Positions 1 through 64,000 of a DNA stretch of 64,000 nucleotides are shown piece by piece. The notes below the pieces were generated by a model, which searched no databases, was not told the origin of the DNA, and saw nothing but the letters and a program-made list of their open reading frames with translations. Position 1 is the stretch's first letter. Each line of letters starts with the position of its first letter. Source of the stretch: a virus. The translations under genes and the position numbers were made by a program. The DNA lies in IMG/VR virus record IMGVR_UViG_3300042934_000547, positions 167,976 to 231,975 of that record. One strand, 5' to 3'.

Positions 1-67
1 ACTCTGGTTTAATTTCTTTTCTGGAAGTTTGTTTAGATAAACCCCTCAAACAAATACTCTCTGTCAT
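1..67 (-). CDS. N-terminus of a gene running off the window
   Basis: An ATG at 67 on the minus strand overlaps the stop of the RNase H gene as ATGA and has an AGGAG ribosome site just upstream (about positions 75-80). It stays open for 22 codons to the window edge, beginning MTESICLRGLSK. The product is not recognisable from so short a piece. The overlap implies translational coupling with the RNase H gene. Confidence 0.6.
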   Translation of the reverse strand, partial: MTESICLRGLSKQTSRKEIKPE

Positions 68-738
68 ATATAACGCTCCTTACTAATCAATTTAATATAG
101 TTTTCGACGATTTCCTTTTTCATGCTGTTATGAGAATCTGTTCTATCAGAACTATACTTATTATTCATATTGTCCTCGATAAGCAGATTTCTGGTAATTT
201 TATCTATTTTATCGTTAAAATAAGAAATCTCTTTAATAAAATTAATATCTGTTATGTTTTGTTTATTTGATTTGTTGAATACATTTCTAGCATTCTCTAA
301 TGATGAATCACTCTGCTTCACATGACCTTTTTGATGGTAAAATCTTAAATCTAAACCACTATCTAGTATTAATTTCATACAGTATATAAGTTTTTCTTGA
401 TTTTTAACAATCCCATTACCACCATAGAAGTTTCCATCTTTAAATCTCCAATTATGTACCCATTCTCTCAAGCTATTTATACAAATTAATGAATCAGAAA
501 AAATATTAAATTTGGTAGTACCATACGTATTATGAAAGTTTTTTGCTATTTTGATACCCAAAATTATTCCTTCTAGTTCCCCTCTGTTATTTGTTGTGTC
601 TGAAATCACTTTGCCAAAAGCATTAGTGTATTCTTTTGATTTTATAATAGCTCCTGCACATGAATATGTAGTACCCTTATATATTCTCACTGAGGCGTCG
701 GTAAAAATATTTACCCTGTTTTCGTAATCTAATTTCAT
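64..738 (-). CDS. RNase H-fold ribonuclease (RNase HI-like)
   Basis: The 224-residue product carries the RNase HI core: IFTDAS (Asp14), NNRGELEG (Glu54), IFSDS (Asp82) and the HQKGH loop (His135) in the right order and spacing. RNase HI cleaves the RNA strand of RNA-DNA hybrids, which in a phage fits primer removal during replication or R-loop clearance. The fourth acidic position of the family (NExxD) looks like ENARN here, so an Asp may be replaced by Asn152; activity should not be taken for granted. About 70 C-terminal residues beyond the core are lysine/asparagine-rich and unassigned. Ribosome site GGAGG lies 8 nt before the ATG, and an early-type promoter motif lies at 769-779. The next gene starts inside its stop codon. 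Confidence 0.82.
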   Translation of the reverse strand: MKLDYENRVNIFTDASVRIYKGTTYSCAGAIIKSKEYTNAFGKVISDTTNNRGELEGIILGIKIAKNFHNTYGTTKFNIFSDSLICINSLREWVHNWRFKDGNFYGGNGIVKNQEKLIYCMKLILDSGLDLRFYHQKGHVKQSDSSLENARNVFNKSNKQNITDINFIKEISYFNDKIDKITRNLLIEDNMNNKYSSDRTDSHNSMKKEIVENYIKLISKERYI

Positions 739-768
739 TTTGTTGTCCTCCTAAAATATTATCGAATA

Positions 769-779
769 TATAATATATA
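769..779 (-). promoter_or_regulatory. Early-type promoter candidate (RNase H gene)
   Basis: Reads TATATATTATA on the minus strand, followed after 3 nt by TCGA. It lies about 30 nt upstream of the RNase H start and matches the motif found before other accessory genes in this window. Confidence 0.5.
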
Positions 780-792
780 CTTCTAATATGTT

Positions 793-1419
793 TTATTCAG
801 TACATAAATTGATATTTAAACTTTGTTTCAAAAATAAAGCTTGATTAAGAATCTGGTTGAAATTAGTCATTTCATTTAGATCGTTGCATTCTTCGATCAC
901 TGATTCTTTTGGAAGTAAAACGTAAATGTTCTCAGGCTCAATATTATGATATTCTAAAAGTTGTGATACGCAATAGTCAATGTTCATATTTTGGTGCTCA
1001 TTGATATAATTGTGTAATATTTCTCCCGGTATTATATATACATATCCCGGGTCATTCCCCAAATGAGTTTCTACTATTGGAATATTCTCTTCACTGTATA
1101 TAAAAGTAGACACTTTAGATTCATCAGTGTTTAGACCATTACATATCTGAGAAGCTACTTCACTTAATGAAAGTCCAGTATTTCTAGATACCAACATCGC
1201 CGTTGTGTGATCTATATCCACGATGCTTGAAAAGTCTTCTTTTAATGAAGAAACAAAAGATATATCATTAAATACGTCTTTACCATTCCAAAACGGAATA
1301 TTATAAGATTCATCAAGATATTGTTTCTTTATCGTTTCTATAACAGATGAATTTTCTCCAATAATTCCATTTATCAAATATTCAGTTTGTTTTAAATCAT
1401 CCATATTATTTGTTGTCAT
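793..1419 (-). CDS. Hypothetical protein, 208 aa
   Basis: A mostly soluble, acidic protein of 208 residues that I do not recognise. It overlaps the end of the upstream gene by 14 nt, so the two are co-transcribed and probably translationally coupled. The start is uncertain: the first ATG directly abuts the AGGAGG sequence with no spacer, while the next in-frame ATG (five codons on) is about 15 nt from it. No membrane segment or known motif is visible. It sits between an HNH-like gene and RNase H, which weakly suggests a nucleic-acid context. Confidence 0.65.
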   Translation of the reverse strand: MTTNNMDDLKQTEYLINGIIGENSSVIETIKKQYLDESYNIPFWNGKDVFNDISFVSSLKEDFSSIVDIDHTTAMLVSRNTGLSLSEVASQICNGLNTDESKVSTFIYSEENIPIVETHLGNDPGYVYIIPGEILHNYINEHQNMNIDYCVSQLLEYHNIEPENIYVLLPKESVIEECNDLNEMTNFNQILNQALFLKQSLNINLCTE

Positions 1420-2179
1420 CCTCCTTTTTTATTCTTATTATAGGACATGTGTTCATTAATTGCCCATACATTGAGTTTTGCGTAATTAATTTTCGTTCCT
1501 CTAATGTTTCTAGTAGATTATCGTATGAAGAAACTTTATTCAACTCATGTTCCACATATAAATAATCCGTATCAAGGATATTATTATGCGGTGCTGAATG
1601 TGCCAAATACATAGCATCATAAGATTTTTTCATGATGTATCTTTCCATAGCACTATCAGGAACATAAGCTCCATAAATTCTTAAAAATTCTTCATAGTTT
1701 CCCCTAACACTTGACATCGGGATCTGATAAAACTGATTATGAACTAATTCATGAGGAGTTTCTGATAATGGTATCAACCCTACCAATCCAATATAATGTA
1801 AATACGTAACTTCCATAGCAATCATTTCAACTTCACAATTTTGACCTGAAGCTAAACGTTTATTATAGACTGTTTCAGATATATCATATAATGTAAATGG
1901 CTCATGATGAACGTGTATTTTAATTTTCCTGTTTTCCAGACAAGAAACATTTTGAAATATTGCACATCTATGGAACCCTTTATATTTCTTAAGAAATTCT
2001 ATTATTTGTCTATATTCAAATGAATTTCTACATACATATTCTATATCTTTAATAAATTTATCATATTGATTTGGTTCAGTTAAATCATAATCTATTTTGT
2101 CAAACTCCGGTATATTCTCGAGTTTTAAGGTACTAACTGCATGATTGGTATCAATACTTTTCTTTGCTACATATTTCAT
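1406..2179 (-). CDS. HNH-like histidine-rich protein
   Basis: The 257-residue product has a conserved-looking core around residues 85-155: a KIHVHHEPFTLYDI segment, then a VTYLHYIGLVGLIPLS segment, then TPHELVHN. The HH ... H ... HELVHN pattern resembles the beta-beta-alpha-metal core of HNH endonucleases, although the Cys pairs of many HNH proteins are absent. If real it would act on DNA, or be a structural remnant of such an enzyme. No assignment to a named family was possible by eye. The ribosome site is AAAGGT 9 nt upstream. It follows a 29-codon mini-gene and overlaps the next gene. Confidence 0.55.
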   Translation of the reverse strand: MKYVAKKSIDTNHAVSTLKLENIPEFDKIDYDLTEPNQYDKFIKDIEYVCRNSFEYRQIIEFLKKYKGFHRCAIFQNVSCLENRKIKIHVHHEPFTLYDISETVYNKRLASGQNCEVEMIAMEVTYLHYIGLVGLIPLSETPHELVHNQFYQIPMSSVRGNYEEFLRIYGAYVPDSAMERYIMKKSYDAMYLAHSAPHNNILDTDYLYVEHELNKVSSYDNLLETLEERKLITQNSMYGQLMNTCPIIRIKKEDDNK

Positions 2180-2180
2180 A

Positions 2181-2270
2181 TTAAATCATACCTTTCGTTT
2201 TAGCACCAACATAGATTATACCTATTGATAATAATCCTGACAATAAGCTATTAAGAATCTCTCCTAGCAT
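2181..2270 (-). CDS. 29-residue hydrophobic mini-protein
   Basis: A short reading frame (MLGEILNSLLSGLLSIG..., 29 residues) with a good AAAGGAG ribosome site 6 nt before its ATG. It is the first gene of the operon ending with RNase H. A central hydrophobic stretch of about 15 residues could be a single membrane span; no function is recognisable. It could also be a leader peptide. Support is the ribosome site plus tight packing against the next gene. Confidence 0.5.
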   Translation of the reverse strand: MLGEILNSLLSGLLSIGIIYVGAKTKGMI

Positions 2271-2332
2271 ACTTAACTCCTTTCTTTATATCATAATTAT
2301 TGTGCCCTGAGTTATATTTTATTTTATTGCTT

Positions 2333-2344
2333 TATCTGTATGTT
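2333..2344 (-). promoter_or_regulatory. Late-type promoter candidate (AACA-N6-TA)
   Basis: Reads AACATACAGATA on the minus strand, about 60 nt upstream of the 29-codon gene that heads the operon. It matches the AACA-N6-TA motif found before most virion-gene operons in this window. Confidence 0.4.
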
Positions 2345-2371
2345 AAAACTTACCCATGTATGCATATCTAA

Positions 2372-2406
2372 AGAAAAAAAATAAAGAGGGAAGTTATTCC
2401 CCCTTT
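2372..2406 (-). terminator. Intrinsic terminator after first YD-repeat gene
   Basis: On the minus strand AAAGGGGGAA pairs with TTCCCTCTTT around a TAAC loop (one G.U pair) and is followed by TATTTTTTTT. Confidence 0.75.
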
Positions 2407-2410
2407 TTAT

Positions 2411-3232
2411 TTAATGATTATGGTTACATCCACACGATTGTTCACCAGTATGAACATGACCGCAATTACAGTCACGAGGTTCTCTAGTCTGAATTTGTGG
2501 ATTTCTTATAATCGGACTACCTCCAATAATGTAATTAATATATGTGGTTGTAAATAACAAAGTTGGATGATCATTACCACCCACAGTCAAAGTCATTTTT
2601 GTCATAAGATCATTTTCATCAAATTCATATTGGATATGTTTAGCCCCTGTAACAGATTCTTCCAGCACTTGACCTAAATCATTATCACGATATATCATGT
2701 GCGAAAGTTCATTACCATCTTCACCGATAACTATTTCACTCTTTTTGTTTGGTGAATTTGGATAAAACTCGCCTGTTACCTTAAACCCATCAATTTCAAA
2801 TGAATATTTATCACCATCGATTTTAATATCATATAACGTTTCAATCAAAGCTTCTTTATTTTCTGAATCTTGAGAATCTACCGAATGTTTAATCATTCTT
2901 ATTGGTCTTTCTAATTCATTGAATTCAGTATCCATATAATTTAAATAAAGACTACCACTTCTAGTTGTTTCAGTAAATTTGCTTTTTGTAAGTTTGTTAT
3001 TTTCGTCATAAAAATTTTCTGTTATAGAACTCGGTTCAATTTTTCTAATTATTTTATCAGTATCTTGTAAATAACTAATTGTTTTTTGATTACCTACATA
3101 AATAGACGTTTCATCATTAATACGAACAATTCTTCCGAGTTCATCAGTAAACATCAATGCGTGAAAGCATTCTCCTTCGTTTACAACCTTTCTTGTCACT
3201 AATATCTTTTTATTTGCTAAATTTTCATTCAT
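2411..3232 (-). CDS. YD/RHS-repeat-like protein with Cys/His-rich tail
   Basis: The 273-residue product starts at the ATG with a correctly spaced AAAGGG site (MNENLANKKILVTRK). It shares its N-terminus with the 3366-4055 product (K-K-hydrophobic-LVT-R/K and the segment LMFTD.LGRIVR), so the two are paralogues. Several 'YDENNKLTKS', 'YMDTEFNELER' and 'YEFDENDLMTKM' segments are the tyrosine/aspartate strand repeats of YD/RHS proteins. The C-terminus carries CNCGHVHTGEQSCGCNHNH, four Cys and four His in 19 residues, suggesting metal binding. There is no signal peptide, toxin domain or PAAR/VgrG association, so it is not a canonical RHS toxin. It is a single-gene unit with its own early-type promoter and terminator. 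Function unknown. Confidence 0.75.
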   Translation of the reverse strand: MNENLANKKILVTRKVVNEGECFHALMFTDELGRIVRINDETSIYVGNQKTISYLQDTDKIIRKIEPSSITENFYDENNKLTKSKFTETTRSGSLYLNYMDTEFNELERPIRMIKHSVDSQDSENKEALIETLYDIKIDGDKYSFEIDGFKVTGEFYPNSPNKKSEIVIGEDGNELSHMIYRDNDLGQVLEESVTGAKHIQYEFDENDLMTKMTLTVGGNDHPTLLFTTTYINYIIGGSPIIRNPQIQTREPRDCNCGHVHTGEQSCGCNHNH

Positions 3233-3303
3233 TTTATTACCCTTTCTTTGCCTCATTTTAGGATAAGATATGAGGTCTTACACATTATTTTCTTATCCAT
3301 ATC

Positions 3304-3314
3304 TATAATATACA
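3304..3314 (-). promoter_or_regulatory. Early-type promoter candidate
   Basis: Reads TGTATATTATA on the minus strand, followed by GAT and ATGG. It differs by one base in the core and one in the downstream element from the consensus. It lies about 70 nt upstream of the 2411-3232 gene. Confidence 0.45.
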
Positions 3315-3336
3315 TTTGAAATAAGTTATATTTACA

Positions 3337-3360
3337 TGGGGAGTGAATATTCACTCCCAT
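3337..3360 (-). terminator. Hairpin between YD-repeat genes
   Basis: A perfect 20-nt palindrome, GGGAGTGAATATTCACTCCC, directly follows the stop of the 3366-4055 gene. The downstream U tract is weak on the minus strand, so termination may be partial. Confidence 0.5.
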
Positions 3361-3365
3361 TATTT

Positions 3366-4055
3366 TTAATTAAAAATTCGGTTATAAAATGTAGTGGTGG
3401 TTTCTTCTGTATTATTATCTTTATGAGACACTTTCTTAGTTAATAATCCATTTTCGTCATATGTATATTTAGTTAACTTTCCATATTGACATGTTGAGTA
3501 CCATTGATTTAATGGATTATCAATGTAAAAATTATGTATAACAACAGTATCTGTTTTTATTACCGTTGCTTTATATTCTTTCTTACGTGAAGAATTTGGG
3601 AAATAAGTAAAGTCCAATTTTCTGCCATTTATGATAAAAGTGTATGTATCATTAACTATAGTAGCATCCATGATTGTTTTTTCCTTTTTGGGATCTATAT
3701 CACCAAAAATAGAATCAGTACTACCCTTAGTGATCTGTATTATTCTCCCTAACTCATCATATGAAAATATCCATATAAAAAGGTTTACACCATCTACGTC
3801 TTTTGTATACTCCCTACCTACTTCCAATTTACCGTTTTCATCATAGACATATTCGCCACACATTGTAGAACTTATTTTAATGATTTTGTCAGTATCATTG
3901 AAGTATTCGATATTTTCTGACGATCTCGTATACTTCTTTTCCCTCCTTACAATTCTACCGAGTCTATCGGTAAACATCAGTGAATGAAATTGTTCCTCAC
4001 CATTATTCTTTCTCTTTGTTACCAAAATTACTTTCTTTTCCAAATTTTTGTTCAT
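3366..4055 (-). CDS. YD/RHS-repeat-like protein
   Basis: The 229-residue product is a paralogue of 2411-3232: both have an N-terminal KK-x-ILVTK segment and LMFTD-LGRIVR. It contains YD-type strands such as VYDENGKLEV, FSYDELGRIIQIT and YTYDENGLLTKK, the pattern of RHS/YD repeats that build beta-barrel or beta-spiral shells. It lacks a signal peptide, a Cys/His tail or a toxin module. The ribosome site GGAG lies 10 nt before the ATG. The gene is flanked by an early-type promoter at 4112 and a palindromic hairpin after its stop. The function of such short stand-alone YD proteins is unknown to me. Confidence 0.72.
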   Translation of the reverse strand: MNKNLEKKVILVTKRKNNGEEQFHSLMFTDRLGRIVRREKKYTRSSENIEYFNDTDKIIKISSTMCGEYVYDENGKLEVGREYTKDVDGVNLFIWIFSYDELGRIIQITKGSTDSIFGDIDPKKEKTIMDATIVNDTYTFIINGRKLDFTYFPNSSRKKEYKATVIKTDTVVIHNFYIDNPLNQWYSTCQYGKLTKYTYDENGLLTKKVSHKDNNTEETTTTFYNRIFN

Positions 4056-4111
4056 CTTGTTTATTCTCCTTTTTAGGTTTTTAAATAAAAATCTATGTTT
4101 TTATTCATATC

Positions 4112-4122
4112 TATAATATATA
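4112..4122 (-). promoter_or_regulatory. Early-type promoter candidate
   Basis: Reads TATATATTATA-GAT-ATGA on the minus strand, about 60 nt upstream of the 3366-4055 gene. The same extended form occurs at 12767 and 28967 on the plus strand. Confidence 0.6.
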
Positions 4123-4141
4123 CTTGAAAAAATAACTAGAG

Positions 4142-4174
4142 AAAAAAGAAGGAGGATGAAATTAATCATCCTCC
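4142..4174 (-). terminator. Intrinsic terminator after dUTPase
   Basis: GGAGGATGA pairs with TCATCCTCC around a 6-nt loop. On the minus strand it is followed by TTCTTTTTTC. Confidence 0.8.
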
Positions 4175-4182
4175 ATTATTAT

Positions 4183-4710
4183 TTACTTTCCAGTTGAGCC
4201 AAAGCCCTTCTCACCACGAGATGATGGGGATAATTGTTTTTTAATTACCAGCTTATCAGGTTTAATTCCAGTAGATATAACTAGTTGAGCGATTCTATCA
4301 CCGATAGAAACTATATATTCACTTTCACCTAAATTGAATAATACTACCTGAATTTCTCCTCGATAAGATTCATCTATTGTTCCCGGACTATTAAGAACAA
4401 ATAAATCATGCTTACGAGCTAGTCCACTTCTACTACGAACATCGGCGTATAATTCTTCCCAAGGGTTTAATCTGATATTAATAGACGATAAATCAATCCA
4501 AGTTCCAGTTGGTATGATTCGTTTTGATTTAGGTGGAATAGTAACATTTATAGTGCTTTGTAAATCCATTCCTATAGAACCTTCATCTTCGAATTTAGGT
4601 AAGAATTTTTCATCTGTAACCTTTACATCCATTGTGATTTTTGGTATATTTGGTAGTGCTGACAGTGTACCAGTAAAACACATTTCTGAATTAACTATTA
4701 AATTATCCAT
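4183..4710 (-). CDS. dut: dUTP diphosphatase (trimeric dUTPase)
   Basis: The 175-residue product contains all five trimeric dUTPase motifs in order: GSIGMDLQS (motif 1), RSRSGLARKH (motif 2), NSPGTIDESYRGEI with the catalytic Asp (motif 3), GDRIAQLVI (motif 4) and the C-terminal SSRGEKGFGSTG (motif 5). It hydrolyses dUTP to dUMP and pyrophosphate, lowering uracil incorporation and feeding dTMP synthesis, in line with the thymidylate kinase at 57.4 kb. Its presence argues against the fully uracil-substituted DNA of PBS1/AR9, despite other similarities. About 30 residues precede motif 1, slightly more than usual. The gene ends in a strong terminator; no clear promoter of either window class was found upstream. 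Confidence 0.95.
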   Translation of the reverse strand: MDNLIVNSEMCFTGTLSALPNIPKITMDVKVTDEKFLPKFEDEGSIGMDLQSTINVTIPPKSKRIIPTGTWIDLSSINIRLNPWEELYADVRSRSGLARKHDLFVLNSPGTIDESYRGEIQVVLFNLGESEYIVSIGDRIAQLVISTGIKPDKLVIKKQLSPSSRGEKGFGSTGK

Positions 4711-4767
4711 TATAAACTCCTATTTATTATATTTGATTTTATCTTATAGTTGATCATAAAGATTTTT

Positions 4768-5226
4768 TTAAATTTGTGGGAATAGTACGATATCTCTATA
4801 TTGGGTCAAAATCAAAAATTCCCTTATAGCCCTCACATGTCCTAGTTCCTCAATCCCATCTGTAATTAAAGTAAAATCCTTTTGTAATGTCTCTAACCTA
4901 CTTATTATTAGATCATAATCATCTGCTGTTGAGCTACGAGTATTATAAATGAATGCATCTAATATACCGAACAATTCCGTTCGTTTATTATCACAATCTT
5001 CATTTATGAGAGGTAGACTTTGTTCTGGTGTGAGGTTTAATGAAACTTTAATTAATTCTACCTCTTGTTTAATTGCTAAGTCGCATGAAGCTAATTCAGT
5101 CTCTATTGATAGCTTAAGATCAGGTGATAAAGTTGTATCACTATAATTACTAAGTATTTCTTTTAATTCATCATTCTTTTTAATCAATGATCTTAAATTA
5201 TTAAAACTAATTTTTTCATATATCAT
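4768..5226 (-). CDS. Hypothetical helical protein, 152 aa
   Basis: A 152-residue, leucine- and glutamate-rich protein, predicted by eye to be mostly alpha-helical with possible coiled-coil stretches (for example NNLRSLIKKNDELKEIL near the N-terminus). No family is recognised. Ribosome site GGAGG lies 8 nt before the ATG. It lies between dUTPase and a YD-repeat gene and follows a strong terminator, so it must have its own promoter or depend on read-through. Confidence 0.65.
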   Translation of the reverse strand: MIYEKISFNNLRSLIKKNDELKEILSNYSDTTLSPDLKLSIETELASCDLAIKQEVELIKVSLNLTPEQSLPLINEDCDNKRTELFGILDAFIYNTRSSTADDYDLIISRLETLQKDFTLITDGIEELGHVRAIREFLILTQYRDIVLFPQI

Positions 5227-5270
5227 AATATATTACCTCCAATATTGGTTAATTAGAATAGTGTCATAAA

Positions 5271-5297
5271 AAAGAAAGAGAGGGAATCCCCTCCTTT
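5271..5297 (-). terminator. Intrinsic terminator after third YD-repeat gene
   Basis: On the minus strand AAAGGAGGGG pairs with CCCTCTCTTT (imperfect) and runs into CTTTTTT. Confidence 0.7.
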
Positions 5298-5299
5298 CA

Positions 5300-6031
5300 T
5301 TAAAAATATTGATACGAATCAATATAATCAGTGGTAGATAATGAAACTAATCTTTGAACCCCATCTTCAAATTTATCACTATATATTGGAGTGAAGAGTT
5401 TAATCTTACCAAAATTATCAATGTAAGATAATAGTGAACCGAATTTGTCATAGATATATGTATCTACAGCATCTTCTTTATTTGGTTCAGATACGATTAA
5501 ATATTTCTTTGTTCTACCTGTTGATAGAGTCTCATATCTGTATAATTGAGTAATATTAGTTTTTAAATCTCTTTCTTTCGTAATTCTTCTGTTCTCGTCA
5601 TAATCATAATCTATTGAAACAAATCCTCTCTGATTTATTAATAGATCACCATCATCATATGTATATTTAGAGATCATTCTACCTAAGTCATCGCACTCCT
5701 CTATTAATAAACAAGGATCATTATTGTCATATTTATAGAAGATTTCGTGTATCTTATTTTTTATACTATTTGTTGAATGTATAAGCCTTTGTAGTTCATC
5801 ATAATAACTTTCTTTAATAACGTTTAAATTATTTTTAAAGTTAACTGCTGTGACAGATTTTGTATTATTATCAGAAAAAACTGTCATTTGTTCCCACTCT
5901 GGTTTAGCTGTAGGGTTCTTAAAACTCTGCATCCTAATTACCTCATTTTCTCCATTGTAGAATACCTTATCTACTGAATTATTTGAATACTTTCTTGTTA
6001 CGATTTTTGTAACTTGGTTTTTGTTAATCAT
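5300..6031 (-). CDS. YD/RHS-repeat-like protein
   Basis: The 243-residue product opens with NKNQVTKIVTRK, matching NSNKVTKIVTTK of the adjacent 6088-6921 product, so these two are close paralogues. It holds at least five YD-type strands: YYDELQRLIHS, CDDLGRMISKYTYDDGDL, YDYDENRRITKERD, YIYDKFGSLLSYID and others, the signature of RHS/YD repeats. It is soluble-looking, with no signal peptide or effector domain. GGGAG lies 9 nt upstream of the ATG and a terminator follows the stop. Function unknown; repeated duplication in the region suggests diversification of a binding or encapsulating shell. Confidence 0.75.
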   Translation of the reverse strand: MINKNQVTKIVTRKYSNNSVDKVFYNGENEVIRMQSFKNPTAKPEWEQMTVFSDNNTKSVTAVNFKNNLNVIKESYYDELQRLIHSTNSIKNKIHEIFYKYDNNDPCLLIEECDDLGRMISKYTYDDGDLLINQRGFVSIDYDYDENRRITKERDLKTNITQLYRYETLSTGRTKKYLIVSEPNKEDAVDTYIYDKFGSLLSYIDNFGKIKLFTPIYSDKFEDGVQRLVSLSTTDYIDSYQYF

Positions 6032-6087
6032 TTTGTTTGTCTCCCTTTATATTTTATTTTTAATAGAATATGATTCTATTATTACTT

Positions 6088-6921
6088 CTAAACGTATAAT
6101 ATCTGTTTTATGTAATTGCTGGATTTAATCTCAATTAATTGATTGTTTCTGGTATAATATAATTTATATGAGTCCTTAAATACCGTTTTATCGTCTTCGA
6201 TTATTTCTGTAAATATTCTATCACCTTTATCATTAAATTCAGTAAAAGTAATATCAGTTATGCGTTTATTTTGTTCATTCTTATATTGCATAAATTCTTT
6301 ATTTGTAGCTTCCTTACCATTTTCATGATATGTGTATTCAGTAACATGAATTTTATCTGCATCATTATCATATGTATGAGTTATAGATTTAATCTGGTTC
6401 TCATCATTGTAATAATAATCAGTAACAATACCATTTTTGTGATTTATGTATCGTGTCAAATCATTTCTGATATTATAATAGTATGATGATAATATTCTAC
6501 CATTCTCATCACATATCTCACTTATCATATCACTGTTTTCAAAATACTTCATTATCACAATATTATCATCTGAAACTAATTCTGATAATAATCCACTTCC
6601 ATTATATTTATATAATGTGATTTTAGGTACACCAGTTTTGATATCAAAATCAAATGTACTAATTATCTTACCAGACAAATCATATTCTGACTTAGATAAT
6701 ACAACTCCATTAGTATTATACTTAGTTTCAATAATTCTAGTATTACTATGAGTAAAAACTGTTCTAAGTTCTTTAATAAGTTTACCCTTAGTATTAACCT
6801 CTTTCTCATATAGAGATTGACCTGAGTCATTAAACATCTCAAGTCCAATTTTAGAAATCTTACCTTCTCCATCATTAAATTTAGTTGTAACTATCTTAGT
6901 TACCTTATTTGAATTCATCAT
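6088..6921 (-). CDS. YD/RHS-repeat-like protein
   Basis: The clearest YD-repeat protein of the set, 277 residues. Repeats include YDLSGKIISTFDFD, YKYNGSGLLSEL, CDENGRILSSYYY, YYNDENQIKSITHTYDND and EYTYHENGKEATN, each of about 20 residues. Its N-terminus (NKVTKIVTTK) is shared with 5300-6031. In RHS/YD proteins such repeats wrap into a beta shell around a toxin or ligand; here the protein consists of repeats alone. The ribosome site GGGGG lies 7 nt before the first of two ATGs. An early-type promoter is at 6988-6998. Its 3' end overlaps a weak promoter-like element for the next YD gene. Confidence 0.78.
   Translation of the reverse strand: MMNSNKVTKIVTTKFNDGEGKISKIGLEMFNDSGQSLYEKEVNTKGKLIKELRTVFTHSNTRIIETKYNTNGVVLSKSEYDLSGKIISTFDFDIKTGVPKITLYKYNGSGLLSELVSDDNIVIMKYFENSDMISEICDENGRILSSYYYNIRNDLTRYINHKNGIVTDYYYNDENQIKSITHTYDNDADKIHVTEYTYHENGKEATNKEFMQYKNEQNKRITDITFTEFNDKGDRIFTEIIEDDKTVFKDSYKLYYTRNNQLIEIKSSNYIKQILYV
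6095..6105 (-). promoter_or_regulatory. Weak early-type promoter candidate
   Basis: Reads CAGATATTATA on the minus strand, matching 8 of 11 bases of the early-type core, about 60 nt upstream of the 5300-6031 gene and inside the end of the preceding gene. Confidence 0.2.
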
Positions 6922-6987
6922 TCGAATTCCCCCTGTTATTAAGATTATTAATTCTATCCTATATTAGATTAGAATCAATTTCATAAA

Positions 6988-6998
6988 TATAATATATA
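6988..6998 (-). promoter_or_regulatory. Early-type promoter candidate
   Basis: Reads TATATATTATA, then 3 nt, then ATGA on the minus strand, about 65 nt upstream of the 6088-6921 gene. Confidence 0.55.
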
Positions 6999-7052
6999 CT
7001 TATAAGTGTTTTTATGGAATTGAAATGATTAAGTGATTTAATTGGGTAGAAG

Positions 7053-7255
7053 AATTTTTTACCCTTCTCTTCTCCTTTCCCCCCTTAAACCCCCCTTTCC
7101 TCATCTCATCCCATTCACCCCTCTCCCTTATAATCTAGATTTAAATTATATTTATTTATTCTTTATTATTCTACCATCAATTCCATTATTCTTTATTTAT
7201 CTTTAATTTTATTTATTTTTCTTCTTTCTCTTTATTTCTTTTCTTTATTCTTCCT
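7053..7255. other. G-depleted 203-nt tract at a divergent junction
   Basis: The plus strand contains only one G (position 7138) in 203 nt and is C/T/A only otherwise, with C-rich runs in its first third and T-rich runs after. It lies between leftward (to 6921) and rightward (from 7517) genes, next to the stem-loops at 7266-7388. Such strand asymmetry beside strong hairpins suits a replication origin or unwinding element. No gene is seen in 6922-7516. Confidence 0.55.
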
Positions 7256-7265
7256 GAGCTTCATC

Positions 7266-7319
7266 CATGAACCCCAATCTCGCTTCGCTCGTTCATTGGG
7301 TTCATGTCTCTACGAGACA
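7266..7319. repeat. Paired stem-loops
   Basis: CATGAACCCCAAT (7266-7278) pairs with ATTGGGTTCATG (7295-7306), with one bulged C, around a loop containing CGCTTCGCTCG. A second hairpin, TGTCTC-TAC-GAGACA (7305-7319), overlaps its 3' end and is followed by TTTT on the plus strand. Confidence 0.6.
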
Positions 7320-7326
7320 TTTTAGA

Positions 7327-7388
7327 GTCCAAAGCCCCCTATAGAAAACACCCGGTAGTAAAAAACTACCGAATGCGGGGGCTTGGAC
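7327..7388. ncRNA. Strong two-helix stem-loop (RNA or origin element)
   Basis: GTCCAAaGCCCCC (7327-7339) pairs with GGGGGCTTGGAC (7377-7388), 12 bp with one bulged A. An inner helix CGGTAGT/ACTACCG (7353-7359/7365-7371) closes an A5 loop. Between the helices is an asymmetric internal loop of 13 and 5 nt. It is much more GC-rich than its surroundings. It does not match a riboswitch class I know; the strand is undetermined because pairing is fully Watson-Crick. Confidence 0.45.
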
Positions 7389-7478
7389 ATAGTTACAACG
7401 CTCGACAATATTAGTATCAACTTTTGTGATTATCCTATTGTTATTCGTAAATATTTTTTATAAATTTTATAGTCCTTC

Positions 7479-7490
7479 AACAATACTATA
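7479..7490 (+). promoter_or_regulatory. Late-type promoter candidate
   Basis: AACAATACTATA lies 11 nt upstream of the AGGAGG of the 7517 gene and fits AACA-N6-TA. Confidence 0.4.
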
Positions 7491-7516
7491 AATAATCCTT
7501 AGGAGGATATAAATAA

Positions 7517-8131
7517 ATGAATATAAAAAATAAGATTAGGTTATTCTTTCATAAATATAATTTAGATAATATATTTCTATTCTTTAATAATGATATAGAT
7601 TTAGAAACTAAAACGACCATTCTGAGTGAGGAAGAAATATTAAGCAATCCTTTAGCTAGTTTATGTCAGCACCCATTTTATTCTATTATAGATATAAGCT
7701 TTGTTAATCAAAAAATAGTAATCAGTCTAGAGTCAATTATAACTCTAACCATATTACATGATTGTATTCAGAATATTTATAATAGAACGTCTGACTATAT
7801 ATTCACATTTGACATCACACGGTCTTATAAGATAGATAAGCTCGTAATCGATGTGGAAATACAATTCAGTACGACTCAGCAGGCTTATAAGTATTTACTC
7901 CTTTTACTGACTGACCTTAACCTAGAACTTATAGAAAGTGTAACTGTAGAACCTAAAAATATTTACGAGCATGATGATCTACTAAAATATTTCAATTCAT
8001 ATCAAGTAAATTATGAATCATATATACGATATTTGGATTCTAGTAAAACTAAACCTCAAATCAAATATATTATTGATGTACTTCATAATCATAATGATAT
8101 GATTAAAAATATTCGTGATTTAATACATTAG
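7517..8131 (+). CDS. Hypothetical protein, 204 aa
   Basis: A 204-residue protein with no recognised motif. It is rich in Ile, Leu, Tyr and Asp and appears to be mixed alpha/beta and cytoplasmic. AGGAGG lies 9 nt before the ATG, with a late-type promoter candidate just upstream. It is the first rightward gene after the structured junction at 7.05-7.4 kb and ends in a bidirectional terminator shared with the convergent YD-like gene. Confidence 0.75.
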   Translation: MNIKNKIRLFFHKYNLDNIFLFFNNDIDLETKTTILSEEEILSNPLASLCQHPFYSIIDISFVNQKIVISLESIITLTILHDCIQNIYNRTSDYIFTFDITRSYKIDKLVIDVEIQFSTTQQAYKYLLLLLTDLNLELIESVTVEPKNIYEHDDLLKYFNSYQVNYESYIRYLDSSKTKPQIKYIIDVLHNHNDMIKNIRDLIH

Positions 8132-8135
8132 AAAA

Positions 8136-8176
8136 AAAAATAAACCTCTAGGACTTTAATCCTAGAGGTATCTTTA
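8136..8176. terminator. Bidirectional terminator between convergent genes
   Basis: CCTCTAGGA and TCCTAGAGG form a 9-bp stem (8145-8168), with an A tract to the left and a T-rich tract to the right, so it can serve both converging genes. Confidence 0.8.
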
Positions 8177-8180
8177 TTTT

Positions 8181-9200
8181 CTATAAATCCGTATATATTT
8201 CTTCTAATAGATTTCCATCCATATCATAAATTTTTCTATGCTTTTGATACTTATCAAATCTTACAGCTTCCTTATTCCATTTAGAATAAATAAACTCTTT
8301 AAAATGACATTCTATATCATTATAAATGAAATCTCTTTCCATCATCAACTTAGAGAAGTTTCCATCATGGAAATATATACTTCCACCATCAGGCATGATG
8401 ATATTTTTGTATTCATAGTCGTCGATTTTTTCTGTTACCATTACTACATCATGTGGTAACGATTCTATAGTAACGGTGTGCCCCTGATTAGCAGCTACTA
8501 TTGTGTAAGAACTAGGACGTCTTTGAAGTACCTCAAAATTATCAGTTGGTTTTAATAATATCTTATCCCTAATTTTACTATAATTGATCTTACCATAAAC
8601 TGATGAAACTAAATCTCTGAATGAAGAGTAATTACCATCTGTTAAAATAGATGTACCGTTCTCAGTGATATTAGCTAATAAGCCACTCTTGCTATAGAAA
8701 TATTTAAACTCTTTCTTAGCTGGTATTATGACTATCATTCGTTCCACATCGTGACGATATGATGTGTATGAATATATCATATGAGATACAGTACGTTGGT
8801 CGTTTAAACCTAAAACGCTTTTAACTAACAACAATTTGGTATCCATATTATTATAAATGCTTATTGTTGCCTTACCAGTAACTTCATCATATATTATAAC
8901 AGTATTACCATATTGCACTCCCTTTATTTCACGTTTAGTAACTTCGCCAGTAACAAGATTTGTCGTCCTATGTATTTGGTGTGGTAAATCTTCACGCAGA
9001 CTCATGTATTCAACATTTAATTCAGTTGATGCTACAAAGTCAGTCTTTGTCTTTATTCCACCATAGTTATTATAAATCTCTTCCTTTAGAAGTTTACCCT
9101 GAGACTCTTCGGTCCCCTGTTCATAAAGATATGTATGTCGTAACTTTGATTGTCCATCTACTAATGCATATACTTTCCTTAATTCATTTTTTCCTTCCAT
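8181..9200 (-). CDS. Divergent YD/RHS-repeat-like protein
   Basis: The 339-residue product starts at MEGKNELRKVYAL, where AGGAGG lies 6 nt upstream; a longer frame reaching into the promoter is not used. It retains scattered YD-type strands (IYDEVTGKATISIYNN, FKYFYSKSGLLANIT, KIYDMDGNLLEEIY) but is more divergent than the four paralogues at 2.4-6.9 kb, and the middle third has no obvious repeats. It shares their genomic style: a single gene, an early-type promoter at 9239-9249 about 40 nt upstream and its own terminator. Function unknown. Confidence 0.65.
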   Translation of the reverse strand: MEGKNELRKVYALVDGQSKLRHTYLYEQGTEESQGKLLKEEIYNNYGGIKTKTDFVASTELNVEYMSLREDLPHQIHRTTNLVTGEVTKREIKGVQYGNTVIIYDEVTGKATISIYNNMDTKLLLVKSVLGLNDQRTVSHMIYSYTSYRHDVERMIVIIPAKKEFKYFYSKSGLLANITENGTSILTDGNYSSFRDLVSSVYGKINYSKIRDKILLKPTDNFEVLQRRPSSYTIVAANQGHTVTIESLPHDVVMVTEKIDDYEYKNIIMPDGGSIYFHDGNFSKLMMERDFIYNDIECHFKEFIYSKWNKEAVRFDKYQKHRKIYDMDGNLLEEIYTDL

Positions 9201-9238
9201 TTGTATCCTCCTTATATAACCTTTTAACTTATCGTTTA

Positions 9239-9249
9239 TATAATATATA
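9239..9249 (-). promoter_or_regulatory. Early-type promoter candidate
   Basis: Reads TATATATTATA, then 3 nt, then ACGA on the minus strand, about 40 nt upstream of the 8181-9200 gene. Confidence 0.55.
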
Positions 9250-9264
9250 CCCATATCAAATTTT

Positions 9265-9298
9265 GAAAATAAAAGGGAGGAGTGAAATTAATCACTCC
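9265..9298 (-). terminator. Terminator-like hairpin
   Basis: GGAGTGA (9279-9285) pairs with TCACTCC (9292-9298). On the minus strand it is followed by TCCCTTTTATTTTC. It separates the upstream RNA-like region from the 8181-9200 promoter. Confidence 0.55.
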
Positions 9299-9361
9299 CA
9301 ACAAGATGATTTTTATTACTTTACTTATAACCGAGACTTATGATATAGTTATATATATTTA

Positions 9362-9397
9362 GAAAAAAAAATATCGGGTAGGAAATCAATCCTACCC
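9362..9397 (-). terminator. Intrinsic terminator of the ATP-cone operon
   Basis: GGGTAGGA (9376-9383) and TCCTACCC (9390-9397) form an 8-bp stem. On the minus strand it runs into GATATTTTTTTTTC, a strong U tract. Confidence 0.8.
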
Positions 9398-9400
9398 ATT

Positions 9401-9503
9401 AGGCATGTGTAAAAGTAATTGATTTATATGAATTAAAAAAGGAACGTTGTTGATGGAAAACAAATTTTAGGAGTTATACATAACAAATTGTCTTCACATG
9501 CCT
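9401..9503 (-). ncRNA. Possible structured 3' RNA element
   Basis: AGGCATGTG (9401-9409) and CACATGCCT (9495-9503) pair perfectly over 9 bp, enclosing about 85 nt of AT-rich sequence. On the minus strand this closes just before the terminator at 9376-9397, so it would be the 3' end of the ATP-cone transcript or a processed small RNA. The 301-nt stretch 9255-9555 holds no gene that I can support. Confidence 0.35.
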
Positions 9504-9555
9504 ATTTTATTTAACTGAAATTTTCTTATTCAATTACCTTATTGTTATTACCCTA

Positions 9556-9669
9556 TTAATTATTATTACGTTGAATTGGTATAATATTATGAGTAAATTT
9601 GAATAGTAATTGTTCAGACTCTTCCACCATCAATGCCTCTAGTATGAATTTCTTTTCATTAATTGTCAT
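9556..9669 (-). CDS. 37-residue hypothetical protein
   Basis: A 37-codon frame beginning MTINEKKFILEALMVEESEQ starts 3 nt after the stop of the ATP-cone gene with an AAAGGA site upstream. It looks soluble and amphipathic. It is probably translationally coupled to the ATP-cone gene. No family recognised. Confidence 0.5.
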   Translation of the reverse strand: MTINEKKFILEALMVEESEQLLFKFTHNIIPIQRNNN

Positions 9670-9672
9670 AGT

Positions 9673-10521
9673 TTATTTTTCCTTTATTATGTATTCTAAA
9701 TTATTCAGTTTAAGTTTATTAGCATAACTAAATAATTCAGTGGCAAATATATCATCACATTGTTTATGCCAATTTATTTTTTCTTCATCTGTCATTTCCA
9801 ACAGCGTACAAAATTCATCATATCTATCTATATATAGATATACCTTAGATTTATTATCCCATACATCCAATGTTTTATCTAATCTCACTTTACGAACAAT
9901 AAATCGTGCCAGTGTTTTTAATACATTGATATATAATTCTTTATTGAAACGTCCTGATTCTTCAAATAACTGAAATACATTTACAGTAAATTTATTGTAT
10001 CTAATTCTATCAAGACTAATATATCCACTGTATATATATTTAAATAAATCGTATCGCTCATTTATCTGTATTGGATAACTAAAATTATTCATATTAATAT
10101 TGTGAGTACATTTCGATACCCAATCATTAAATTTCTTTGAATTAATATTAGTATGTAATATCTCAGTTACCGTATAACTAGGTTGTATATTGATGAAATT
10201 ACTTAATGGTATTTCATCTACACAATTCACAGGAACATAGGAATTTGCTCGGTTATTATTATAACAGACGTAATACTTAAGAGCCATAGGTTCATATTTA
10301 ATGAGTAATCGTTCAATAGCCTCCTGTATCTCACAGCTTTGAACTATATCCCTAGAACCAAATTCTTTTTTGATTTTTCCAGAGATAGTATAAACTAATG
10401 AAACGTCCTCTAGATATTTTTTAGGATTGCAAGCCACCAAAACTGAATTTAAAATAATATTGAGTTTTTCTTTATTAAATGGTTCTACCGCCCCGTTCCG
10501 TTTAATAATTAAAGTAATCAT
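9673..10521 (-). CDS. Stand-alone ATP-cone domain protein
   Basis: Residues 1-95 resemble the ATP-cone of ribonucleotide reductases and NrdR: an IIKRNGAVEPFNKEKLN start, a paired-helix region, EIQEAIERLLI, and YEPMALKYYVCYNNNRA at the end. In those proteins the domain binds ATP or dATP and sets enzyme or repressor state. Here the remaining 185 residues match neither a reductase catalytic domain nor NrdR's zinc ribbon. A role sensing dNTP levels is an inference. The gene has a GGGAG site 9 nt before its ATG, a late-type promoter candidate at 10558-10569, and is followed by a 37-codon gene and a strong terminator. Confidence 0.7.
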   Translation of the reverse strand: MITLIIKRNGAVEPFNKEKLNIILNSVLVACNPKKYLEDVSLVYTISGKIKKEFGSRDIVQSCEIQEAIERLLIKYEPMALKYYVCYNNNRANSYVPVNCVDEIPLSNFINIQPSYTVTEILHTNINSKKFNDWVSKCTHNINMNNFSYPIQINERYDLFKYIYSGYISLDRIRYNKFTVNVFQLFEESGRFNKELYINVLKTLARFIVRKVRLDKTLDVWDNKSKVYLYIDRYDEFCTLLEMTDEEKINWHKQCDDIFATELFSYANKLKLNNLEYIIKEK

Positions 10522-10557
10522 ATTGTAAGTCTCCCTTCTAATGCCTATTAATTAAAT

Positions 10558-10569
10558 TATCTTTATGTT
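10558..10569 (-). promoter_or_regulatory. Late-type promoter candidate
   Basis: Reads AACATAAAGATA on the minus strand, 37 nt upstream of the ATP-cone gene start. Confidence 0.35.
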
Positions 10570-10641
10570 TGTTTTTTCGTTAAATATTCTACAGTTACAT
10601 AAATCAATATCTCCGTGAAATTTATTATTTTATACCATTGC

Positions 10642-10653
10642 AACATTATAATA
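10642..10653 (+). promoter_or_regulatory. Late-type promoter candidate
   Basis: AACATTATAATA, one base different from the triplicate AACAATATAATA sites, lies about 15 nt upstream of the ribosome site of the 10680 gene. Confidence 0.5.
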
Positions 10654-10679
10654 GTTGTGGAAGACTAAAGGAGAATATG

Positions 10680-11489
10680 ATGATGGAAAATAAAATAGAT
10701 GTACAAGGATATAAGTATTATTCAATAGAAGATAATATTATTAGAATCTCTAAAGATAAAAATGTTATTAATGATAAGTGGACTAAACTGAAAATGGATG
10801 CATTAATGGCTTTTCATATAATATCGAATGATGATGGAGCCAAATATATTATGGTTGCTATGTACAATAATGGTGACTATAAAAATCCTGTTCTGATATT
10901 TGTTTCAAATTTTATAAATGAATGGGACGCAAATATTGGTAATAGAATACTAGGGAAAACATTCAACAGGTATACTGGAATTGATGAAAATTTATTTAAG
11001 GTTATAAAAATAGAATATTCCGAATATGTTGCTATATATAAGGAAGATTCATTTAAAAATATTTATGACCAACTTATTAATAAAGATAAGTTTAATGAAG
11101 TCCTTAAAGCATTTAATTCTGCTTTTATAGAAATGGGTAATCTTAATATATCTCTACCTGATAATCTTTATGATTATATGAAACACGGTGCATTTGATTA
11201 TGACTACGATAATGAATTAGGCATTGAGCAACTTGAATTTGACCTTGAAATAGATAATGAGAGACTAATCAACCAATTAGACTTAGAAACATTTCTCGGT
11301 CATAAATTAATTCAACCTGTTATAGTCAAATATAATCGAATTATAGTTTTAGAAGATATCAAAAAAGACTATGGATTATTCCGTGACGCCACTGATACAT
11401 TATATCTAGTTACGTTTATTCGTGGAGATATAATAGATGATGAAAACCTAGATTTAATCGAGTGGAATAAGAGCTTTGGAGTGAGGTAA
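10680..11489 (+). CDS. Hypothetical acidic protein, 269 aa
   Basis: A 269-residue acidic protein. Three in-frame ATGs occur in a row; the second is chosen because it sits 6 nt after GGAG, but the neighbours at 10677 and 10683 are also possible. The middle and C-terminal parts are rich in Asp, Glu and Tyr (for example AFDYDYDNELGIEQLEFDLEID). No family is recognised and no membrane segments are visible. It is divergent from the ATP-cone gene, with late-type motifs for each direction between them. Confidence 0.72.
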   Translation: MMENKIDVQGYKYYSIEDNIIRISKDKNVINDKWTKLKMDALMAFHIISNDDGAKYIMVAMYNNGDYKNPVLIFVSNFINEWDANIGNRILGKTFNRYTGIDENLFKVIKIEYSEYVAIYKEDSFKNIYDQLINKDKFNEVLKAFNSAFIEMGNLNISLPDNLYDYMKHGAFDYDYDNELGIEQLEFDLEIDNERLINQLDLETFLGHKLIQPVIVKYNRIIVLEDIKKDYGLFRDATDTLYLVTFIRGDIIDDENLDLIEWNKSFGVR

Positions 11490-11505
11490 TAAAATATATT
11501 ATAAA

Positions 11506-11516
11506 TATATATTATA
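11506..11516 (+). promoter_or_regulatory. Early-type promoter candidate
   Basis: TATATATTATA, then 3 nt, then ATGA, about 45 nt upstream of the 11561 gene. A second, partial copy (TATATTATA) lies immediately upstream at 11495-11503. Confidence 0.55.
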
Positions 11517-11527
11517 ACAATGAATTA
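11516..11527 (+). promoter_or_regulatory. Late-type promoter candidate overlapping early motif
   Basis: AACAATGAATTA fits AACA-N6-TA and shares its first base with the end of the early-type core, suggesting one gene pair served by both promoter classes. Confidence 0.35.
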
Positions 11528-11560
11528 AACAAATTTAAAATTTTAGGAGGAACAACAAAG

Positions 11561-12280
11561 ATGGATATGGATAATACATTCATGAACCCAAACCAAGTGA
11601 ATCAAAAGGAAATAAAGGATTACGAAGCAGAATTCGATACTCCAATTACATTAAGTGAGCCGATGAGATTTTATATCGAGACCACTACACGTTTAGGTAT
11701 GGAGATATTAAAGAAGTATACTCCAATTTTCGGCGACTTAATCGGTACGTTTATTACGGTTAATACCAAAGGCGATCTTGAAGTATCATTACAGTTTGAG
11801 AAAAAAGGTGCTGGCAATGTTGTAGACTTATTCAACAACAGTGACTTCAACCAAAGAATTACAGCGTTCAATACGCTTAACACAACAAACAGAATCTTCG
11901 ATTTAGATGATACTGTTAAAGGAACTTTCCAAAGATTCTTAATCAAAGCTAATCCAATGCAGAAAATTGATTGGAATCAATATATCAGACAAATAACAAT
12001 CAACAACAACACTATGAGTGGAAAGCACACAATTCTTGAATTGGCTCACATTTCACTTGATAGATTGCTGCCTGAATTAATATTTGTTGGAGAAGATGCT
12101 AAGAAAAAACGCACTACTCAGATTAAGACTATTATAACTGGTTCTGTAAATCCAGCTTCACCATTATCAAAAAATTGGTTCGTGAAGATAGATATGCTGG
12201 ATCAAGCTACTGTTGATTTCGTATCTAAAGAAGCAGGAATTGTTACAAGCACTTACGGCTTGGATATGATAACACTCTAA
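11561..12280 (+). CDS. Abundant-looking protein of unknown function, 239 aa
   Basis: A 239-residue soluble protein. Codon choice differs from most neighbours: many C-ending codons (AAC, GAC, TTC), similar to the capsid gene, which suggests high expression. It has no recognised motif. Early- and late-type promoter motifs overlap upstream, AGGAGG lies 10 nt before the ATG, and a strong terminator separates it from the ssDNA-binding protein gene. It could be a virion component or an abundant DNA-metabolism protein; nothing in the sequence decides between these. Confidence 0.72.
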   Translation: MDMDNTFMNPNQVNQKEIKDYEAEFDTPITLSEPMRFYIETTTRLGMEILKKYTPIFGDLIGTFITVNTKGDLEVSLQFEKKGAGNVVDLFNNSDFNQRITAFNTLNTTNRIFDLDDTVKGTFQRFLIKANPMQKIDWNQYIRQITINNNTMSGKHTILELAHISLDRLLPELIFVGEDAKKKRTTQIKTIITGSVNPASPLSKNWFVKIDMLDQATVDFVSKEAGIVTSTYGLDMITL

Positions 12281-12288
12281 TATAGCAG

Positions 12289-12320
12289 AGGGTATACATT
12301 ATGTATACCCTTTAATTTTT
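12289..12320 (+). terminator. Intrinsic terminator
   Basis: AGGGTATACA-TTA-TGTATACCCT forms a perfect 10-bp stem followed by TTAATTTTTC, right after the 11561-12280 stop. Confidence 0.8.
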
Positions 12321-12338
12321 CTCTATGGAGGTACACTA

Positions 12339-12668
12339 ATGGCTTTCGAAGACAAACTCGAATATGACATAGAACAAGAATTAGGTGTATTTGATGAAAA
12401 AGGAAATACATCACTTGAATTAAGAGTTGTAAGCTGGAATAAGAAGCCTGCTAAACTTGAATTAAGAAAATGGGTAACCAACAGCGATGGTCAAAATCCA
12501 AATAAAGGATTCTCATTCTTAACTGATGAAGGTCCGCATCGTCTTGCTGAACTTTTAGTTGAAAATAATTTTGGAGATACAAAAACTCTAAAAGCTCTTT
12601 TAATTGATAGGGATGATTACGATGAATCTGAATCAGATTATGACTATTTGGATGAAGAAGAAGAATAA
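12339..12668 (+). CDS. PC4/YdbC-like ssDNA-binding protein with acidic tail
   Basis: The 109-residue product has a PC4-type core (residues 22-85): LELRVVSWNKKPAKLELRKW on the beta-sheet side, then a KGFSFLTDEGPHRLAELLVE helix segment, similar to the YdbC family of Firmicutes. That fold binds single-stranded DNA as a dimer. The last 18 residues are almost all Asp, Glu, Ser and Tyr, ending DYLDEEEE, an arrangement like the acidic C-terminal tails by which single-strand binding proteins recruit partners. A role as the phage's replication or recombination SSB is inferred. GGAGG lies 7 nt before the ATG and a strong terminator follows. Confidence 0.75.
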   Translation: MAFEDKLEYDIEQELGVFDEKGNTSLELRVVSWNKKPAKLELRKWVTNSDGQNPNKGFSFLTDEGPHRLAELLVENNFGDTKTLKALLIDRDDYDESESDYDYLDEEEE

Positions 12669-12673
12669 CAATT

Positions 12674-12713
12674 AATGGTGGAACCTGTAATCGGGTTCCA
12701 TCATTTTTTTTTG
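12674..12713 (+). terminator. Intrinsic terminator
   Basis: TGGAACC and GGTTCCA pair (extended outside by ATG/CAT), followed by a T9 tract. Confidence 0.82.
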
Positions 12714-12766
12714 TATTATGACAATATTCGCATCAAGATAAGAATGTAAAAATTAACTTTTTTGAA

Positions 12767-12777
12767 TATATATTATA
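12767..12777 (+). promoter_or_regulatory. Early-type promoter candidate
   Basis: TATATATTATA-GAT-ATGA, about 100 nt upstream of the 12881 gene. The extended sequence is the same as at 28967 (plus) and 4112 (minus). Confidence 0.6.
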
Positions 12778-12880
12778 GATATGAATAGTAAATAATAAAT
12801 AGTAGTATATTCTTAGTTGAATATATAAACTCACATAACTATTCTTCTTTCATAAGAAGTGAGTAATAGAGGAGAATGAA

Positions 12881-13015
12881 ATGAAAGTAGCAATATTTAT
12901 TTTAGGAGTAATGATTTTAACAGCAATAATACCAGCACCATATAATGTAGTTGCAGCTGTTGCATTTGGATTTATATTATCTGGTATAGATTTAAAGAAG
13001 AAAAATGATAATTAA
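12881..13015 (+). CDS. 44-residue membrane mini-protein
   Basis: A 44-codon frame starting MKVAIFILGVMILTAII with GGAG upstream. Almost the whole product is hydrophobic: one long or two short membrane spans with a proline-containing turn (IIPAPYN), and a Lys-rich end (DLKKKNDN). It is the first of three tiny membrane proteins behind an early-type promoter. Function unknown; lysis or envelope modification is possible but unsupported. Confidence 0.6.
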   Translation: MKVAIFILGVMILTAIIPAPYNVVAAVAFGFILSGIDLKKKNDN

Positions 13016-13039
13016 ATATGAATAATAGAACGATAAAAT

Positions 13040-13077
13040 AATATAGCGGGAAATAAGAATGCTATATTATTTTTTAT
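13040..13077 (+). terminator. Terminator-like hairpin
   Basis: AATATAGC (13040-13047) pairs with GCTATATT (13061-13068), followed by ATTTTTTATC. AT-rich stem, so efficiency may be moderate. Confidence 0.5.
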
Positions 13078-13093
13078 CTAAAAGGAGATAAAG

Positions 13094-13279
13094 ATGAATA
13101 CAAAGAAGAGTAATACAATATTTTTATTAACAGTTGTATTGAGTTTGTGTTATAGTATGCTTATATTTGGGGCAATACAACTTGCTAAAATATACGGTAA
13201 ATTACCATTATTTATAGTAGGAATGGTTATGTATTTAATTGGAAAATTTATATATTTTAAAAGGATGAAAAATGACTGA
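13094..13279 (+). CDS. Small two-span membrane protein, 61 aa
   Basis: The 61-residue product has a short Lys-rich N-terminus (MNTKKSN), a hydrophobic span at about 8-28 and a second at about 37-54, and a basic tail (FKRMKND). AAAGGAG lies 7 nt before the ATG. Its last 8 nt overlap the start of the next mini-gene. Size and topology resemble small class-II-like holins, but this is only topology; no family match is claimed. Confidence 0.65.
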   Translation: MNTKKSNTIFLLTVVLSLCYSMLIFGAIQLAKIYGKLPLFIVGMVMYLIGKFIYFKRMKND

Positions 13280-13418
13280 AATAATTTCATTGGCAATAAT
13301 AATTATCTTTATCTTAAAATGCATAACGACCGATCCACATGCTGTAATATACAGAGTTATTGGATTGGTATTCATTGTATGTTTTTTGTTATTAACTAGT
13401 ATATTTGGAGGTTATTAA
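13272..13418 (+). CDS. 48-residue membrane mini-protein
   Basis: A 48-codon frame (MTEIISLAIIIIFILK...) starts inside the end of the previous gene and stops at the base before the next ATG, so all three are tightly coupled. It has two hydrophobic spans separated by CITTDPHAVIYR. No good ribosome site of its own is visible, consistent with coupled translation. The ribosome site of the next gene (TTTGGAGG) lies within its last codons. Confidence 0.55.
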   Translation: MTEIISLAIIIIFILKCITTDPHAVIYRVIGLVFIVCFLLLTSIFGGY

Positions 13419-14468
13419 ATGAATAATTATCAAGTAGAAGTAAGCCAATTATTGGGAAAATTCTATGTTGCGTATAGCAAATTAGAAACTATTGTAAATG
13501 CTTTATTTGCTGCATCCACAGAAAATATTTCCCATATTAATATCTATCTAGATATTAATTCTATGACTAAGGTGCTATATGGAAATATTGACTTTAGAAT
13601 GGATGAAAGACTTCTTATATCTGCAAGTATCGTAAACTTATGTGCTCATTATAGGTCTTTCTTTAGACGCTACTATAATACAGAGACTACATTTTATATT
13701 ATAGATTCTCATAATTTACCCTTAATTAATCGACGTATAATAAAGGATTACAATATCTCTTATGCAAAGAATATTGATACTAAAAGAGATTTATTGAATA
13801 AAGTTAAGGTGAATATAGAATGTACAAAGATGCTATGCGAATATTTACCAGAAATATATGTTATCCCTACGACGTTTGAAACTGGTGTTATAGTACGTGA
13901 ATTGATGGGGAGAGAACAGAATAAACCTACGGCACACATGGTTATTACTAAGGACCCATATAATTATCAATTGATAACTGATGTAAAGAATTCATTTATA
14001 TTGAGACCAGTTGATAAGGAGAAAACTTATTTTGTTGAATCTTCAAATTTGTTTAAAGTAATTGAAATTGAACGAGGATTAAAAAGGGGACTCGAACCTC
14101 TTATTTCCTCACAACTATACTCTATATTATTATCACTTATTGGTATCAAAGAACGCAACATTAAAAGTATCTTCAGTATACACACGGCAATGAAGATGAT
14201 CCAAGAGGGTATAGAGAGTAATTGTTTGGTTAATGGATATAATCATAATCCAAATTTATTCTTTAGTAGAATAAATGGGGTAAATCCAGAGGAACTAAAA
14301 AATAGATTTGAAGTGATAGATTTAATTTATCAACATAAAATATTTGTGACTCATCCAGAATTTCAATTATTAGACACCTTTATAATAGACAAACATAATC
14401 CACAGGAAGTGAGGGAAATATGTAGTAAATATTATCTTTTAGATCCTATAGATTTAGAGAGACTGTAA
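13419..14468 (+). CDS. Degenerate FEN/PIN-nuclease-like protein (tentative)
   Basis: A 349-residue protein whose order of segments recalls 5'-3' exonuclease/FEN domains: NIYLDINSMTKVLY (residues about 41-54, like the first Asp strand), FYIIDSH, then TTFETGVIVRELMG where FEN proteins have xEADDxIxxLA, then HMVITKDPYNYQL where they have VxxDKDxxQL. Key aspartates of the last two motifs are missing, so if the relationship is real it is catalytically dead. It lies immediately before the baseplate-hub candidate with a 12-nt gap, hinting at a virion role. The assignment is by pattern only. Confidence 0.4.
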   Translation: MNNYQVEVSQLLGKFYVAYSKLETIVNALFAASTENISHINIYLDINSMTKVLYGNIDFRMDERLLISASIVNLCAHYRSFFRRYYNTETTFYIIDSHNLPLINRRIIKDYNISYAKNIDTKRDLLNKVKVNIECTKMLCEYLPEIYVIPTTFETGVIVRELMGREQNKPTAHMVITKDPYNYQLITDVKNSFILRPVDKEKTYFVESSNLFKVIEIERGLKRGLEPLISSQLYSILLSLIGIKERNIKSIFSIHTAMKMIQEGIESNCLVNGYNHNPNLFFSRINGVNPEELKNRFEVIDLIYQHKIFVTHPEFQLLDTFIIDKHNPQEVREICSKYYLLDPIDLERL

Positions 14469-14480
14469 AGGAGTTAGAAT

Positions 14481-15641
14481 ATGAGATATAGATATAAAGT
14501 AGGATTATCATGGACAGATCCAGTTGGAGTTGTAACAGAGTTTGATCCAGCTCTTGTGAAAAGTTTTATGATATATTCGGATTATGAGGGTAGTTTTTTA
14601 CCAATGATTGTTCTTAATATGAAGATTCGGGTTGATATATATGATAAAATAATACTTAATAAGGATAAAGGATTCTTTCTATTCACACTGAAGAAATACA
14701 AAGATTCTGATCCAAATTATGTAATGGAGGAGTCATATGTCGGTGTACAGTGTTCCTATTATACACTGGATGATATTAATTATCGTGAAAAGATAGTCGA
14801 AAACGCATCTGATAAAGAGGATTACCATAGGGTTGTAAATATCGGTTTAATCAGGGAGGATTTATTAACACAAAATAGATGCTCTGCTAATACTGTAATA
14901 AATACAAGTCTCATGGGAATAATATCATCACAAACTAAAGTTAAACGATTATTAACTGAATATATTGGAAAGAGTTATTCCGGTATTATTCCTCCTATTA
15001 GTAAGGTTTCAGAATTATTAAATTTCTTGGAGGATCAAATAGGACCATTCTATCCAACACCATATAGGTTTTTTATTGATAATGATAGAACGTATTTAAT
15101 ATCATCTAGTGGGCAACCTATATATGCTAAGGGAGACAAACAGTTCGCAGTCTCTATAGAAATATTAGATCCTACAGATGATAGAGTGCGTAATGATGGT
15201 GCAACCATGGACATATCAGGAAATATTTGTAACGTTCTTGTTAGTGCCGAAAGAACTAGATTTCAAATTGATAGTATTGAAGGTTCAAAAACTAATAAAT
15301 ACACCCATATAGGTTATGATACGAGTGTTGGTAACGTCGATGTCAATTTAATGACAAGAAAAGAATTAATTGGGCTTAACAAGTTTAGTTATAGTCCAGC
15401 TAAATTCCTGAATCACGATAAATTTACAGCTGAATTAAATAATAAGTCCCTAACAATCATGTTGGATGAATGTGACAATTCTATATTCACAATTAATCGT
15501 AAATTCATTATTAAAAATATTGAAAAATATAAACAGTATGACGGTGAATATTTATTGGTTAAGAAGATAGAAGGATTTATACAAGAAGGGGAAGTTTACA
15601 AAAGTATTGCGACAGTAGTTTTTAAAAAAATACCGAGGTAG
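14481..15641 (+). CDS. Baseplate hub-like protein (gp27/gpD-type, tentative)
   Basis: A 386-residue beta-rich protein. The segment LLNFLEDQIGPFYPTPYRFFIDNDRTYLISSSG (about residues 185-217) and the C-terminal strands YLLVKKIEGFIQEGEVYKSIATVVFKK follow the layout of gpD/gp27 hub proteins, where such strands end the second barrel domain. Hub proteins form the ring linking tail tube to spike. Conserved Cys/His motifs are absent. It is preceded by the 13419 gene in the same operon and ends in a bidirectional terminator. An alternative is another baseplate or tail-tip protein. Confidence 0.5.
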   Translation: MRYRYKVGLSWTDPVGVVTEFDPALVKSFMIYSDYEGSFLPMIVLNMKIRVDIYDKIILNKDKGFFLFTLKKYKDSDPNYVMEESYVGVQCSYYTLDDINYREKIVENASDKEDYHRVVNIGLIREDLLTQNRCSANTVINTSLMGIISSQTKVKRLLTEYIGKSYSGIIPPISKVSELLNFLEDQIGPFYPTPYRFFIDNDRTYLISSSGQPIYAKGDKQFAVSIEILDPTDDRVRNDGATMDISGNICNVLVSAERTRFQIDSIEGSKTNKYTHIGYDTSVGNVDVNLMTRKELIGLNKFSYSPAKFLNHDKFTAELNNKSLTIMLDECDNSIFTINRKFIIKNIEKYKQYDGEYLLVKKIEGFIQEGEVYKSIATVVFKKIPR

Positions 15642-15672
15642 GAAGAAATTCCTACCTCTAGTTTATTTTTTT
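15624..15672. terminator. Bidirectional terminator between convergent genes
   Basis: GAGGTAGGAA pairs with TTCCTACCTC (15635-15658), flanked by an A7 run on the left and a T-rich run on the right. Confidence 0.85.
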
Positions 15673-17898
15673 TTATCGTTTCATTAGTTTTTGGAGGAAT
15701 GATTTATCCTTCTCTTGTGTAGGTTCTGGAACATTAATGTTTCCATTCTTAGCATAATATTTGGTAATAGCCTTTAGTTGATCATCTGAATACACATCTT
15801 TACTATTGATAGCTTTTCCGTTAGCGTAATGTGTGATTCGTGTTTTTACAATCTTCTTCCCATTTTCCTCAACAGTAACTTCTTGTTGAGTGATGCCATC
15901 TTTAGGCATATCAGGTTCTTGTCTCTTGCCGCCATTATTTCCAACCCCATCTTTATCAATTTTATCATTACCTATATAAGAACGAACGTGTTTTTCAAGT
16001 ATAGCTAAATACGTCTTCACACCTTCATCTAATGCTGTCATCTTAGCAGTCAATACAGCTGAACAAATTTCTTGATAACGAGTTACTAATTTAACGTCTT
16101 CAGAACTATCAACGACTTCTATTACCTTTTCTTTAGTATTGATAGATTTTATCTGGTCTACAGTATTTTTATTATCCTTAGTGTCAATTGGAACTTCTTT
16201 AGGTTGTTCATTACCCTTAGGTTCATCATTTGGTTTGTCCTGAGGATCTGCTTCTAATAATACCCTAGCTATAGATAACTCTGAATAAGATTCTTTGAAT
16301 GATTTTCTCTTAGGAGATAATTTAGTGATGATATTATCAATCATTTGTGATTCTCTCACATTTTTAGCTTTTGGTTTTAATTTATTTATAGCAGCTACAG
16401 AATTATTTATGAGTATAACGTTTACAGCTATACCAACATCTGTTACAGCTAATAATAACCCAGCTAGCAATCCGAGTATAGTTATACCTCCAATAAATGA
16501 TAAAGTAAGAGTAACTCCTAGTATAACTGTAGGGGCTCCTACTAAAACAGCTTGAGCTACTTTTCCGATAAGTTCAGCTATTTCTCCAGCAGTCTTTTCA
16601 TCTTTAACTCGTTTACTATACTGATGCTCTATAGTTCTAAGAAGTTTAGCCTCTTCTTTTGATAATTTATCAAAGTTGTTGGTAACTTCTTTCTTAGATT
16701 CACTCAGAATGTTGTTCAGAATGTAACTAGTATCAGTATCCCCGTATACCATCCTGTTATAGTCATCAGTAAGTCTATTGATTAAGTTTGAAACTATATC
16801 ATTACCAATCATGTGTCTAAATACATTTTTATGTGAAATGGATATCATGTTCTTGACATAATTATCGTTAGGATATTTACCCACTTGTTGGATTATGAAA
16901 TTTAGTATACAATAAACTGTGTTGAATGATACCATATAGAATGTTTCACGCTCGAATTCAAATGATGGAATATTATCTATAATACATGCAGCCACAATTC
17001 TTTCGTATAGATTACCAAGTTGATTAACGGCTGATTCATGATCCTGCATTAAATCAGTAACTACCATTTTAAATCTGTCAACAATATTCGCTTCAACCGT
17101 ATCTAAATAATCATAACCAAATTTTTCGTTATTGATATAGATAGTATTTTCGAACAATACGGAACCAACTTCTGTTACAGATTCACCCTGAGCTTTCTTC
17201 TCTAATTTTTCCTTATCCTTTTCATAACCAGCATTACTAGCGATTTCAGCAATCTTCTTAAGAGCTGTTTCTAATCTATCTTTCTCTTTCTTGATAGATT
17301 CTACCTGAGTGATAGCTTTCTTACAATATTGATAATATTCCCACATCGATTTATCTTTAAAATCGATACGTTCTACATCCATATTTTTTCCACCTTTGAA
17401 TAACAATGATGCCATTTGTGAATAATGACGATTTTTATCCATTAAGGCACTCCACTTAGCGTGGGTTAAGAAACTACTATCATCTTTTAATGCACCATTA
17501 TTTTTCATTTGCTCAAAATCAAATACTGGTATATCAGGGAAAGTTTCCATTTCCTTAAATCCATCTGGATAATAAGGGTACATGTCATATACTAAATCTA
17601 TTTTAACCGGTTTACGGATGGCATCTTCGTGTTTAGCTAACCAATCGATTTTCTTCATAAATACAGACTGCATTCTATCAAGGAATTTAGCCCATAACTC
17701 CTTAAGTTTATCAATTAGTTTTTTCCACTTATCTTTAACCCCGTCCGCAAAATTAGCTTCTTGGAGAATAGCTAACTCTTGTAAATTATATTTTCCAAGT
17801 AAAGCATTAGTCTCATTAACAGCCATCTTTAATAGAGCTTCTTGTTCTTCGTGTTTTACTATAACTGAATATTCCATATATTCATTTAAATAATTCAT
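15673..17898 (-). CDS. Large virion-protein candidate with membrane segments
   Basis: A 741-residue protein. Near the N-terminus AILQEA (Glu47|Ala48) is followed by a Lys/Leu/Trp/Phe amphipathic stretch (KWKKLIDKLKELWAKFLDRM) like those in the 19008 and 20181 products. Around residues 445-515 there are two long hydrophobic segments (VLVGAPTVILGVTLTLSF and ITILGLLAGLLLAVTDV) that look membrane-spanning. A Lys/Asp/Pro-rich linker after about 550 follows a second cleavage-like LLE|A, and the tail is basic. This fits a protein packaged in the head or tail and ejected into the host, but that is inference. The ribosome site GGAGGTGA spans the stop of the preceding gene. Confidence 0.6.
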   Translation of the reverse strand: MNYLNEYMEYSVIVKHEEQEALLKMAVNETNALLGKYNLQELAILQEANFADGVKDKWKKLIDKLKELWAKFLDRMQSVFMKKIDWLAKHEDAIRKPVKIDLVYDMYPYYPDGFKEMETFPDIPVFDFEQMKNNGALKDDSSFLTHAKWSALMDKNRHYSQMASLLFKGGKNMDVERIDFKDKSMWEYYQYCKKAITQVESIKKEKDRLETALKKIAEIASNAGYEKDKEKLEKKAQGESVTEVGSVLFENTIYINNEKFGYDYLDTVEANIVDRFKMVVTDLMQDHESAVNQLGNLYERIVAACIIDNIPSFEFERETFYMVSFNTVYCILNFIIQQVGKYPNDNYVKNMISISHKNVFRHMIGNDIVSNLINRLTDDYNRMVYGDTDTSYILNNILSESKKEVTNNFDKLSKEEAKLLRTIEHQYSKRVKDEKTAGEIAELIGKVAQAVLVGAPTVILGVTLTLSFIGGITILGLLAGLLLAVTDVGIAVNVILINNSVAAINKLKPKAKNVRESQMIDNIITKLSPKRKSFKESYSELSIARVLLEADPQDKPNDEPKGNEQPKEVPIDTKDNKNTVDQIKSINTKEKVIEVVDSSEDVKLVTRYQEICSAVLTAKMTALDEGVKTYLAILEKHVRSYIGNDKIDKDGVGNNGGKRQEPDMPKDGITQQEVTVEENGKKIVKTRITHYANGKAINSKDVYSDDQLKAITKYYAKNGNINVPEPTQEKDKSFLQKLMKR

Positions 17899-17901
17899 TA
17901 A

Positions 17902-18933
17902 CTATTCACCTCCTTTATTGGTTTGAATCATTGTATAATATGCTTCATTACATATGGATACTAAATGAAGATGTTCTTCGATTAATGCTGATATACGATA
18001 AGCTAAAGCAGTAGTATATACCTGAGCAATAAACTCAAGTTCATTATATTTGACATCAAGTAATGTCTTTATAGCCTTTACATTATCTGTATATAGGGAT
18101 TCCCTATTGTAAACAGATATATCTAATCCTATTTCTGGAACTCGTATCCTACCAGTATTATTATCCATTTTATAACATTCTTCAATTGATTTTTGTATCA
18201 ATGTAATTTGCTTTGTTATTTCATTTTTAAGATTAACTAATTCGGTCATTGTTTCATTGATATTGGATAATCTGTCAAGTGAATATTCTAATTCACTCTT
18301 ATTAACCATTAATTCAACTTTATCCGAATTATTTCTAAATGATTTAAAAAGCATTGTTGTGTAATCTCTATTAGAAACACCAGAACCAATACCTAATATT
18401 TCGGCTCTTACTGCATTCTTATAATTTTCAGTTTTAACTGTATTTATATACTCTTCCAGAATTTTTTCAGCAGATATATTTGTAGATGTCAGAGTAGCAA
18501 ATTGTGTATTGAGTCTTTCATATATCTGTACCCTAGGCACATCATTTTCGAGTGTGTAGGAATACCCATTTACCTTAAATGCTAATAAATCATCAAAGTC
18601 ATGTAGTAAGTCAGCCTTACCATTTAGAATGCGTTTTACTTCTTCTTTTATGGCTGACAACTTATTTATACCAAGTTTAGTATATGCATCCATTTGAGCT
18701 TTATATTTATTAACAACATCTGCTGATTTCTTATGAAGAGAATTTATGTCTGTTGATGGATTAAATCCATTAAATGCTAATACTCGAGTCATCATTGCTT
18801 TTGCTGAATATGAATCTTCATTCATTGAATTGAGGAAGAGACAATGTTCCAATATAATATCAGTCTCTTTTTCTTTAACTGATTCGTATACAGGAGTAGT
18901 AGGATTTAAAGCTGAAGTCAATTTTAGCTTCAT
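17902..18933 (-). CDS. Virion-protein candidate, helical, 343 aa
   Basis: A 343-residue, largely helical protein with predicted coiled-coil-like stretches (for example NETMTELVNLKNEITKQITLIQKSIEE). No motif is recognised. It lacks the amphipathic N-terminal segment and (I/L)QE|A site of its neighbours. GGAG lies 8 nt before the ATG, and the downstream 741-residue gene begins 4 nt after its stop, so the two are one unit. Its place among virion candidates suggests a structural role. Confidence 0.58.
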   Translation of the reverse strand: MKLKLTSALNPTTPVYESVKEKETDIILEHCLFLNSMNEDSYSAKAMMTRVLAFNGFNPSTDINSLHKKSADVVNKYKAQMDAYTKLGINKLSAIKEEVKRILNGKADLLHDFDDLLAFKVNGYSYTLENDVPRVQIYERLNTQFATLTSTNISAEKILEEYINTVKTENYKNAVRAEILGIGSGVSNRDYTTMLFKSFRNNSDKVELMVNKSELEYSLDRLSNINETMTELVNLKNEITKQITLIQKSIEECYKMDNNTGRIRVPEIGLDISVYNRESLYTDNVKAIKTLLDVKYNELEFIAQVYTTALAYRISALIEEHLHLVSICNEAYYTMIQTNKGGE

Positions 18934-18964
18934 AACAATTCTCCTTTCAAAAATTTAAAATTTA

Positions 18965-18990
18965 GAAGCTACCCTTCAATGGGTAGCTTC
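18965..18990 (-). terminator. Hairpin terminator
   Basis: GAAGCTACCC and GGGTAGCTTC form a perfect 10-bp stem with a 6-nt loop after the stop of the 19008-20150 gene. The minus-strand downstream is T-rich but interrupted. Confidence 0.65.
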
Positions 18991-19007
18991 ATAAATATCT
19001 TTTATGA

Positions 19008-20150
19008 TTATATTAATTTAGGCATTGATAAAGTAGCCGTTACCTGAGGTTCAGCTTCTTCTTTGAATGCTTCTTTACCCTGAGTTAATACTTTAACACA
19101 GATTGCTTTTGCTTGTCTGTTTTCTGCTTTAAGAGCTGATAACATAGTAGCGTTAGCTGTTTGAGAAAGAGTTAACAGTTTCTTACCATAAGAGCAAGCT
19201 ATATGAGCAACTTTAACTTTTAATTGGTAAGTTTGACCGAAACGTTCTTCAGAACCAGCAGCAGAAGTATTTCTGTCTTTTTCAGCTGAAGCCAATGATG
19301 TTTGAAGTTTATCACACATTTTAGTGAATTCATCGCACATTTTCTTAATTGCCTTCATGTTGTTTTCAGCAGTTTTCTTCTGATCTTTGTAATTTGATAT
19401 GATAGATAATTGAGCTGCAACAGAAATATCGGAATCTTCAAGAGTCACTTTATTCTTTTCGCCGTCTCTTAATACTTCATACAAATTGTCTCTGAATTCT
19501 TTAGTAGTCATAGATGCTTCTGCTGAACCAGCAACGACTGTTTTGTATATTTTAGCTGTGAATTTCTCCATAGCTCCTTCACTGTCGTCACTATAACCAG
19601 CAACTGATTTCTTAGCTTTTTCAAGGTTAGCAGCGTCAACCTGAACTCCACTATCTGATAATGTAACACCAAGATCTGTTGATATTCCATCTTTAATAGC
19701 TGTCATAGCACTCAAATTCAAGTCAGCTTTGCTGATTGTGTATTTGAATCCTTTAAATTTAAAGCTGTCTTTAATAGTAGTCTTAGCTAATTCACCTGAA
19801 TACTTCTTAACAAATTCTTTGTCAGAAAGCATGAATGAATCCATCATAGAGATGAATTTCTTGAATAAAGCTACAGCCTTTCTATAAAGAGCAACTATCC
19901 AGTCTTTTACCTGATTGAAGAAATCACCAACGAATCCTTCAGTAAGTAAGTAATCCTGTCCATTAGCAGCTTCTTGGAGCTGTCTTTGTTCTATATATGT
20001 TTCAATAGCATTCCAATTAGCTTCATTTTCATAAAGAGCCTGCTCATTTATTTCCATGACACTCTCGCCAATTGCCGCTTCTATTGTATCGAATTCCGGT
20101 AAGATGCTCGCATCTTCTGATAGTACTTTTTTGCTATCTAAATTTATCAT
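19008..20150 (-). CDS. Virion-protein candidate with cleavage-like site
   Basis: A 380-residue protein paralogous in layout to the 20181-21257 product: an acidic N-terminal part, RQLQE|A (Glu60|Ala61), then VGDFFNQVKDWIVALYRKAVALFKKFI and EFVKKY, compared with VGGFFDGLKEFFVKLGQKIK and EFVKKY in the neighbour. The N-terminal region looks like a propeptide removed by a T4-type prohead protease, exposing an amphipathic helix. Codon usage with many C-ending codons suggests abundance. The rest is helical, Ala/Lys-rich. A role as an internal or ejected virion protein is inferred. Confidence 0.62.
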   Translation of the reverse strand: MINLDSKKVLSEDASILPEFDTIEAAIGESVMEINEQALYENEANWNAIETYIEQRQLQEAANGQDYLLTEGFVGDFFNQVKDWIVALYRKAVALFKKFISMMDSFMLSDKEFVKKYSGELAKTTIKDSFKFKGFKYTISKADLNLSAMTAIKDGISTDLGVTLSDSGVQVDAANLEKAKKSVAGYSDDSEGAMEKFTAKIYKTVVAGSAEASMTTKEFRDNLYEVLRDGEKNKVTLEDSDISVAAQLSIISNYKDQKKTAENNMKAIKKMCDEFTKMCDKLQTSLASAEKDRNTSAAGSEERFGQTYQLKVKVAHIACSYGKKLLTLSQTANATMLSALKAENRQAKAICVKVLTQGKEAFKEEAEPQVTATLSMPKLI

Positions 20151-20180
20151 AACGATCCTCCTAATATCATTTTGTGATTA

Positions 20181-21257
20181 TTAATATGCATATTCTTCGC
20201 TTAATTCTTCAGCAGCTTCACTGAATGCAACATCTTCCATAGCGTCAAGCAATGTTTCTTCATTTTTCTTACTGAAGTTAACACCTTTAACGAATATTGA
20301 ATATGATTGCTGAACTAGGAACTTATTAGCTGCAATAGCTGTTCCTGCTGCTAATGAGTAAAGATTACCGCAAATGTGAGCATGTTTAGATGCATTGCTT
20401 AAGCCTTTTGCATTTCTCATTCCATTTTCATCTTTTGCAGCTTTTAATGCTTCATCTCTTGCATCATCGATAACTTTAATGATATCTTTGATTATTTTTT
20501 CATTGTTCTTTTTATCTTTTTCCATGTTAGACACAAGTTTGTCATTCAATAATACTGACATGATTTGAGTCTTTTCAGTGCCGGAAATAACATCTGTTTC
20601 TTTTGATTTAGAATCGAAAAGGATATCAAATGCTTCTTTCTTAAAGTTGTCTTCTGGAGTGATTTTCTTGAATTCGCCAACTAAGCATAATTTGTATACG
20701 CCGTCTTTAGCTTTTTCATCATCAAATTCCTTGTCAGCCTGATAAGCATGAACATTCTCTTTGTCTCTCATTGCTCCACCAGCATTTTTTGCAAAGTGTT
20801 TGTCAATGTTTTTAACAACCTCAGCCTTGCTAACGATTGTTTCAATTTCGATACTCCAGTTAGATGGTTTTCTCCAATTAACTTTCATCTCAGCAAGATC
20901 ATTAGTGATGAATTTGTCTTTGTATTTCTTAACAAATTCTTTCTTAGATGTGAAGAATGATTGAACCTTCGCAATTACTTTTTCAAACATACCTTTGATT
21001 TTCTGTCCAAGTTTTACAAAAAACTCTTTCAATCCATCAAAGAATCCACCAACTCCAGCTTCTTGTATAGCCTGAATTTCAGCTTCTTCTGAAACAGCCA
21101 ATTCCCTTACATCGTTTTCGATTGATGCTCTAACTATAGCTGCATAATTGTAGCTATTTTCAGCTAATATTTGCATCACGTTGTTATCTGAATATCCTTC
21201 AGCCGCTTCCAATATAGCATTATTCATATCTCCCAGTAAATGAGTATTTATTGCCAT
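20181..21257 (-). CDS. Virion-protein candidate with cleavage-like site
   Basis: A 358-residue protein, paralogue of 19008-20150. An acidic N-terminal 66 residues end in AIQE|A (Glu66|Ala67), followed by a strongly amphipathic Phe/Lys-rich segment (FFDGLKEFFVKLGQKIKGMF) and the shared EFVKKYKDKF. The remainder is Lys/Asp-rich and helical. The C-terminus is acidic (EAAEELSEEYAY). GGAGG lies 8 nt before the ATG and a late-type promoter candidate is at 21374-21385. Likely an internal virion protein; the exact role is unknown. Confidence 0.62.
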   Translation of the reverse strand: MAINTHLLGDMNNAILEAAEGYSDNNVMQILAENSYNYAAIVRASIENDVRELAVSEEAEIQAIQEAGVGGFFDGLKEFFVKLGQKIKGMFEKVIAKVQSFFTSKKEFVKKYKDKFITNDLAEMKVNWRKPSNWSIEIETIVSKAEVVKNIDKHFAKNAGGAMRDKENVHAYQADKEFDDEKAKDGVYKLCLVGEFKKITPEDNFKKEAFDILFDSKSKETDVISGTEKTQIMSVLLNDKLVSNMEKDKKNNEKIIKDIIKVIDDARDEALKAAKDENGMRNAKGLSNASKHAHICGNLYSLAAGTAIAANKFLVQQSYSIFVKGVNFSKKNEETLLDAMEDVAFSEAAEELSEEYAY

Positions 21258-21373
21258 AATATATTTCCTCCTTAAAATGTGATTAAAATAATTTTATAAA
21301 TTAATTGATGACCACATCTATTAATTCATATCATTCTAATAATATGTCATTATAGATTTGCATCAATCTGCTT

Positions 21374-21385
21374 TATAATGGTGTT
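21374..21385 (-). promoter_or_regulatory. Late-type promoter candidate
   Basis: Reads AACACCATTATA on the minus strand, about 115 nt upstream of the 20181-21257 gene and overlapping the stop of the gene before it. Confidence 0.4.
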
Positions 21386-22367
21386 AAAAGAGAGAATCAG
21401 GTTTTTTATTATTATCAATAATATCATTAGCCTGTATTTTCTCTGCCTTTTCGATTTCTTTTTTAGTTTTAGATTCCGCTGTGTTGTGCTTAACTCTTAT
21501 CTTGTCGGAAAGTTTTTCAATATTACCAATGATGGCTTTCTGTTTTTTAGAAATTTCTTTTCTATCTTTTCTATCAGATGATTCGAGTTCCAGAACATTC
21601 ATCTTTAATATTTCAGATTGAATATCAAGGTAATCTGATACACTCACCCTTGCATTATAGAAAAAATAAATAAGATTTCTCAAAATTGGTATTATTATCA
21701 TTATAATACCAATAGCGAGCATACCATTTAAAGCTACAAATCCAGCAAATCCTCTAGCTCCATTAGCCTCTCTATTTAAATCTTGTAATACTTTTTTCAT
21801 CTTACCGTTACTACAAGAATTATTGAATGATTTAAGCGTTTGGAATAGGATATTACTCTTAGTATCCCTTAAAGCAGCCTTATCTAAATTAATAGAAAAG
21901 TCTTTATTAGTGCTCACCATATAATCGGTGATAGCAGCTAATAAATGAGATACACTTGCTATAATTCCTAATACTATATTATTATATAATATTTTGATTA
22001 TATCGACACCTGTTGTGTATCCCAATGTGAATTGAGGTTTTAGAGCTACCATATTATTCATAGCATCTTTAACCACTTGTACGGATGATGTATCTTCTCT
22101 ATATTCAATTAAGACTTTTTCTATGTTGCTGATAGCTTCATTAAGTGTCTTGTAATTGGATAATTTAGTTATATCACCAGCAGAATTTGGAATTTCGCCG
22201 TAGTCGATATCATTAGCATTAGCTATTATCGAGCCATATAGATTTTTAGCTATAAGGTCGAGACTTCCATCTCTTTCGGCTTCATTCAGTTTAGTTAATA
22301 AACCAGCATTCTTTGAATGAATATCAACATGCTCGTTTACCACTTCCATAAAATCTGAATAGTTCAT
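21384..22367 (-). CDS. Virion-protein candidate with membrane segment
   Basis: A 327-residue product. The start at MNYSDFMEVV is preferred because AGGAGG lies 8 nt upstream; an upstream in-frame ATG would overlap the preceding gene and has no ribosome site. TKLNE|A (Glu29|Ala30) matches the cleavage-like motif of neighbouring proteins. Around residues 210-240 a long hydrophobic stretch (VALNGMLAIGIIMIIIPIL) looks membrane-spanning, and the C-terminus is Lys/Glu-rich. It shares an operon with the 22384-23679 gene (16-nt gap). A membrane-active ejected protein is one possibility. Confidence 0.58.
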   Translation of the reverse strand: MNYSDFMEVVNEHVDIHSKNAGLLTKLNEAERDGSLDLIAKNLYGSIIANANDIDYGEIPNSAGDITKLSNYKTLNEAISNIEKVLIEYREDTSSVQVVKDAMNNMVALKPQFTLGYTTGVDIIKILYNNIVLGIIASVSHLLAAITDYMVSTNKDFSINLDKAALRDTKSNILFQTLKSFNNSCSNGKMKKVLQDLNREANGARGFAGFVALNGMLAIGIIMIIIPILRNLIYFFYNARVSVSDYLDIQSEILKMNVLELESSDRKDRKEISKKQKAIIGNIEKLSDKIRVKHNTAESKTKKEIEKAEKIQANDIIDNNKKPDSLF

Positions 22368-22383
22368 TACTTTACCTCCTCTC

Positions 22384-23679
22384 TTATTTAGCCATTTTTC
22401 CAATTATATTTAATAATTGTTTTTCTTTATTTTGTCCTTCTTTTTCTAAACCTTTATATGAAATAGTCTCATATAATGGTGAAGTTTCATCGAATAAGAA
22501 AGAGGCAGTCTGGGTAGAATCATCCATGATAACAAAACTCATTAAATTATAAGCTCTCATTATAGGAGTTATAACATTCTCATTCATTAAATTGAGTTTG
22601 AAATTAGCCATGATATAATCAGCCATTTCCTGAGAAATAACGAGTGTGGTAATAGCCATAGCAGTATTCTTAATACCCATTATACGTCTAAGTTTATTAG
22701 ATGTAGCTAGATTTTCAAGAACACGCCAAGCTCTTGATGCTGGACCCTTTCTAGAATTGGATAATGCATCCTCTTTAGCTTTATCAACAGCAAACAACAA
22801 ATCTTTTATAAATGATATTTCTCTAGTAGTAGCTTTGATAAGTTTAGTGAAATTATTCATATCCTTATTCTTAGCAACCAAATGAGTGATTATATCATCT
22901 GAATCAAGTGGATACAGTTTAGCCTTAACCCCTATGATAAATGATAATGGTATAACAACACCATCTTTGCCTTTATACATTAAATTTACTTGGAATGTAC
23001 TTGGGATTAATTCGTTAGATTTTTTAACATCATTATCCAACAGCTTGTTATCAGATGACCATTTGCTGTAATCATTGAGACCTTTTATGAGGTCATTAGC
23101 AGCTCGATTGTTGTTTACTGCTAGATTACTATCTCCGGGTGCCTCTGTTAATGATGTGCCATAAAGCTTTCCATCTAATGTGAACCTAATATTTTCTATA
23201 GATTGTTCATTACAATTATCATGAGTGTAAAAAACATTAATGTTTCCCATATCCTCATTTAATTGTTTTTGAATATCCCCTATAGGAATATTTGTATCAA
23301 TTCCAGCATCTTCACTGAAATCGTCTAGGGCATCACTTATATCTAGGATGTCATTAACTGACGGAGTAGATGAAAGCTTTAAATTGTTATGATATTGTGA
23401 TAAAATATCTTTTAGATTAGCACTTCCTTGTACCTGATTAGCTGCTAATACTAATCGTATGATTGTAGTTCCTTCACGTTCAATAGCTTTAGCTGCCATC
23501 ATAGCAGATTCTATAGGGAGTGATTTAGGCACGAATACTGGATAGACTAAAATTGACTCATTAGCCATTTGATATAAAGATCTTCTTCCTGCACCTTTTT
23601 TGATACGTTCCAAAGCCTCTATACCATCATAATCTTTTGCAGCATTAGTGAAATCTAAAATTTCTCTTAGTATAGTCAT
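22384..23679 (-). CDS. Virion-protein candidate, 431 aa
   Basis: A 431-residue protein first in the leftward virion operon. It contains an N-terminal region with MTILREILDF and a basic RRSLYQMANES segment, then mixed alpha/beta sequence; no catalytic motif is recognised and no perfect (I/L)(N/Q)E|(A/S) site occurs near the N-terminus. AGGAGG lies 10 nt before the ATG and a late-type promoter candidate is at 23709-23720. Position suggests a virion structural protein. Confidence 0.58.
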   Translation of the reverse strand: MTILREILDFTNAAKDYDGIEALERIKKGAGRRSLYQMANESILVYPVFVPKSLPIESAMMAAKAIEREGTTIIRLVLAANQVQGSANLKDILSQYHNNLKLSSTPSVNDILDISDALDDFSEDAGIDTNIPIGDIQKQLNEDMGNINVFYTHDNCNEQSIENIRFTLDGKLYGTSLTEAPGDSNLAVNNNRAANDLIKGLNDYSKWSSDNKLLDNDVKKSNELIPSTFQVNLMYKGKDGVVIPLSFIIGVKAKLYPLDSDDIITHLVAKNKDMNNFTKLIKATTREISFIKDLLFAVDKAKEDALSNSRKGPASRAWRVLENLATSNKLRRIMGIKNTAMAITTLVISQEMADYIMANFKLNLMNENVITPIMRAYNLMSFVIMDDSTQTASFLFDETSPLYETISYKGLEKEGQNKEKQLLNIIGKMAK

Positions 23680-23708
23680 TTATGTGAATTCCTCCTTATC
23701 TTTTTAAT

Positions 23709-23720
23709 TATTTTGATGTT
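23709..23720 (-). promoter_or_regulatory. Late-type promoter candidate
   Basis: Reads AACATCAAAATA on the minus strand, 30 nt upstream of the 22384-23679 gene. Confidence 0.45.
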
Positions 23721-23765
23721 TAAGCCAAAAAATAAAGCTCTATCATTAATAAATACGTATATATG

Positions 23766-24005
23766 TTAACCTATTCGAAAAATAGGAATACAATCTATAT
23801 TATTACAATATATATTAACATTAACCGTTATATTTATTGGTTGGTATTTACTAACTATCTGATCTTTTAATTGCTGCACAATACCCATATCTCGCTGTGG
23901 CTGTTCATTCCTCCTCTCTTTATTTTTATCTCCACAAAAATTAAACCCAATTAAATGTGCAACTTGTCTATAATCAAATGTAGAATTACCATCTTCGTGT
24001 CCCAT
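23766..24005 (-). CDS. Small hypothetical protein, 79 aa
   Basis: A 79-residue product with an AGGAGG site 9 nt before the ATG. It has three cysteines (NFCGD, YCNNIDC) and a hydrophobic, valine-rich strand near the C-terminus (INITVNVNIY). No family recognised. It is divergent from the 24232 gene and upstream of the virion operon. The 226-nt gap 24006-24231 holds the divergent promoters. Confidence 0.6.
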   Translation of the reverse strand: MGHEDGNSTFDYRQVAHLIGFNFCGDKNKERRNEQPQRDMGIVQQLKDQIVSKYQPINITVNVNIYCNNIDCIPIFRIG

Positions 24006-24189
24006 ATAAAAGTCCTCCTTAAATTAGAAAGTTCCATCCTTATTAAAATGTAATATTGAATCTTTATTTAGATTGCAACGACAGTGTTGGGTCAGATGAA
24101 ATTTCCATTTAAACGGATTATTATATGATAAAGCTTTCAGATATATGATATATATCTGTAATAAATATTACTGTGGAATTATATTTCGA

Positions 24190-24201
24190 AACATCCTTAT
24201 A
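24190..24201 (+). promoter_or_regulatory. Late-type promoter candidate
   Basis: AACATCCTTATA lies about 16 nt upstream of the AGGAGGTGG of the 24232 gene. Confidence 0.45.
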
Positions 24202-24231
24202 ATATATAAAGTAGATAGGAGGTGGAATTCA

Positions 24232-25389
24232 GTGAATTATCGTGATATTGCTATATCTAAAGGATGGAATTGGGACGATTCAGATTTAGGTGTTAGAGAT
24301 GCTATGCGACAAGCAATAGATAGAGAGCAAGGGATTATCACAGTGCCCAAAGCTAAATCACCTAAGACTGATGTAATAACTACAGTTTCGCCAAAAATAA
24401 ACTCAGATTCATCGAGTCCTAGAAAGGCTAATACTTCTAGCAATTTGAGTGGAACAAAAGAATATCAGGAAGCTTATAAGAATATGGATAATACAGGTAT
24501 CATAATGGATAGGGATACCTTAATTAGAAATAAATTCAATAATTTTATCATAAGTCCATATTTAGATATATTTGATAAAATACGTCAAACTAGGGAAGTT
24601 GTATTTTTCACTAAACCTGATTTAAATTTAATGTCCCCTAATGGTGAATTATTACCAACCGTAGCTGGGCAACCTGAATTTATTGATGCTTTTCAAAAAA
24701 ATAGGGAGATTTTTTATTATTTAAGTCATCAACCAAGTATCACTAGTCCATTTATTCCATTATTGACAAATACATTAAAAAACACAATTGACTTACCTGA
24801 TATAACAATGGAAACTAAAGATACTGTTAAAAATGCCTTTGGTACGAATTTATTATATAGAACAAATTCAGAAAAATCTGATGAGGATCATAGGTTTACG
24901 CTAGAATTTGAGGATAGTAAATATGGTGAATTATATTCGTTCTTTGATGTATGGGATAAATATTCATCGTTGACTAGTTTGGGAATTATCGATCCAAGAG
25001 AAACCCACGTATTGAATGGTACTATAGATGATAATATCAGCATGTTTAAGATTATTCTGGATCAAGATCTCAGGACAATCATAAAGATAGTTGAATTAGT
25101 TGGATGCTTTCCAGAGAACGTACCAAGATCTAGTTATTCTGAAACAAAAATGGGAAGTATGTTATATAATATATCATGGTATTGCCATTTTATTGTAAGG
25201 TCAGAAGCTGAAGCTGTAAATGATTTTAATTCATTATATAAAAAGACAATGGGCACACTCCGTAAAAGTCCAAAAGGTGGTGTTTATGATGGAGGGCGAC
25301 TAGTTTTCGGTGGGATTCCATTTATAGTAGCAAAAACTATTTATGGTAAAAAAACCGTTTATTCATTAGAATGGGAAAATAAAATTTAA
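24232..25389 (+). CDS. Virion/baseplate-region protein, 385 aa
   Basis: The start is taken as GTG because AGGAGGTGG lies 6 nt upstream; an upstream in-frame ATG at 24145 would span the late promoter. The 385-residue product has a disordered Ser/Thr/Pro-rich segment at about 40-75 and a mixed C-terminal part. No family recognised. It is co-transcribed with the 861-residue wedge-like gene 14 nt downstream, which suggests a baseplate or tail role. Confidence 0.6.
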   Translation: MNYRDIAISKGWNWDDSDLGVRDAMRQAIDREQGIITVPKAKSPKTDVITTVSPKINSDSSSPRKANTSSNLSGTKEYQEAYKNMDNTGIIMDRDTLIRNKFNNFIISPYLDIFDKIRQTREVVFFTKPDLNLMSPNGELLPTVAGQPEFIDAFQKNREIFYYLSHQPSITSPFIPLLTNTLKNTIDLPDITMETKDTVKNAFGTNLLYRTNSEKSDEDHRFTLEFEDSKYGELYSFFDVWDKYSSLTSLGIIDPRETHVLNGTIDDNISMFKIILDQDLRTIIKIVELVGCFPENVPRSSYSETKMGSMLYNISWYCHFIVRSEAEAVNDFNSLYKKTMGTLRKSPKGGVYDGGRLVFGGIPFIVAKTIYGKKTVYSLEWENKI

Positions 25390-25403
25390 AGAGGGTGAAC
25401 CGT

Positions 25404-27989
25404 ATGAGTGAAAACACAAATCTTGTTGGTGGTGATATTTACGAGATTGAGAAATATATTGACAATATAAAGAAAAACCATATAGATGAAGATGAAAATA
25501 CATTAAAAATTGGTATATTCGGATTTATGAGTGACTTATTTACTAGAGAAATAAATCAATCAATAATGATGTCATCTGAAGGTCTCAATCAGATATTCCC
25601 AACAAGAGCAACACAAGAAAAATATATCTTAACCCATGCTACTGAAGCAAATGTCCAAGATATAGAAAGCGTACCTAGTATCATGAAAATAATGTTGGGT
25701 ATGACTAAAGAAGATATGGAACGTAATATGGTGCAGAATGTTTTATTACTTGATTGTGATATTCCTATTTACGTTGATAAATATGAATTCCATTTTGATT
25801 ACGATATAAGAATAGAGAAGACTGCTGTCAATAATAAGGATATATATACAGCTAGATATATAATCAATGAAACAAACCCTGTATCAGATATAAAAAATCC
25901 TTATATATTACCTCCAATACAGTTCACACTATCAGGAGATACATTCTTGTTTTTCGAGATTAGTGTAAGACAGATATTTAAAACAAAGGACTATAATAAG
26001 ATAATAACAAGTGATAAGATTGAAAATAAATCTTATCGATTTGAATTTACTAACCAATTATCGAAATTCCATTTAAAGATAACAAATCTTAATGGAACTC
26101 AAAAAATACTTTATCCATTGTATAGGGGAACTCCGATAATTGATAATACTAAACTGTATTGTTATTACGACTATTATGATGAAACTACAGTAAGGGTTTA
26201 CTTCATTGATGACCAGTATATTCCAGAAATTAATGATGAAATATGTACAATAATCCAGACATCTCTTGGTGCAGATGGTAACTTTGAATACAGTCAAGAT
26301 TTCCAAGTTATGGCAAAATCTCCAAATAGAGAATATAACGATTTAAGATTCCTAATACAAATCAGAGAACATGCTGTATTTGGGGCTGATAAAAAGAGTA
26401 TTGAAGAACTCAAAACTATTACTCCAAAAGAGAGACTCGGAAGAAACGTAATAACTTGTGCACAAGATTTAGAGAATTTCTTTAACGGTTTATATGATAA
26501 TACTAATAGGATAAAGTTCTATAAGAAAATTCATAATCATATAGATACTCGTTATTTCGCTTATATACTTATGAAAGATAATAGCGAAAATATAATTCCA
26601 ACTAATACAATCGATTTTGAAGTTACTGATGCTGATTTTGACCTCATTAGCGATAATTCATACATCATTAAACCCGGAAAGAAATTTAGATTAAATAAAA
26701 ATCAATCAGTGGCTAAGATGATAGATCCATTAGAACCTAATCCGGTTGACCTGTTTTTCGATTACACTAATATATTTATGATATATATGAGTAAAAGACC
26801 GACAGTGATACTATATTATCTAAACACTTTTAACTTTAATAAACTATTAAATTTCGATTTCATCAACACAGATGCAGATCTTCAATTTATTGGTAATAAA
26901 GCTAACTGGGTTAGAAATATGGGTGATGATGAATATCGTTTAAAAATCGATTTTGCTCAGAATATCAAGGAAAATATGGGAGTTGTAACGAAGGATGAAA
27001 CCGGAGCAATAACCAGTTCAACAGTTAGCATATATGCTGTTCTAAAAGATGAAACAGGTGCAGTAGTTAGATATAAGAAATTTGAAATAAATGGATTCAA
27101 TGAACAGAAGTTCGAACTTAATACTTTACTCACTCTTCAAACGTCTAATAAGATTGATGACAGTGGTAAGTTAGAAATTCTAGATATGTGTTCTATGAGG
27201 AGTATTGATGTAACCCCTATCAATATTTCACCAATTGCTGCTTCAGTGACATTCTATATCTATAGGAAGGAAGATACTAAGTATTATACAAATCCTATGG
27301 ACAGTCAATTACCATTAGACCCAACTGACGTTCTATGTAATATCTATAGTATAAGTGGAGGACTTGATTTTCTGCTTGACTATACGGGTATAATGAATTC
27401 TACTCTAAGTATTATAAGAGAGGAAGGATTACCTGATAGATATGTATTTAAATCATCTCCTATGATTAAATATAATTATGGTACAAGTAAGGAAAATATA
27501 GATTATATTATTAATCGTATCAGAGAAAAACGTATATATCTATTGTCGGCTTTAAGTCAGTTAGAACATTCCATAGGGATAGACTTTAAATTCTTTAATA
27601 CTTATGGACCAAGTAAATCATTCAATATTGGTAGAGGATATGAAAAAATCGATAGAGTTAATATTACTCTTAAATTTGCTGTCAAATGCTATGTTGGAGC
27701 TGACAATAATATCAGAGAATTGGTAATAGGTGAAATCAAGTCTTATATAGAAAATATTAATAATATTAGCGACCTATCTATATCAAGACTAACAAAGATA
27801 ATATTAGAGAAGTTTACAGATATTCAGGATTTTGAATTTAAGGGAATAAATAACTATACTACAGATTATCAAAACATCACGAATGTTGACATAAATAACT
27901 ATCGTTTAACCCATACCCCAGAATTCCTTAATATCAATAATAGCTCTGATATAGGATATTCCCCAGACATCATTGTGGATATCGTTTAA
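25404..27989 (+). CDS. Baseplate wedge-like protein (J/gp6-type, tentative)
   Basis: An 861-residue protein, mainly beta. Near the C-terminus, YEKIDRVNITLKFAVKCYVG followed by a VIGEIKSYIENIN helix and a LTKIILEKFTDIQDFEFKGIN segment matches the usual end of baseplate J/gp6 proteins (a strand, an exponent-like helix pair, then a 'loop on position' segment). Such proteins form the wedge ring around the hub. A middle portion (about 500-560) with KDETGAITSSTVSIYAVLKDETGAV looks like an Ig-like or jelly-roll insert. GAGGGTG lies 8 nt before the chosen ATG at 25404. Moderate confidence in the wedge role. Confidence 0.5.
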   Translation: MSENTNLVGGDIYEIEKYIDNIKKNHIDEDENTLKIGIFGFMSDLFTREINQSIMMSSEGLNQIFPTRATQEKYILTHATEANVQDIESVPSIMKIMLGMTKEDMERNMVQNVLLLDCDIPIYVDKYEFHFDYDIRIEKTAVNNKDIYTARYIINETNPVSDIKNPYILPPIQFTLSGDTFLFFEISVRQIFKTKDYNKIITSDKIENKSYRFEFTNQLSKFHLKITNLNGTQKILYPLYRGTPIIDNTKLYCYYDYYDETTVRVYFIDDQYIPEINDEICTIIQTSLGADGNFEYSQDFQVMAKSPNREYNDLRFLIQIREHAVFGADKKSIEELKTITPKERLGRNVITCAQDLENFFNGLYDNTNRIKFYKKIHNHIDTRYFAYILMKDNSENIIPTNTIDFEVTDADFDLISDNSYIIKPGKKFRLNKNQSVAKMIDPLEPNPVDLFFDYTNIFMIYMSKRPTVILYYLNTFNFNKLLNFDFINTDADLQFIGNKANWVRNMGDDEYRLKIDFAQNIKENMGVVTKDETGAITSSTVSIYAVLKDETGAVVRYKKFEINGFNEQKFELNTLLTLQTSNKIDDSGKLEILDMCSMRSIDVTPINISPIAASVTFYIYRKEDTKYYTNPMDSQLPLDPTDVLCNIYSISGGLDFLLDYTGIMNSTLSIIREEGLPDRYVFKSSPMIKYNYGTSKENIDYIINRIREKRIYLLSALSQLEHSIGIDFKFFNTYGPSKSFNIGRGYEKIDRVNITLKFAVKCYVGADNNIRELVIGEIKSYIENINNISDLSISRLTKIILEKFTDIQDFEFKGINNYTTDYQNITNVDINNYRLTHTPEFLNINNSSDIGYSPDIIVDIV

Positions 27990-28000
27990 ACAATTAAATA
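27989..28000 (+). promoter_or_regulatory. Late-type promoter candidate
   Basis: AACAATTAAATA overlaps the stop of the preceding gene by one base and lies about 12 nt before the GGAGG of the 28025 gene. Confidence 0.4.
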
Positions 28001-28024
28001 ATACAATTAATGGAGGTATATCAA

Positions 28025-28900
28025 ATGTTTGATAATGTATTAGAAAGAAGAAATCTTGATGCAAAGTTCAGATTTAATTCTACTATTAAAGAGAAAACTT
28101 TATTAGAAGCAATGAGTTATATTTGCAAGAAGATTAATTTAATAAATGAAATACAAGAAGCTACAGGAGCACAAAAGAGTCTATTATCATCTATCATCCA
28201 AGAAAATGGTGCTGATAGGATGCTAAAAGAGTTTAAATCAAAGAGTGAATTGCTACACGGTGTTGCTGAGGCTGTTGAACAATGCGTGAAAGAAAGTAAA
28301 GAAAAGACTGAAAAAGAAGTGAAAGAAAAGAAAGACAATATCAACAATGAACCAGCTGCTGATAACAAGAATTCGGATCAACATCCATTGAATGAGAAGA
28401 AATCTGTAACTCAAATAAATGAGGCTGAAGTTTATGATAACTTTAACATAAATCTCAAACCAATGTTTGCACAGATAGATTCATTAGGAATAGACCAAAT
28501 AACTGAAATTATTGCTGATAGAATTGCTGATGCCGAAGGAGATTTTCTATTTGAAGCTAAGAATAACAAACGTCTTCTTCAAAAAGCAATTGAGAAATAT
28601 GGTGAAAAGATATCAGAATCAGCTGATCCAGTTGACAGAGCTAGTTATAATAACTTTGTGCAGGATATTATAGATGATAGAAAACGTAATATTTATGGAT
28701 TCGTGTTGGAGTCTGTATGCAATGAGATTTATAAGAGCGAAGAACTCAAGTCTGCTTATCTTACAGAAGATTCTAAGATTGATATGAATGAAGCTAAGAG
28801 AGTTAGTAAAGAATTATTCACTGTTCTTGAAATGGTTCATGGTCTTAATATCATAAATTTCAATCAACAAAATCTTCCTACATTCTTGAAAAATTTATAG
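28025..28900 (+). CDS. Virion-protein candidate with cleavage-like sites
   Basis: A 291-residue protein starting MFDNVLERRN (GGAGG 8 nt upstream). It contains NEIQE|A (Glu45|Ala46) and later TQINE|A, both fitting the cleavage motif seen in other virion candidates. Between them is a Lys/Glu-rich disordered segment (ESKEKTEKEVKEKKD), and the C-terminal half is helical. No enzymatic motif. It could be a scaffold, internal head or tail-terminator type protein; the order after the wedge-like gene favours a virion part. A strong terminator follows. Confidence 0.58.
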   Translation: MFDNVLERRNLDAKFRFNSTIKEKTLLEAMSYICKKINLINEIQEATGAQKSLLSSIIQENGADRMLKEFKSKSELLHGVAEAVEQCVKESKEKTEKEVKEKKDNINNEPAADNKNSDQHPLNEKKSVTQINEAEVYDNFNINLKPMFAQIDSLGIDQITEIIADRIADAEGDFLFEAKNNKRLLQKAIEKYGEKISESADPVDRASYNNFVQDIIDDRKRNIYGFVLESVCNEIYKSEELKSAYLTEDSKIDMNEAKRVSKELFTVLEMVHGLNIINFNQQNLPTFLKNL

Positions 28901-28907
28901 GAATTAT

Positions 28908-28944
28908 GAGCAATCCTTAAATGGATTGCTCCTTTTTATTTTTA
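28908..28944 (+). terminator. Intrinsic terminator
   Basis: GAGCAATCC and GGATTGCTC form a perfect 9-bp stem with a 6-nt loop, followed by CTTTTTATTTTT. Confidence 0.85.
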
Positions 28945-28966
28945 TGCAAAATTCAAATATTTTAGA

Positions 28967-28977
28967 TATATATTATA
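28967..28977 (+). promoter_or_regulatory. Early-type promoter candidate
   Basis: TATATATTATA-GAT-ATGA, about 74 nt upstream of the 29051 gene, right after a strong terminator. Confidence 0.6.
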
Positions 28978-29050
28978 GATATGAATAAGAAAAAAATATA
29001 TAAGACCTCTACAATCTTATTCTATATCAGAGGCAAAGAAAGGCAACAAA

Positions 29051-29329
29051 ATGAATAAAAATATAGTAGACATTCTGAAAGCAAATGTTAGTCATTGTGA
29101 TAATCCTAAGAATAGAATTATCAGAGAATGCGAAATCATTGAAAAGGAACACGAAAATGAAGTTTGGATAACATCATCTATTGACGGTGATTTTGCAGAA
29201 GAAAAAAAGATGTTATTTTCGTACTATCCAGATGAACTTGAATTCTCTGAAATTGAATTTTTAGGGAAGACAGAATATGAAGGGGTAGAGTTATTTCACA
29301 AAAAAGATGTAGAATATTTGAGAAGCTAG
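29051..29329 (+). CDS. Hypothetical protein, 92 aa (early-type)
   Basis: A 92-residue acidic protein behind an early-type promoter and flanked by terminators on both sides, so it is a single-gene unit like the YD genes. The central part is Glu-rich and the second half has aromatic strand-like segments (MLFSYYPDELEFSEIEFLG). AAAGG lies about 9 nt before the ATG. No family recognised; small early phage proteins of this type are often host-takeover factors, but nothing here proves that. Confidence 0.6.
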   Translation: MNKNIVDILKANVSHCDNPKNRIIRECEIIEKEHENEVWITSSIDGDFAEEKKMLFSYYPDELEFSEIEFLGKTEYEGVELFHKKDVEYLRS

Positions 29330-29353
29330 GTAAAATACCTAGCTTCATTTTCA
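29323..29353 (+). terminator. Intrinsic terminator
   Basis: AAGCTAGGT and ACCTAGCTT pair over 9 bp, followed by CATTTTC; the left arm lies inside the end of the 29051-29329 gene. Confidence 0.65.
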
Positions 29354-29378
29354 CTATATCACATTAAGGGGAATAATA

Positions 29379-29549
29379 ATGAAAATAAATAAGGTTTTAG
29401 AATTTATGATTGCTATAGTAATCATGTTAGCAATTGTTACAGTTATAACAGTCGTGATAGAGATATTACCAGTTTCAGTCACAATAACAATAGTTTTTAT
29501 GGTTTTATTGTATTATCATTATATATTGTACATAAAATTTAAAAGATAA
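29379..29549 (+). CDS. 56-residue membrane mini-protein
   Basis: A 56-codon frame starting MKINKVLEFMIAIVIML with AAGGGG upstream. It has one or two long hydrophobic spans (about 9-27 and 32-50) and a basic end (YIKFKR), so it is a small inner-membrane protein. Its stop is 17 nt before the next gene's ATG. No family is recognised. Confidence 0.58.
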   Translation: MKINKVLEFMIAIVIMLAIVTVITVVIEILPVSVTITIVFMVLLYYHYILYIKFKR

Positions 29550-29566
29550 AAATTTTGGAGGATATT

Positions 29567-29848
29567 ATGGGTGTAGTAGAAGTTATAAATAATGGATTGG
29601 AATTATTATCAAACATGAAGCAAAATCAGGTATGTGTACTTCAAATTAAAACTGATGAAGATACCGAACCAAAACCAATTTTAATATTCACTCGTGAATT
29701 TGAAACACCATCAGTATGGATAGTTGATAATACTGGTGAAGTATTTACAACTAATAAAGATATGCTGAAATGTATTGCATCGGCTTTTATAGAACAATAT
29801 ATACCCGGGTGTGAATTTACATATGTTTTAACAGAACCAATTTCATAA
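29567..29848 (+). CDS. Hypothetical protein, 93 aa
   Basis: A 93-residue soluble protein starting MGVVEVINNG (GGAGG 6 nt upstream). It has a strand-rich core (VCVLQIKTDEDTEPKPILIF) and resembles no family I can name. It ends at a bidirectional terminator opposite the RusA-like gene. Confidence 0.6.
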   Translation: MGVVEVINNGLELLSNMKQNQVCVLQIKTDEDTEPKPILIFTREFETPSVWIVDNTGEVFTTNKDMLKCIASAFIEQYIPGCEFTYVLTEPIS

Positions 29849-29849
29849 A

Positions 29850-29894
29850 AAGAAAAGAAGATAAGGATAGGCATGAAACCTATCCTTTATTTTT
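29850..29894. terminator. Bidirectional terminator between convergent genes
   Basis: AAGGATAGG and CCTATCCTT (29863-29887) form a 9-bp stem with an A-rich left flank and a TATTTTTTTATT right flank. Confidence 0.82.
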
Positions 29895-30599
29895 TTATTT
29901 CCAGTAATCTACATTTCCATTTGATTCTATAAATTCTTTTCTACGAATGACCTGATTATACTGATATCTATTATAGAGCATATTCAGATAATAAATATCA
30001 ATTTCTATTCGTGGTAATATAGAACAATATTTATCAACTATGCCCCTAATAACAAATGCATCGTCTAACCATATATTCGCATTAGTCATATCGGAATATT
30101 TCTTCCCTATGTTATCCCAGTCTGGAGCTGTAATAGGTCGGTCTAATCCGATTTCAGATAAAAAGGTAGTTTCAGTGTTCCAAGAGGATGGAGTCTTCAA
30201 AAACGTATTATAGTGAACCATTATTGGAGTATTTATAAGTTGATTAAGTTGAATTATTTCGTCATCCATTAATCTTCTCATATAAAGATTATCTTCCTTA
30301 GCATTTGGGGAATATATATGTATCATACTGGGATTGGCTATAGCCATACTAGGAAAATTTGTTCTAGTAACTCTAGCTCTAGGACGTTTAGCCCCTTCAG
30401 GAACTTCATATAATACTAATTTGATATGATGAAATATAAGGTCATTTAACTTACGATTTCTAGCCTCAATAATAGCCTGAGCCTTCTTCTCGTTTAGTTT
30501 ATATTCATCATACATATATGATAACCTTTCATCAAAATCTTTTGGTATGTGACCAAACTGTTGTTCATATAGGTCCATTTTTTGTTTTCTTGTCGCCAT
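29895..30599 (-). CDS. RusA-type Holliday junction resolvase
   Basis: The 234-residue product has the RusA core in its second half: RPRARVTRT (about 72-80), then PDWDNIGKKYSDMTNANIWLDDAFV (159-183), with the Asp160, Asp162, Asp170 and Asp179/180 cluster, and a final PRIEIDI strand. RusA dimers cut Holliday junctions with symmetric nicks using these aspartates, resolving recombination and branched replication intermediates before packaging. The N-terminal 60 residues are an added helical segment not typical of the 120-residue E. coli protein. AAAGGAG lies 7 nt before the ATG, 15 nt after the SH3b virion gene, in the late leftward operon. Confidence 0.82.
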   Translation of the reverse strand: MATRKQKMDLYEQQFGHIPKDFDERLSYMYDEYKLNEKKAQAIIEARNRKLNDLIFHHIKLVLYEVPEGAKRPRARVTRTNFPSMAIANPSMIHIYSPNAKEDNLYMRRLMDDEIIQLNQLINTPIMVHYNTFLKTPSSWNTETTFLSEIGLDRPITAPDWDNIGKKYSDMTNANIWLDDAFVIRGIVDKYCSILPRIEIDIYYLNMLYNRYQYNQVIRRKEFIESNGNVDYWK

Positions 30600-30614
30600 T
30601 GTTAGACTCCTTTA

Positions 30615-32249
30615 TTATCTACCTAAGTATTGTCTCATTAAGTTTGAAACTTTCTCCTCAAATAATCTACCAGTATTTCTCCATATATCTTGTGATACTA
30701 AATTATATTTATCGTCAAGCCATAATTTAAGTTTACGGTCGAGTTCTATTTTAGCAATATCTATTCCACATAAATTGGCTATGAAATCCATCATCAAAGT
30801 ATTATTCAAAAATTGAGTCATGGTGTTTGGTAAATATAATCCAGAATATAAATCTTTGATACTCAAATCCACATCAATCTGAGTAGGTAAGTGATCTATA
30901 TTCCAACTACCTTCTTGACCTTTATTAAATGATAATCCAGTGATTAATCCGACGTCTACGCTAAATACACTTCGTAAAAATCCCCTCACCAAGAAAGGTT
31001 TTCCATATGAATTAGGAGAAATTTGTTTAGGTATAGTCATCGCTAATAATTTTATTAATGGTATTAAGCAATATAAATATATTGCTAATGTGTTTCCATA
31101 TGGAGATGTAAATTTCATTTTAACAGAATAATCTTTAGAGAAAGATGAATCACCAAATATTTCTGGATAATCTAATTTTCCTCCAGAAACTATTGTTGTT
31201 GAGGCATCGCTAATTCTATCTATAAATCCTTGCGGCATGAATCCAAATGCAGCACTAGCAGCTTTTTCAATAACTTCTCTGTCACGCATAATATCAGTTT
31301 CGGGTCTGTTAGCCACATTAAGTCCGGCATTACCGAGAAAAAATTCCATTTCTTTAACTGTCTCTGACATTTGATTGATTTGACTACCGAGTGACGATTC
31401 CCTAGATTGGTTTCCTATACTATCTGAGACAGATACTTCACCTTCAACATAAAATGGTACAACTTCATTGGCTGAAAAGAATTTCTTAAATGACGTACCT
31501 TCTCCGGTATCTTTACCCCAATCATAACTTTTTAATGGAATTCCATTATATAATTTATAACCAATACCTAAGTATTCAGCTGTTGCTCTTGCCAACATAT
31601 TAACCTTCTCATAATATTGTTGGTATTGAAATTCAAAAGTATATAACCTACCTTCAACTCCATCTAGTAAATCAGTTAGTTGAGTTTTAGTTAGGCTTCC
31701 TTGATTAACCATACCCATTAAAACGTCTGTTCTATCTTTCTTTGTTTTACCTTCAAGAAACTTTGGACCACCCGGGGACAACATTAGAAGAGGCATTCTT
31801 TCCAATATACGTTTATGATACATTTTACCATATGGAGATTGTGTTGATGAACTGATTTCAGATAATCTTATATCAGCAGTATCAAGAAACTGGAATGGTA
31901 ATCCGTTTATTCCTCTCAATGGTTCTTTTATCTCCAACCACGGTGAGTTACCAGTACCTATAGTTGGTACGTTTCCGAATCCCCCACTTGGTGGTGGAGG
32001 TGCTTGTGGTGTTGGGGCTGGTGTTGGTTGTTGTTCATCTGATTTAACTGTCATATATGCATAACCAGTACCACTACTAGTCCATCCAGTAGAATCATGA
32101 TACCAGTGACGTGGACCTTCTATTACTCTTTCAGTCGATGTCCATACAGTACCTTTCTTACGAACTTTACCTGTAGCACTAGATGATAAACTGGGACCAG
32201 TTCTTATATGACAATCTCCAGTTTGTGTTATTGTATAAGTAGTTGCCAT
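30615..32249 (-). CDS. SH3b-domain virion protein
   Basis: A 544-residue protein starting MATTYTITQTG (GGAGG 9 nt upstream). Residues 1-70 form a bacterial SH3b domain (HIRTGPSLSSSATGKVRKKG, then WYHDSTGW), a cell-wall-binding fold. A Pro-rich linker (QQPTPAPTPQAPPPPSGGFGN) joins it to a 430-residue body of unknown fold with several hydrophobic and aromatic stretches. The linker ends with the same GGFGN motif seen repeatedly in the tape-measure protein directly upstream. It probably belongs to the tail tip or baseplate and contacts peptidoglycan; this is inferred from the domain and neighbourhood. Confidence 0.65.
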   Translation of the reverse strand: MATTYTITQTGDCHIRTGPSLSSSATGKVRKKGTVWTSTERVIEGPRHWYHDSTGWTSSGTGYAYMTVKSDEQQPTPAPTPQAPPPPSGGFGNVPTIGTGNSPWLEIKEPLRGINGLPFQFLDTADIRLSEISSSTQSPYGKMYHKRILERMPLLMLSPGGPKFLEGKTKKDRTDVLMGMVNQGSLTKTQLTDLLDGVEGRLYTFEFQYQQYYEKVNMLARATAEYLGIGYKLYNGIPLKSYDWGKDTGEGTSFKKFFSANEVVPFYVEGEVSVSDSIGNQSRESSLGSQINQMSETVKEMEFFLGNAGLNVANRPETDIMRDREVIEKAASAAFGFMPQGFIDRISDASTTIVSGGKLDYPEIFGDSSFSKDYSVKMKFTSPYGNTLAIYLYCLIPLIKLLAMTIPKQISPNSYGKPFLVRGFLRSVFSVDVGLITGLSFNKGQEGSWNIDHLPTQIDVDLSIKDLYSGLYLPNTMTQFLNNTLMMDFIANLCGIDIAKIELDRKLKLWLDDKYNLVSQDIWRNTGRLFEEKVSNLMRQYLGR

Positions 32250-32281
32250 GTTATACAACCTCCCTGTATTATTAAAAATAA

Positions 32282-32307
32282 AGGTGCTAGGTTAAATCCT
32301 AGCACCT
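32282..32307 (-). terminator. Intrinsic terminator after tape-measure gene
   Basis: AGGTGCTAGG and CCTAGCACCT form a perfect 10-bp stem with a 6-nt loop; the minus strand continues TTATTTTTAAT. Confidence 0.8.
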
Positions 32308-32313
32308 AATTTG

Positions 32314-35300
32314 TTATTGTGTTAGTGGTAACATTGCAGCGATTAATGCCGTTAAACTATTGTCTCCTGTTCCACCCTTACCACCCTTTTCATTGATGAT
32401 ATTGAGTAATGCATTTGGGTTTATAGAGTTTCCAGAAGAAGACTTCTTAGTAAGTTCTTTAATATCGTTCTCAGTGATATTTATATTTAATTTTTTGGTA
32501 ATTAAATTCAATATGTCTTGGAGAAGCTCATTCGTTCTACCAATATTAGATACTGACATTACAATCCTTGTAAGAAGTTCAATTAAGTTGGCATCAATTG
32601 TACCAGCGTTGATTGTTGTGTTAATATTTTGACCACCGAAATTACTTTTCATTATATTCTCACGGTCACGCATTGACAATTCGGCAACTGATGACATATC
32701 AGCATCCATAAACTCAAAACTATTAGGATTATCCATAGCATCTAATTTACGGCTCTCATCAGCAAGTTCAAATGCACTCTTAATAACAGGAGATGTTTTA
32801 CCGAACCCACCAAATCTACCAGATTTCTTAGCGTTACCAAATCCACCTATCTGAGCGTTAGGATCAAAGTTCTTAACCCTAGATGCCATTATATCCGATA
32901 TAGTACCAGACCATTTTGGATCAGATGCGTAGTATTTATTCACACCACCCAAACTTCCATCGATATAATATTTTCCACCCGGTGTTAAATAGTTATTCTT
33001 TAACAATCTTGCTGTCTCATCGAAATTTTGAGCCGGGCTATCGAATGTTCTGGCTGATTTATATGGACTGCTATCATAAGCTGCATAACCAGAGAAATTA
33101 TTTTTATTTTTGGCTAAGGCACTTGTACCCCATCCACTTTCAAGAGCGACTAATGAAGATAAGAATAATGGATTTACACCAAATTTATTGGCTGCATTAG
33201 CTAAATCATTGGCATGTTTCTTCAATGGTTTATTTGCATAGGCACCAGTAAAGAATTTGTTTTGTAAATCTGCCCCACTTAATGAACCAAATCCACCACC
33301 ACGTCTTCTAACAAATCCCATACCAGCAGGCATTTGAGCTAGATTAGATGTATTGACAGCAGTTGAATTGATATTAGTGTAACCACCTATAGCATTAGCG
33401 AATGAAGCTGCTAAACCAGTAGGCATTTGAGTTCCACCATTCTCACGTGTCCAGTTAGCGATTTTTGATAAGATATTCTCATGGGTTTCGAATCCGTATT
33501 TAGTTCCAACAACTCCCATAATAGCATCACCGAATAAACCAATACCAGACGCCATTTTACCCATCCAATCAAATAATCCACTTTCTTTATTACCACCTTC
33601 AGCAATAGTTGGAACATTTGCGAACCCTGCACGATCGGTTAAACGTAAGTTCTTACCATTAATGTCAGTATAAGCCCACATGCTCTTAGTTGTTCCATTT
33701 TTGAATAATGCATCCTTTGAAAACTCTGTACTTTCTCCTTCACCCATAGGGTCATTTACCCATACACTATTATCACTAGCCATACCAGTTACAACTGAAT
33801 AATGACCACCCGGAGTATATGGAGTAGTACTAATATTTCCTTGACCATTTATAACAACTGGTCTACCCGCTTCAATATTTGCTTTTAATGAATCCCAAGT
33901 ATTACTAATATTCTGTCCCTTTACGTTGTAATCACTTAATTGTGGATTACTACTGCTAGAGAACATGTCATGAGCAGTTCCTGCATTATCAATCCAATAA
34001 CGTAATCCCATATCTGTTAAATCTAGCGGTGATATAGGTTTATTGTTAAATGCAGATGTAATCATTGACATTGCTGTTGGTCCACATGCAGCATCACCAT
34101 ATGTGTAATTTTGAGCATAATACAAATCTTTCCATTGAGGATCATTTTGGGACCAATATGGGAAACCATTAAGCAATCTTAATTGGTTATTAAATGATAC
34201 GTTTTCACCAACCGTAGTTGCTTTTCCATCTAGGTATTCTTCATAACCTCTCCACCTGTTGTATATTGCATCTACTCCCGTTTGTTGTTCTAATGCCTTC
34301 CTTAATTCTTCATTATGAGCATTAGTTTTTTGATAATAATCTGGTGCTAAAGATTGTTGATATTCAGTATATTTCTTCCAATAATCAGTATTCTGAGATA
34401 TTGGAGTACCCTTTGGCGTCGTTGATATCCGTCTAGAATTTGATGTCCTATTCGCTGGTTTACCTTTATTATTACCGAATCCTCCACCAGTTAAATATTG
34501 TTTCGAATTTGATGAAGTTCTCGGATTTATGAATTTAAACTTACTATTACCGAATCCTCCACCAGTTAAATATTGTTTCGATGAATTTGATTTACCACCC
34601 ATCCCAACTACTGTTGAATCACCATCTTCGATTATATAACTATCAGCGAGTTCTCTCTTGGTTTGAGATTTAGGCACTGATGGAACTTTATCTAGATACT
34701 TATTCTGTAATTGAGCCATTGTTCTGCTATCTTCAGTTATATCTAATTCGCCATTCCATGCATCATATAACCATACCGCAAGTTTTTGAAGGAAGTTATA
34801 TCCTAAGAATGATGTTGTTACTAAGTTGACAATTTCGAGAATCCATACAGCAGGAGCTTGTAATAAAAATTGCATCACTCCTGATATTGCTTGCATTTTT
34901 GCATCAACATCTTCTTTTGGTACTCCAAACCATTTAGCTGCACCTGTCTTTGATGCACCCCATGCTCCAAATCCAACCATGAATACTAGATTCACAATTC
35001 CACCGGTAGCAATACCAGCAACATCTCTACCAGATTTCTCAGCTATTTTAGCTGCAATTTTGGTATTACTGAAGTATTTATGACAGCTAGAAAATGTATT
35101 TTTGATAAATGCACTAAGTCCTTTTTGACCAAAGTTAGGCATGAATTTTTTAACCACTTTGAGGATACTTTCGATAACTGGATCTAATAATCCAACAAAC
35201 CAAGTAACTAGTTTACCTCTAGAACCTTCAACAGCAGTTCTTATACCTTTCTTGCTTATATTTTTAGCTGTGACTTCTGCACCCTCTTCTAATACTTCTT

Positions 35301-38300
35301 TAGCACCAACTTTAGCAGCACCTTTTGTTGCTTCTTGCATACTTTCATTTAAGACCTTATCTGCTGCTTTTTTGGTAACTTGTTCAGCACCTTTACCAGT
35401 TGCTTCTTCAACGCCTTCGATTATTATTTTTTCGCCGGTCTTCTTCAATGCACCCTCTGCGACTGTTTCAGTGGCTTCTTCGGCAACTTTCTTACCAAAT
35501 AATCCTTTGATGCCCTTCCATGCACCTTTGACACCGTCTTTAGCTTTTCCTACTAAAAATCCACCAGCAGCACCTGCTCCAGTTGAAATCAGACTAGTAC
35601 CATAACCAGTAGCTGCTCCGACTCCCCATTTAGCTACTTTCCAACCAGTGTATATTTTTAGGAAATCTAACAAATGTTCTTTATTTGCCACCATAATATC
35701 CCACATGTTCTGTAGTATGATAGGCATATTTTCTATTATCTTTTGACCTATTCCTAGAATACCTTCTTTAATCTTATCTAAGAATGTAGGTAATTTTTCA
35801 GTTAGAAATGGTTTAATATGACTAGTCCAGATTTCTCCGAATTTATCTCCAGCTTTACCAGCAGCTTCAGCTGGATTATTCCATATCCATTCCATATTTT
35901 TACCAAATCCAGTATTACCCAACCATTTTGACCAGATAGTTTTAGCAGCCTTCACACCTAAGGTACCGAGTAGCATTTTACCCAAGAATGGACCAACGCC
36001 TTTTAATAAATTTCCAACAAATCCTAGACCATGAGTAACCTTGTCTTTTATATTTGTTGTAGCTTTACCAAAAGCACTTTCACTAATACCAGTTATCATG
36101 GATTTTAATTTACCCCATTGCTTGAAGTTCTTATCCTGAATTGGTCTCCATTCACCACTTGAATCCTTATCGTATTTAATAGGAATTCCTTCATCTGTGA
36201 ATATTGTTATAGTTTTACTTTCAGCATCATAAGAACCCTTAGAGTATTTTGTTAATTCCTCTTCAGTCATCTTATTAGGGTCATAGTAACTACCACCATT
36301 TAATATTTCTTGATGGCGTTTAGTCTGTAAGTCTAAAGTTTCTTGACCTATTGTTGTTCCAGTATCAGGTACACCATTTTTGGATTGAAGATTAACAACA
36401 TTTGATTTAGCTGTCTTCTCCTCTAATGCCTTAAATTTAGCTCCATCTTTTCCATGTACCATGAAATCACGTTGAGCTTCGAGTGACTCTAATATCTGGT
36501 TTTGAATGCTAGTTTGTTCTTTAGCTATCTCATTACCTTCTTCAGCAACAAGTGTAGCTCCATCCTTCGGTAATTTCTTTGCATCCATTTCTTTTTTATA
36601 CTCAGCATAAGTCTTAAATCCTCTTTGTTTAGCAAAGGTATTACTTTCGGATAATAGATACTCCATACCTTTTAAAGCCTGAGAATTACCGAATGAATTT
36701 TTAATACCCTTTGTGTATCTTAATTCAGATTCACGGAACTTTTCTTCTTCTGTGTCGAGTACGTTAAATTGTTTTCTATATCTCTTAATAAAATTAGCTT
36801 CGCCTTTTTCAATGGCTTTATCCATCTTATTTTTAGTCTTTAGATATAATTTTTCAACTTGGTCAAACGTGTTAAACCATTCAGCTCTGTCCATAGGACT
36901 CTTTAAATCAACTAAACCACGTTCATACTCGTTTTTCATTGCGTGATAACGTGCTTCGATTTCATCAAATCCACGTTTATCTCTATTTTGCCAGAACTTA
37001 GTCAGAGAGTTTTGTTTCAGTTTTTCTCTTTCTGTTTCCATCTCTTTAGTTATTCTAGTTCGTTTATCTTCTACATTAACTTTGAATTGGTCTCGTATTC
37101 CTTGTCTGGTTCTCTGAGCTTTACCCGCAATACTACGTTGAGCATCAGATTGCATAAAGTTTGGACCTAAAAGTTTACGTAGCCATGGGTATTTATTAGC
37201 AGAGTATCTTGGGTCAATACCTTGAGCAGCTTCAGCCTTAGCTTGTTCTATCTCACTTTGTAATTCATAGTATTCATCCTCAGACATCTTCTCAGTAAAC
37301 TCCATCATGTTTTTATCATAACGATGGAATTTATCTCTACCATGTAATACACCTTGGGTACTACCCATCACACCTAATCCTAGTCCTAAAGCTGGATTTA
37401 TAGCTCCACCGCCAATAACCCCAAATAGAGTTTTTAATATTCCACCCTTAGAAGTTAATCCCGGTCTGAAATATTTATTATTTCGTACTCTAAATGTCTC
37501 ACGTTCTTCTGCTGTCATGTAATCAGCATCACCTTGACGTATATGCTTAGCCCTAAGTGATTTGCTACTTAATCCTAATGCACCTAAAACTCCATTTGTA
37601 ACAGCACCGAATAGATTAATTGGAGTACTCACAACACCCTTAATTAAAGCTCCAAGTGGTTTGAATAGGAATTTAGTCATAAATCTTTTAATTGGTCCAC
37701 CAATGGTTTCATCAAATAAACCTTTGACATAATTACCTAATTTCTTTCCAACTAATTTCAGTTCTTTTCCAAATGGCTGTAAAGCATACAAGAATGGATT
37801 CTTTATTTTCTTATCGAAGAATTCTTTAAATCCATCTTTCATACCAGATATCATTTTCTTAAATGGACTAGTTATAGCTTCTCCGACAATAGGTATTAAA
37901 CCATTTTCACGTTTCTTAGTAACTGGGTCCCATTTACCAAATATCATTTCTCGTACTGTATCATTTGTTGAGAGTGCTCCAAGAGTTCCTCCGAGTAAAG
38001 TACCACCAACTAAACCAAATGGTCCAATAAAGCTTCCGATAGCTCCTATAGCCGCACCACCCAATGTCTTTGGTAATGCCTTTTTAAAGGTTTCCTGACT
38101 TTTCTTACTAAATAAACCGTTATCATCAATACCATCACCGAATAAGAACTTTTGAGCTCCTTCATTATTCTTGGCAAATGCAATAGCAGAACCAGCTAAT
38201 AAACCAGTGATAGGTCCACCCGGTACAAATGGTAATATGGACATTAAAGCTCCACCAACACCAAGTTTGAGTGTATCTGGTGCATATTTGTTAAAGGTTC

Positions 38301-41300
38301 TAACAAGTTCAGCCGGAATCATACCATCATCAGCTCTATTACCCTTAGCATCTTTAGTACCGAATAATTTATTTTGTAAAGTTTCACTATTTTTAATGAT
38401 ATTAACACTAGCACCCACAGCAGCACCAAGTAACGGTCCACCAATGACACCCGGAATCAATCCAATAGCTCCACCGATTAAAGCTCCTGAAACTCCTTCA
38501 GGTAAATGATCTAAAACTTCATCATAAACCTTTCTAGAATTAAGCTTAAGGTTTTTCTTAAACTCTTCTTCCTTACCTTGTTCAATACCAGTAAAAGCTG
38601 ATACAGCTGTAGATATTTCATCAGCCATTTCTCTTTTTATAGCTCCGAATAAACCTCTTTCGCCATAATTTTCTTTATCCCATTCATGGGCTTTATCGAG
38701 ACCTTTACCGAATTTATTACTAGCTTTATTTTTAAGATCATCAAGGTTATCAAAATCCATAGTCTTATAAAATGCATCAAATACCTTGGTCTTGATATTA
38801 TATAAATTCTTATTATCACTTTCGTAAGCATAAGGTTCTTGAATAACACCCATTTGCTCCCTAAGTGTTTTTCTAATAATATTATTATCAAAACTAAAGT
38901 TTTTAAGATTAGGATCTTTTGCAGTAGGAATTGCCTTTTTAGCTTTTCTTCTAGCTGTATCGATATCTTTGATAGCTTTATTAAACTGCTCTCTAGTGAG
39001 TTGTCCTCGTTTATACATCTCACCAAAAGCCATAGATAGAGTATCATACATACGATTTGTGCCTTCGATGTATCTTAAACGCTTAAGTGATAGAACTACT
39101 TCCGTTCCGTCTTCACCAAGTGTTGCCACTGTTGGTTCACTAACAACGCCTTGAGCAGCAAAAGCAGGAATCTTCTCTGCACCCAATAATTGATTAGTTA
39201 TCCTGTCCTGTGCATCCTTACTATGATTATTGATGTACGGTACATTTTTTGTAATCCTCTTAGCTTGTTCTTTATCAAGCAGATTCATTGGTAAAAAGTC
39301 ATAATCATCATCTGTTAACTTACCAAAAACTCCACCACTAAAAGCATTTGCTTGTATAGGACCCTGTTTATTCTTAATTTTACCATCATGAATTAATTTT
39401 CTGATAGCTGGAATATTACGAGGATCTTGATAATTATCTTGTGTTATTATACTATCAAGGTTTGGAGCTGATATACCTCGTTTTTGTAAAATTGTTCTCC
39501 ACTTATCCCTAGTGTATTGAAGTGGATTAATTGAACCTAAATTGCTTTTAGCAATTCCAAGGGCATTTAACTTTTCAGCTTCTCTATCATCTGCATCATC
39601 GAATAACTTCATTAATGACTGATAATCGCCATAATTTGTTCTTTCCCTTAGATTACCACTTCTATCCTTAGCCCAAGTATTAAAGTTTGTTGCATTAGAT
39701 AGAACTTTTTGTGTATTTAAACCACCCTCTGATGATAAATCTAATCTATCAGGAGATGTTGGTGTAAACTTAGATACGAATTTTGCCATAGCTGGGTGAT
39801 GAGATAATCTCGTATCAATTATCTGTAATAAATTCACCATATCGGATACTTTAGCCATCATGCCTTTCATGAATATAGCTGGATTAGCCTGCATATTTCC
39901 GAATACAGATTGGTTATTTTCATTATCTTTAAACTTAGAACGAATATCGTTTTGTTCTTGTACGTAGTGAAGTTGTTGTAATAACGCCGAGCTGGATTGT
40001 TTATCAAGTTCATCGAACGAGGTCATAGCACCAGATGTACCAAACAGATCATTGTACATTTTTTCTTTTTCTTTTCTTATACTAAATGTACCACTTGTAC
40101 GTCTATATGAACCTATTTGTTTACGACGTTGCTCTATAGCTAATAATCTATCTTTAAGTCTAGTAATTTCTATGTCGATAGCTTTATTACGGTTCTTATA
40201 ATAATCAACTCGTTTCTTATATCCAGATGATGCTTGAGCAGTTTTTCTTTTATCACCTGATTGTTTAGATTTATTAACTTCACTTAACCAAGCACTTAGT
40301 GATTTATTATTGGACTCTTTTTCAGACTCCAACTTTTTAATCCTTTGGGAGATTTCTCTTGATTCCTTAGTCAATGTATCAAGTTCTTTGAGATAATCAT
40401 CATAATTCTGGCTATTATCAACAAATTTACTCTTTAATTCTTGAGTTCTACTAGGAGTTAATCCAAATCCAGCTGTTTCTAATCCCTGATTTACAATATC
40501 AGAATAATCAATTTCTTTCTCTTTCTTATCTCCAACGAACCAGCTAAACATTCCTCGTGTATCTTCACCGATTTGTTTAGTAAAGTCACCCATAACCCCG
40601 CCGTGTCTCCATCCTTTAGCATCTTTCTCGCCAAATAGATGTGTCATAAACTCGTCGGCTTTATCTTTAGCTTTACCTTTCCATTCGTCAACCTTTTCAA
40701 AAACACCCCAATCTTCTAATCTTTCACGGAGAGGAGTTAGAAAATAATCATTAATTTTATCATTAAGTTTTTCGAATGTGTTACGAATACTAACAACCAT
40801 CATATCCATATATCCACGGACTTTTTCGCCTTGATAGTTAACTTCTTCACCACCATAGAAGAATTCATAAATTCTTTTATCAACCTTACTAAGCATTTTA
40901 GTGATGGTTTCGGTAGGTTTACTAAGAACTTCGGACATTTTATCTGATGTGTATGTAAATTTATCAACAATGCCATCGGCAGCAATAAGACCATCTAAGA
41001 AACCAATCTTTTTACCAGCTTCATCATTAGATAAATCATATTGACCATCTTCTTTTTTCTTCATCCATGGATAAATTTTTCGGTCTTTCTCCCTAGCATT
41101 TTCTAGAGCTTTTTGTTCGATTTCAGCAACCTTTCTTTTACGTTCTAATTTACTTTCTGTATTATCACTAAAGGTTCCATCTTCATTTTCATCATCAAGT
41201 AAGCCAGAAAATAATGGTCTACCGTGTTCATCGTCCCATTCTCTATCTTCTTGAAGTTTTCGTTTAGCATTGATATTTAGATTTTGATAATAAGTAGCTT

Positions 41301-43509
41301 TATAGAAGTTCTCTGAATTATCAGATACAACTCCACCATAATCAACTAAATCCATATCTTGCCAATTTTTACTATTTCTTTCTTTAGCACGTTTCTTAGC
41401 TCTCTCATATTGATCAATTCTACGCTTATTTTCCTTATCAACAGAGCTACGTTGTTTACTGATATCCTTTCTACGCTGGTCGTCAAATGATAACACTTTC
41501 CTAGTTTCGGATAACATAGATCTTCTATCCAAACCACCAATGTTAAGAACTGAACCACCACCACGGATTGGAGACATTCCCATATCACCCATAGGCATAC
41601 CAAATGCTGGATAAGTAACTATACCTTCTAACATAACATTTCTTATATCTCTTAGATAATCGAAAATCGTTTTGTTATAAGCATCTTTAGTTTCACCTAA
41701 ACTCATTTTATTCATAACGCCAGTGATAACGTCATCCCCAAAGCCATCTTTTTGAATTTTTAAATGCTCATTTAATTTAGTATTATTAAGCAAAGCATCA
41801 TAGATATCTTCCTGTCTAGCTTTGTCTTTAGCGTATTGACCCTTATTACTGAACATTTCTTGATTAGCTTTCATCAATTTATGTGGATCAACATATTTAA
41901 TCATTGATGTGATAAGATCATAATTATCATCGCTTATTTCAAGATCTGGTAATCTGTTTTTCTTAAACTTTCTAGGACTGATAAGTTCACCTCTATCAAA
42001 GAAATAAGAGAAATAATTCTTCATATCTTCTCTAAATGATTGCTGTTCATCGAAATTCATAACAATCAATTGGTCAACTCTATCTTTAATTTCTGACTGT
42101 ATATCACTAAAGGTCCTATTAATAACATTTTCCTTCATACTAGATAATTCTTTGGATAAATTAACAGTGTTAATCCACTGACCTCTATCAAAATCAAATC
42201 TCATCTCAGCTGAACCAGTCATTGCTGATAACTGTTTAGCTAGTAATGTAGGTATAACTTCAGTTAATGCTTTTTGTGCTTTACCATTCCAAGCCATATC
42301 ACCTTTATGATAATCTGCAACACTCTTTTCTTTAGCTTTATTTATTCTTGGTACTAATAATCCAGCCAATGTTTTTACAAGAGGATTATTTTCCTCGTCA
42401 TTAGCAATGGAATTTAGCATAGCCATAGATGTAGCAAATGAACCACCCACTGAAGTATCAAGTTTCCCCATTGCCTTTCTTAAATCTTTCCCAATCATTT
42501 TATTAGCAACTGCCCTAGGAATAAATTTAAGCGGTGAAGAAACCATGTGTAAATATGGGTTAGCATTTGGATCATCATTATCGCTGAACATTGTAGCCAA
42601 TTGAGTAACATCTTCAAGTTTGGCATTTATGTTGTCACCAATTGATTTTACATATTTCTTTAAATCAGTAACTCCGGATGCCTGTATTACATCATCATAG
42701 TATGTTCTACGGTCTTCTTTATCTTTCTTTTGTTCAGGTTGTCTAGCTTTATACATATCACGCTGCATTTCAACAACTTCTTTCATGTAACCCAGCATAT
42801 CAGTTTGAAATGCAACGGTTTTTTCATAAAAAGATTTGCTATTCTGGGCATGAGTTTGCATTATATCAATGCTGTTTTTAGCAACGAAATCTAATTGTTT
42901 ATTTATATTTCCGAGAGCACCCTGAAGCATGAAATTGGCTTTTTGATTTCTGATTATTTGGTCTCTGTATTGAACTTTTGAATTCTCGACAGCATATTCT
43001 GATGTAGCTACTAATGTCTTAGCAATAGAATTGGCATTAGTGATACTACTATGAATAATACTATCAGATACCATATGATCACCTTGAGTCGGTCGTCTAT
43101 CTACCTTTGGTTCATCGATATCATCATCAAAATTACCATCAAGATCAAATTCTTTATCAAAATCAAAGTCATCATCACTATTATACCCTCCGTCATTTTC
43201 CATGCCGAATGATCTATTAGCGAACAATTCATCACGCTGTCTATTATAAAACTTACCAGATTTGATATCTTCAAATATAGCTTTTTTACCCTCTGCGGCA
43301 GTTTTATAAATATTATGTGATTTCATACGTTCATTAACACGATTGAATAATTGACGATGATCTTTAATATCATAAATAATATCCCTAAAAACTTCGCTAT
43401 TTTTAGCGACAGCATCGAACATCGCTGGTGCGTCATCTCTTATTATATCAGATGTCGAAAAAGCAACAGACGAAGCAATGTTTTTAGTATATTCAAGGAT
43501 TTTTTTCAT
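32314..43509 (-). CDS. Giant tape-measure protein with C39 and GH73 domains
   Basis: A 3,731-residue protein (start MKKILEYTK, AAAGGAG upstream). In order: an N-terminal region with an Asp-rich segment; long helical and coiled-coil stretches to about residue 1650; three Gly/Pro-rich hydrophobic modules near 1670-1870 separated by 'LFG...D...G...DGxIP' linkers; further hydrophobic segments around 2050 and 2500-2850; two copies of KQYLTGGGFGN near 2980-3010; a C39-like cysteine peptidase domain near 3110-3290 (DAACGPTAMSM, GGHYSVVTG, VNDP); and a GH73-type glucosaminidase near 3420-3545 (ALESGWGTSALAKNKNNFSG). It would set tail length and, after ejection, cut peptide and glycan bonds of peptidoglycan. 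A late-type promoter lies at 43546. Small open frames inside it on either strand are shadows. Confidence 0.88.
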   Translation of the reverse strand: MKKILEYTKNIASSVAFSTSDIIRDDAPAMFDAVAKNSEVFRDIIYDIKDHRQLFNRVNERMKSHNIYKTAAEGKKAIFEDIKSGKFYNRQRDELFANRSFGMENDGGYNSDDDFDFDKEFDLDGNFDDDIDEPKVDRRPTQGDHMVSDSIIHSSITNANSIAKTLVATSEYAVENSKVQYRDQIIRNQKANFMLQGALGNINKQLDFVAKNSIDIMQTHAQNSKSFYEKTVAFQTDMLGYMKEVVEMQRDMYKARQPEQKKDKEDRRTYYDDVIQASGVTDLKKYVKSIGDNINAKLEDVTQLATMFSDNDDPNANPYLHMVSSPLKFIPRAVANKMIGKDLRKAMGKLDTSVGGSFATSMAMLNSIANDEENNPLVKTLAGLLVPRINKAKEKSVADYHKGDMAWNGKAQKALTEVIPTLLAKQLSAMTGSAEMRFDFDRGQWINTVNLSKELSSMKENVINRTFSDIQSEIKDRVDQLIVMNFDEQQSFREDMKNYFSYFFDRGELISPRKFKKNRLPDLEISDDNYDLITSMIKYVDPHKLMKANQEMFSNKGQYAKDKARQEDIYDALLNNTKLNEHLKIQKDGFGDDVITGVMNKMSLGETKDAYNKTIFDYLRDIRNVMLEGIVTYPAFGMPMGDMGMSPIRGGGSVLNIGGLDRRSMLSETRKVLSFDDQRRKDISKQRSSVDKENKRRIDQYERAKKRAKERNSKNWQDMDLVDYGGVVSDNSENFYKATYYQNLNINAKRKLQEDREWDDEHGRPLFSGLLDDENEDGTFSDNTESKLERKRKVAEIEQKALENAREKDRKIYPWMKKKEDGQYDLSNDEAGKKIGFLDGLIAADGIVDKFTYTSDKMSEVLSKPTETITKMLSKVDKRIYEFFYGGEEVNYQGEKVRGYMDMMVVSIRNTFEKLNDKINDYFLTPLRERLEDWGVFEKVDEWKGKAKDKADEFMTHLFGEKDAKGWRHGGVMGDFTKQIGEDTRGMFSWFVGDKKEKEIDYSDIVNQGLETAGFGLTPSRTQELKSKFVDNSQNYDDYLKELDTLTKESREISQRIKKLESEKESNNKSLSAWLSEVNKSKQSGDKRKTAQASSGYKKRVDYYKNRNKAIDIEITRLKDRLLAIEQRRKQIGSYRRTSGTFSIRKEKEKMYNDLFGTSGAMTSFDELDKQSSSALLQQLHYVQEQNDIRSKFKDNENNQSVFGNMQANPAIFMKGMMAKVSDMVNLLQIIDTRLSHHPAMAKFVSKFTPTSPDRLDLSSEGGLNTQKVLSNATNFNTWAKDRSGNLRERTNYGDYQSLMKLFDDADDREAEKLNALGIAKSNLGSINPLQYTRDKWRTILQKRGISAPNLDSIITQDNYQDPRNIPAIRKLIHDGKIKNKQGPIQANAFSGGVFGKLTDDDYDFLPMNLLDKEQAKRITKNVPYINNHSKDAQDRITNQLLGAEKIPAFAAQGVVSEPTVATLGEDGTEVVLSLKRLRYIEGTNRMYDTLSMAFGEMYKRGQLTREQFNKAIKDIDTARRKAKKAIPTAKDPNLKNFSFDNNIIRKTLREQMGVIQEPYAYESDNKNLYNIKTKVFDAFYKTMDFDNLDDLKNKASNKFGKGLDKAHEWDKENYGERGLFGAIKREMADEISTAVSAFTGIEQGKEEEFKKNLKLNSRKVYDEVLDHLPEGVSGALIGGAIGLIPGVIGGPLLGAAVGASVNIIKNSETLQNKLFGTKDAKGNRADDGMIPAELVRTFNKYAPDTLKLGVGGALMSILPFVPGGPITGLLAGSAIAFAKNNEGAQKFLFGDGIDDNGLFSKKSQETFKKALPKTLGGAAIGAIGSFIGPFGLVGGTLLGGTLGALSTNDTVREMIFGKWDPVTKKRENGLIPIVGEAITSPFKKMISGMKDGFKEFFDKKIKNPFLYALQPFGKELKLVGKKLGNYVKGLFDETIGGPIKRFMTKFLFKPLGALIKGVVSTPINLFGAVTNGVLGALGLSSKSLRAKHIRQGDADYMTAEERETFRVRNNKYFRPGLTSKGGILKTLFGVIGGGAINPALGLGLGVMGSTQGVLHGRDKFHRYDKNMMEFTEKMSEDEYYELQSEIEQAKAEAAQGIDPRYSANKYPWLRKLLGPNFMQSDAQRSIAGKAQRTRQGIRDQFKVNVEDKRTRITKEMETEREKLKQNSLTKFWQNRDKRGFDEIEARYHAMKNEYERGLVDLKSPMDRAEWFNTFDQVEKLYLKTKNKMDKAIEKGEANFIKRYRKQFNVLDTEEEKFRESELRYTKGIKNSFGNSQALKGMEYLLSESNTFAKQRGFKTYAEYKKEMDAKKLPKDGATLVAEEGNEIAKEQTSIQNQILESLEAQRDFMVHGKDGAKFKALEEKTAKSNVVNLQSKNGVPDTGTTIGQETLDLQTKRHQEILNGGSYYDPNKMTEEELTKYSKGSYDAESKTITIFTDEGIPIKYDKDSSGEWRPIQDKNFKQWGKLKSMITGISESAFGKATTNIKDKVTHGLGFVGNLLKGVGPFLGKMLLGTLGVKAAKTIWSKWLGNTGFGKNMEWIWNNPAEAAGKAGDKFGEIWTSHIKPFLTEKLPTFLDKIKEGILGIGQKIIENMPIILQNMWDIMVANKEHLLDFLKIYTGWKVAKWGVGAATGYGTSLISTGAGAAGGFLVGKAKDGVKGAWKGIKGLFGKKVAEEATETVAEGALKKTGEKIIIEGVEEATGKGAEQVTKKAADKVLNESMQEATKGAAKVGAKEVLEEGAEVTAKNISKKGIRTAVEGSRGKLVTWFVGLLDPVIESILKVVKKFMPNFGQKGLSAFIKNTFSSCHKYFSNTKIAAKIAEKSGRDVAGIATGGIVNLVFMVGFGAWGASKTGAAKWFGVPKEDVDAKMQAISGVMQFLLQAPAVWILEIVNLVTTSFLGYNFLQKLAVWLYDAWNGELDITEDSRTMAQLQNKYLDKVPSVPKSQTKRELADSYIIEDGDSTVVGMGGKSNSSKQYLTGGGFGNSKFKFINPRTSSNSKQYLTGGGFGNNKGKPANRTSNSRRISTTPKGTPISQNTDYWKKYTEYQQSLAPDYYQKTNAHNEELRKALEQQTGVDAIYNRWRGYEEYLDGKATTVGENVSFNNQLRLLNGFPYWSQNDPQWKDLYYAQNYTYGDAACGPTAMSMITSAFNNKPISPLDLTDMGLRYWIDNAGTAHDMFSSSSNPQLSDYNVKGQNISNTWDSLKANIEAGRPVVINGQGNISTTPYTPGGHYSVVTGMASDNSVWVNDPMGEGESTEFSKDALFKNGTTKSMWAYTDINGKNLRLTDRAGFANVPTIAEGGNKESGLFDWMGKMASGIGLFGDAIMGVVGTKYGFETHENILSKIANWTRENGGTQMPTGLAASFANAIGGYTNINSTAVNTSNLAQMPAGMGFVRRRGGGFGSLSGADLQNKFFTGAYANKPLKKHANDLANAANKFGVNPLFLSSLVALESGWGTSALAKNKNNFSGYAAYDSSPYKSARTFDSPAQNFDETARLLKNNYLTPGGKYYIDGSLGGVNKYYASDPKWSGTISDIMASRVKNFDPNAQIGGFGNAKKSGRFGGFGKTSPVIKSAFELADESRKLDAMDNPNSFEFMDADMSSVAELSMRDRENIMKSNFGGQNINTTINAGTIDANLIELLTRIVMSVSNIGRTNELLQDILNLITKKLNINITENDIKELTKKSSSGNSINPNALLNIINEKGGKGGTGDNSLTALIAAMLPLTQ
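34470..34581 (-). repeat. Direct 37-nt duplication inside the tape-measure gene
   Basis: The same 37 nt occur at 34470-34506 and 34545-34581 (75 nt apart, in frame), each coding for KQYLTGGGFGN. They lie in the linker before the C39 domain. Confidence 0.85.
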
Positions 43510-43545
43510 AACTCGATTTCTCCTTTCTATATTACTGTATTGCCT

Positions 43546-43557
43546 TATGAGTATGTT
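43546..43557 (-). promoter_or_regulatory. Late-type promoter candidate (tape measure)
   Basis: Reads AACATACTCATA on the minus strand, 37 nt upstream of the tape-measure start. Confidence 0.5.
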
Positions 43558-43559
43558 GA

Positions 43560-43599
43560 AAAGAAACAAAAAGTGGGAGTACAACTTAATGTACTCCCA
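43560..43599 (-). terminator. Intrinsic terminator
   Basis: TGGGAGTAC and GTACTCCCA form a 9-bp stem (43574-43599); on the minus strand it runs into CTTTTTGTTTC. It ends the small-gene operon upstream of the tape measure. Confidence 0.75.
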
Positions 43600-43612
43600 A
43601 TTGATCTAATTA

Positions 43613-44128
43613 TTATTTATTCCAACTTGGGTTTTTACCATACACTCTAAGAGTTCTATGTGCAGGGCATTTAACCATTTGATTGTTGCTAGGGCTGCGA
43701 TTTTCTTTTTCTTTAACATTTTTGAATGCTATTGAGATATTATAATCATCTCCTGCACCTATCTGCAACTTTCTTCCTGTTTCCAAATAGCCGAGTGTGA
43801 AGTCTTTTGTAATATTAAGTAATTTATCAGCATTAGCGTTACTAAACTCATGATTTTCAACAAGTTTATTAGCTTCTTCTAAGCTGATTTTAGCAGCTTT
43901 AGAAATTATATCAGCAGATAAATCTCTCATATCCTGTGCTGGTGTTGCACAATAAGCAACTCCCTTAGAATCTCTTCTCTCTGGTAAATATTCAGAGTCA
44001 TTTATCATACTTCTCATAAACGCTCTTTCATTTTTACCTGATATTGAAGTAACCTTTTCACCATTTGCTTTAACTGGTAAGCTATCATTGATTTCTTTTA
44101 CCAGTGCTTTAGTATCATATTTGTTCAT
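43613..44128 (-). CDS. Hypothetical protein, 171 aa, C-terminal CPxHR
   Basis: A 171-residue mostly helical protein. Near the C-terminus it has QMVKCPAHRTLR, a Cys-Pro-x-His-Arg motif also found in the 56-residue product at 45400-45570 (KMACPIHRMDR), which is in the same operon. A single such motif is too little for a known zinc finger. GGAG lies 8 nt before the ATG; the start overlaps the stop of the preceding gene by 4 nt. Position upstream of the tape-measure gene suggests a tail-assembly role, unproven. Confidence 0.62.
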   Translation of the reverse strand: MNKYDTKALVKEINDSLPVKANGEKVTSISGKNERAFMRSMINDSEYLPERRDSKGVAYCATPAQDMRDLSADIISKAAKISLEEANKLVENHEFSNANADKLLNITKDFTLGYLETGRKLQIGAGDDYNISIAFKNVKEKENRSPSNNQMVKCPAHRTLRVYGKNPSWNK

Positions 44129-44478
44129 ATCTGATTCTCCTTATTCTTTCTTATTATTTTTTGTATTATTGTATCTAAATTGTCAAAGTCTTCTTTTGAC
44201 AAGAAATACCAATCGGTTAATTTTTTTGGAAGTACTATAGCTTGCAATTTAAGATTTTTTAATGTCCTTAAAAAATTCGTTATTGTACTACCTCTATTTA
44301 AACTAACATATGCATCTCTATCAATTTCTACCAATACATATTCATTGACTTTTTGCATCTTGAGTAAGTCAGCTGGTATTGATGAAGCTGATATCAATGT
44401 CTCAATAAATGAATCTAACTCCTCTGAATCATTAAATGTGCGTTCTATTTCACCTGATTTAAACGTGTATGGAAACAT
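44125..44478 (-). CDS. Hypothetical protein, 117 aa
   Basis: A 117-residue protein with GGGG about 12 nt before the ATG and an ATGA overlap with the next gene. It contains LDSFIETLISASSIPADLLKM and a YFLSKEDFDNLDTIIQKIIRK helix at the end. No family is recognised. Its position in a compact operon just before the tape measure, where tail-assembly chaperones are often encoded, is only suggestive. Confidence 0.6.
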   Translation of the reverse strand: MFPYTFKSGEIERTFNDSEELDSFIETLISASSIPADLLKMQKVNEYVLVEIDRDAYVSLNRGSTITNFLRTLKNLKLQAIVLPKKLTDWYFLSKEDFDNLDTIIQKIIRKNKENQI

Positions 44479-44488
44479 AGTTATTCAC

Positions 44489-45169
44489 CTATCCCCTTTC
44501 ACATCCAATATGGTAACCAATTTTCATTATATTAAATATATCCAGTAGTGTTTGGAATACCATTCGTTCTATCTCTGACAATTCATCAACAGGTACTGGA
44601 AGTGATATTAATACATTCTTATCGCCGATGATGGTTACTGTTAAATTAATATGATAGATTTTTTGACATCTATACATAAACGCCATTAATTGAGTTAATT
44701 TAATCGGGTCAGTACCTTGAGGTAATAATTCTTTTGGTACTTCTATTTTGATTGATTTGTCATCATCATTGTTTGAAAGTGATATCTCTTCATATGATAT
44801 ATCTTTCGAACTTACATTGAATGATGGGATTTTTTTGTGTAATACTTGTTGAATTTCATCCACATCAGTAGATTCAACCATCATTCCACAGATAGATCTC
44901 ATTTCTGGACCCAATTTCATACCATTACCAATTTTTGGGGTAAACAGGATATAACTTGTAATATTAAATGGAAAATCTGGGGCATTATGATGGCATATTT
45001 CATACACAGCTGAATCTGCACTATCAATTTGTGATGGACGCACTAATATTTCACCAGAAAAATTTCCATTGATTTCCTTTGCCAATTCTAGATTAGTTCC
45101 AATGATGTCATCCAACTTTGTTAATTTACCTTCTTGAGTTTTTGTTAAACCTACGATTTTTCCATTCAT
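44489..45169 (-). CDS. Hypothetical protein, 226 aa
   Basis: A 226-residue mixed alpha/beta protein, acidic, with no recognised motif. A conserved-looking hydrophobic strand pair (INLTVTIIGDKNVLISLPVPV) is followed by a helix near the C-terminus. GGAG lies 8 nt before the ATG. It overlaps the preceding gene by 4 nt and is part of the five-gene operon before the tape measure. Confidence 0.6.
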   Translation of the reverse strand: MNGKIVGLTKTQEGKLTKLDDIIGTNLELAKEINGNFSGEILVRPSQIDSADSAVYEICHHNAPDFPFNITSYILFTPKIGNGMKLGPEMRSICGMMVESTDVDEIQQVLHKKIPSFNVSSKDISYEEISLSNNDDDKSIKIEVPKELLPQGTDPIKLTQLMAFMYRCQKIYHINLTVTIIGDKNVLISLPVPVDELSEIERMVFQTLLDIFNIMKIGYHIGCERG

Positions 45170-45384
45170 TCTTGTTTCTCCTTATTTTTTATTATGAAAT
45201 CATATGAATTACAACAAAGACGAAAATTACGTTTTTCAATATCACTCATTTTGTTATATGGTTTTTGTGATACTTTATCTTTATCTGGAATATTGATGCT
45301 TCTAAGTGAAAATGCCGGTTTACAATCAGGCTCTTTTATAGCTTCAACTAGTAATTCAGGATTTAATATCGTTTTATTATCCAT
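45166..45384 (-). CDS. Small hypothetical protein, 72 aa
   Basis: A 72-residue product starting MDNKTILNPELL; GGAG lies 11 nt upstream, and a TTG five codons earlier is less likely because it overlaps the ribosome site. It has a Cys pair near the C-terminus (FRLCCNSYDF) and one Cys in EPDCKPAF. Function unknown. Confidence 0.55.
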   Translation of the reverse strand: MDNKTILNPELLVEAIKEPDCKPAFSLRSINIPDKDKVSQKPYNKMSDIEKRNFRLCCNSYDFIIKNKEKQE

Positions 45385-45399
45385 AAATATATTCTCCAA

Positions 45400-45570
45400 T
45401 TATGATTCTTTTACATTAGTGTTGCTATGGATTAAAATATTATTTTCCCTACGATCCATTCTATGGATAGGACAAGCCATTTTAGGTCCTTTTCCATTTG
45501 ATAAAATATAATTAGTTATATCTTCGTGTTTCCATTTACTCATTTCTATTATAAATTCCATTTTTGCCAT
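45400..45570 (-). CDS. 56-residue protein with CPxHR motif
   Basis: A 56-codon frame starting MAKMEFIIEMSKWKHED with GGGAGG about 9 nt upstream. It contains GPKMACPIHRMDRRENN, sharing K-hydrophobic-x-CPxHR with the 171-residue protein of the same operon. It is the first gene of this leftward operon, right behind a late-type promoter candidate at 45594. Function unknown. Confidence 0.58.
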   Translation of the reverse strand: MAKMEFIIEMSKWKHEDITNYILSNGKGPKMACPIHRMDRRENNILIHSNTNVKES

Positions 45571-45593
45571 ATAATCATCCTCCCAAAATCATA

Positions 45594-45605
45594 TAATACT
45601 ATGTT
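45594..45605 (-). promoter_or_regulatory. Late-type promoter candidate
   Basis: Reads AACATAGTATTA on the minus strand, 24 nt upstream of the 45400-45570 start, back to back with the plus-strand site at 45632. Confidence 0.45.
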
Positions 45606-45631
45606 TGAGAACGTGTATATTTATAATAGGG

Positions 45632-45643
45632 AACAATATAATA
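45632..45643 (+). promoter_or_regulatory. Late-type promoter candidate (RNAP beta)
   Basis: AACAATATAATA, identical to the sites before the capsid gene and the structured RNA, 8 nt before the AGGAGG of the RNA polymerase gene. Confidence 0.6.
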
Positions 45644-45664
45644 ATAAAAATTAGGAGGAATAAT

Positions 45665-48600
45665 ATGTATTTTACTAATGAAATGAAACCAATGGTTTTG
45701 TATAAAAATAAAGTAAGATTACCTCGTGGGGAAAAAAGACTAGATAAGGGTAGTATTGTATTCTTATTAACACCGAATCTGGATAGTGTAATAAGAACTA
45801 TAAATAATCCCTTGTTTGATACCCGTTATTATGAGCATTTATTTATAGAAAGAGATGTGAGCTATTTCATTGGTAATAGAGAAGTTGTCAATGAAGACGG
45901 TGATATAACTGAGATATCTATGAGTGATAAATTCTTGTTAGAAGATCATGCTATACTTGAAACTGATAATCAAATCTTTTTAAGTCCATTAACTGAAGTT
46001 GATGGAGAGTACATGACTGTTCTTAAGAGAATGCTTTATAACGATAGGATGAAAACCCCAAAGACAATAGTAGCTAAGTATAATGAATACAATGAAAAAG
46101 CTGAAAAGAAGTTAAAGTGGAATCTCACACTTAACTTGTATCGTAAAGCTAACCTATTTTATGATATAAGCTACTATACCGAAACATTCTTTAAGAACCT
46201 TAAATTCGAAAAGGATAAAGCACTTGGTATCTATTTAGAATTTCTACAGAATTATTTAAATAGCTTTGATATGAAAAAATATGGCTATACAAAAAAGACC
46301 CTGATAATCCCATTAGAGGATTGGTATAATGTGGATAAGACATTCAATTATATAAATGCTATCAATCCAATTACATTATTCTTTAGGTACTTTAGGAAAG
46401 ACTTGGCTCTATTACAAAAAGTATTCACCGGATTTGATATGATATTTACTATTGGGGATAAATATTCGTTTAGAATCAATATTGACGAGTTCGATTATAA
46501 TAAAAATTATCCTACATTCGTTAGATATCTAAATGTGACAGCAAAGCAGGATGAAGTGAATAATTCTGAATTTGACATCGATGAAAATAATAAAGATTCT
46601 AGGGAAATCGTTAAAACCGATGTAAAAGAAGAAATAAGTAAAAATACAAAAATTAAAATGAAATCAGTCACTGGCGATGATGCTACTCCAAGTGCAGAAG
46701 AACTTGATAATGTTATAGATATCATCGTTGACGAAAAGATGAAAGAAACAGAAGAAGAGAATAATACTGAAGAAGTCTACGAAGAAATTGATAAAAATCC
46801 TGAAATAGCAAAACTGATTGCATATTCTAAAGACGAAGAGAAATTGTCTAAGTCGACAGCTAAACGAGAAATCAGAATAAATAAACTTAGGGATAGCTAT
46901 CAAGACGTCAGTATTAATAATAAAAAGATATCCAATCTTAAACCGTCAGTAGAAGCAGCGATACTAAAACCAGCTAAAGAAGTTAAGGTTGATGCTCTTG
47001 ACGATACATGGGATAATCTTACATATATGAACTTCGAAAAGACCTATAATAAGGAATTGAAGGATTATCATTTTGGTAAAATTTTGGAACATTTTGGAAC
47101 CAATGTAAAATATCCTATAATGGTAACTGATATTAAGGTAGAAAATAAGTCTACAACTGAGGATAAATATGATGAATATTCGATTGAAACAGAAGATAGT
47201 TTTGGTAAACGTGCTACATTAAAGATACACTTACCTAGATTTATTAATGATAGATCAATATTCATAAAAGGTAATGAAAAGAAATTACAAAAACAATTAG
47301 TATTATTCCCAGTAGCTAAAACAGAGACTAACTGTGTACAGATAGTATCTAACTACAACAAATTATTTATCGAGTTATTTGGAAGTACATCGAATGTAAT
47401 TGAAGATAGAATATTAAAGACTTTAACTAAACTTCAGGAAAAAGGCTCAAAAACTGTCAAAATTACAACTGGTAATGCTACAGAACTCAATAAATATTAT
47501 GTACTACCAAATGATTACGTAGAAATGAGTGGTAAGATATATCGTATAGAAGCAGATGACGTTACTTACTATTTTGACCAGTCTGAAATACGTGATATCA
47601 TTCTAAAGAAAAAACCTAATGAGAAGTTTGATACAGGAATACCTTTTGCTATCAATAATAAGACTAATATGGTATATGTATATGATGGAAATATTCCAGA
47701 TATTACATTTTCATATATGCTTAATGAGCACTTAAAACAAAATAAGGAATATAGTGAGGCATACGATGGTACTTCTATAGCTAAACGTTATTCATATAGT
47801 AGGGTTAGAATACTTAGTGCCAGAATTCCACTAATTGTCTTTTTAGCATTTAATGAGGGATTATTAACAGTATTGGATAAATCAAATGTCCAATATGAAA
47901 TACTCGACAAAAATGATAGAGATGACAGGGATTTATTTGACTACATTAAATTTAGCGATCGAGTTATAAAGTATAAAATAACTAATAACTCTAGCATTTT
48001 GATGAATGGATTAAAAGTTTGTAATACTCAAGAATATACATTAGCTGAAATGAATCAGAGCCAAAGTTATATAGATATCATTGGACAGTTTGGTTCTAAG
48101 ACATTAGCTGACCCTATTGAATCATTCCATGAGTTAGAGTTAGACCCAATGACTCTCGATGTTATTCATGATCTCAAACTACCTGATAAATTTACTGAGT
48201 TATTATTATATGCTAATGATATGCTATCAGATAATAGCTATGAAGATCATAATATCATATATAATAACAGATTAAGAAGCAATGAGATTATCAACGGTTT
48301 ACTATATAAATCTCTGTGTGAATCATACCAAGAATACAAGATGGGCATAAGAAATGGAAGAAGGGATAATAAAATATCCATAAAACCAACATGTGTTATT
48401 GATAAATTACTAACTCAAAATACTATGCTTGATGCATCAAAATCTACGGCATTATTGGAGATGGAAGAATCTGAAACTGCTAGTAAAAAGGGTTTTGGCG
48501 GAATGAACTTAGAAAAAGGATATAAGCTTAACAAAAGACAATATGATGAATCAATGTTAAACGTTCTATCTATATCATCCGTAGCAGGACCTACTATCGG

Positions 48601-49951
48601 GATTAACCGTAGTTTAACCATGAATGCTCAGATAACTGATGCTCATGGATATATCAGACCAACTGGTGTTAATGAAATGACTGCTGCTAATACATTTTGT
48701 ATAACAGAAGCATTAAATCCATTTGTTGCGACATCAGATGCTGGTGAAAGAATTGCTATGACGTATTCTCAAGGTAAGCATACCGTTAGAACACAGCGTT
48801 CATCACCATTGCTTGTTACATATGGAGCCGATGAAGCTATGCCATATATGATATCAGATACATTTGCATATAAGGCACCTTTCGATGGTAAGATAAAGGA
48901 AATAACTGATGATTACATTGCATTAGAATCCAATGATAATGAAACTCACTATGTTGCTACAGAAACAATAAGTAAAAACGTCAATACCGGTACATTCAAT
49001 GCAATTAAGTTAAAGAGTGATTTAAAAGTAGGACAGAAATTTAAAGAGGGTTCTATAATTGCACACGACCCATTATCATTTAGTGGAGAAGTCGGTCAAA
49101 CAGATAACTTAGCATATAATGTCGGATGTATGGCTAAAGTAGGTGTAGTTGCATATCCTTTTGGATTCGAAGACTCATGTAAAATTACTAAGCAATTAGC
49201 TAGAAATATGATGTCTCAAGTTACTACTAAAAAAGAAATTAATCTGGGTAAAAATGCTAACGTGTTCAATTTGATTAACAAGGGTGATGATGTTCAACAA
49301 GGTCAATCTTTAATGGTAATACAAAACTCATTCGATGATGAGGATTTAAATATTGTCTTAAAGAATATGATTACAGATGAAGACGGAGACTCAGAAGTTA
49401 TTGATGATTTAGGAAGAATTCCAGTTAAATCTAAATATACAGGTCGTATCGAAGATATTAAAATCTTTAGAACTGTTGAATTGAGCGAATTATCTCCCAC
49501 ACTAAGAAAGTTATGCGAGAAATATGAAGCTCCTACGAAAAAATTAAGGAATCAAATGAAAAAAGAAAAGAATAATCAGGTTTATTCAGATGTGGTTGAA
49601 CAACCTGACTATAAACTTGAACCAACTGGACAGTTAAAAGGTATCCCAAATGGTGAAGGTGTTCAGATAAGAATATCTATAACCTATAACGATATCATGG
49701 CATGGGGTGACAAATTAACATTTACTGTTGCTCTTAAAGGTACAGTAGGCGATACTTATGATGAAGACAAAGTTCCGTATTCATCATATAGGAAGGATGA
49801 GCACATAGATACCCTGCTTAACTCAACTTCTGTAAATAAACGTATGACTCCATCAGTATTTAAAATCGGTGGTAGTAATAAATTTGCCATCGAATTAGGT
49901 AGACAAGTTAAAGACATGCTTGGAATACCATACGATGTAAATTTCAGATAA
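45665..49951 (+). CDS. Multisubunit RNA polymerase beta-subunit-like protein
   Basis: The 1,428-residue product starts MYFTNEMKP behind AGGAGG. About 430 N-terminal residues are phage-specific and end in a Glu/Asp-rich linker. From there it follows the bacterial beta subunit: KIHLPRFINDRSIFIKGNEKKLQKQL (like the IPLM...GTFIINGTERV segment), YKAPFDGKIKEITDDYIAL, and WGDKLTFTVALKGTVG, where GDK and the Lys seven residues later align with the active-site lysines of GDKMAGRHGNKG. The following VPYSSY...RMTPSVFKIGG matches the P..LNPLGVPSRMNIGQ region. It then stops, lacking the beta C-terminal clamp segment. Such subunits form phage-encoded virion or non-virion polymerases in phiKZ/AR9-type phages, where beta is split; here it is a single chain. 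Located among virion genes, so a virion polymerase is likely. Confidence 0.85.
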   Translation: MYFTNEMKPMVLYKNKVRLPRGEKRLDKGSIVFLLTPNLDSVIRTINNPLFDTRYYEHLFIERDVSYFIGNREVVNEDGDITEISMSDKFLLEDHAILETDNQIFLSPLTEVDGEYMTVLKRMLYNDRMKTPKTIVAKYNEYNEKAEKKLKWNLTLNLYRKANLFYDISYYTETFFKNLKFEKDKALGIYLEFLQNYLNSFDMKKYGYTKKTLIIPLEDWYNVDKTFNYINAINPITLFFRYFRKDLALLQKVFTGFDMIFTIGDKYSFRINIDEFDYNKNYPTFVRYLNVTAKQDEVNNSEFDIDENNKDSREIVKTDVKEEISKNTKIKMKSVTGDDATPSAEELDNVIDIIVDEKMKETEEENNTEEVYEEIDKNPEIAKLIAYSKDEEKLSKSTAKREIRINKLRDSYQDVSINNKKISNLKPSVEAAILKPAKEVKVDALDDTWDNLTYMNFEKTYNKELKDYHFGKILEHFGTNVKYPIMVTDIKVENKSTTEDKYDEYSIETEDSFGKRATLKIHLPRFINDRSIFIKGNEKKLQKQLVLFPVAKTETNCVQIVSNYNKLFIELFGSTSNVIEDRILKTLTKLQEKGSKTVKITTGNATELNKYYVLPNDYVEMSGKIYRIEADDVTYYFDQSEIRDIILKKKPNEKFDTGIPFAINNKTNMVYVYDGNIPDITFSYMLNEHLKQNKEYSEAYDGTSIAKRYSYSRVRILSARIPLIVFLAFNEGLLTVLDKSNVQYEILDKNDRDDRDLFDYIKFSDRVIKYKITNNSSILMNGLKVCNTQEYTLAEMNQSQSYIDIIGQFGSKTLADPIESFHELELDPMTLDVIHDLKLPDKFTELLLYANDMLSDNSYEDHNIIYNNRLRSNEIINGLLYKSLCESYQEYKMGIRNGRRDNKISIKPTCVIDKLLTQNTMLDASKSTALLEMEESETASKKGFGGMNLEKGYKLNKRQYDESMLNVLSISSVAGPTIGINRSLTMNAQITDAHGYIRPTGVNEMTAANTFCITEALNPFVATSDAGERIAMTYSQGKHTVRTQRSSPLLVTYGADEAMPYMISDTFAYKAPFDGKIKEITDDYIALESNDNETHYVATETISKNVNTGTFNAIKLKSDLKVGQKFKEGSIIAHDPLSFSGEVGQTDNLAYNVGCMAKVGVVAYPFGFEDSCKITKQLARNMMSQVTTKKEINLGKNANVFNLINKGDDVQQGQSLMVIQNSFDDEDLNIVLKNMITDEDGDSEVIDDLGRIPVKSKYTGRIEDIKIFRTVELSELSPTLRKLCEKYEAPTKKLRNQMKKEKNNQVYSDVVEQPDYKLEPTGQLKGIPNGEGVQIRISITYNDIMAWGDKLTFTVALKGTVGDTYDEDKVPYSSYRKDEHIDTLLNSTSVNKRMTPSVFKIGGSNKFAIELGRQVKDMLGIPYDVNFR

Positions 49952-49968
49952 ATTAAACAAAGCTTATA

Positions 49969-50000
49969 TAGAGTAGGATTCAAATCCTACTCTAATTTTT
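49969..50000 (+). terminator. Intrinsic terminator after RNAP beta
   Basis: GAGTAGGAT and ATCCTACTC pair over 9 bp (49971-49992), followed by TAATTTTTATTT. Confidence 0.78.
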
Positions 50001-50015
50001 ATTTAAATTTCCTAT

Positions 50016-50027
50016 AACAATATAATA
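50016..50027 (+). promoter_or_regulatory. Late-type promoter candidate before structured RNA
   Basis: AACAATATAATA, exact match to the sites upstream of RNAP beta and capsid. It also forms an 8-bp inverted repeat with ATATTGTT at 50029-50036. No protein gene follows for 500 nt, so its product would be the RNA at 50050-50325. Confidence 0.55.
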
Positions 50028-50049
50028 GATATTGTTTGATTATAAATGC

Positions 50050-50325
50050 TTAAACCGGTTAGCTTTTAATCGATAAGACAGTATCCATATAGTATTTAGA
50101 TATGCCGGCAGCCCCTTATAATGGACCATTAGTAAACTAAAATGATCATTGATGGTATTGTGGGCTTATGCTGGCAAAATCTTACTTCCAATTATGCACT
50201 TCGAGTTAAAGTAGCATGGTAATATAGTGTCCCCCGGGTAAGTCGTCCCCTACCCTTCTTGATACCGTGCTACTAAGTGTATAATGTAACATTTGGATAA
50301 TATTTAGGATTTGGTTACCGTTTAA
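50050..50325 (+). ncRNA. Multibranched structured RNA candidate (about 276 nt)
   Basis: A closing helix TTAAAC(c)GGT (50050-50059) pairs with ACCGTTTAA (50317-50325). Arm 1: GCCGGCA/TGCTGGC (50104-50110/50169-50175) continued by GCCC/GGGC (50111-50114/50162-50165). Arm 2: ATTATGCACTT/AAGTGTATAAT (50191-50201/50275-50285) stacked on AGTAGCATGGTA/TACCGTGCTACT (50210-50221/50263-50274), with GGGTA/TACCC (50236-50240/50251-50255) inside. Every non-Watson-Crick position in arms 1 and 2 is a G.U pair if read from the plus strand but A.C if read from the minus strand. Hallmark motifs of RNase P RNA, tmRNA, SRP RNA or group I introns were not seen. It is preceded by a late promoter and followed by hairpins. 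No coding frame is supported in 49952-50530. Confidence 0.6.
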
Positions 50326-50369
50326 CCCATTCTAAATTTTATTATATATTTTTTCTTCTTTTACTACAC

Positions 50370-50400
50370 CTCATTTTGTTAGGTGCATTGGTTTTCTCCT
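50370..50400 (+). terminator. Possible terminator of the structured RNA
   Basis: CACCT and AGGTG pair around an 8-nt T-rich loop, followed by a T/C-rich stretch (GGTTTTCTCCTTTC). Weak stem. Confidence 0.3.
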
Positions 50401-50429
50401 TTCTCTATTTGTATGACAAGCACTTAAAA

Positions 50430-50461
50430 TAGCGTAATAAGAATAGCTACTTATTACGCTA
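50430..50461. repeat. Perfect 12-bp inverted repeat
   Basis: TAGCGTAATAAG (50430-50441) and CTTATTACGCTA (50450-50461) pair perfectly around an 8-nt loop, with no U tract close by. It lies between the structured RNA and the terminator of the convergent operon. Confidence 0.65.
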
Positions 50462-50487
50462 TATTGGGTGTGAGTATTAATAATTTG

Positions 50488-50536
50488 AAAAAAAAATAAT
50501 GAGGTAGGATTAATTTCCTACCTCTTCTTTTTATTC
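50488..50536. terminator. Bidirectional terminator
   Basis: GAGGTAGGA and TCCTACCTC (50501-50524) form a 9-bp stem with an A-rich run to the left and TTCTTTTTATT to the right. Confidence 0.82.
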
Positions 50537-50896
50537 TTTAATTTCGTACGTCACCATAATCTGCGTAAACGTTAATTTTCCTGATGATGGTATAAGTCTA
50601 TTTGAATCAGATTTAATCCCAATCATTTCATCTATATCACGTAAAAATTCAAATATATTTTGAATGTCTTTAATAATATCAATGTAAATGATTACTGATT
50701 TACCACGAATTACAGCCATAGATATTCTATAAGACGGTAATATAAATGGTTTAATGCGTATATCTTCATTGTCGAATTTGAATACTATATCATCTCGATG
50801 TGGAAATACTTCTCCATATGAAATAATCTTTTTAACATCTTTTGTCTCAACTAAATGGAGTTGTTTAAATTTTTCTAGATAGTAGTTCTTATTCAT
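50531..50896 (-). CDS. Hypothetical protein, 121 aa
   Basis: A 121-residue mixed alpha/beta product starting MNKNYYLEKF, with the start overlapping the end of the preceding gene by 8 nt. An upstream ATG four codons earlier is possible. Its N-terminus (MNK-x-x-YL) and overall style resemble the 244-residue protein before it, so the two may be distant duplicates. The segment SVIIYIDIIKDIQNIFEFLRDIDEMIG is the most hydrophobic part. No family recognised. Last gene of the DHH operon. Confidence 0.58.
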   Translation of the reverse strand: MNKNYYLEKFKQLHLVETKDVKKIISYGEVFPHRDDIVFKFDNEDIRIKPFILPSYRISMAVIRGKSVIIYIDIIKDIQNIFEFLRDIDEMIGIKSDSNRLIPSSGKLTFTQIMVTYEIKE

Positions 50897-51623
50897 TGTC
50901 ATCTTCATCCCATTTTAATTGATATTTGATGGTTATGTACATTCCATCATCCTTACCACCCATTTCAATATCAGGTTCACTTAATGGTAACACACCACGT
51001 ATCAAATTTATCATTCCATTAATACTATCCATTGGGCACATGAAATCACCCCATACTCTAAGTGATATATTTAAGGACTCTTCTTGAGTACAATCTACAT
51101 GTATATCAACTGAATTTTGTTCATTAAGCATTTTTTCGATTTCGAGAAATGCTTCGAATTCATTTATTTGATGGAATTTATATTTCATTTTATGGTGTGT
51201 AAATATAGTTTCTATTTTTGGAATTACATTCTTTCTAATAACACTGATTTTTGTATCCAAATCATAGTAATATTTGAATATAATCTTGATTGCTGCAAAC
51301 GCATATTCATCTTCATCCTTTGGATACACAGAGATTTCACCACATGGTGGTAAACCTAACTTTTTCCTGATTTGCTCATTAAATAATGCAAAATTGTCAA
51401 ATCCATCTACGGTATCAATGATGATGTGAAGTATATTATTATCAAATATCATCACCTGAAGATTTTTCAGGTCAGGTTCATGAATCCTGTCAACCAAGTT
51501 ATCGGTACGATAATATTCATAATCACTTTTAATTTCACCTATAAATCTTTGAGTACTTTCTTTTATTAAATCAAACTTACCTAACTTGGTTTGTAATATT
51601 TTTAAATATTCGTCTTTATTCAT
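50889..51623 (-). CDS. Hypothetical protein, 244 aa
   Basis: A 244-residue acidic, mixed alpha/beta protein starting MNKDEYLKILQ. Segments IIIDTVDGFDNFALFNEQIRKKLGLP and VDIHVDCTQEESLNISLRVWGDF alternate strands and helices. No catalytic motif visible. GGAG lies 8 nt before the ATG; it overlaps both neighbours slightly. Belongs to the early-type operon headed by the DHH phosphoesterase. Confidence 0.6.
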   Translation of the reverse strand: MNKDEYLKILQTKLGKFDLIKESTQRFIGEIKSDYEYYRTDNLVDRIHEPDLKNLQVMIFDNNILHIIIDTVDGFDNFALFNEQIRKKLGLPPCGEISVYPKDEDEYAFAAIKIIFKYYYDLDTKISVIRKNVIPKIETIFTHHKMKYKFHQINEFEAFLEIEKMLNEQNSVDIHVDCTQEESLNISLRVWGDFMCPMDSINGMINLIRGVLPLSEPDIEMGGKDDGMYITIKYQLKWDEDDNE

Positions 51624-52143
51624 TTTCGTTCTCCTTCAATTCATCATATATTTGTTGAGAAGCTATAGTTCCTCGTGATTGTTGTTTATTTATTGGTAAT
51701 GATTTAGCCCACTCTAATAACTCGATGTGAAGTTTAAATAAAATATCAGAATCAATTGGAATCCTGTTACGTGTCTTACTATCTTTGACACGTAATACTT
51801 TTTGAATTTTATTTGTATCTTCTATTACTCGACCTTTATGAATGGTTGTATAATATTTATCCTCCACCTCGAAATTATCTGGAATGTGTGGTAATACAAT
51901 ACCTACATCAAACAGAATATACATACGATTGGCTTCATCACGAGTCCCATAGTGACCAGCACAACAGAATACTGTGCGATAGTTCTTTTTATTTAATTCA
52001 ATGATTGTTGGTATAATCATCTCATCAATCTCTCCAAAGTATGTACCACTATGGCATTCAGTTCTAGGACAACTTCTAACCCCTTCTCTTAAAGTAGAAC
52101 CATCGTAAATATTGAAACATCTTAGACATACATATTTACTCAT
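51616..52143 (-). CDS. Zinc-ribbon protein with NxxxYxTxFCCxGH motif
   Basis: The 175-residue product begins with a Cys4-type ribbon, CLRCFNIYDG then CPRTECH (residues 6-30). It continues with IIPTIIELNKKNYRTVFCCAGHYG (about 43-66), a motif I associate with small proteins of Firmicutes and their phages that have the pattern 'I..LN..GY.T..CC.GH'. The likely fold binds zinc; its biochemical role is not known to me. Ends highly charged. GAGGT lies 8 nt before the ATG. Part of the operon with the DHH enzyme, which may indicate a nucleic-acid or nucleotide function. Confidence 0.65.
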   Translation of the reverse strand: MSKYVCLRCFNIYDGSTLREGVRSCPRTECHSGTYFGEIDEMIIPTIIELNKKNYRTVFCCAGHYGTRDEANRMYILFDVGIVLPHIPDNFEVEDKYYTTIHKGRVIEDTNKIQKVLRVKDSKTRNRIPIDSDILFKLHIELLEWAKSLPINKQQSRGTIASQQIYDELKENENE

Positions 52144-53215
52144 TTTTATTTACCTCTTTTATATAATTTGACAACGATTTAACAAATTCAATTTCCATAT
52201 TTGAACTCGTAAATCCAGCGGCATTTTTATGCCCTCCACCACCATGCTTCATACATATTTCAACTACACTAACTTCCTTAGAATATAGTGTATATTTATA
52301 TTTCTCGCCATTAAACGTAAAAAGTATACAAAAATCGAATTTATCGATAAGTTCTTCGAAAGCAAATGAATTACCTAATCCTTCATTTAGACATAAGCAA
52401 GTGTGTCCATCTAATTTACCGATGAATCCGTATTCATTTAATTTTGATATATATTCTTTCTCTTTTGGAAGTGAATCTATTCTACCGTCATCAATTACAT
52501 CATTAATATCTATACAGGTATGCTCTGGATTTAATATATTTAAATTCAATGCATTAGATAAAATATCATCATTTAACCATTCATTCCATAATTTATATCC
52601 ACTCTCTTCAGTTAATAATTCTCTATTTAAACCAAAAGTCCCTCTATTAAAATATCTAGCCACTTTATTAGGAAGTAGATGTTTCCATGTGTCGTAATCA
52701 TCGACTAACTTTAAAATGTATGGTATATGATAATCATCATATTGCTCGATGATATTAGTCGTTCCATCAACCTGCAATTTAGATTGTACTTTGTTACAAG
52801 GACTTATGAATAATCCTATATATGCTAAATAAGCACCACATGCAGATTTATTTATCATACCAAATAATCGATTTTCATTTTCATCAATAAATGTTGGATT
52901 TCCTTTTATAAAATCGAATGATGAGTCATGATGGTCAAACCATATTACTTCAACTGAATGGTCAAATAAGAATTTAAATATCCCTAATGCTTCCTCTAAA
53001 TTGAAAGAATAATCCACGATGTAAATTCTATCATATTTACAATTTCGTGTACATACAACTCTTTTTATTTCCTCTAAATCATTCTTTACGTGATTTAGTG
53101 TGATTGTATCAATCTCAGCTGGTTTATTAAGATTAGCATGTAAATCACATAAAGCACCTCCTAACATTCCGTCATTATCATGATGCCTTATTACTAAAAA
53201 TTTCTTAGTTTCCAT
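52136..53215 (-). CDS. DHH-family phosphoesterase (NrnA/RecJ-like)
   Basis: The 359-residue product (start METKKFLVIR, AAAGGA 8 nt upstream of the second ATG) has the DHH motifs: HHDNDG (residues 11-16), YIVDYS (65-70), WFDHHDSS (92-99), and the DHHA1 signature GGGGHKNAAGF near 330. Metal-bound Asp and His residues hydrolyse phosphodiester bonds. NrnA-like members degrade short oligonucleotides or cyclic-dinucleotide-derived pApA, and RecJ-like members chew single-stranded DNA. The size (about 360) fits the NrnA/oligoribonuclease class better. In a phage it may recycle nucleotides or remove signalling molecules. First gene of an early-type operon (promoter 53320). Confidence 0.85.
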   Translation of the reverse strand: METKKFLVIRHHDNDGMLGGALCDLHANLNKPAEIDTITLNHVKNDLEEIKRVVCTRNCKYDRIYIVDYSFNLEEALGIFKFLFDHSVEVIWFDHHDSSFDFIKGNPTFIDENENRLFGMINKSACGAYLAYIGLFISPCNKVQSKLQVDGTTNIIEQYDDYHIPYILKLVDDYDTWKHLLPNKVARYFNRGTFGLNRELLTEESGYKLWNEWLNDDILSNALNLNILNPEHTCIDINDVIDDGRIDSLPKEKEYISKLNEYGFIGKLDGHTCLCLNEGLGNSFAFEELIDKFDFCILFTFNGEKYKYTLYSKEVSVVEICMKHGGGGHKNAAGFTSSNMEIEFVKSLSNYIKEVNKNE

Positions 53216-53319
53216 AATCATTTCCTTTCTTCTCCACGACTATAATAAGTCAATAAGTATTTTGTGGTTATCATTTCTTAATTGAAATAATTATTTAGAT
53301 TTATTTTACCTATCAAATA

Positions 53320-53330
53320 TATAATATATA
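53320..53330 (-). promoter_or_regulatory. Early-type promoter candidate (DHH operon)
   Basis: Reads TATATATTATA, then 3 nt, then TTGA on the minus strand, about 105 nt upstream of the DHH gene start. Confidence 0.55.
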
Positions 53331-53375
53331 TCTGAAATTATTAACAATTACATCTAATTAAGGAGGTGATTCGTG

Positions 53376-54161
53376 ATGATTGAAATAACTAGCTTGAATG
53401 AGGCTAAAAGAAAGAAACCAGAAGAAGACGATGATGATTCTCGTTATGAATTAGAAGATGAACCTAACGAAGAAGAAACAGATGAAGATGACGTGGGCGA
53501 ACCTGATGACGAAGAAGATGTTGACTATAATATCGGTGATGATGAAGGTGAACCTGATGAAGAAGAACCTGATGAAGAAGAACTTGATGATGATGGTAAT
53601 ATTGAGGATACCCAATACGAATTAGGTGACGAGGATGAACCTGATGCGGAAAATGTTGATGACGAAGATACGGGTGAAGAATCAGATTTAGAAAACGATG
53701 ATGGTGGTAATTACGATATGGATGATGAAGATCCTGAAGGAGAAGGCGATGAAGGAACACCAGATGGAGAAACTGATGATATTGATGATTCTGCTAGCCA
53801 ACATCCTGATTATATAGATATAAATAACATCGAATCCGAAGTAGCCAGCCAAATATTAAACAATCAGGAACTTCTAGTTAGGAAGAATAACCTGAAGAAG
53901 TTATTTAAAAATCTTTATGACAGTATTGAGCAATATATTAATAAATTATCCAATATGTCAATTGCTGATTCTGAAGAAGAAAAACAGGTAAATGAGATAA
54001 TTAATCAGTTAAAGGAAGCCAAAGTATTATTGATTGATTATGTTTCTGATGTGTATGATATTAAGTCGTATACAGAGAATTTAACCCAATACTACCAGTA
54101 TATTGCACTTCTGGAAAATATATTTGCAGTAATAAAGATGCTAAATGATAAACACAAGTAA
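53376..54161 (+). CDS. Acidic protein before capsid gene (scaffold candidate)
   Basis: A 261-residue protein whose residues 14-145 are almost entirely Asp, Glu, Gly, Pro and Asn (highly acidic, disordered). The C-terminal part is helical (LLVRKNNLKKLFKNLYDSIEQ, then NEIINQLKEAKVLLIDYVSD). The N-terminus ITSLNE|A (Glu9|Ala10) fits the cleavage-like motif of other virion candidates. Start ATG at 53376 lies 6 nt after AGGAGGTGA; a GTG one codon earlier is possible. Acidic, helical proteins directly before the capsid gene are often scaffolds or internal head proteins. Antisense frames here are composition artefacts. Confidence 0.6.
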   Translation: MIEITSLNEAKRKKPEEDDDDSRYELEDEPNEEETDEDDVGEPDDEEDVDYNIGDDEGEPDEEEPDEEELDDDGNIEDTQYELGDEDEPDAENVDDEDTGEESDLENDDGGNYDMDDEDPEGEGDEGTPDGETDDIDDSASQHPDYIDINNIESEVASQILNNQELLVRKNNLKKLFKNLYDSIEQYINKLSNMSIADSEEEKQVNEIINQLKEAKVLLIDYVSDVYDIKSYTENLTQYYQYIALLENIFAVIKMLNDKHK

Positions 54162-54165
54162 ATAC

Positions 54166-54200
54166 TGCTATTTTATAGCACTATAGGTATTATTTTTACA
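54166..54200 (+). terminator. Weak hairpin before capsid promoter
   Basis: TGCTATTTTATAGCA can form a 6-bp AT-rich stem, followed by a T-rich sequence. Low strength. Confidence 0.25.
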
Positions 54201-54201
54201 T

Positions 54202-54213
54202 AACAATATAATA
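54202..54213 (+). promoter_or_regulatory. Late-type promoter candidate (capsid)
   Basis: AACAATATAATA, identical to the sites at 45632 and 50016, about 20 nt before the GGAGGT of the capsid gene. Confidence 0.62.
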
Positions 54214-54246
54214 ATTAAATTGAAATTATGAAGGAGGTACAATATT

Positions 54247-56007
54247 ATGCAATATGGTACTAGACAAAGAGTGAATAATGATATAGCTGGTATGAGCTAT
54301 AAAAAAGATAAGCTTTATAAATATGCTGAGCAAACTAATGAGTTGAGAACAGCAATTAAGGAAGAAACTGGGTTAGATATATTTACTACTCCGGGAGGTA
54401 TATCAAATGATAGATATGCCGTTGCGAGAAACCAGTTAAAGGATTTCTTCGTACAAGAATCATACGATCCTGATTTGGTAACTACATTGGACGAACAATC
54501 AGCAGTTATGGATGACATGGGTGCTTTGTTCGAAAACATGATGGATGCTATGGAAACAACTGTAGGTTCTCCTATTCAGACTAACCTTAACGAGTCTGTT
54601 GCGTTGAACACTTTGAATCCAATCATCGCTATGTCTCCAATGATATACAAAGATATATTGATTAACAATATATTCCAAAGTGCTATCGATACTGCTGTTG
54701 CTGTAAGTCCTATCGTACCAATAAGACATGAGCACAGATATTTAGTTTCGGTTGACGGAACTAAGAAGATTGATATTTCTAAGCAGCAACACATGATAAA
54801 ATCATTTATGGATGAAACTGCTCCATTTAAAGAAATAGTAATCACTCTTCCAGAAAACGGTTCAGTTGACATAATTGCTGCATTAAACGGCAATAATTCT
54901 GATTCATTATCAACAGCTTCTTATATTTCTAAGATTGTTATTGATAAAACTGCTGCACCTGTTGAACCTGCAACTGAAATTGAAACAGTAGAAAGACTCT
55001 GTGATTTCAGATTATTACCACAAGGTTTCAATACTACATCTGCTCAAAGATATTTGATCCAAGATGTATTGTTACCTTACTTAGATGCTCAAGGTAATCC
55101 AGTGGCAGACACAATGACTGTTACTATGAACAATAACAAATTAACAGCTATGTCTTCAATGGGTAAAATAAGATCTATAACTTTCAAAGCAAGACTTGAT
55201 ACTTCAACAGCAATGTTAAAGACTTGTACAACTGCTTGGGAGCATGAAAATACACAAATCGGAATCGATGATGGTATGCCTCTTGCTACTACTGTTAACC
55301 CAAGTGAATTGAAAGATATTGCAGCTTTATTCAATATTGATCAGTTGACTAAAGTTATGAGTATATTCAGAGACACAATGGCTAACTACAAAGACAGCCA
55401 CATTTATGAATACCTAGTTGATTCTTATAATAGAATGCCTGATGATTTCGGTGGAAAATTCTCTGGTAAATTCGACTTTGCTGATATAGCAGGATATCAT
55501 GTACAGAATCCAGAATCTTGGAGACATGAAGCATTTATGCCTATATTGGACTCTTATATTTCAGATGCTTTACAACATTTAAGAGACCCTAATATATCAG
55601 TAACAATATTAGGTAGACCTGACCTTATCAGAAAGATCGAGCCTTCTAAATACGAATATCAGTCTCCAAAGAATATCGGTGCTATTCCTCTTGAATTCAA
55701 CAGAACTGTTACTACTAACCACGGCAGACAGTACAACTTCAACAGCTCAATGAAGATTAACTATGATACAGCAAACAGAAACAAATTCAGAGTTGTATTT
55801 AATCCTACATCATCTGAACGTTTCATCTACAGACTGTACAACTACCAGTTAGTAATTTCTAATGAAATCAAAGCTCAGGAGAACTTAGCATTGCCATCAG
55901 TATATGCATTCGAAAGATTCAAAGTTACTGAATGGCAACCAGTTCAAGGTGAAATTCTTGCAGTTAATCCTTCAGGATTCACTAAACCTGAATACGCTAA
56001 CCTGTAA
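54247..56007 (+). CDS. Major capsid protein (candidate)
   Basis: A 586-residue protein with the strongest high-expression signs in the window: C-ending codons, its own late promoter, AGGAGGT 7 nt before the ATG, and its own terminator. Residues 1-116 are charged and helical and end in TNLNE|S (Glu116|Ser117), the arrangement expected of an HK97-type delta domain removed by a prohead protease. The mature part is a mixed alpha/beta body ending FNSSMKINYD..RFRVVFNPTSSERFIYRLYNYQLVISNEI, which resembles the last strand and P-domain part of large-phage capsid proteins. Preceded by an acidic scaffold candidate and followed by an HExxH protein. No direct family match is claimed. Confidence 0.68.
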   Translation: MQYGTRQRVNNDIAGMSYKKDKLYKYAEQTNELRTAIKEETGLDIFTTPGGISNDRYAVARNQLKDFFVQESYDPDLVTTLDEQSAVMDDMGALFENMMDAMETTVGSPIQTNLNESVALNTLNPIIAMSPMIYKDILINNIFQSAIDTAVAVSPIVPIRHEHRYLVSVDGTKKIDISKQQHMIKSFMDETAPFKEIVITLPENGSVDIIAALNGNNSDSLSTASYISKIVIDKTAAPVEPATEIETVERLCDFRLLPQGFNTTSAQRYLIQDVLLPYLDAQGNPVADTMTVTMNNNKLTAMSSMGKIRSITFKARLDTSTAMLKTCTTAWEHENTQIGIDDGMPLATTVNPSELKDIAALFNIDQLTKVMSIFRDTMANYKDSHIYEYLVDSYNRMPDDFGGKFSGKFDFADIAGYHVQNPESWRHEAFMPILDSYISDALQHLRDPNISVTILGRPDLIRKIEPSKYEYQSPKNIGAIPLEFNRTVTTNHGRQYNFNSSMKINYDTANRNKFRVVFNPTSSERFIYRLYNYQLVISNEIKAQENLALPSVYAFERFKVTEWQPVQGEILAVNPSGFTKPEYANL

Positions 56008-56040
56008 TCCTTATTCCTTTCATATAATATATATTAAAAG

Positions 56041-56076
56041 AGCCTACGGCATGTCCCGTAGGCTTCTTTTTATTTA
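56041..56076 (+). terminator. Intrinsic terminator after capsid gene
   Basis: AGCCTACGG and CCGTAGGCT form a 9-bp GC-rich stem, followed by TCTTTTTATTT. Confidence 0.88.
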
Positions 56077-56102
56077 AAGAAAAATTTAAACAGGAGGTAT
56101 TT

Positions 56103-57269
56103 ATGAGTAATAAAACTGATTATAACTTTGGTCCTTTAGTTACATATTGTGATAACTTACTCAGAGATTATTCTAACACACCGAGAAGAAATTCGGCACT
56201 GAAAGATATCAAAGACGAATTGAATAAATTCTTCAAGGATAATAAATGCGTGGATATCATCTATACAGAAAACGATAGAATATTCTTTGGTATGTACATG
56301 TTCCCCATAAATGAACGTAATAAAACATACATGATCGAAATCGATTCAAAGTTATTAAATCCTATGATGCAATTGAATGGCAGGGAATTAGCTGCTGTAT
56401 TTTTACATGAAGTTGGTCATTGTGTGGCAAATGAAGTTGCTTACACTAAACTCGATTCAGCAGCTAATGTGTATATTGCTAAAGAAGGTATTATAATCGA
56501 TAAAGACATAGAAGAAAATTCTAAAAAAGTTAAATATATCACTATGGTTAAATCAATCAGAAATATTGCCTCCATATTTGTTCGTAATGATATGGAAGAA
56601 ATGTTTGCTGATGATTTTGTTAGAAGTACTGGATTTGGTTTAGACCTAGAGAGGGCATTTACTAAATTTAAACGCTATTGTTATGAAATACCTGAGAAAA
56701 GAAGATTATCTACCACCTTCTGGTATCTAAAGATGGTTGGAAGTTTTAATAATCGTTCAGGTTACGCTAAATCACAACTTAAAGATGGTAAAGCTGTTGA
56801 GCCATCCAAATATCTAAGAGATATATATGGAGAGGCTATAAAAGAAATAGTATCAATGGAATTGAAGAAGGGTAAATTATCTAGATACAACGAAGCTGTG
56901 GCTTATAAATTCGATAAGAGCATTGAAGCCTTAGAGGAAGGTACAAGAGACGTTGTTAAATCTATCAGATATAATATGACCAGAGATATACAAGATAAGA
57001 TTTATGAGCTGGAGATTCGTTCTAAGCATTTAGATAATGAATATGAAGCTATCAATCTTATCAAAGAACTCAATGTCTATATAGATGCTATGGAACTCAC
57101 GATGTTAAAAAATAAGGCAGATAAAAGAGAAAATGAAATGCTTTCCATGAATCTCAAGAAAGCCATGGCTTTACGTGATAAGGTAGCTAATATGCCTACA
57201 TTTAAACGTAAGGTTTATGGATTGTATATCCAATATCCAGAAGATGAATCCTTTGACGTTGCCTATTAA
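56103..57269 (+). CDS. HExxH zinc-metallopeptidase-like protein
   Basis: A 388-residue product with FLHEVGHCVAN (His102-Glu103-x-x-His106) and a later EEMFADDF (Glu165/166), the arrangement of gluzincin peptidases in which the second Glu is the third zinc ligand. The C-terminal half is helical and charged. No membrane span or signal peptide is visible, so it acts in the cytoplasm or virion. Its place right after the capsid gene raises the possibility that it processes capsid or internal proteins, although known prohead proteases are serine enzymes of other folds. AGGAGG lies 8 nt before the ATG. Confidence 0.65.
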   Translation: MSNKTDYNFGPLVTYCDNLLRDYSNTPRRNSALKDIKDELNKFFKDNKCVDIIYTENDRIFFGMYMFPINERNKTYMIEIDSKLLNPMMQLNGRELAAVFLHEVGHCVANEVAYTKLDSAANVYIAKEGIIIDKDIEENSKKVKYITMVKSIRNIASIFVRNDMEEMFADDFVRSTGFGLDLERAFTKFKRYCYEIPEKRRLSTTFWYLKMVGSFNNRSGYAKSQLKDGKAVEPSKYLRDIYGEAIKEIVSMELKKGKLSRYNEAVAYKFDKSIEALEEGTRDVVKSIRYNMTRDIQDKIYELEIRSKHLDNEYEAINLIKELNVYIDAMELTMLKNKADKRENEMLSMNLKKAMALRDKVANMPTFKRKVYGLYIQYPEDESFDVAY

Positions 57270-57276
57270 TTTCTAG

Positions 57277-57310
57277 TATAGGGGTTTACCCCTATACTAT
57301 TTTATTTTGT
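57277..57310 (+). terminator. Intrinsic terminator
   Basis: AGTATAGGGG and CCCCTATACT form a 10-bp stem with a TTTA loop, followed by ATTTTATTTTG. Confidence 0.85.
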
Positions 57311-57314
57311 CTAA

Positions 57315-57326
57315 AACACTTCATTA
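57315..57326 (+). promoter_or_regulatory. Late-type promoter candidate
   Basis: AACACTTCATTA lies 11 nt before the GGAGG of the thymidylate kinase gene. Confidence 0.4.
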
Positions 57327-57350
57327 GTGATTAATTGGAGGTATTAGAAT

Positions 57351-57962
57351 ATGCAAGAATTTAAACCGTTATTTATCGTTTTTGATGGAATTGATGGATG
57401 TGGTAAGACCACACAATTAAAATTGTTTAGCAATTTTTTATCAGAATTAGGAGCTGACAATACTATTGTGCGATTTCCGGGTGGAACAGGATTTGGAAAT
57501 ACTATCCGTGATATGTTATTGAGGAAAGTATTTAATCAAGCTGGTGAAGCATTAGCATTTGCACTCGATAGACATCATACTCTCAATAAAATTGTCAGAC
57601 CTGCATTATTAGAGAATAAATTTGTATTAGCAGATAGGTATGACAGTTCATCTTTAGCATATCAAGGGGTTGATATAACTAATGACCTAAATAAAGCTGG
57701 GGAGATATCAGAAGCTGATTTATACATAATATTTAGAATGGACCCAAAACTCGCATTAGATAGAGCACAACAACGAGAAGCATTGAATGAACTTGAGAAG
57801 GATGTATTCACCAATCGTGTTGAAAAGATTTCTAAGGTTTATAATAATCTACCAAGAAAAAATGTCATTTATATTGACGTAGATGAATTTAAAACTGCTG
57901 AAGATATTCAGTTTGAAGTAGCTATTAAATTTACCGATTTTTACTCTAAAATAAATAAATAA
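57351..57962 (+). CDS. tmk: Thymidylate kinase
   Basis: The 203-residue product has all the landmarks of dTMP kinase: P-loop GIDGCGKTT (residues 13-21), RFPGGTGFGNTIRD (the Arg/Pro loop gripping dTMP), and ADRYDSSSLAYQG (about 92-104). It phosphorylates dTMP to dTDP, complementing dUTPase in building a dTTP pool. Size and motif spacing are normal. GGAGG lies 9 nt before the ATG. It heads a run of five rightward genes ending with the lipoprotein, several of which are host-interaction candidates. Confidence 0.95.
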   Translation: MQEFKPLFIVFDGIDGCGKTTQLKLFSNFLSELGADNTIVRFPGGTGFGNTIRDMLLRKVFNQAGEALAFALDRHHTLNKIVRPALLENKFVLADRYDSSSLAYQGVDITNDLNKAGEISEADLYIIFRMDPKLALDRAQQREALNELEKDVFTNRVEKISKVYNNLPRKNVIYIDVDEFKTAEDIQFEVAIKFTDFYSKINK

Positions 57963-58028
57963 TTCTCCTGTAACTATTATATAGTGAGTAAATAGAATAA
58001 AAAGGTAGAAAATAAATGGGAGGAATAG

Positions 58029-58400
58029 GTGAAGTATATGAAGTTTGAATTTAACGTCAAAAATATAGGACAGATATCTGATGGTTCTCATACGTTTGAC
58101 GAATTGTATTACCACCGAATGATGTTATTTGCTGTAATTTGTAATACTTATAAAGATGCTGCGTGGAAATCATGGAAACATGAGGATGGAACGATGTATG
58201 ATGACTATTTCATAGTAGGAATAACTACCCCTGATGGAGATTATTCGTATCATTATCATAAAGACCACTGGGACATGTTTAATGTACGAGAATTAGCTAA
58301 AGCTCCAAAATATGATGGTCATCAGCCTAAGGATGTAGATAGGTTATTAAGTCTAGTACCCGGAAGTGCAATGAAAATAAAGAAACCTAAGATGAAATAA
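58029..58400 (+). CDS. WDGH-type conserved phage protein
   Basis: The 123-residue product carries a domain common in phages: ISDGSHTFDELYYHRMMLF, then AAWKSWKHEDGTMYDDYFIVGI, then a YHYH..HWDMF segment, and finally APKYDGHQPKDVDRLL (a WDGH-like box with Tyr for Trp). Several invariant-looking His, Asp and Trp residues suggest a binding or catalytic site, but I know of no assigned function. Start is taken as GTG 5 nt after GGGAGG; an ATG three codons on is 14 nt away. It precedes the Tad1/Acb2-like gene by 11 nt. Confidence 0.72.
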   Translation: MKYMKFEFNVKNIGQISDGSHTFDELYYHRMMLFAVICNTYKDAAWKSWKHEDGTMYDDYFIVGITTPDGDYSYHYHKDHWDMFNVRELAKAPKYDGHQPKDVDRLLSLVPGSAMKIKKPKMK

Positions 58401-58411
58401 AGGAGAAACAA

Positions 58412-58777
58412 ATGAAATCTGTAAAACATGATTTATTAACAAGTAAATATACAGTTGTACAGCACGAAAATGATGAAGATATGAAATTCGGAGTTCCGTG
58501 TAATTTTACTGTAGTTCAGTCTATTCTTGTTGAACCAAAAACTTTAGCTGAAATACATTTTCAAGAAGGTCCAATAAAAGAATGCGGAATAAATGGGGTA
58601 AATAACGAAGATTTAATAGCAATGGTTATTTGTAGACTCGGACATTTTCAAAATTCTAATTTTTCTTGTCGTGAGAATGCAATGGCTATCACTAAACTTG
58701 AAGAAGCTTTATTATGGCTTAGAAAGAGAACCATGGGAAGGGAACAAAGGGGTGTTGAAGGAACACATGAATTATAA
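58412..58777 (+). CDS. Tad1/Acb2-type cyclic-nucleotide sponge (anti-defence)
   Basis: The 121-residue product has the hairpin domain shared by Tad1 and Acb2: FQEGPIKECGINGVNNEDLI, a helix, then CRENAMAITKLEEALLWLRKR and the ending REQRGVEGTHEL. Tad1 sequesters the gcADPR signal of Thoeris and both families bind cyclic di- or trinucleotides of CBASS, stopping defence activation without degrading the signal. The length (121) fits Tad1 better than the shorter Acb2. The fold acts as an oligomer in the host cytoplasm. It lies in the tmk operon with a WDGH protein, a 55-residue protein and a lipoprotein. Which signal it binds cannot be told from sequence by eye. Confidence 0.78.
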   Translation: MKSVKHDLLTSKYTVVQHENDEDMKFGVPCNFTVVQSILVEPKTLAEIHFQEGPIKECGINGVNNEDLIAMVICRLGHFQNSNFSCRENAMAITKLEEALLWLRKRTMGREQRGVEGTHEL

Positions 58778-58797
58778 TATATAAATAGGAGAAATAA

Positions 58798-58965
58798 ATG
58801 GCTTCAGGACATGTTTGGAATTACGTGATGATGCGATTACCAAATCAAGAGGTTGTTGAAGGACATATAAGTGGTTACAGACTTTTGAATAACATTATTG
58901 ATGTCAAAGTTAATGGTATTTGGTATAGCACACATATGAGTAATGTGGTTTTGATGGTTAAATAA
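58798..58965 (+). CDS. 55-residue hypothetical protein
   Basis: A 55-codon frame with AGGAG 7 nt before its ATG, 20 nt after the sponge gene. The sequence (MASGHVWNYVMMRLPNQ, then VEGHISGYRLLNNIIDVKVNGIWYSTHMSNVVLMVK) looks like a small all-beta barrel with alternating hydrophobic strands, SH3- or LSm-like in style. No family assigned. Its location within a counter-defence-like cluster is its main interest. Confidence 0.6.
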   Translation: MASGHVWNYVMMRLPNQEVVEGHISGYRLLNNIIDVKVNGIWYSTHMSNVVLMVK

Positions 58966-58985
58966 TAATGAGAGAGGAATTTAAA

Positions 58986-59402
58986 ATGAGAAAATTTAAT
59001 GCATGGGTTTTACTGGATTGTATATTCGTCCTATGTCTGTTATCAGCTGTTGTAACTGGGTGTACCCAAAGACAATCAGATAAGGTATCTTATAATCTAT
59101 CTCTTGAAGCAGATAATTTTAACGTAATACGACAATTGACATTTATCAATATCCGTACAGATGATATATTATTCCAAATGACTGGAAATTTATCTATTAA
59201 AACCGATAATGGTGATGGTCAATTAGAAATTGTTGTCAAAGATGGTGAAACGTATCGTAAACATTTCATTCGATTAAATGAATGGGTTACATATGTTGTA
59301 GAGGATGTTACCGTGTATGGAACAGATGTTAATAATTATAAATACACTCTAAACTATAATCCGAAGATGTGGGTTCCATTGGAATTAAAAACAATTGAAT
59401 AA
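58986..59402 (+). CDS. Predicted lipoprotein
   Basis: The 138-residue product starts at MRKFNAWVLLDC; GAGAGGAA lies 6 nt upstream, and an in-frame ATG six codons earlier has no ribosome site. A signal sequence with a hydrophobic core (IFVLCLLSAVV) ends in the lipobox V-T-G-C, with Cys26 as the lipidated residue. The mature part is about 112 residues, beta-rich (VVKDGETYRKHFIRLNEWVTYVVEDVTVYG). It would be anchored on the outside of the host membrane. Phage lipoproteins are often superinfection-exclusion proteins that block DNA entry; that role is an inference here. Confidence 0.72.
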   Translation: MRKFNAWVLLDCIFVLCLLSAVVTGCTQRQSDKVSYNLSLEADNFNVIRQLTFINIRTDDILFQMTGNLSIKTDNGDGQLEIVVKDGETYRKHFIRLNEWVTYVVEDVTVYGTDVNNYKYTLNYNPKMWVPLELKTIE

Positions 59403-59434
59403 ACTAAAAAATATAAAATAAAAGGAGAAAACAA

Positions 59435-60154
59435 ATGGCTTTAGGACAAAATACAAACAATAATAAGGATAAGGATATTGTAAATATCTGGTCAAGAATT
59501 TCGTTTATCAATCAGGAAGACACATATGATCCATCTAGATTGAGTTATTCATTCTGGGGTGGTAATATGAAATTGACTATTGCACCGAAAAAAGATGGCG
59601 ATGCTATGGGTTATGATAATGATACTGCACTTAGCATATTCATATCACCAAGAATGGCTAAAAATTTAGCAGAGGAAATTCAATTATTCATAAAAGACCC
59701 AATGAAGTATAACAATGTCGGTATTGCAACTAAGAAAGGTATAATCCTTGTTTCTAACGGAATGGTTGAAACTGGTAAATTTACACCAATGGTAAAAATC
59801 TCAACACTGAATGATAAATTGATACCAGAGGTTACTTTTGCACATGCATTCCAAAGCACATTCAGTATCAGAAATTATGATGCTAAAACAGGTGATTTTG
59901 AAAAAATAGATAAAGATTTATTATCACTCGGTATGTTGTATGATGCATTAACTGAATTTACTAATGCTTCTTCTGCGGCATATGCATATGTGAACTTAGA
60001 TAAGTTTATCAATGGTGGCTATGCTAATAAACTTGGTAAAGATTCATCTTCTTCATACGGTAGTGATAAGAATGTGTATTCACAGTTTGACAACAAACAA
60101 CCGTCAGGTAATTCAACCACCTATACTTCTGGTGATTTAGAGAACTTATTATAG
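59435..60154 (+). CDS. Possible ssDNA-binding/replication protein, 239 aa
   Basis: A 239-residue protein with an N-terminal beta-rich core (IVNIWSRISFINQEDTYDPS, then LSYSFWGGNMKLTIAPKK), a middle helical part, and a Ser/Gly/Asn/Gln-rich flexible C-terminus ending SGDLENLL. A structured core plus a disordered tail with an acidic-hydrophobic tip is the architecture of phage ssDNA-binding proteins. I recognise no family motif, so the call is tentative; an abundant DNA-replication accessory factor is an alternative. AAAGGAG lies 8 nt before the ATG, and a strong terminator follows. Confidence 0.4.
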   Translation: MALGQNTNNNKDKDIVNIWSRISFINQEDTYDPSRLSYSFWGGNMKLTIAPKKDGDAMGYDNDTALSIFISPRMAKNLAEEIQLFIKDPMKYNNVGIATKKGIILVSNGMVETGKFTPMVKISTLNDKLIPEVTFAHAFQSTFSIRNYDAKTGDFEKIDKDLLSLGMLYDALTEFTNASSAAYAYVNLDKFINGGYANKLGKDSSSSYGSDKNVYSQFDNKQPSGNSTTYTSGDLENLL

Positions 60155-60183
60155 GATGTAGCAATACATCCTTTTTGTTTTTC
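60154..60183 (+). terminator. Intrinsic terminator
   Basis: GGATGT and ACATCC pair with a 6-nt loop, followed by TTTTTGTTTTTC. Confidence 0.75.
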
Positions 60184-60204
60184 TTATAGAGAGGAAGTGA
60201 AATA

Positions 60205-60864
60205 ATGATTACTGATAAAAACAATCCTTCTAATATGCATAATCGAGTTGAGAGATTATTAATCCCATTTGATTTAATTTGTGACATAGATTTAGGATGT
60301 ATCAGGTATTTAAAGACTGACGCATTTGTACATGCTTCAATTCAGAAAGATAAAGATGAAGATTTATATTACACTGAAGATAATATAAATCCAATTAAAT
60401 TTATGATACCTGAATTTGACATAAAAGATGCAGTAGCTATGTTTAGCGAAATGTGTAACACTCGTAATGATTTAATTGCCATGATGACTTTTGGCGGTCC
60501 AATGCAATTATCTAAATTACTGCAAAGATATATATCAATGGACGATGTTAAGGTACAAGTTGATATTTTAGTTGATAATGTTATTGAAGAAGAATATATT
60601 GAAAAGAATTATAACTCACCAAAAATTCAATCTGTATATTTTGGAGAGATGGTTGTTTCTGATTATGATAATATCTTCATAAAATATCATGAGGAATTAA
60701 CGACATTCTACGATGTTGATGATTTACGGGGAAAGAATATCACATTTCTAGGTTCAGCACATAATCTTACTATAGATGAATTAATTCATACTATATTTGA
60801 AAACAATTTGATTACATCAAGAATGATGGCATATGAAAAAATGGAGGCTCCAATAAATGAATGA
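60205..60864 (+). CDS. Hypothetical protein upstream of chaperonin, 219 aa
   Basis: A 219-residue acidic protein of mixed structure with no recognised motif. Its stop overlaps the chaperonin start by 8 nt, and the GGAGG site of the chaperonin lies within it, so translation is coupled. GAGGAAG lies 7 nt before its own ATG. It is not GroES-like in length or sequence. A partner or client of the chaperonin is possible, but only position supports that. Confidence 0.6.
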   Translation: MITDKNNPSNMHNRVERLLIPFDLICDIDLGCIRYLKTDAFVHASIQKDKDEDLYYTEDNINPIKFMIPEFDIKDAVAMFSEMCNTRNDLIAMMTFGGPMQLSKLLQRYISMDDVKVQVDILVDNVIEEEYIEKNYNSPKIQSVYFGEMVVSDYDNIFIKYHEELTTFYDVDDLRGKNITFLGSAHNLTIDELIHTIFENNLITSRMMAYEKMEAPINE

Positions 60865-62818
60865 ATTTCAAACACAGATGTCTAATATAGTTGGAAGTGG
60901 TGCTTTAAGAAAAATTCAACACCACACACTTAAACAATGCAGCGATGCAATTGAAAAAAGCTATGGTCCTAAAGGCTCAAATAGTACAATAATAACTGAG
61001 GTTGGTAAAACATCAAATGGATTACCAATGGCTGTTACAAAATACACAAAAGATGGTCATACAATCCTTGAACACCTTAACTTTATAGGGGTTATGGAGA
61101 GATGTATAAAAGAGTCATTGTATGATATGACTCATTCAATAGCTCACAGTGTTGGAGACGGTACATCAACGACTGTTATAATGGCTTACATAGTATTTGA
61201 AGCTCTTACAAAATACATGGATGAACATCCGGAAATTAACCCTTCAGATTTATCTGAGCACTTCGATGATGCTGTTCAGGAGATATGTGAAGAAATTCTT
61301 AAACATAAGAAAGAATTCACATTAGAAGATGTAAGAGATATTTGCACAATCTCTTCCAACAACAATAAGAAAATTGTTGAGGAGATTTATAATATATATG
61401 AGAAGTATGGACTTGATACGAAAATATCATTAAATACTTCTCCTTCTCAAGAATCTTTTGTTAAAGGTAACAGAGGTATCACATTGCGATCTTCTTATGC
61501 AGATTCATCGTTTGTTAATACTCATGATGGTAAATGTGAAATTCAGAATCCGAGAATCTACGTATTCAAAGATCCTATCTATAATGATAGACTTGCTGAT
61601 ATATTCAGTGCAATTATTGAAACAAACGTAATACAATGGGTTGAAAAAGCTCAGGCTGAACGTAATCAGAAGTATTTTGCAAATATCATCCCTACTGTAA
61701 TATTAACACCAGAAATCAGTGTTGATTTAAGTGGATATATGCAGAAGATTTGTACATTACAAGGTTCATTACCATTGGATGGTAAATTCCCTATATCTAT
61801 TGTTTCTAACATTAGTAGAGATGACATTCTTGATGATGTATGTAAACTTACTGGAGCTAAAGGTATAAAAAGATATATATCTGAAGAAATGATGGAACTT
61901 GAATCAAAAGCTGGTGTTGCTGTTACTATGGAAAATCTTGGTGATGCTCATGGTACTGCAAGAATGGTTGTTTCAGATGCACTTAATACCGTTATTGTTG
62001 AACCAAGCAATCTATACGTTAACTATCACGCAGAAATAGATAAGCATATAGAAGAGTTAGGACGTATTAGTAAGTTTGGCGATTCTCTGGATATCAATAA
62101 TTCAGAAGAACTTAAGGAATTCATGATTACACAACTCGGTATAGATCCAGAAACTGTAAAGAGTGTGAGTGATGACGTTATGAATCTGATTGGCATATAT
62201 AAAGAGGTAAAAGCGATTGAAGCTAAGATTAAATCCGGCGAAAAAGAATTCTCTATGGAAGCTAAGGCACTGATTGCATTCTTAGAAAATAAGATGGAAG
62301 CTTATCGTAGAGAAAATCAAATTACTTCTTATCATAGGATTAAAGACAGACTCCATGGTATTCTTGGTAATTTAGTTGAATATTATGTTGGTGGTATGTC
62401 TATATCAGATAGGGAGCAGACTAAGTATACTGTAGAAGACTGTATCTTGTCATGTCGTTCAGCATTCGAAAACGGTGTAGGTAGAGCATCAAACGTTGAA
62501 GGGATGATGGCAGCATATAAATTGCAAGCTAAATCTGATATGCATAAGATTATACTTGAAGCATATAAGACATGTACGCTGAAACTTTATCAAACTGCGG
62601 TACCTGAAAAAACAGCTGAACTATGGTTAATTTCAGTTCTAGCAAGCGGATTTCCTGTTGATATAAGAACTGGTAAACCATCTGACAAGGTTAAGAGTAG
62701 CATTATGTCTGATGTAAGTATTCTAAATACTTTATCTAAGATATTGACTCTTATGGTTACCACAAATCAGCTTATAGTCCCTGATCCTATCATGAACCAA
62801 TATAAAAATATTCAATAG
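60857..62818 (+). CDS. groEL: GroEL-like (group I) chaperonin
   Basis: The 653-residue product matches GroEL along its length: KQCSDAIEKSYGPKGSNSTII (like ...VTLGPKGRNV), SVGDGTSTTVIMAYIV (Asp101 equivalent to the ATP-site Asp87), a diverged apical domain, YTVEDCILSCRSAFENGVG (Asp aligned with catalytic Asp398), and KVKSSIMSDVSILNTLSKILTLMVTTNQLIVPDP (like KVTRSALQ...MITTE). The ATPase residues seem intact. It is about 100 residues longer than GroEL, with the extra mainly in the apical/intermediate region. Phages EL and AR9 encode such chaperonins, thought to fold virion or polymerase proteins. No GroES gene was seen in the window. Confidence 0.9.
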   Translation: MNEFQTQMSNIVGSGALRKIQHHTLKQCSDAIEKSYGPKGSNSTIITEVGKTSNGLPMAVTKYTKDGHTILEHLNFIGVMERCIKESLYDMTHSIAHSVGDGTSTTVIMAYIVFEALTKYMDEHPEINPSDLSEHFDDAVQEICEEILKHKKEFTLEDVRDICTISSNNNKKIVEEIYNIYEKYGLDTKISLNTSPSQESFVKGNRGITLRSSYADSSFVNTHDGKCEIQNPRIYVFKDPIYNDRLADIFSAIIETNVIQWVEKAQAERNQKYFANIIPTVILTPEISVDLSGYMQKICTLQGSLPLDGKFPISIVSNISRDDILDDVCKLTGAKGIKRYISEEMMELESKAGVAVTMENLGDAHGTARMVVSDALNTVIVEPSNLYVNYHAEIDKHIEELGRISKFGDSLDINNSEELKEFMITQLGIDPETVKSVSDDVMNLIGIYKEVKAIEAKIKSGEKEFSMEAKALIAFLENKMEAYRRENQITSYHRIKDRLHGILGNLVEYYVGGMSISDREQTKYTVEDCILSCRSAFENGVGRASNVEGMMAAYKLQAKSDMHKIILEAYKTCTLKLYQTAVPEKTAELWLISVLASGFPVDIRTGKPSDKVKSSIMSDVSILNTLSKILTLMVTTNQLIVPDPIMNQYKNIQ

Positions 62819-62832
62819 TTAACTATATAATA

Positions 62833-62868
62833 TGTGGGTAGGTTGTTAAATCCTACCCACAAATACTA
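62833..62868 (+). terminator. Hairpin after chaperonin gene
   Basis: TGTGGGTAGG and CCTACCCACA form a 10-bp stem; the following T tract is short, so termination may be partial. Confidence 0.55.
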
Positions 62869-62892
62869 TTTATCGATGTAGGGGATAGATAT

Positions 62893-63642
62893 ATGAAATT
62901 AAAAGATTACATAGAAAACCCACTCGGGGGAAGAATTACCACACATAGGGATTTTTACGATAACTTATATCGTGGAAAATTCAAAAATTTACTCGTTAGG
63001 GTAAATAACAAAATCGATTACAAATTGTATTTCACTAATAAAACATATATTATACACATAAAAATGCCAAGTGAAAATGTCGACGGAATATTATACGATA
63101 TTGTAATTGAATTATACCCTACTGAAAATCATGTGAGTATAACCGATGCTCTAGAAAACTATGATTTTAGATTTTTTTCAAATGACCCTTGGTTTAATTA
63201 TGTATACGCACATGTCTTTAAAGAGAAAAATATGCTTGTAAAAGATTTGGAATCAAAATTTAGTAAAGAAGTATTCAGACAAGCTCCCGACACCACTAAT
63301 CCAAATCATCAAACCGGTTACATAAAATACTTATATTTTGCTTATCTATTAATACAGCAAAAACATATTCTGTCAAAGCAAACTTTCACACTCTACGGAA
63401 AAGCTTATCTAAAAACGTTATTAATCAATGACGTAATACCTGTTGACGAAATGATTGACAAACGTAGAACTATGGGGGAAAAACAGAGACGAAACAATAA
63501 GAAACAAGAAATGAATGCCATAAATCCTCAGAATAAAAACTTTATGACTAAAACTATAGATAGCGTTAAATCTATAAATACCGTTAAATCAAATCATACA
63601 ATTGGTAAAACAGGTGCAATTAAAAAATCAAAAAGAATATAA
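62893..63642 (+). CDS. Hypothetical protein with basic tail, 249 aa
   Basis: A 249-residue protein. Residues 1-170 look mixed alpha/beta (HIKMPSENVDGILYDIVIELYP). The last 70 are strongly basic and disordered (KRRTMGEKQRRNNKKQEM, then KTGAIKKSKRI), consistent with nucleic-acid binding. No family recognised. GGGG lies 9 nt before the ATG. Its downstream neighbour has an early-type promoter. Confidence 0.6.
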   Translation: MKLKDYIENPLGGRITTHRDFYDNLYRGKFKNLLVRVNNKIDYKLYFTNKTYIIHIKMPSENVDGILYDIVIELYPTENHVSITDALENYDFRFFSNDPWFNYVYAHVFKEKNMLVKDLESKFSKEVFRQAPDTTNPNHQTGYIKYLYFAYLLIQQKHILSKQTFTLYGKAYLKTLLINDVIPVDEMIDKRRTMGEKQRRNNKKQEMNAINPQNKNFMTKTIDSVKSINTVKSNHTIGKTGAIKKSKRI

Positions 63643-63646
63643 TAAA

Positions 63647-63657
63647 TATATATTATA
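63647..63657 (+). promoter_or_regulatory. Early-type promoter candidate
   Basis: TATATATTATA, then 3 nt, then ATGA, about 55 nt upstream of the 63710 gene. Confidence 0.55.
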
Positions 63658-63709
63658 TTCATGATATAATGAGAAAGAGTGCAATAAAAGAGGGAGGATA
63701 AACAACAAC

Positions 63710-64000
63710 ATGGAACAACCGATAAGAAGATTTATTCCATTAATAACTGAACAGTGGGAAGAACCGGGAGACAGAATAGTAAGTTACAATGACAACGCAG
63801 TAATAATGCCGTTCACGACATTATTCCCAGATTTAACCGATGATACATTAAATAAATTTATCACAAAACCAAAACGACTATATCACACTAATAAAGAAGT
63901 TCGTGAGCATATGTGTGGGTGTATTAACTATTTCGAAAAGTATTTTGATAAAGATAAAGAATTAATAATGGTTTATTTCAATATCAAATTACTTATTGAT
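63710..64000 (+). CDS. Partial gene at the window edge, unknown
   Basis: An open frame from ATG 63710 (GGGAGG about 12 nt upstream) reaches the window end after 97 codons. It begins MEQPIRRFIPLITEQW and includes HMCGCINYFEKYFDKDKE with a Cys-x-Cys pair. No family recognised from this part. It sits behind an early-type promoter motif. Confidence 0.6.
   Translation, partial: MEQPIRRFIPLITEQWEEPGDRIVSYNDNAVIMPFTTLFPDLTDDTLNKFITKPKRLYHTNKEVREHMCGCINYFEKYFDKDKELIMVYFNIKLLID

Follow-up and report, generated by a model that had tools for sequence, protein, structure and literature searches.

The window analysed here, 64,000 nucleotides in length, covers the final 64 kb of a 231,975-base (232-kb) IMG/VR jumbo phage record. 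It carries on the plus strand a gene for the beta subunit of a multisubunit RNA polymerase (RNAP) of the jumbo-phage type (45662–49951, 1,429 residues). A group of four genes on the minus strand (50531–53221), encoding proteins of 125, 244 and 175 aa and a DHH-type phosphoesterase, converges on it and would be antisense to any readthrough. The major capsid gene lies beyond, on the plus strand, at 54247–56007. A gap of 579 nt (49952–50530) separates the RNAP gene, which ends at 49951, from the next gene (50531, minus strand).

The best matches of the RNAP beta protein among named phages were Listeria phage LPJP1, Yersinia phage phiR1-37, the Staphylococcus PALS_2 group and PBS1, with about 30% identity. 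About 30 records in IMG/VR were closer than the named phages, the best of them with about 38% identity. A search for close relatives with one RNAP segment found none, and the gene order 3' of RNAP beta was not conserved in the nearest relatives. The phage is a very divergent giant phage and a distant relative of PBS1/AR9, phiR1-37 and LPJP1. The phiR1-37 homologue of RNAP beta, g099, carries the annotation of a structural protein of the phage, and the window gene has a promoter of the late class. The window enzyme is thus probably the virion polymerase; the choice between virion and non-virion enzyme leans on promoter class and the phiR1-37 annotation, because the protein had no sequence-level match in the PDB. 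In one relative (L028), the contig with RNAP beta is 258 kb long and was binned in a Lachnospiraceae metagenome assembly, which is a hint to the hosts of the phage clade. Four other relatives (L032, L034, L044 and L013) have gaps of 1.1–2.8 kb 3' of RNAP beta that are ORF-free in the standard code; stop-codon reassignment is possible in these phages.

The first-pass annotation described the gap as gene-free, and the ORF analysis agreed. The longest ORF lying within the gap on any strand had 29 aa, and no ORF of at least 50 aa appeared inside it when TAG was read as Gln or TGA as Trp (table 4). A hidden gene was ruled out under the three genetic codes, and a decayed gene was also rejected. The listed 75-aa minus-strand ORF sits mostly inside the RNAP gene. 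A terminator scan of the gap gave three terminator-like sites, compared with 0.2 in shuffled sequences. The elements are arranged in the order of a transcription unit: an intrinsic terminator of the RNAP gene on the plus strand (49969–49994, an 11-bp stem followed by ATTTTTATTT), a promoter (50016–50027), a structured stretch, and an intrinsic terminator acting on both strands between this unit and the convergent genes (50501–50524). The terminators thus separate the RNAP gene from the promoter, and the unit from the convergent genes. The predicted non-coding transcript runs from 50027 to 50534 on the plus strand, with its 3' end placed by the terminator; alternatively, the transcript might stop near 50355, past the U-rich tail of hairpin D. 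The transcription unit is likely to be real.

In phage AR9, the late promoter consensus is AACA-(6N)-TA/G, the last base of which is the start, and the early promoter consensus is AAATATATATTAT-(6N)-G (PMC5312081). The sequence AACA-ATATAA-TA at 50016–50027 (plus strand) agrees with the AR9-type late consensus of the non-virion RNA polymerase (nvRNAP), with a predicted start at A50027. The exact late promoter copy reported by the first-pass annotation was confirmed. The 12-mer AACAATATAATA occurs exactly three times in the window, where 0.11 copies are expected: one precedes RNAP beta (45632–45643, plus strand, 19 nt 5' of the ATG at 45662), one is at 50016, and one precedes the major capsid gene (54202–54213). 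The genome has one more copy, outside the window, in front of a 784-aa ribonucleotide-reductase-like gene. The motif AACA-N6-T[AG] was found upstream of 35 of the 170 genes of this genome (20.6%) and in 3.1% of random control stretches, a 6.6-fold enrichment. In eight related genomes, it preceded 20–37% of genes, compared with 2–5% of controls. The genome has 24 copies of the early promoter core, most of them on the same strand. Only in this genome is the exact early 13-mer common; the eight relatives almost lack it. This comparison suggests that the early promoter diverged faster than the late one across the clade.

The main rival to a stand-alone RNA unit is a unit for late antisense transcription or polymerase collision. 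RNA polymerase would run from the promoter at 50016 against 50531–53221 and help to switch these genes off late in infection, and the structured stretch would be a passive leader. The convergent orientation fits this explanation, as does the early promoter motif of AR9 type, ATATATATTAT-6N-G, that precedes the convergent group (53314–53331, minus strand; genome position 221306). It also has a precedent in AR9, in which seven late promoters drive antisense transcription and most antisense RNAs were detected at the end of infection (PMC5312081). However, the strong bidirectional terminator at 50501–50524 stands before the convergent genes, and one of these genes also has a late-type motif (genome 219598). 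A strand-specific fold whose only irregular pairs are G·U would moreover be left unexplained. The antisense explanation is considered unlikely.

The folding of a 324-nt stretch of the unit was computed on both strands. The plus strand gave −89.2 kcal/mol (z −4.0 versus dinucleotide shuffles) and the minus strand −67.7 kcal/mol (z −1.7); z of the plus-strand fold of the unit ranged from −4.0 to −4.8. The minimum-energy structure of the stretch is predicted to consist of four plus-strand hairpins, A–D. Hairpin A (50028–50085) has a 10-bp outer helix and the palindrome AACCGGUU in its apical loop. Hairpin B (50103–50176) has helices of 8, 4, 5 and 9 bp. Hairpin C (50191–50285) has helices of 11 and 12 bp, with an 8-nt bulge on one side, CGAGUUAA, and a loop rich in GC, GUCCCCCGGGUAAGUCGUCCCCUACCC. 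Hairpin D (50296–50343), with helices of 5, 9 and 5 bp, is followed by a U-rich stretch and could be a first terminator. Further 3', hairpin E (50421–50470, plus strand) is a long inverted repeat around AGCGTAATAAG/CTTATTACGCT that has no U tail. Hairpins B and C are the two long arms claimed by the first-pass annotation, and their pair probabilities were mostly 0.9–1.0. The GC content of the arm region is 41%, compared with 31% for the window. The earlier claim that the exceptions to Watson–Crick pairing are G·U only on the plus strand also held: in the ten main helices, all ten non-Watson–Crick pairs are G·U on the plus strand and A·C on the minus strand. This count leans to the plus strand because the helices were found on that strand; the energy difference between the strands favours the plus strand as well.

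The first-pass annotation had further proposed a nested structure closed by a 9-bp long-range stem. The complementarity is present: TTAAAC-C-GGT at 50050–50059 (plus strand) can pair with ACCGTTTAA at 50317–50325, giving 9 bp with one bulged C. The stem is absent from the minimum-energy fold, where it competes with hairpins A and D, and forcing it raised the energy from −89.2 to −81.0 kcal/mol, a cost of 8.2 kcal/mol. Among shuffled segment pairs, 6% gave an equally good duplex. The nested structure with a closing stem was therefore not supported, four separate hairpins fitting better, and the stem may serve as an alternative long-range or loop–loop contact. Two loops carry palindromes, AACCGGUU in hairpin A and AUGAUCAU in hairpin B, the latter overlapping the stem by two bases. 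In the predicted fold, these loops would permit dimers; 8-mer loop palindromes are only mildly unusual (p 0.03).

The strength of the fold has to be weighed against the background of this genome. Among 114 random 324-nt windows, eight reached z ≤ −4 and one reached the same energy. The fold alone is therefore unusual but not extreme, and folds of equal or greater strength were seen in several other gaps of this genome. These figures, together with the lack of detectable conservation in related records, fit a spacer with chance structure, in which the gap would be unselected or would hold only terminators and a cryptic promoter. Such a spacer would not account for an exact promoter 12-mer of so low an expected count placed between two terminators, nor for the raised GC and two arms of 23–26 bp with only G·U exceptions. 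Long unused gaps are also uncommon, since only six gaps of at least 250 nt occur in the 64-kb window. Chance structure is a minor possibility, and the fold of the RNA unit is plausibly functional.

Homologues of the unit were searched for at several levels. No family in Rfam gave a gathering-level match anywhere in the window. Blastn against annotated phages gave only short chance matches. In 43 related records, neither blastn nor a covariance model detected a homologue. The best blastn matches in the related records (18–23 nt) were attributed to chance, since their context was coding or gene-start sequence. The covariance model found no match in the fetched loci and 1.53 Mb from eight relative genomes, and an nhmmer search was also empty. 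Four scans of IMG/VR with loop and helix patterns gave 0, 1, 11 and 1 matches, with no homologue among them; none was scored by the covariance model, and those inspected were mostly GC-rich or coding. Matches of 12–13 nt, including GGTTAGCTTTTAA in L012, were at chance level because of the number of comparisons. The gaps at the same place in L008, L012, L017, L007 and L010 had no sequence relation to this one. L012 has a 732-nt gene-free, strongly hairpinned stretch two genes 3' of RNAP beta (11948–12679), which folds with about −250 kcal/mol over 750 nt.

The covariance model was built from a single sequence and in its own genome finds only itself. Its empty results are weak, because a one-sequence model is blind to distant relatives. 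The absence of a homologue is likewise weak evidence, because the closest relatives are only about 38% identical in RNAP beta. The first-pass reading as a structured late non-coding RNA is partly supported, by the layout and the strand-specific folding; the covariance searches of related phages and Rfam gave no homologous structure with compensatory changes.

Known RNA classes and partners were then considered. ARAGORN and Rfam found no tmRNA, and the whole window contains no tRNA gene. No Rfam covariance model of RNase P, SRP, 6S RNA, group I or II introns or phi29 pRNA matched; the first-pass annotation had likewise seen no hallmarks of RNase P, tmRNA, SRP or group I intron. The reverse transcriptase of retrons and DGRs (PF00078) and the TnpB-like nuclease (PF07282) that would accompany an omega-type guide RNA of TnpB/Cas12f were absent from the phage's own genome, with positive controls in both searches. 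The unit is a candidate phage structured non-coding RNA and is a member of no named family.

Mobile introns and homing elements often interrupt or flank the RNAP genes of jumbo phages, and the unit could be what is left of one. In PBS1, genes for HNH and homing endonucleases lie within and just 3' of RNAP beta, and Staphylococcus phage Machias also carries such a gene. However, 49952–50560 matched no intron, ROOL, GOLLD or OLE family in Rfam even at E ≤ 10, and no endonuclease fragment was found in any frame in comparison with the relatives. The unit also has its own promoter and terminators. An intron remnant is extremely improbable.

Another possibility considered was a small RNA whose loops or pyrimidine-rich 3' part would base-pair with mRNAs of the host or the phage. 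The GC-rich open loop of hairpin C and the pyrimidine-rich tail would suit such a role. Within the 3' part, CUCCUUUCU at 50395–50403 resembles the 3' end of B. subtilis 16S rRNA and could mask ribosome-binding sites. Against this, exact complementarity of 50027–50345, the part searched, to the phage's own genome was at chance level, with 11 antisense 13-mers compared with 8.5 expected. The chance-level antisense matches speak for a structural rather than a base-pairing role, and regulation by base pairing is very unlikely.

The preferred explanation, to which about an even chance is given, is that 50016–50534 is a stand-alone late unit encoding a non-coding RNA of a PBS1/AR9-type jumbo phage that acts through its fold. 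The non-virion RNA polymerase of the phage would start at A50027. The product would be a non-coding RNA of about 320–505 nt, ending at hairpin D or at the two-way terminator 50501–50524, and it would fold into at least four stable hairpins. It could be a scaffold to which a protein of the phage or the host, or a second copy of the RNA, binds. Its timing would be that of late infection and virion assembly, when the capsid and RNAP subunits are made. A role through the fold is the most economical guess because complementarity is at chance level, no RT or TnpB-like partner was found, and there is no sign of an intron.

A bolder version, which is quite doubtful, is that the unit represents a new class of jumbo-phage RNA with the promoter of capsid and polymerase, which self-assembles through loops AACCGGUU and AUGAUCAU or joins the virion or the polymerase. 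This class and a structured unit with an early promoter at 72.6–73.3 kb would then belong to an RNA programme of the lineage. The latter is a second gene-free unit of the same genome, outside the window (73273–72654, minus strand). It has an exact AR9-type early promoter, a terminator and about 600 nt without a long ORF, and its fold (−174.5 kcal/mol, z −7.7) is stronger than that of the 50016–50534 unit. Rfam gave no match for it, and 30 related records yielded no homologue. A 595-nt divergent gap of the window (6922–7516) holds GC-rich hairpins, CCAAGCCCCCGC...GGGGGCTTTGG and GAACCCA...TGGGGTTC, adjoining a long purine-rich tract on the minus strand, and is possibly a replication or regulatory site.

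Few free-standing structured RNAs of jumbo phages are known, and the literature searched yielded none to which a function has been assigned. A late RNA with a promoter common to capsid and RNAP genes would give a concrete candidate that can be tested. If packaged or bound to the polymerase, it would bear on how the virion polymerase stays silent until the next infection. Even a passive unit would show a clean AR9-style promoter code in a lineage without a close relative.

GOLLD rises during phage lysis, and both ROOL and GOLLD assemble via kissing loops (PMC12286853). The candidate RNA resembles them as a phage-encoded, free-standing, gene-free and structured unit, here predicted from sequence. 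It is smaller (about 320–505 nt, whereas a ROOL measures 659 nt and many GOLLD RNAs exceed 800 nt). ROOL and GOLLD often lie near tRNA islands and have multi-pseudoknot folds that Rfam recognises as families, whereas the present unit has no tRNA in its window and simple hairpins with no Rfam match. With 6S RNA it shares a long hairpin with an asymmetric open region, and its neighbour gene encodes an RNAP subunit; 6S RNA is one long hairpin whereas four are predicted here, and the Rfam 6S family was unmatched. The phi29 pRNA is a phage RNA of late infection and assembly that works by its fold and by loop–loop contacts. The 8-nt palindrome in loop A recalls these contacts. The candidate RNA is longer and did not match the Rfam pRNA family; a role at the packaging motor, where pRNA acts, is not indicated. 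The late and antisense transcripts of AR9 have the late promoter consensus AACA-(6N)-TA/G in common with the unit (PMC5312081). Unlike the AR9 antisense transcripts, the unit described here is closed by a terminator before the opposing genes.
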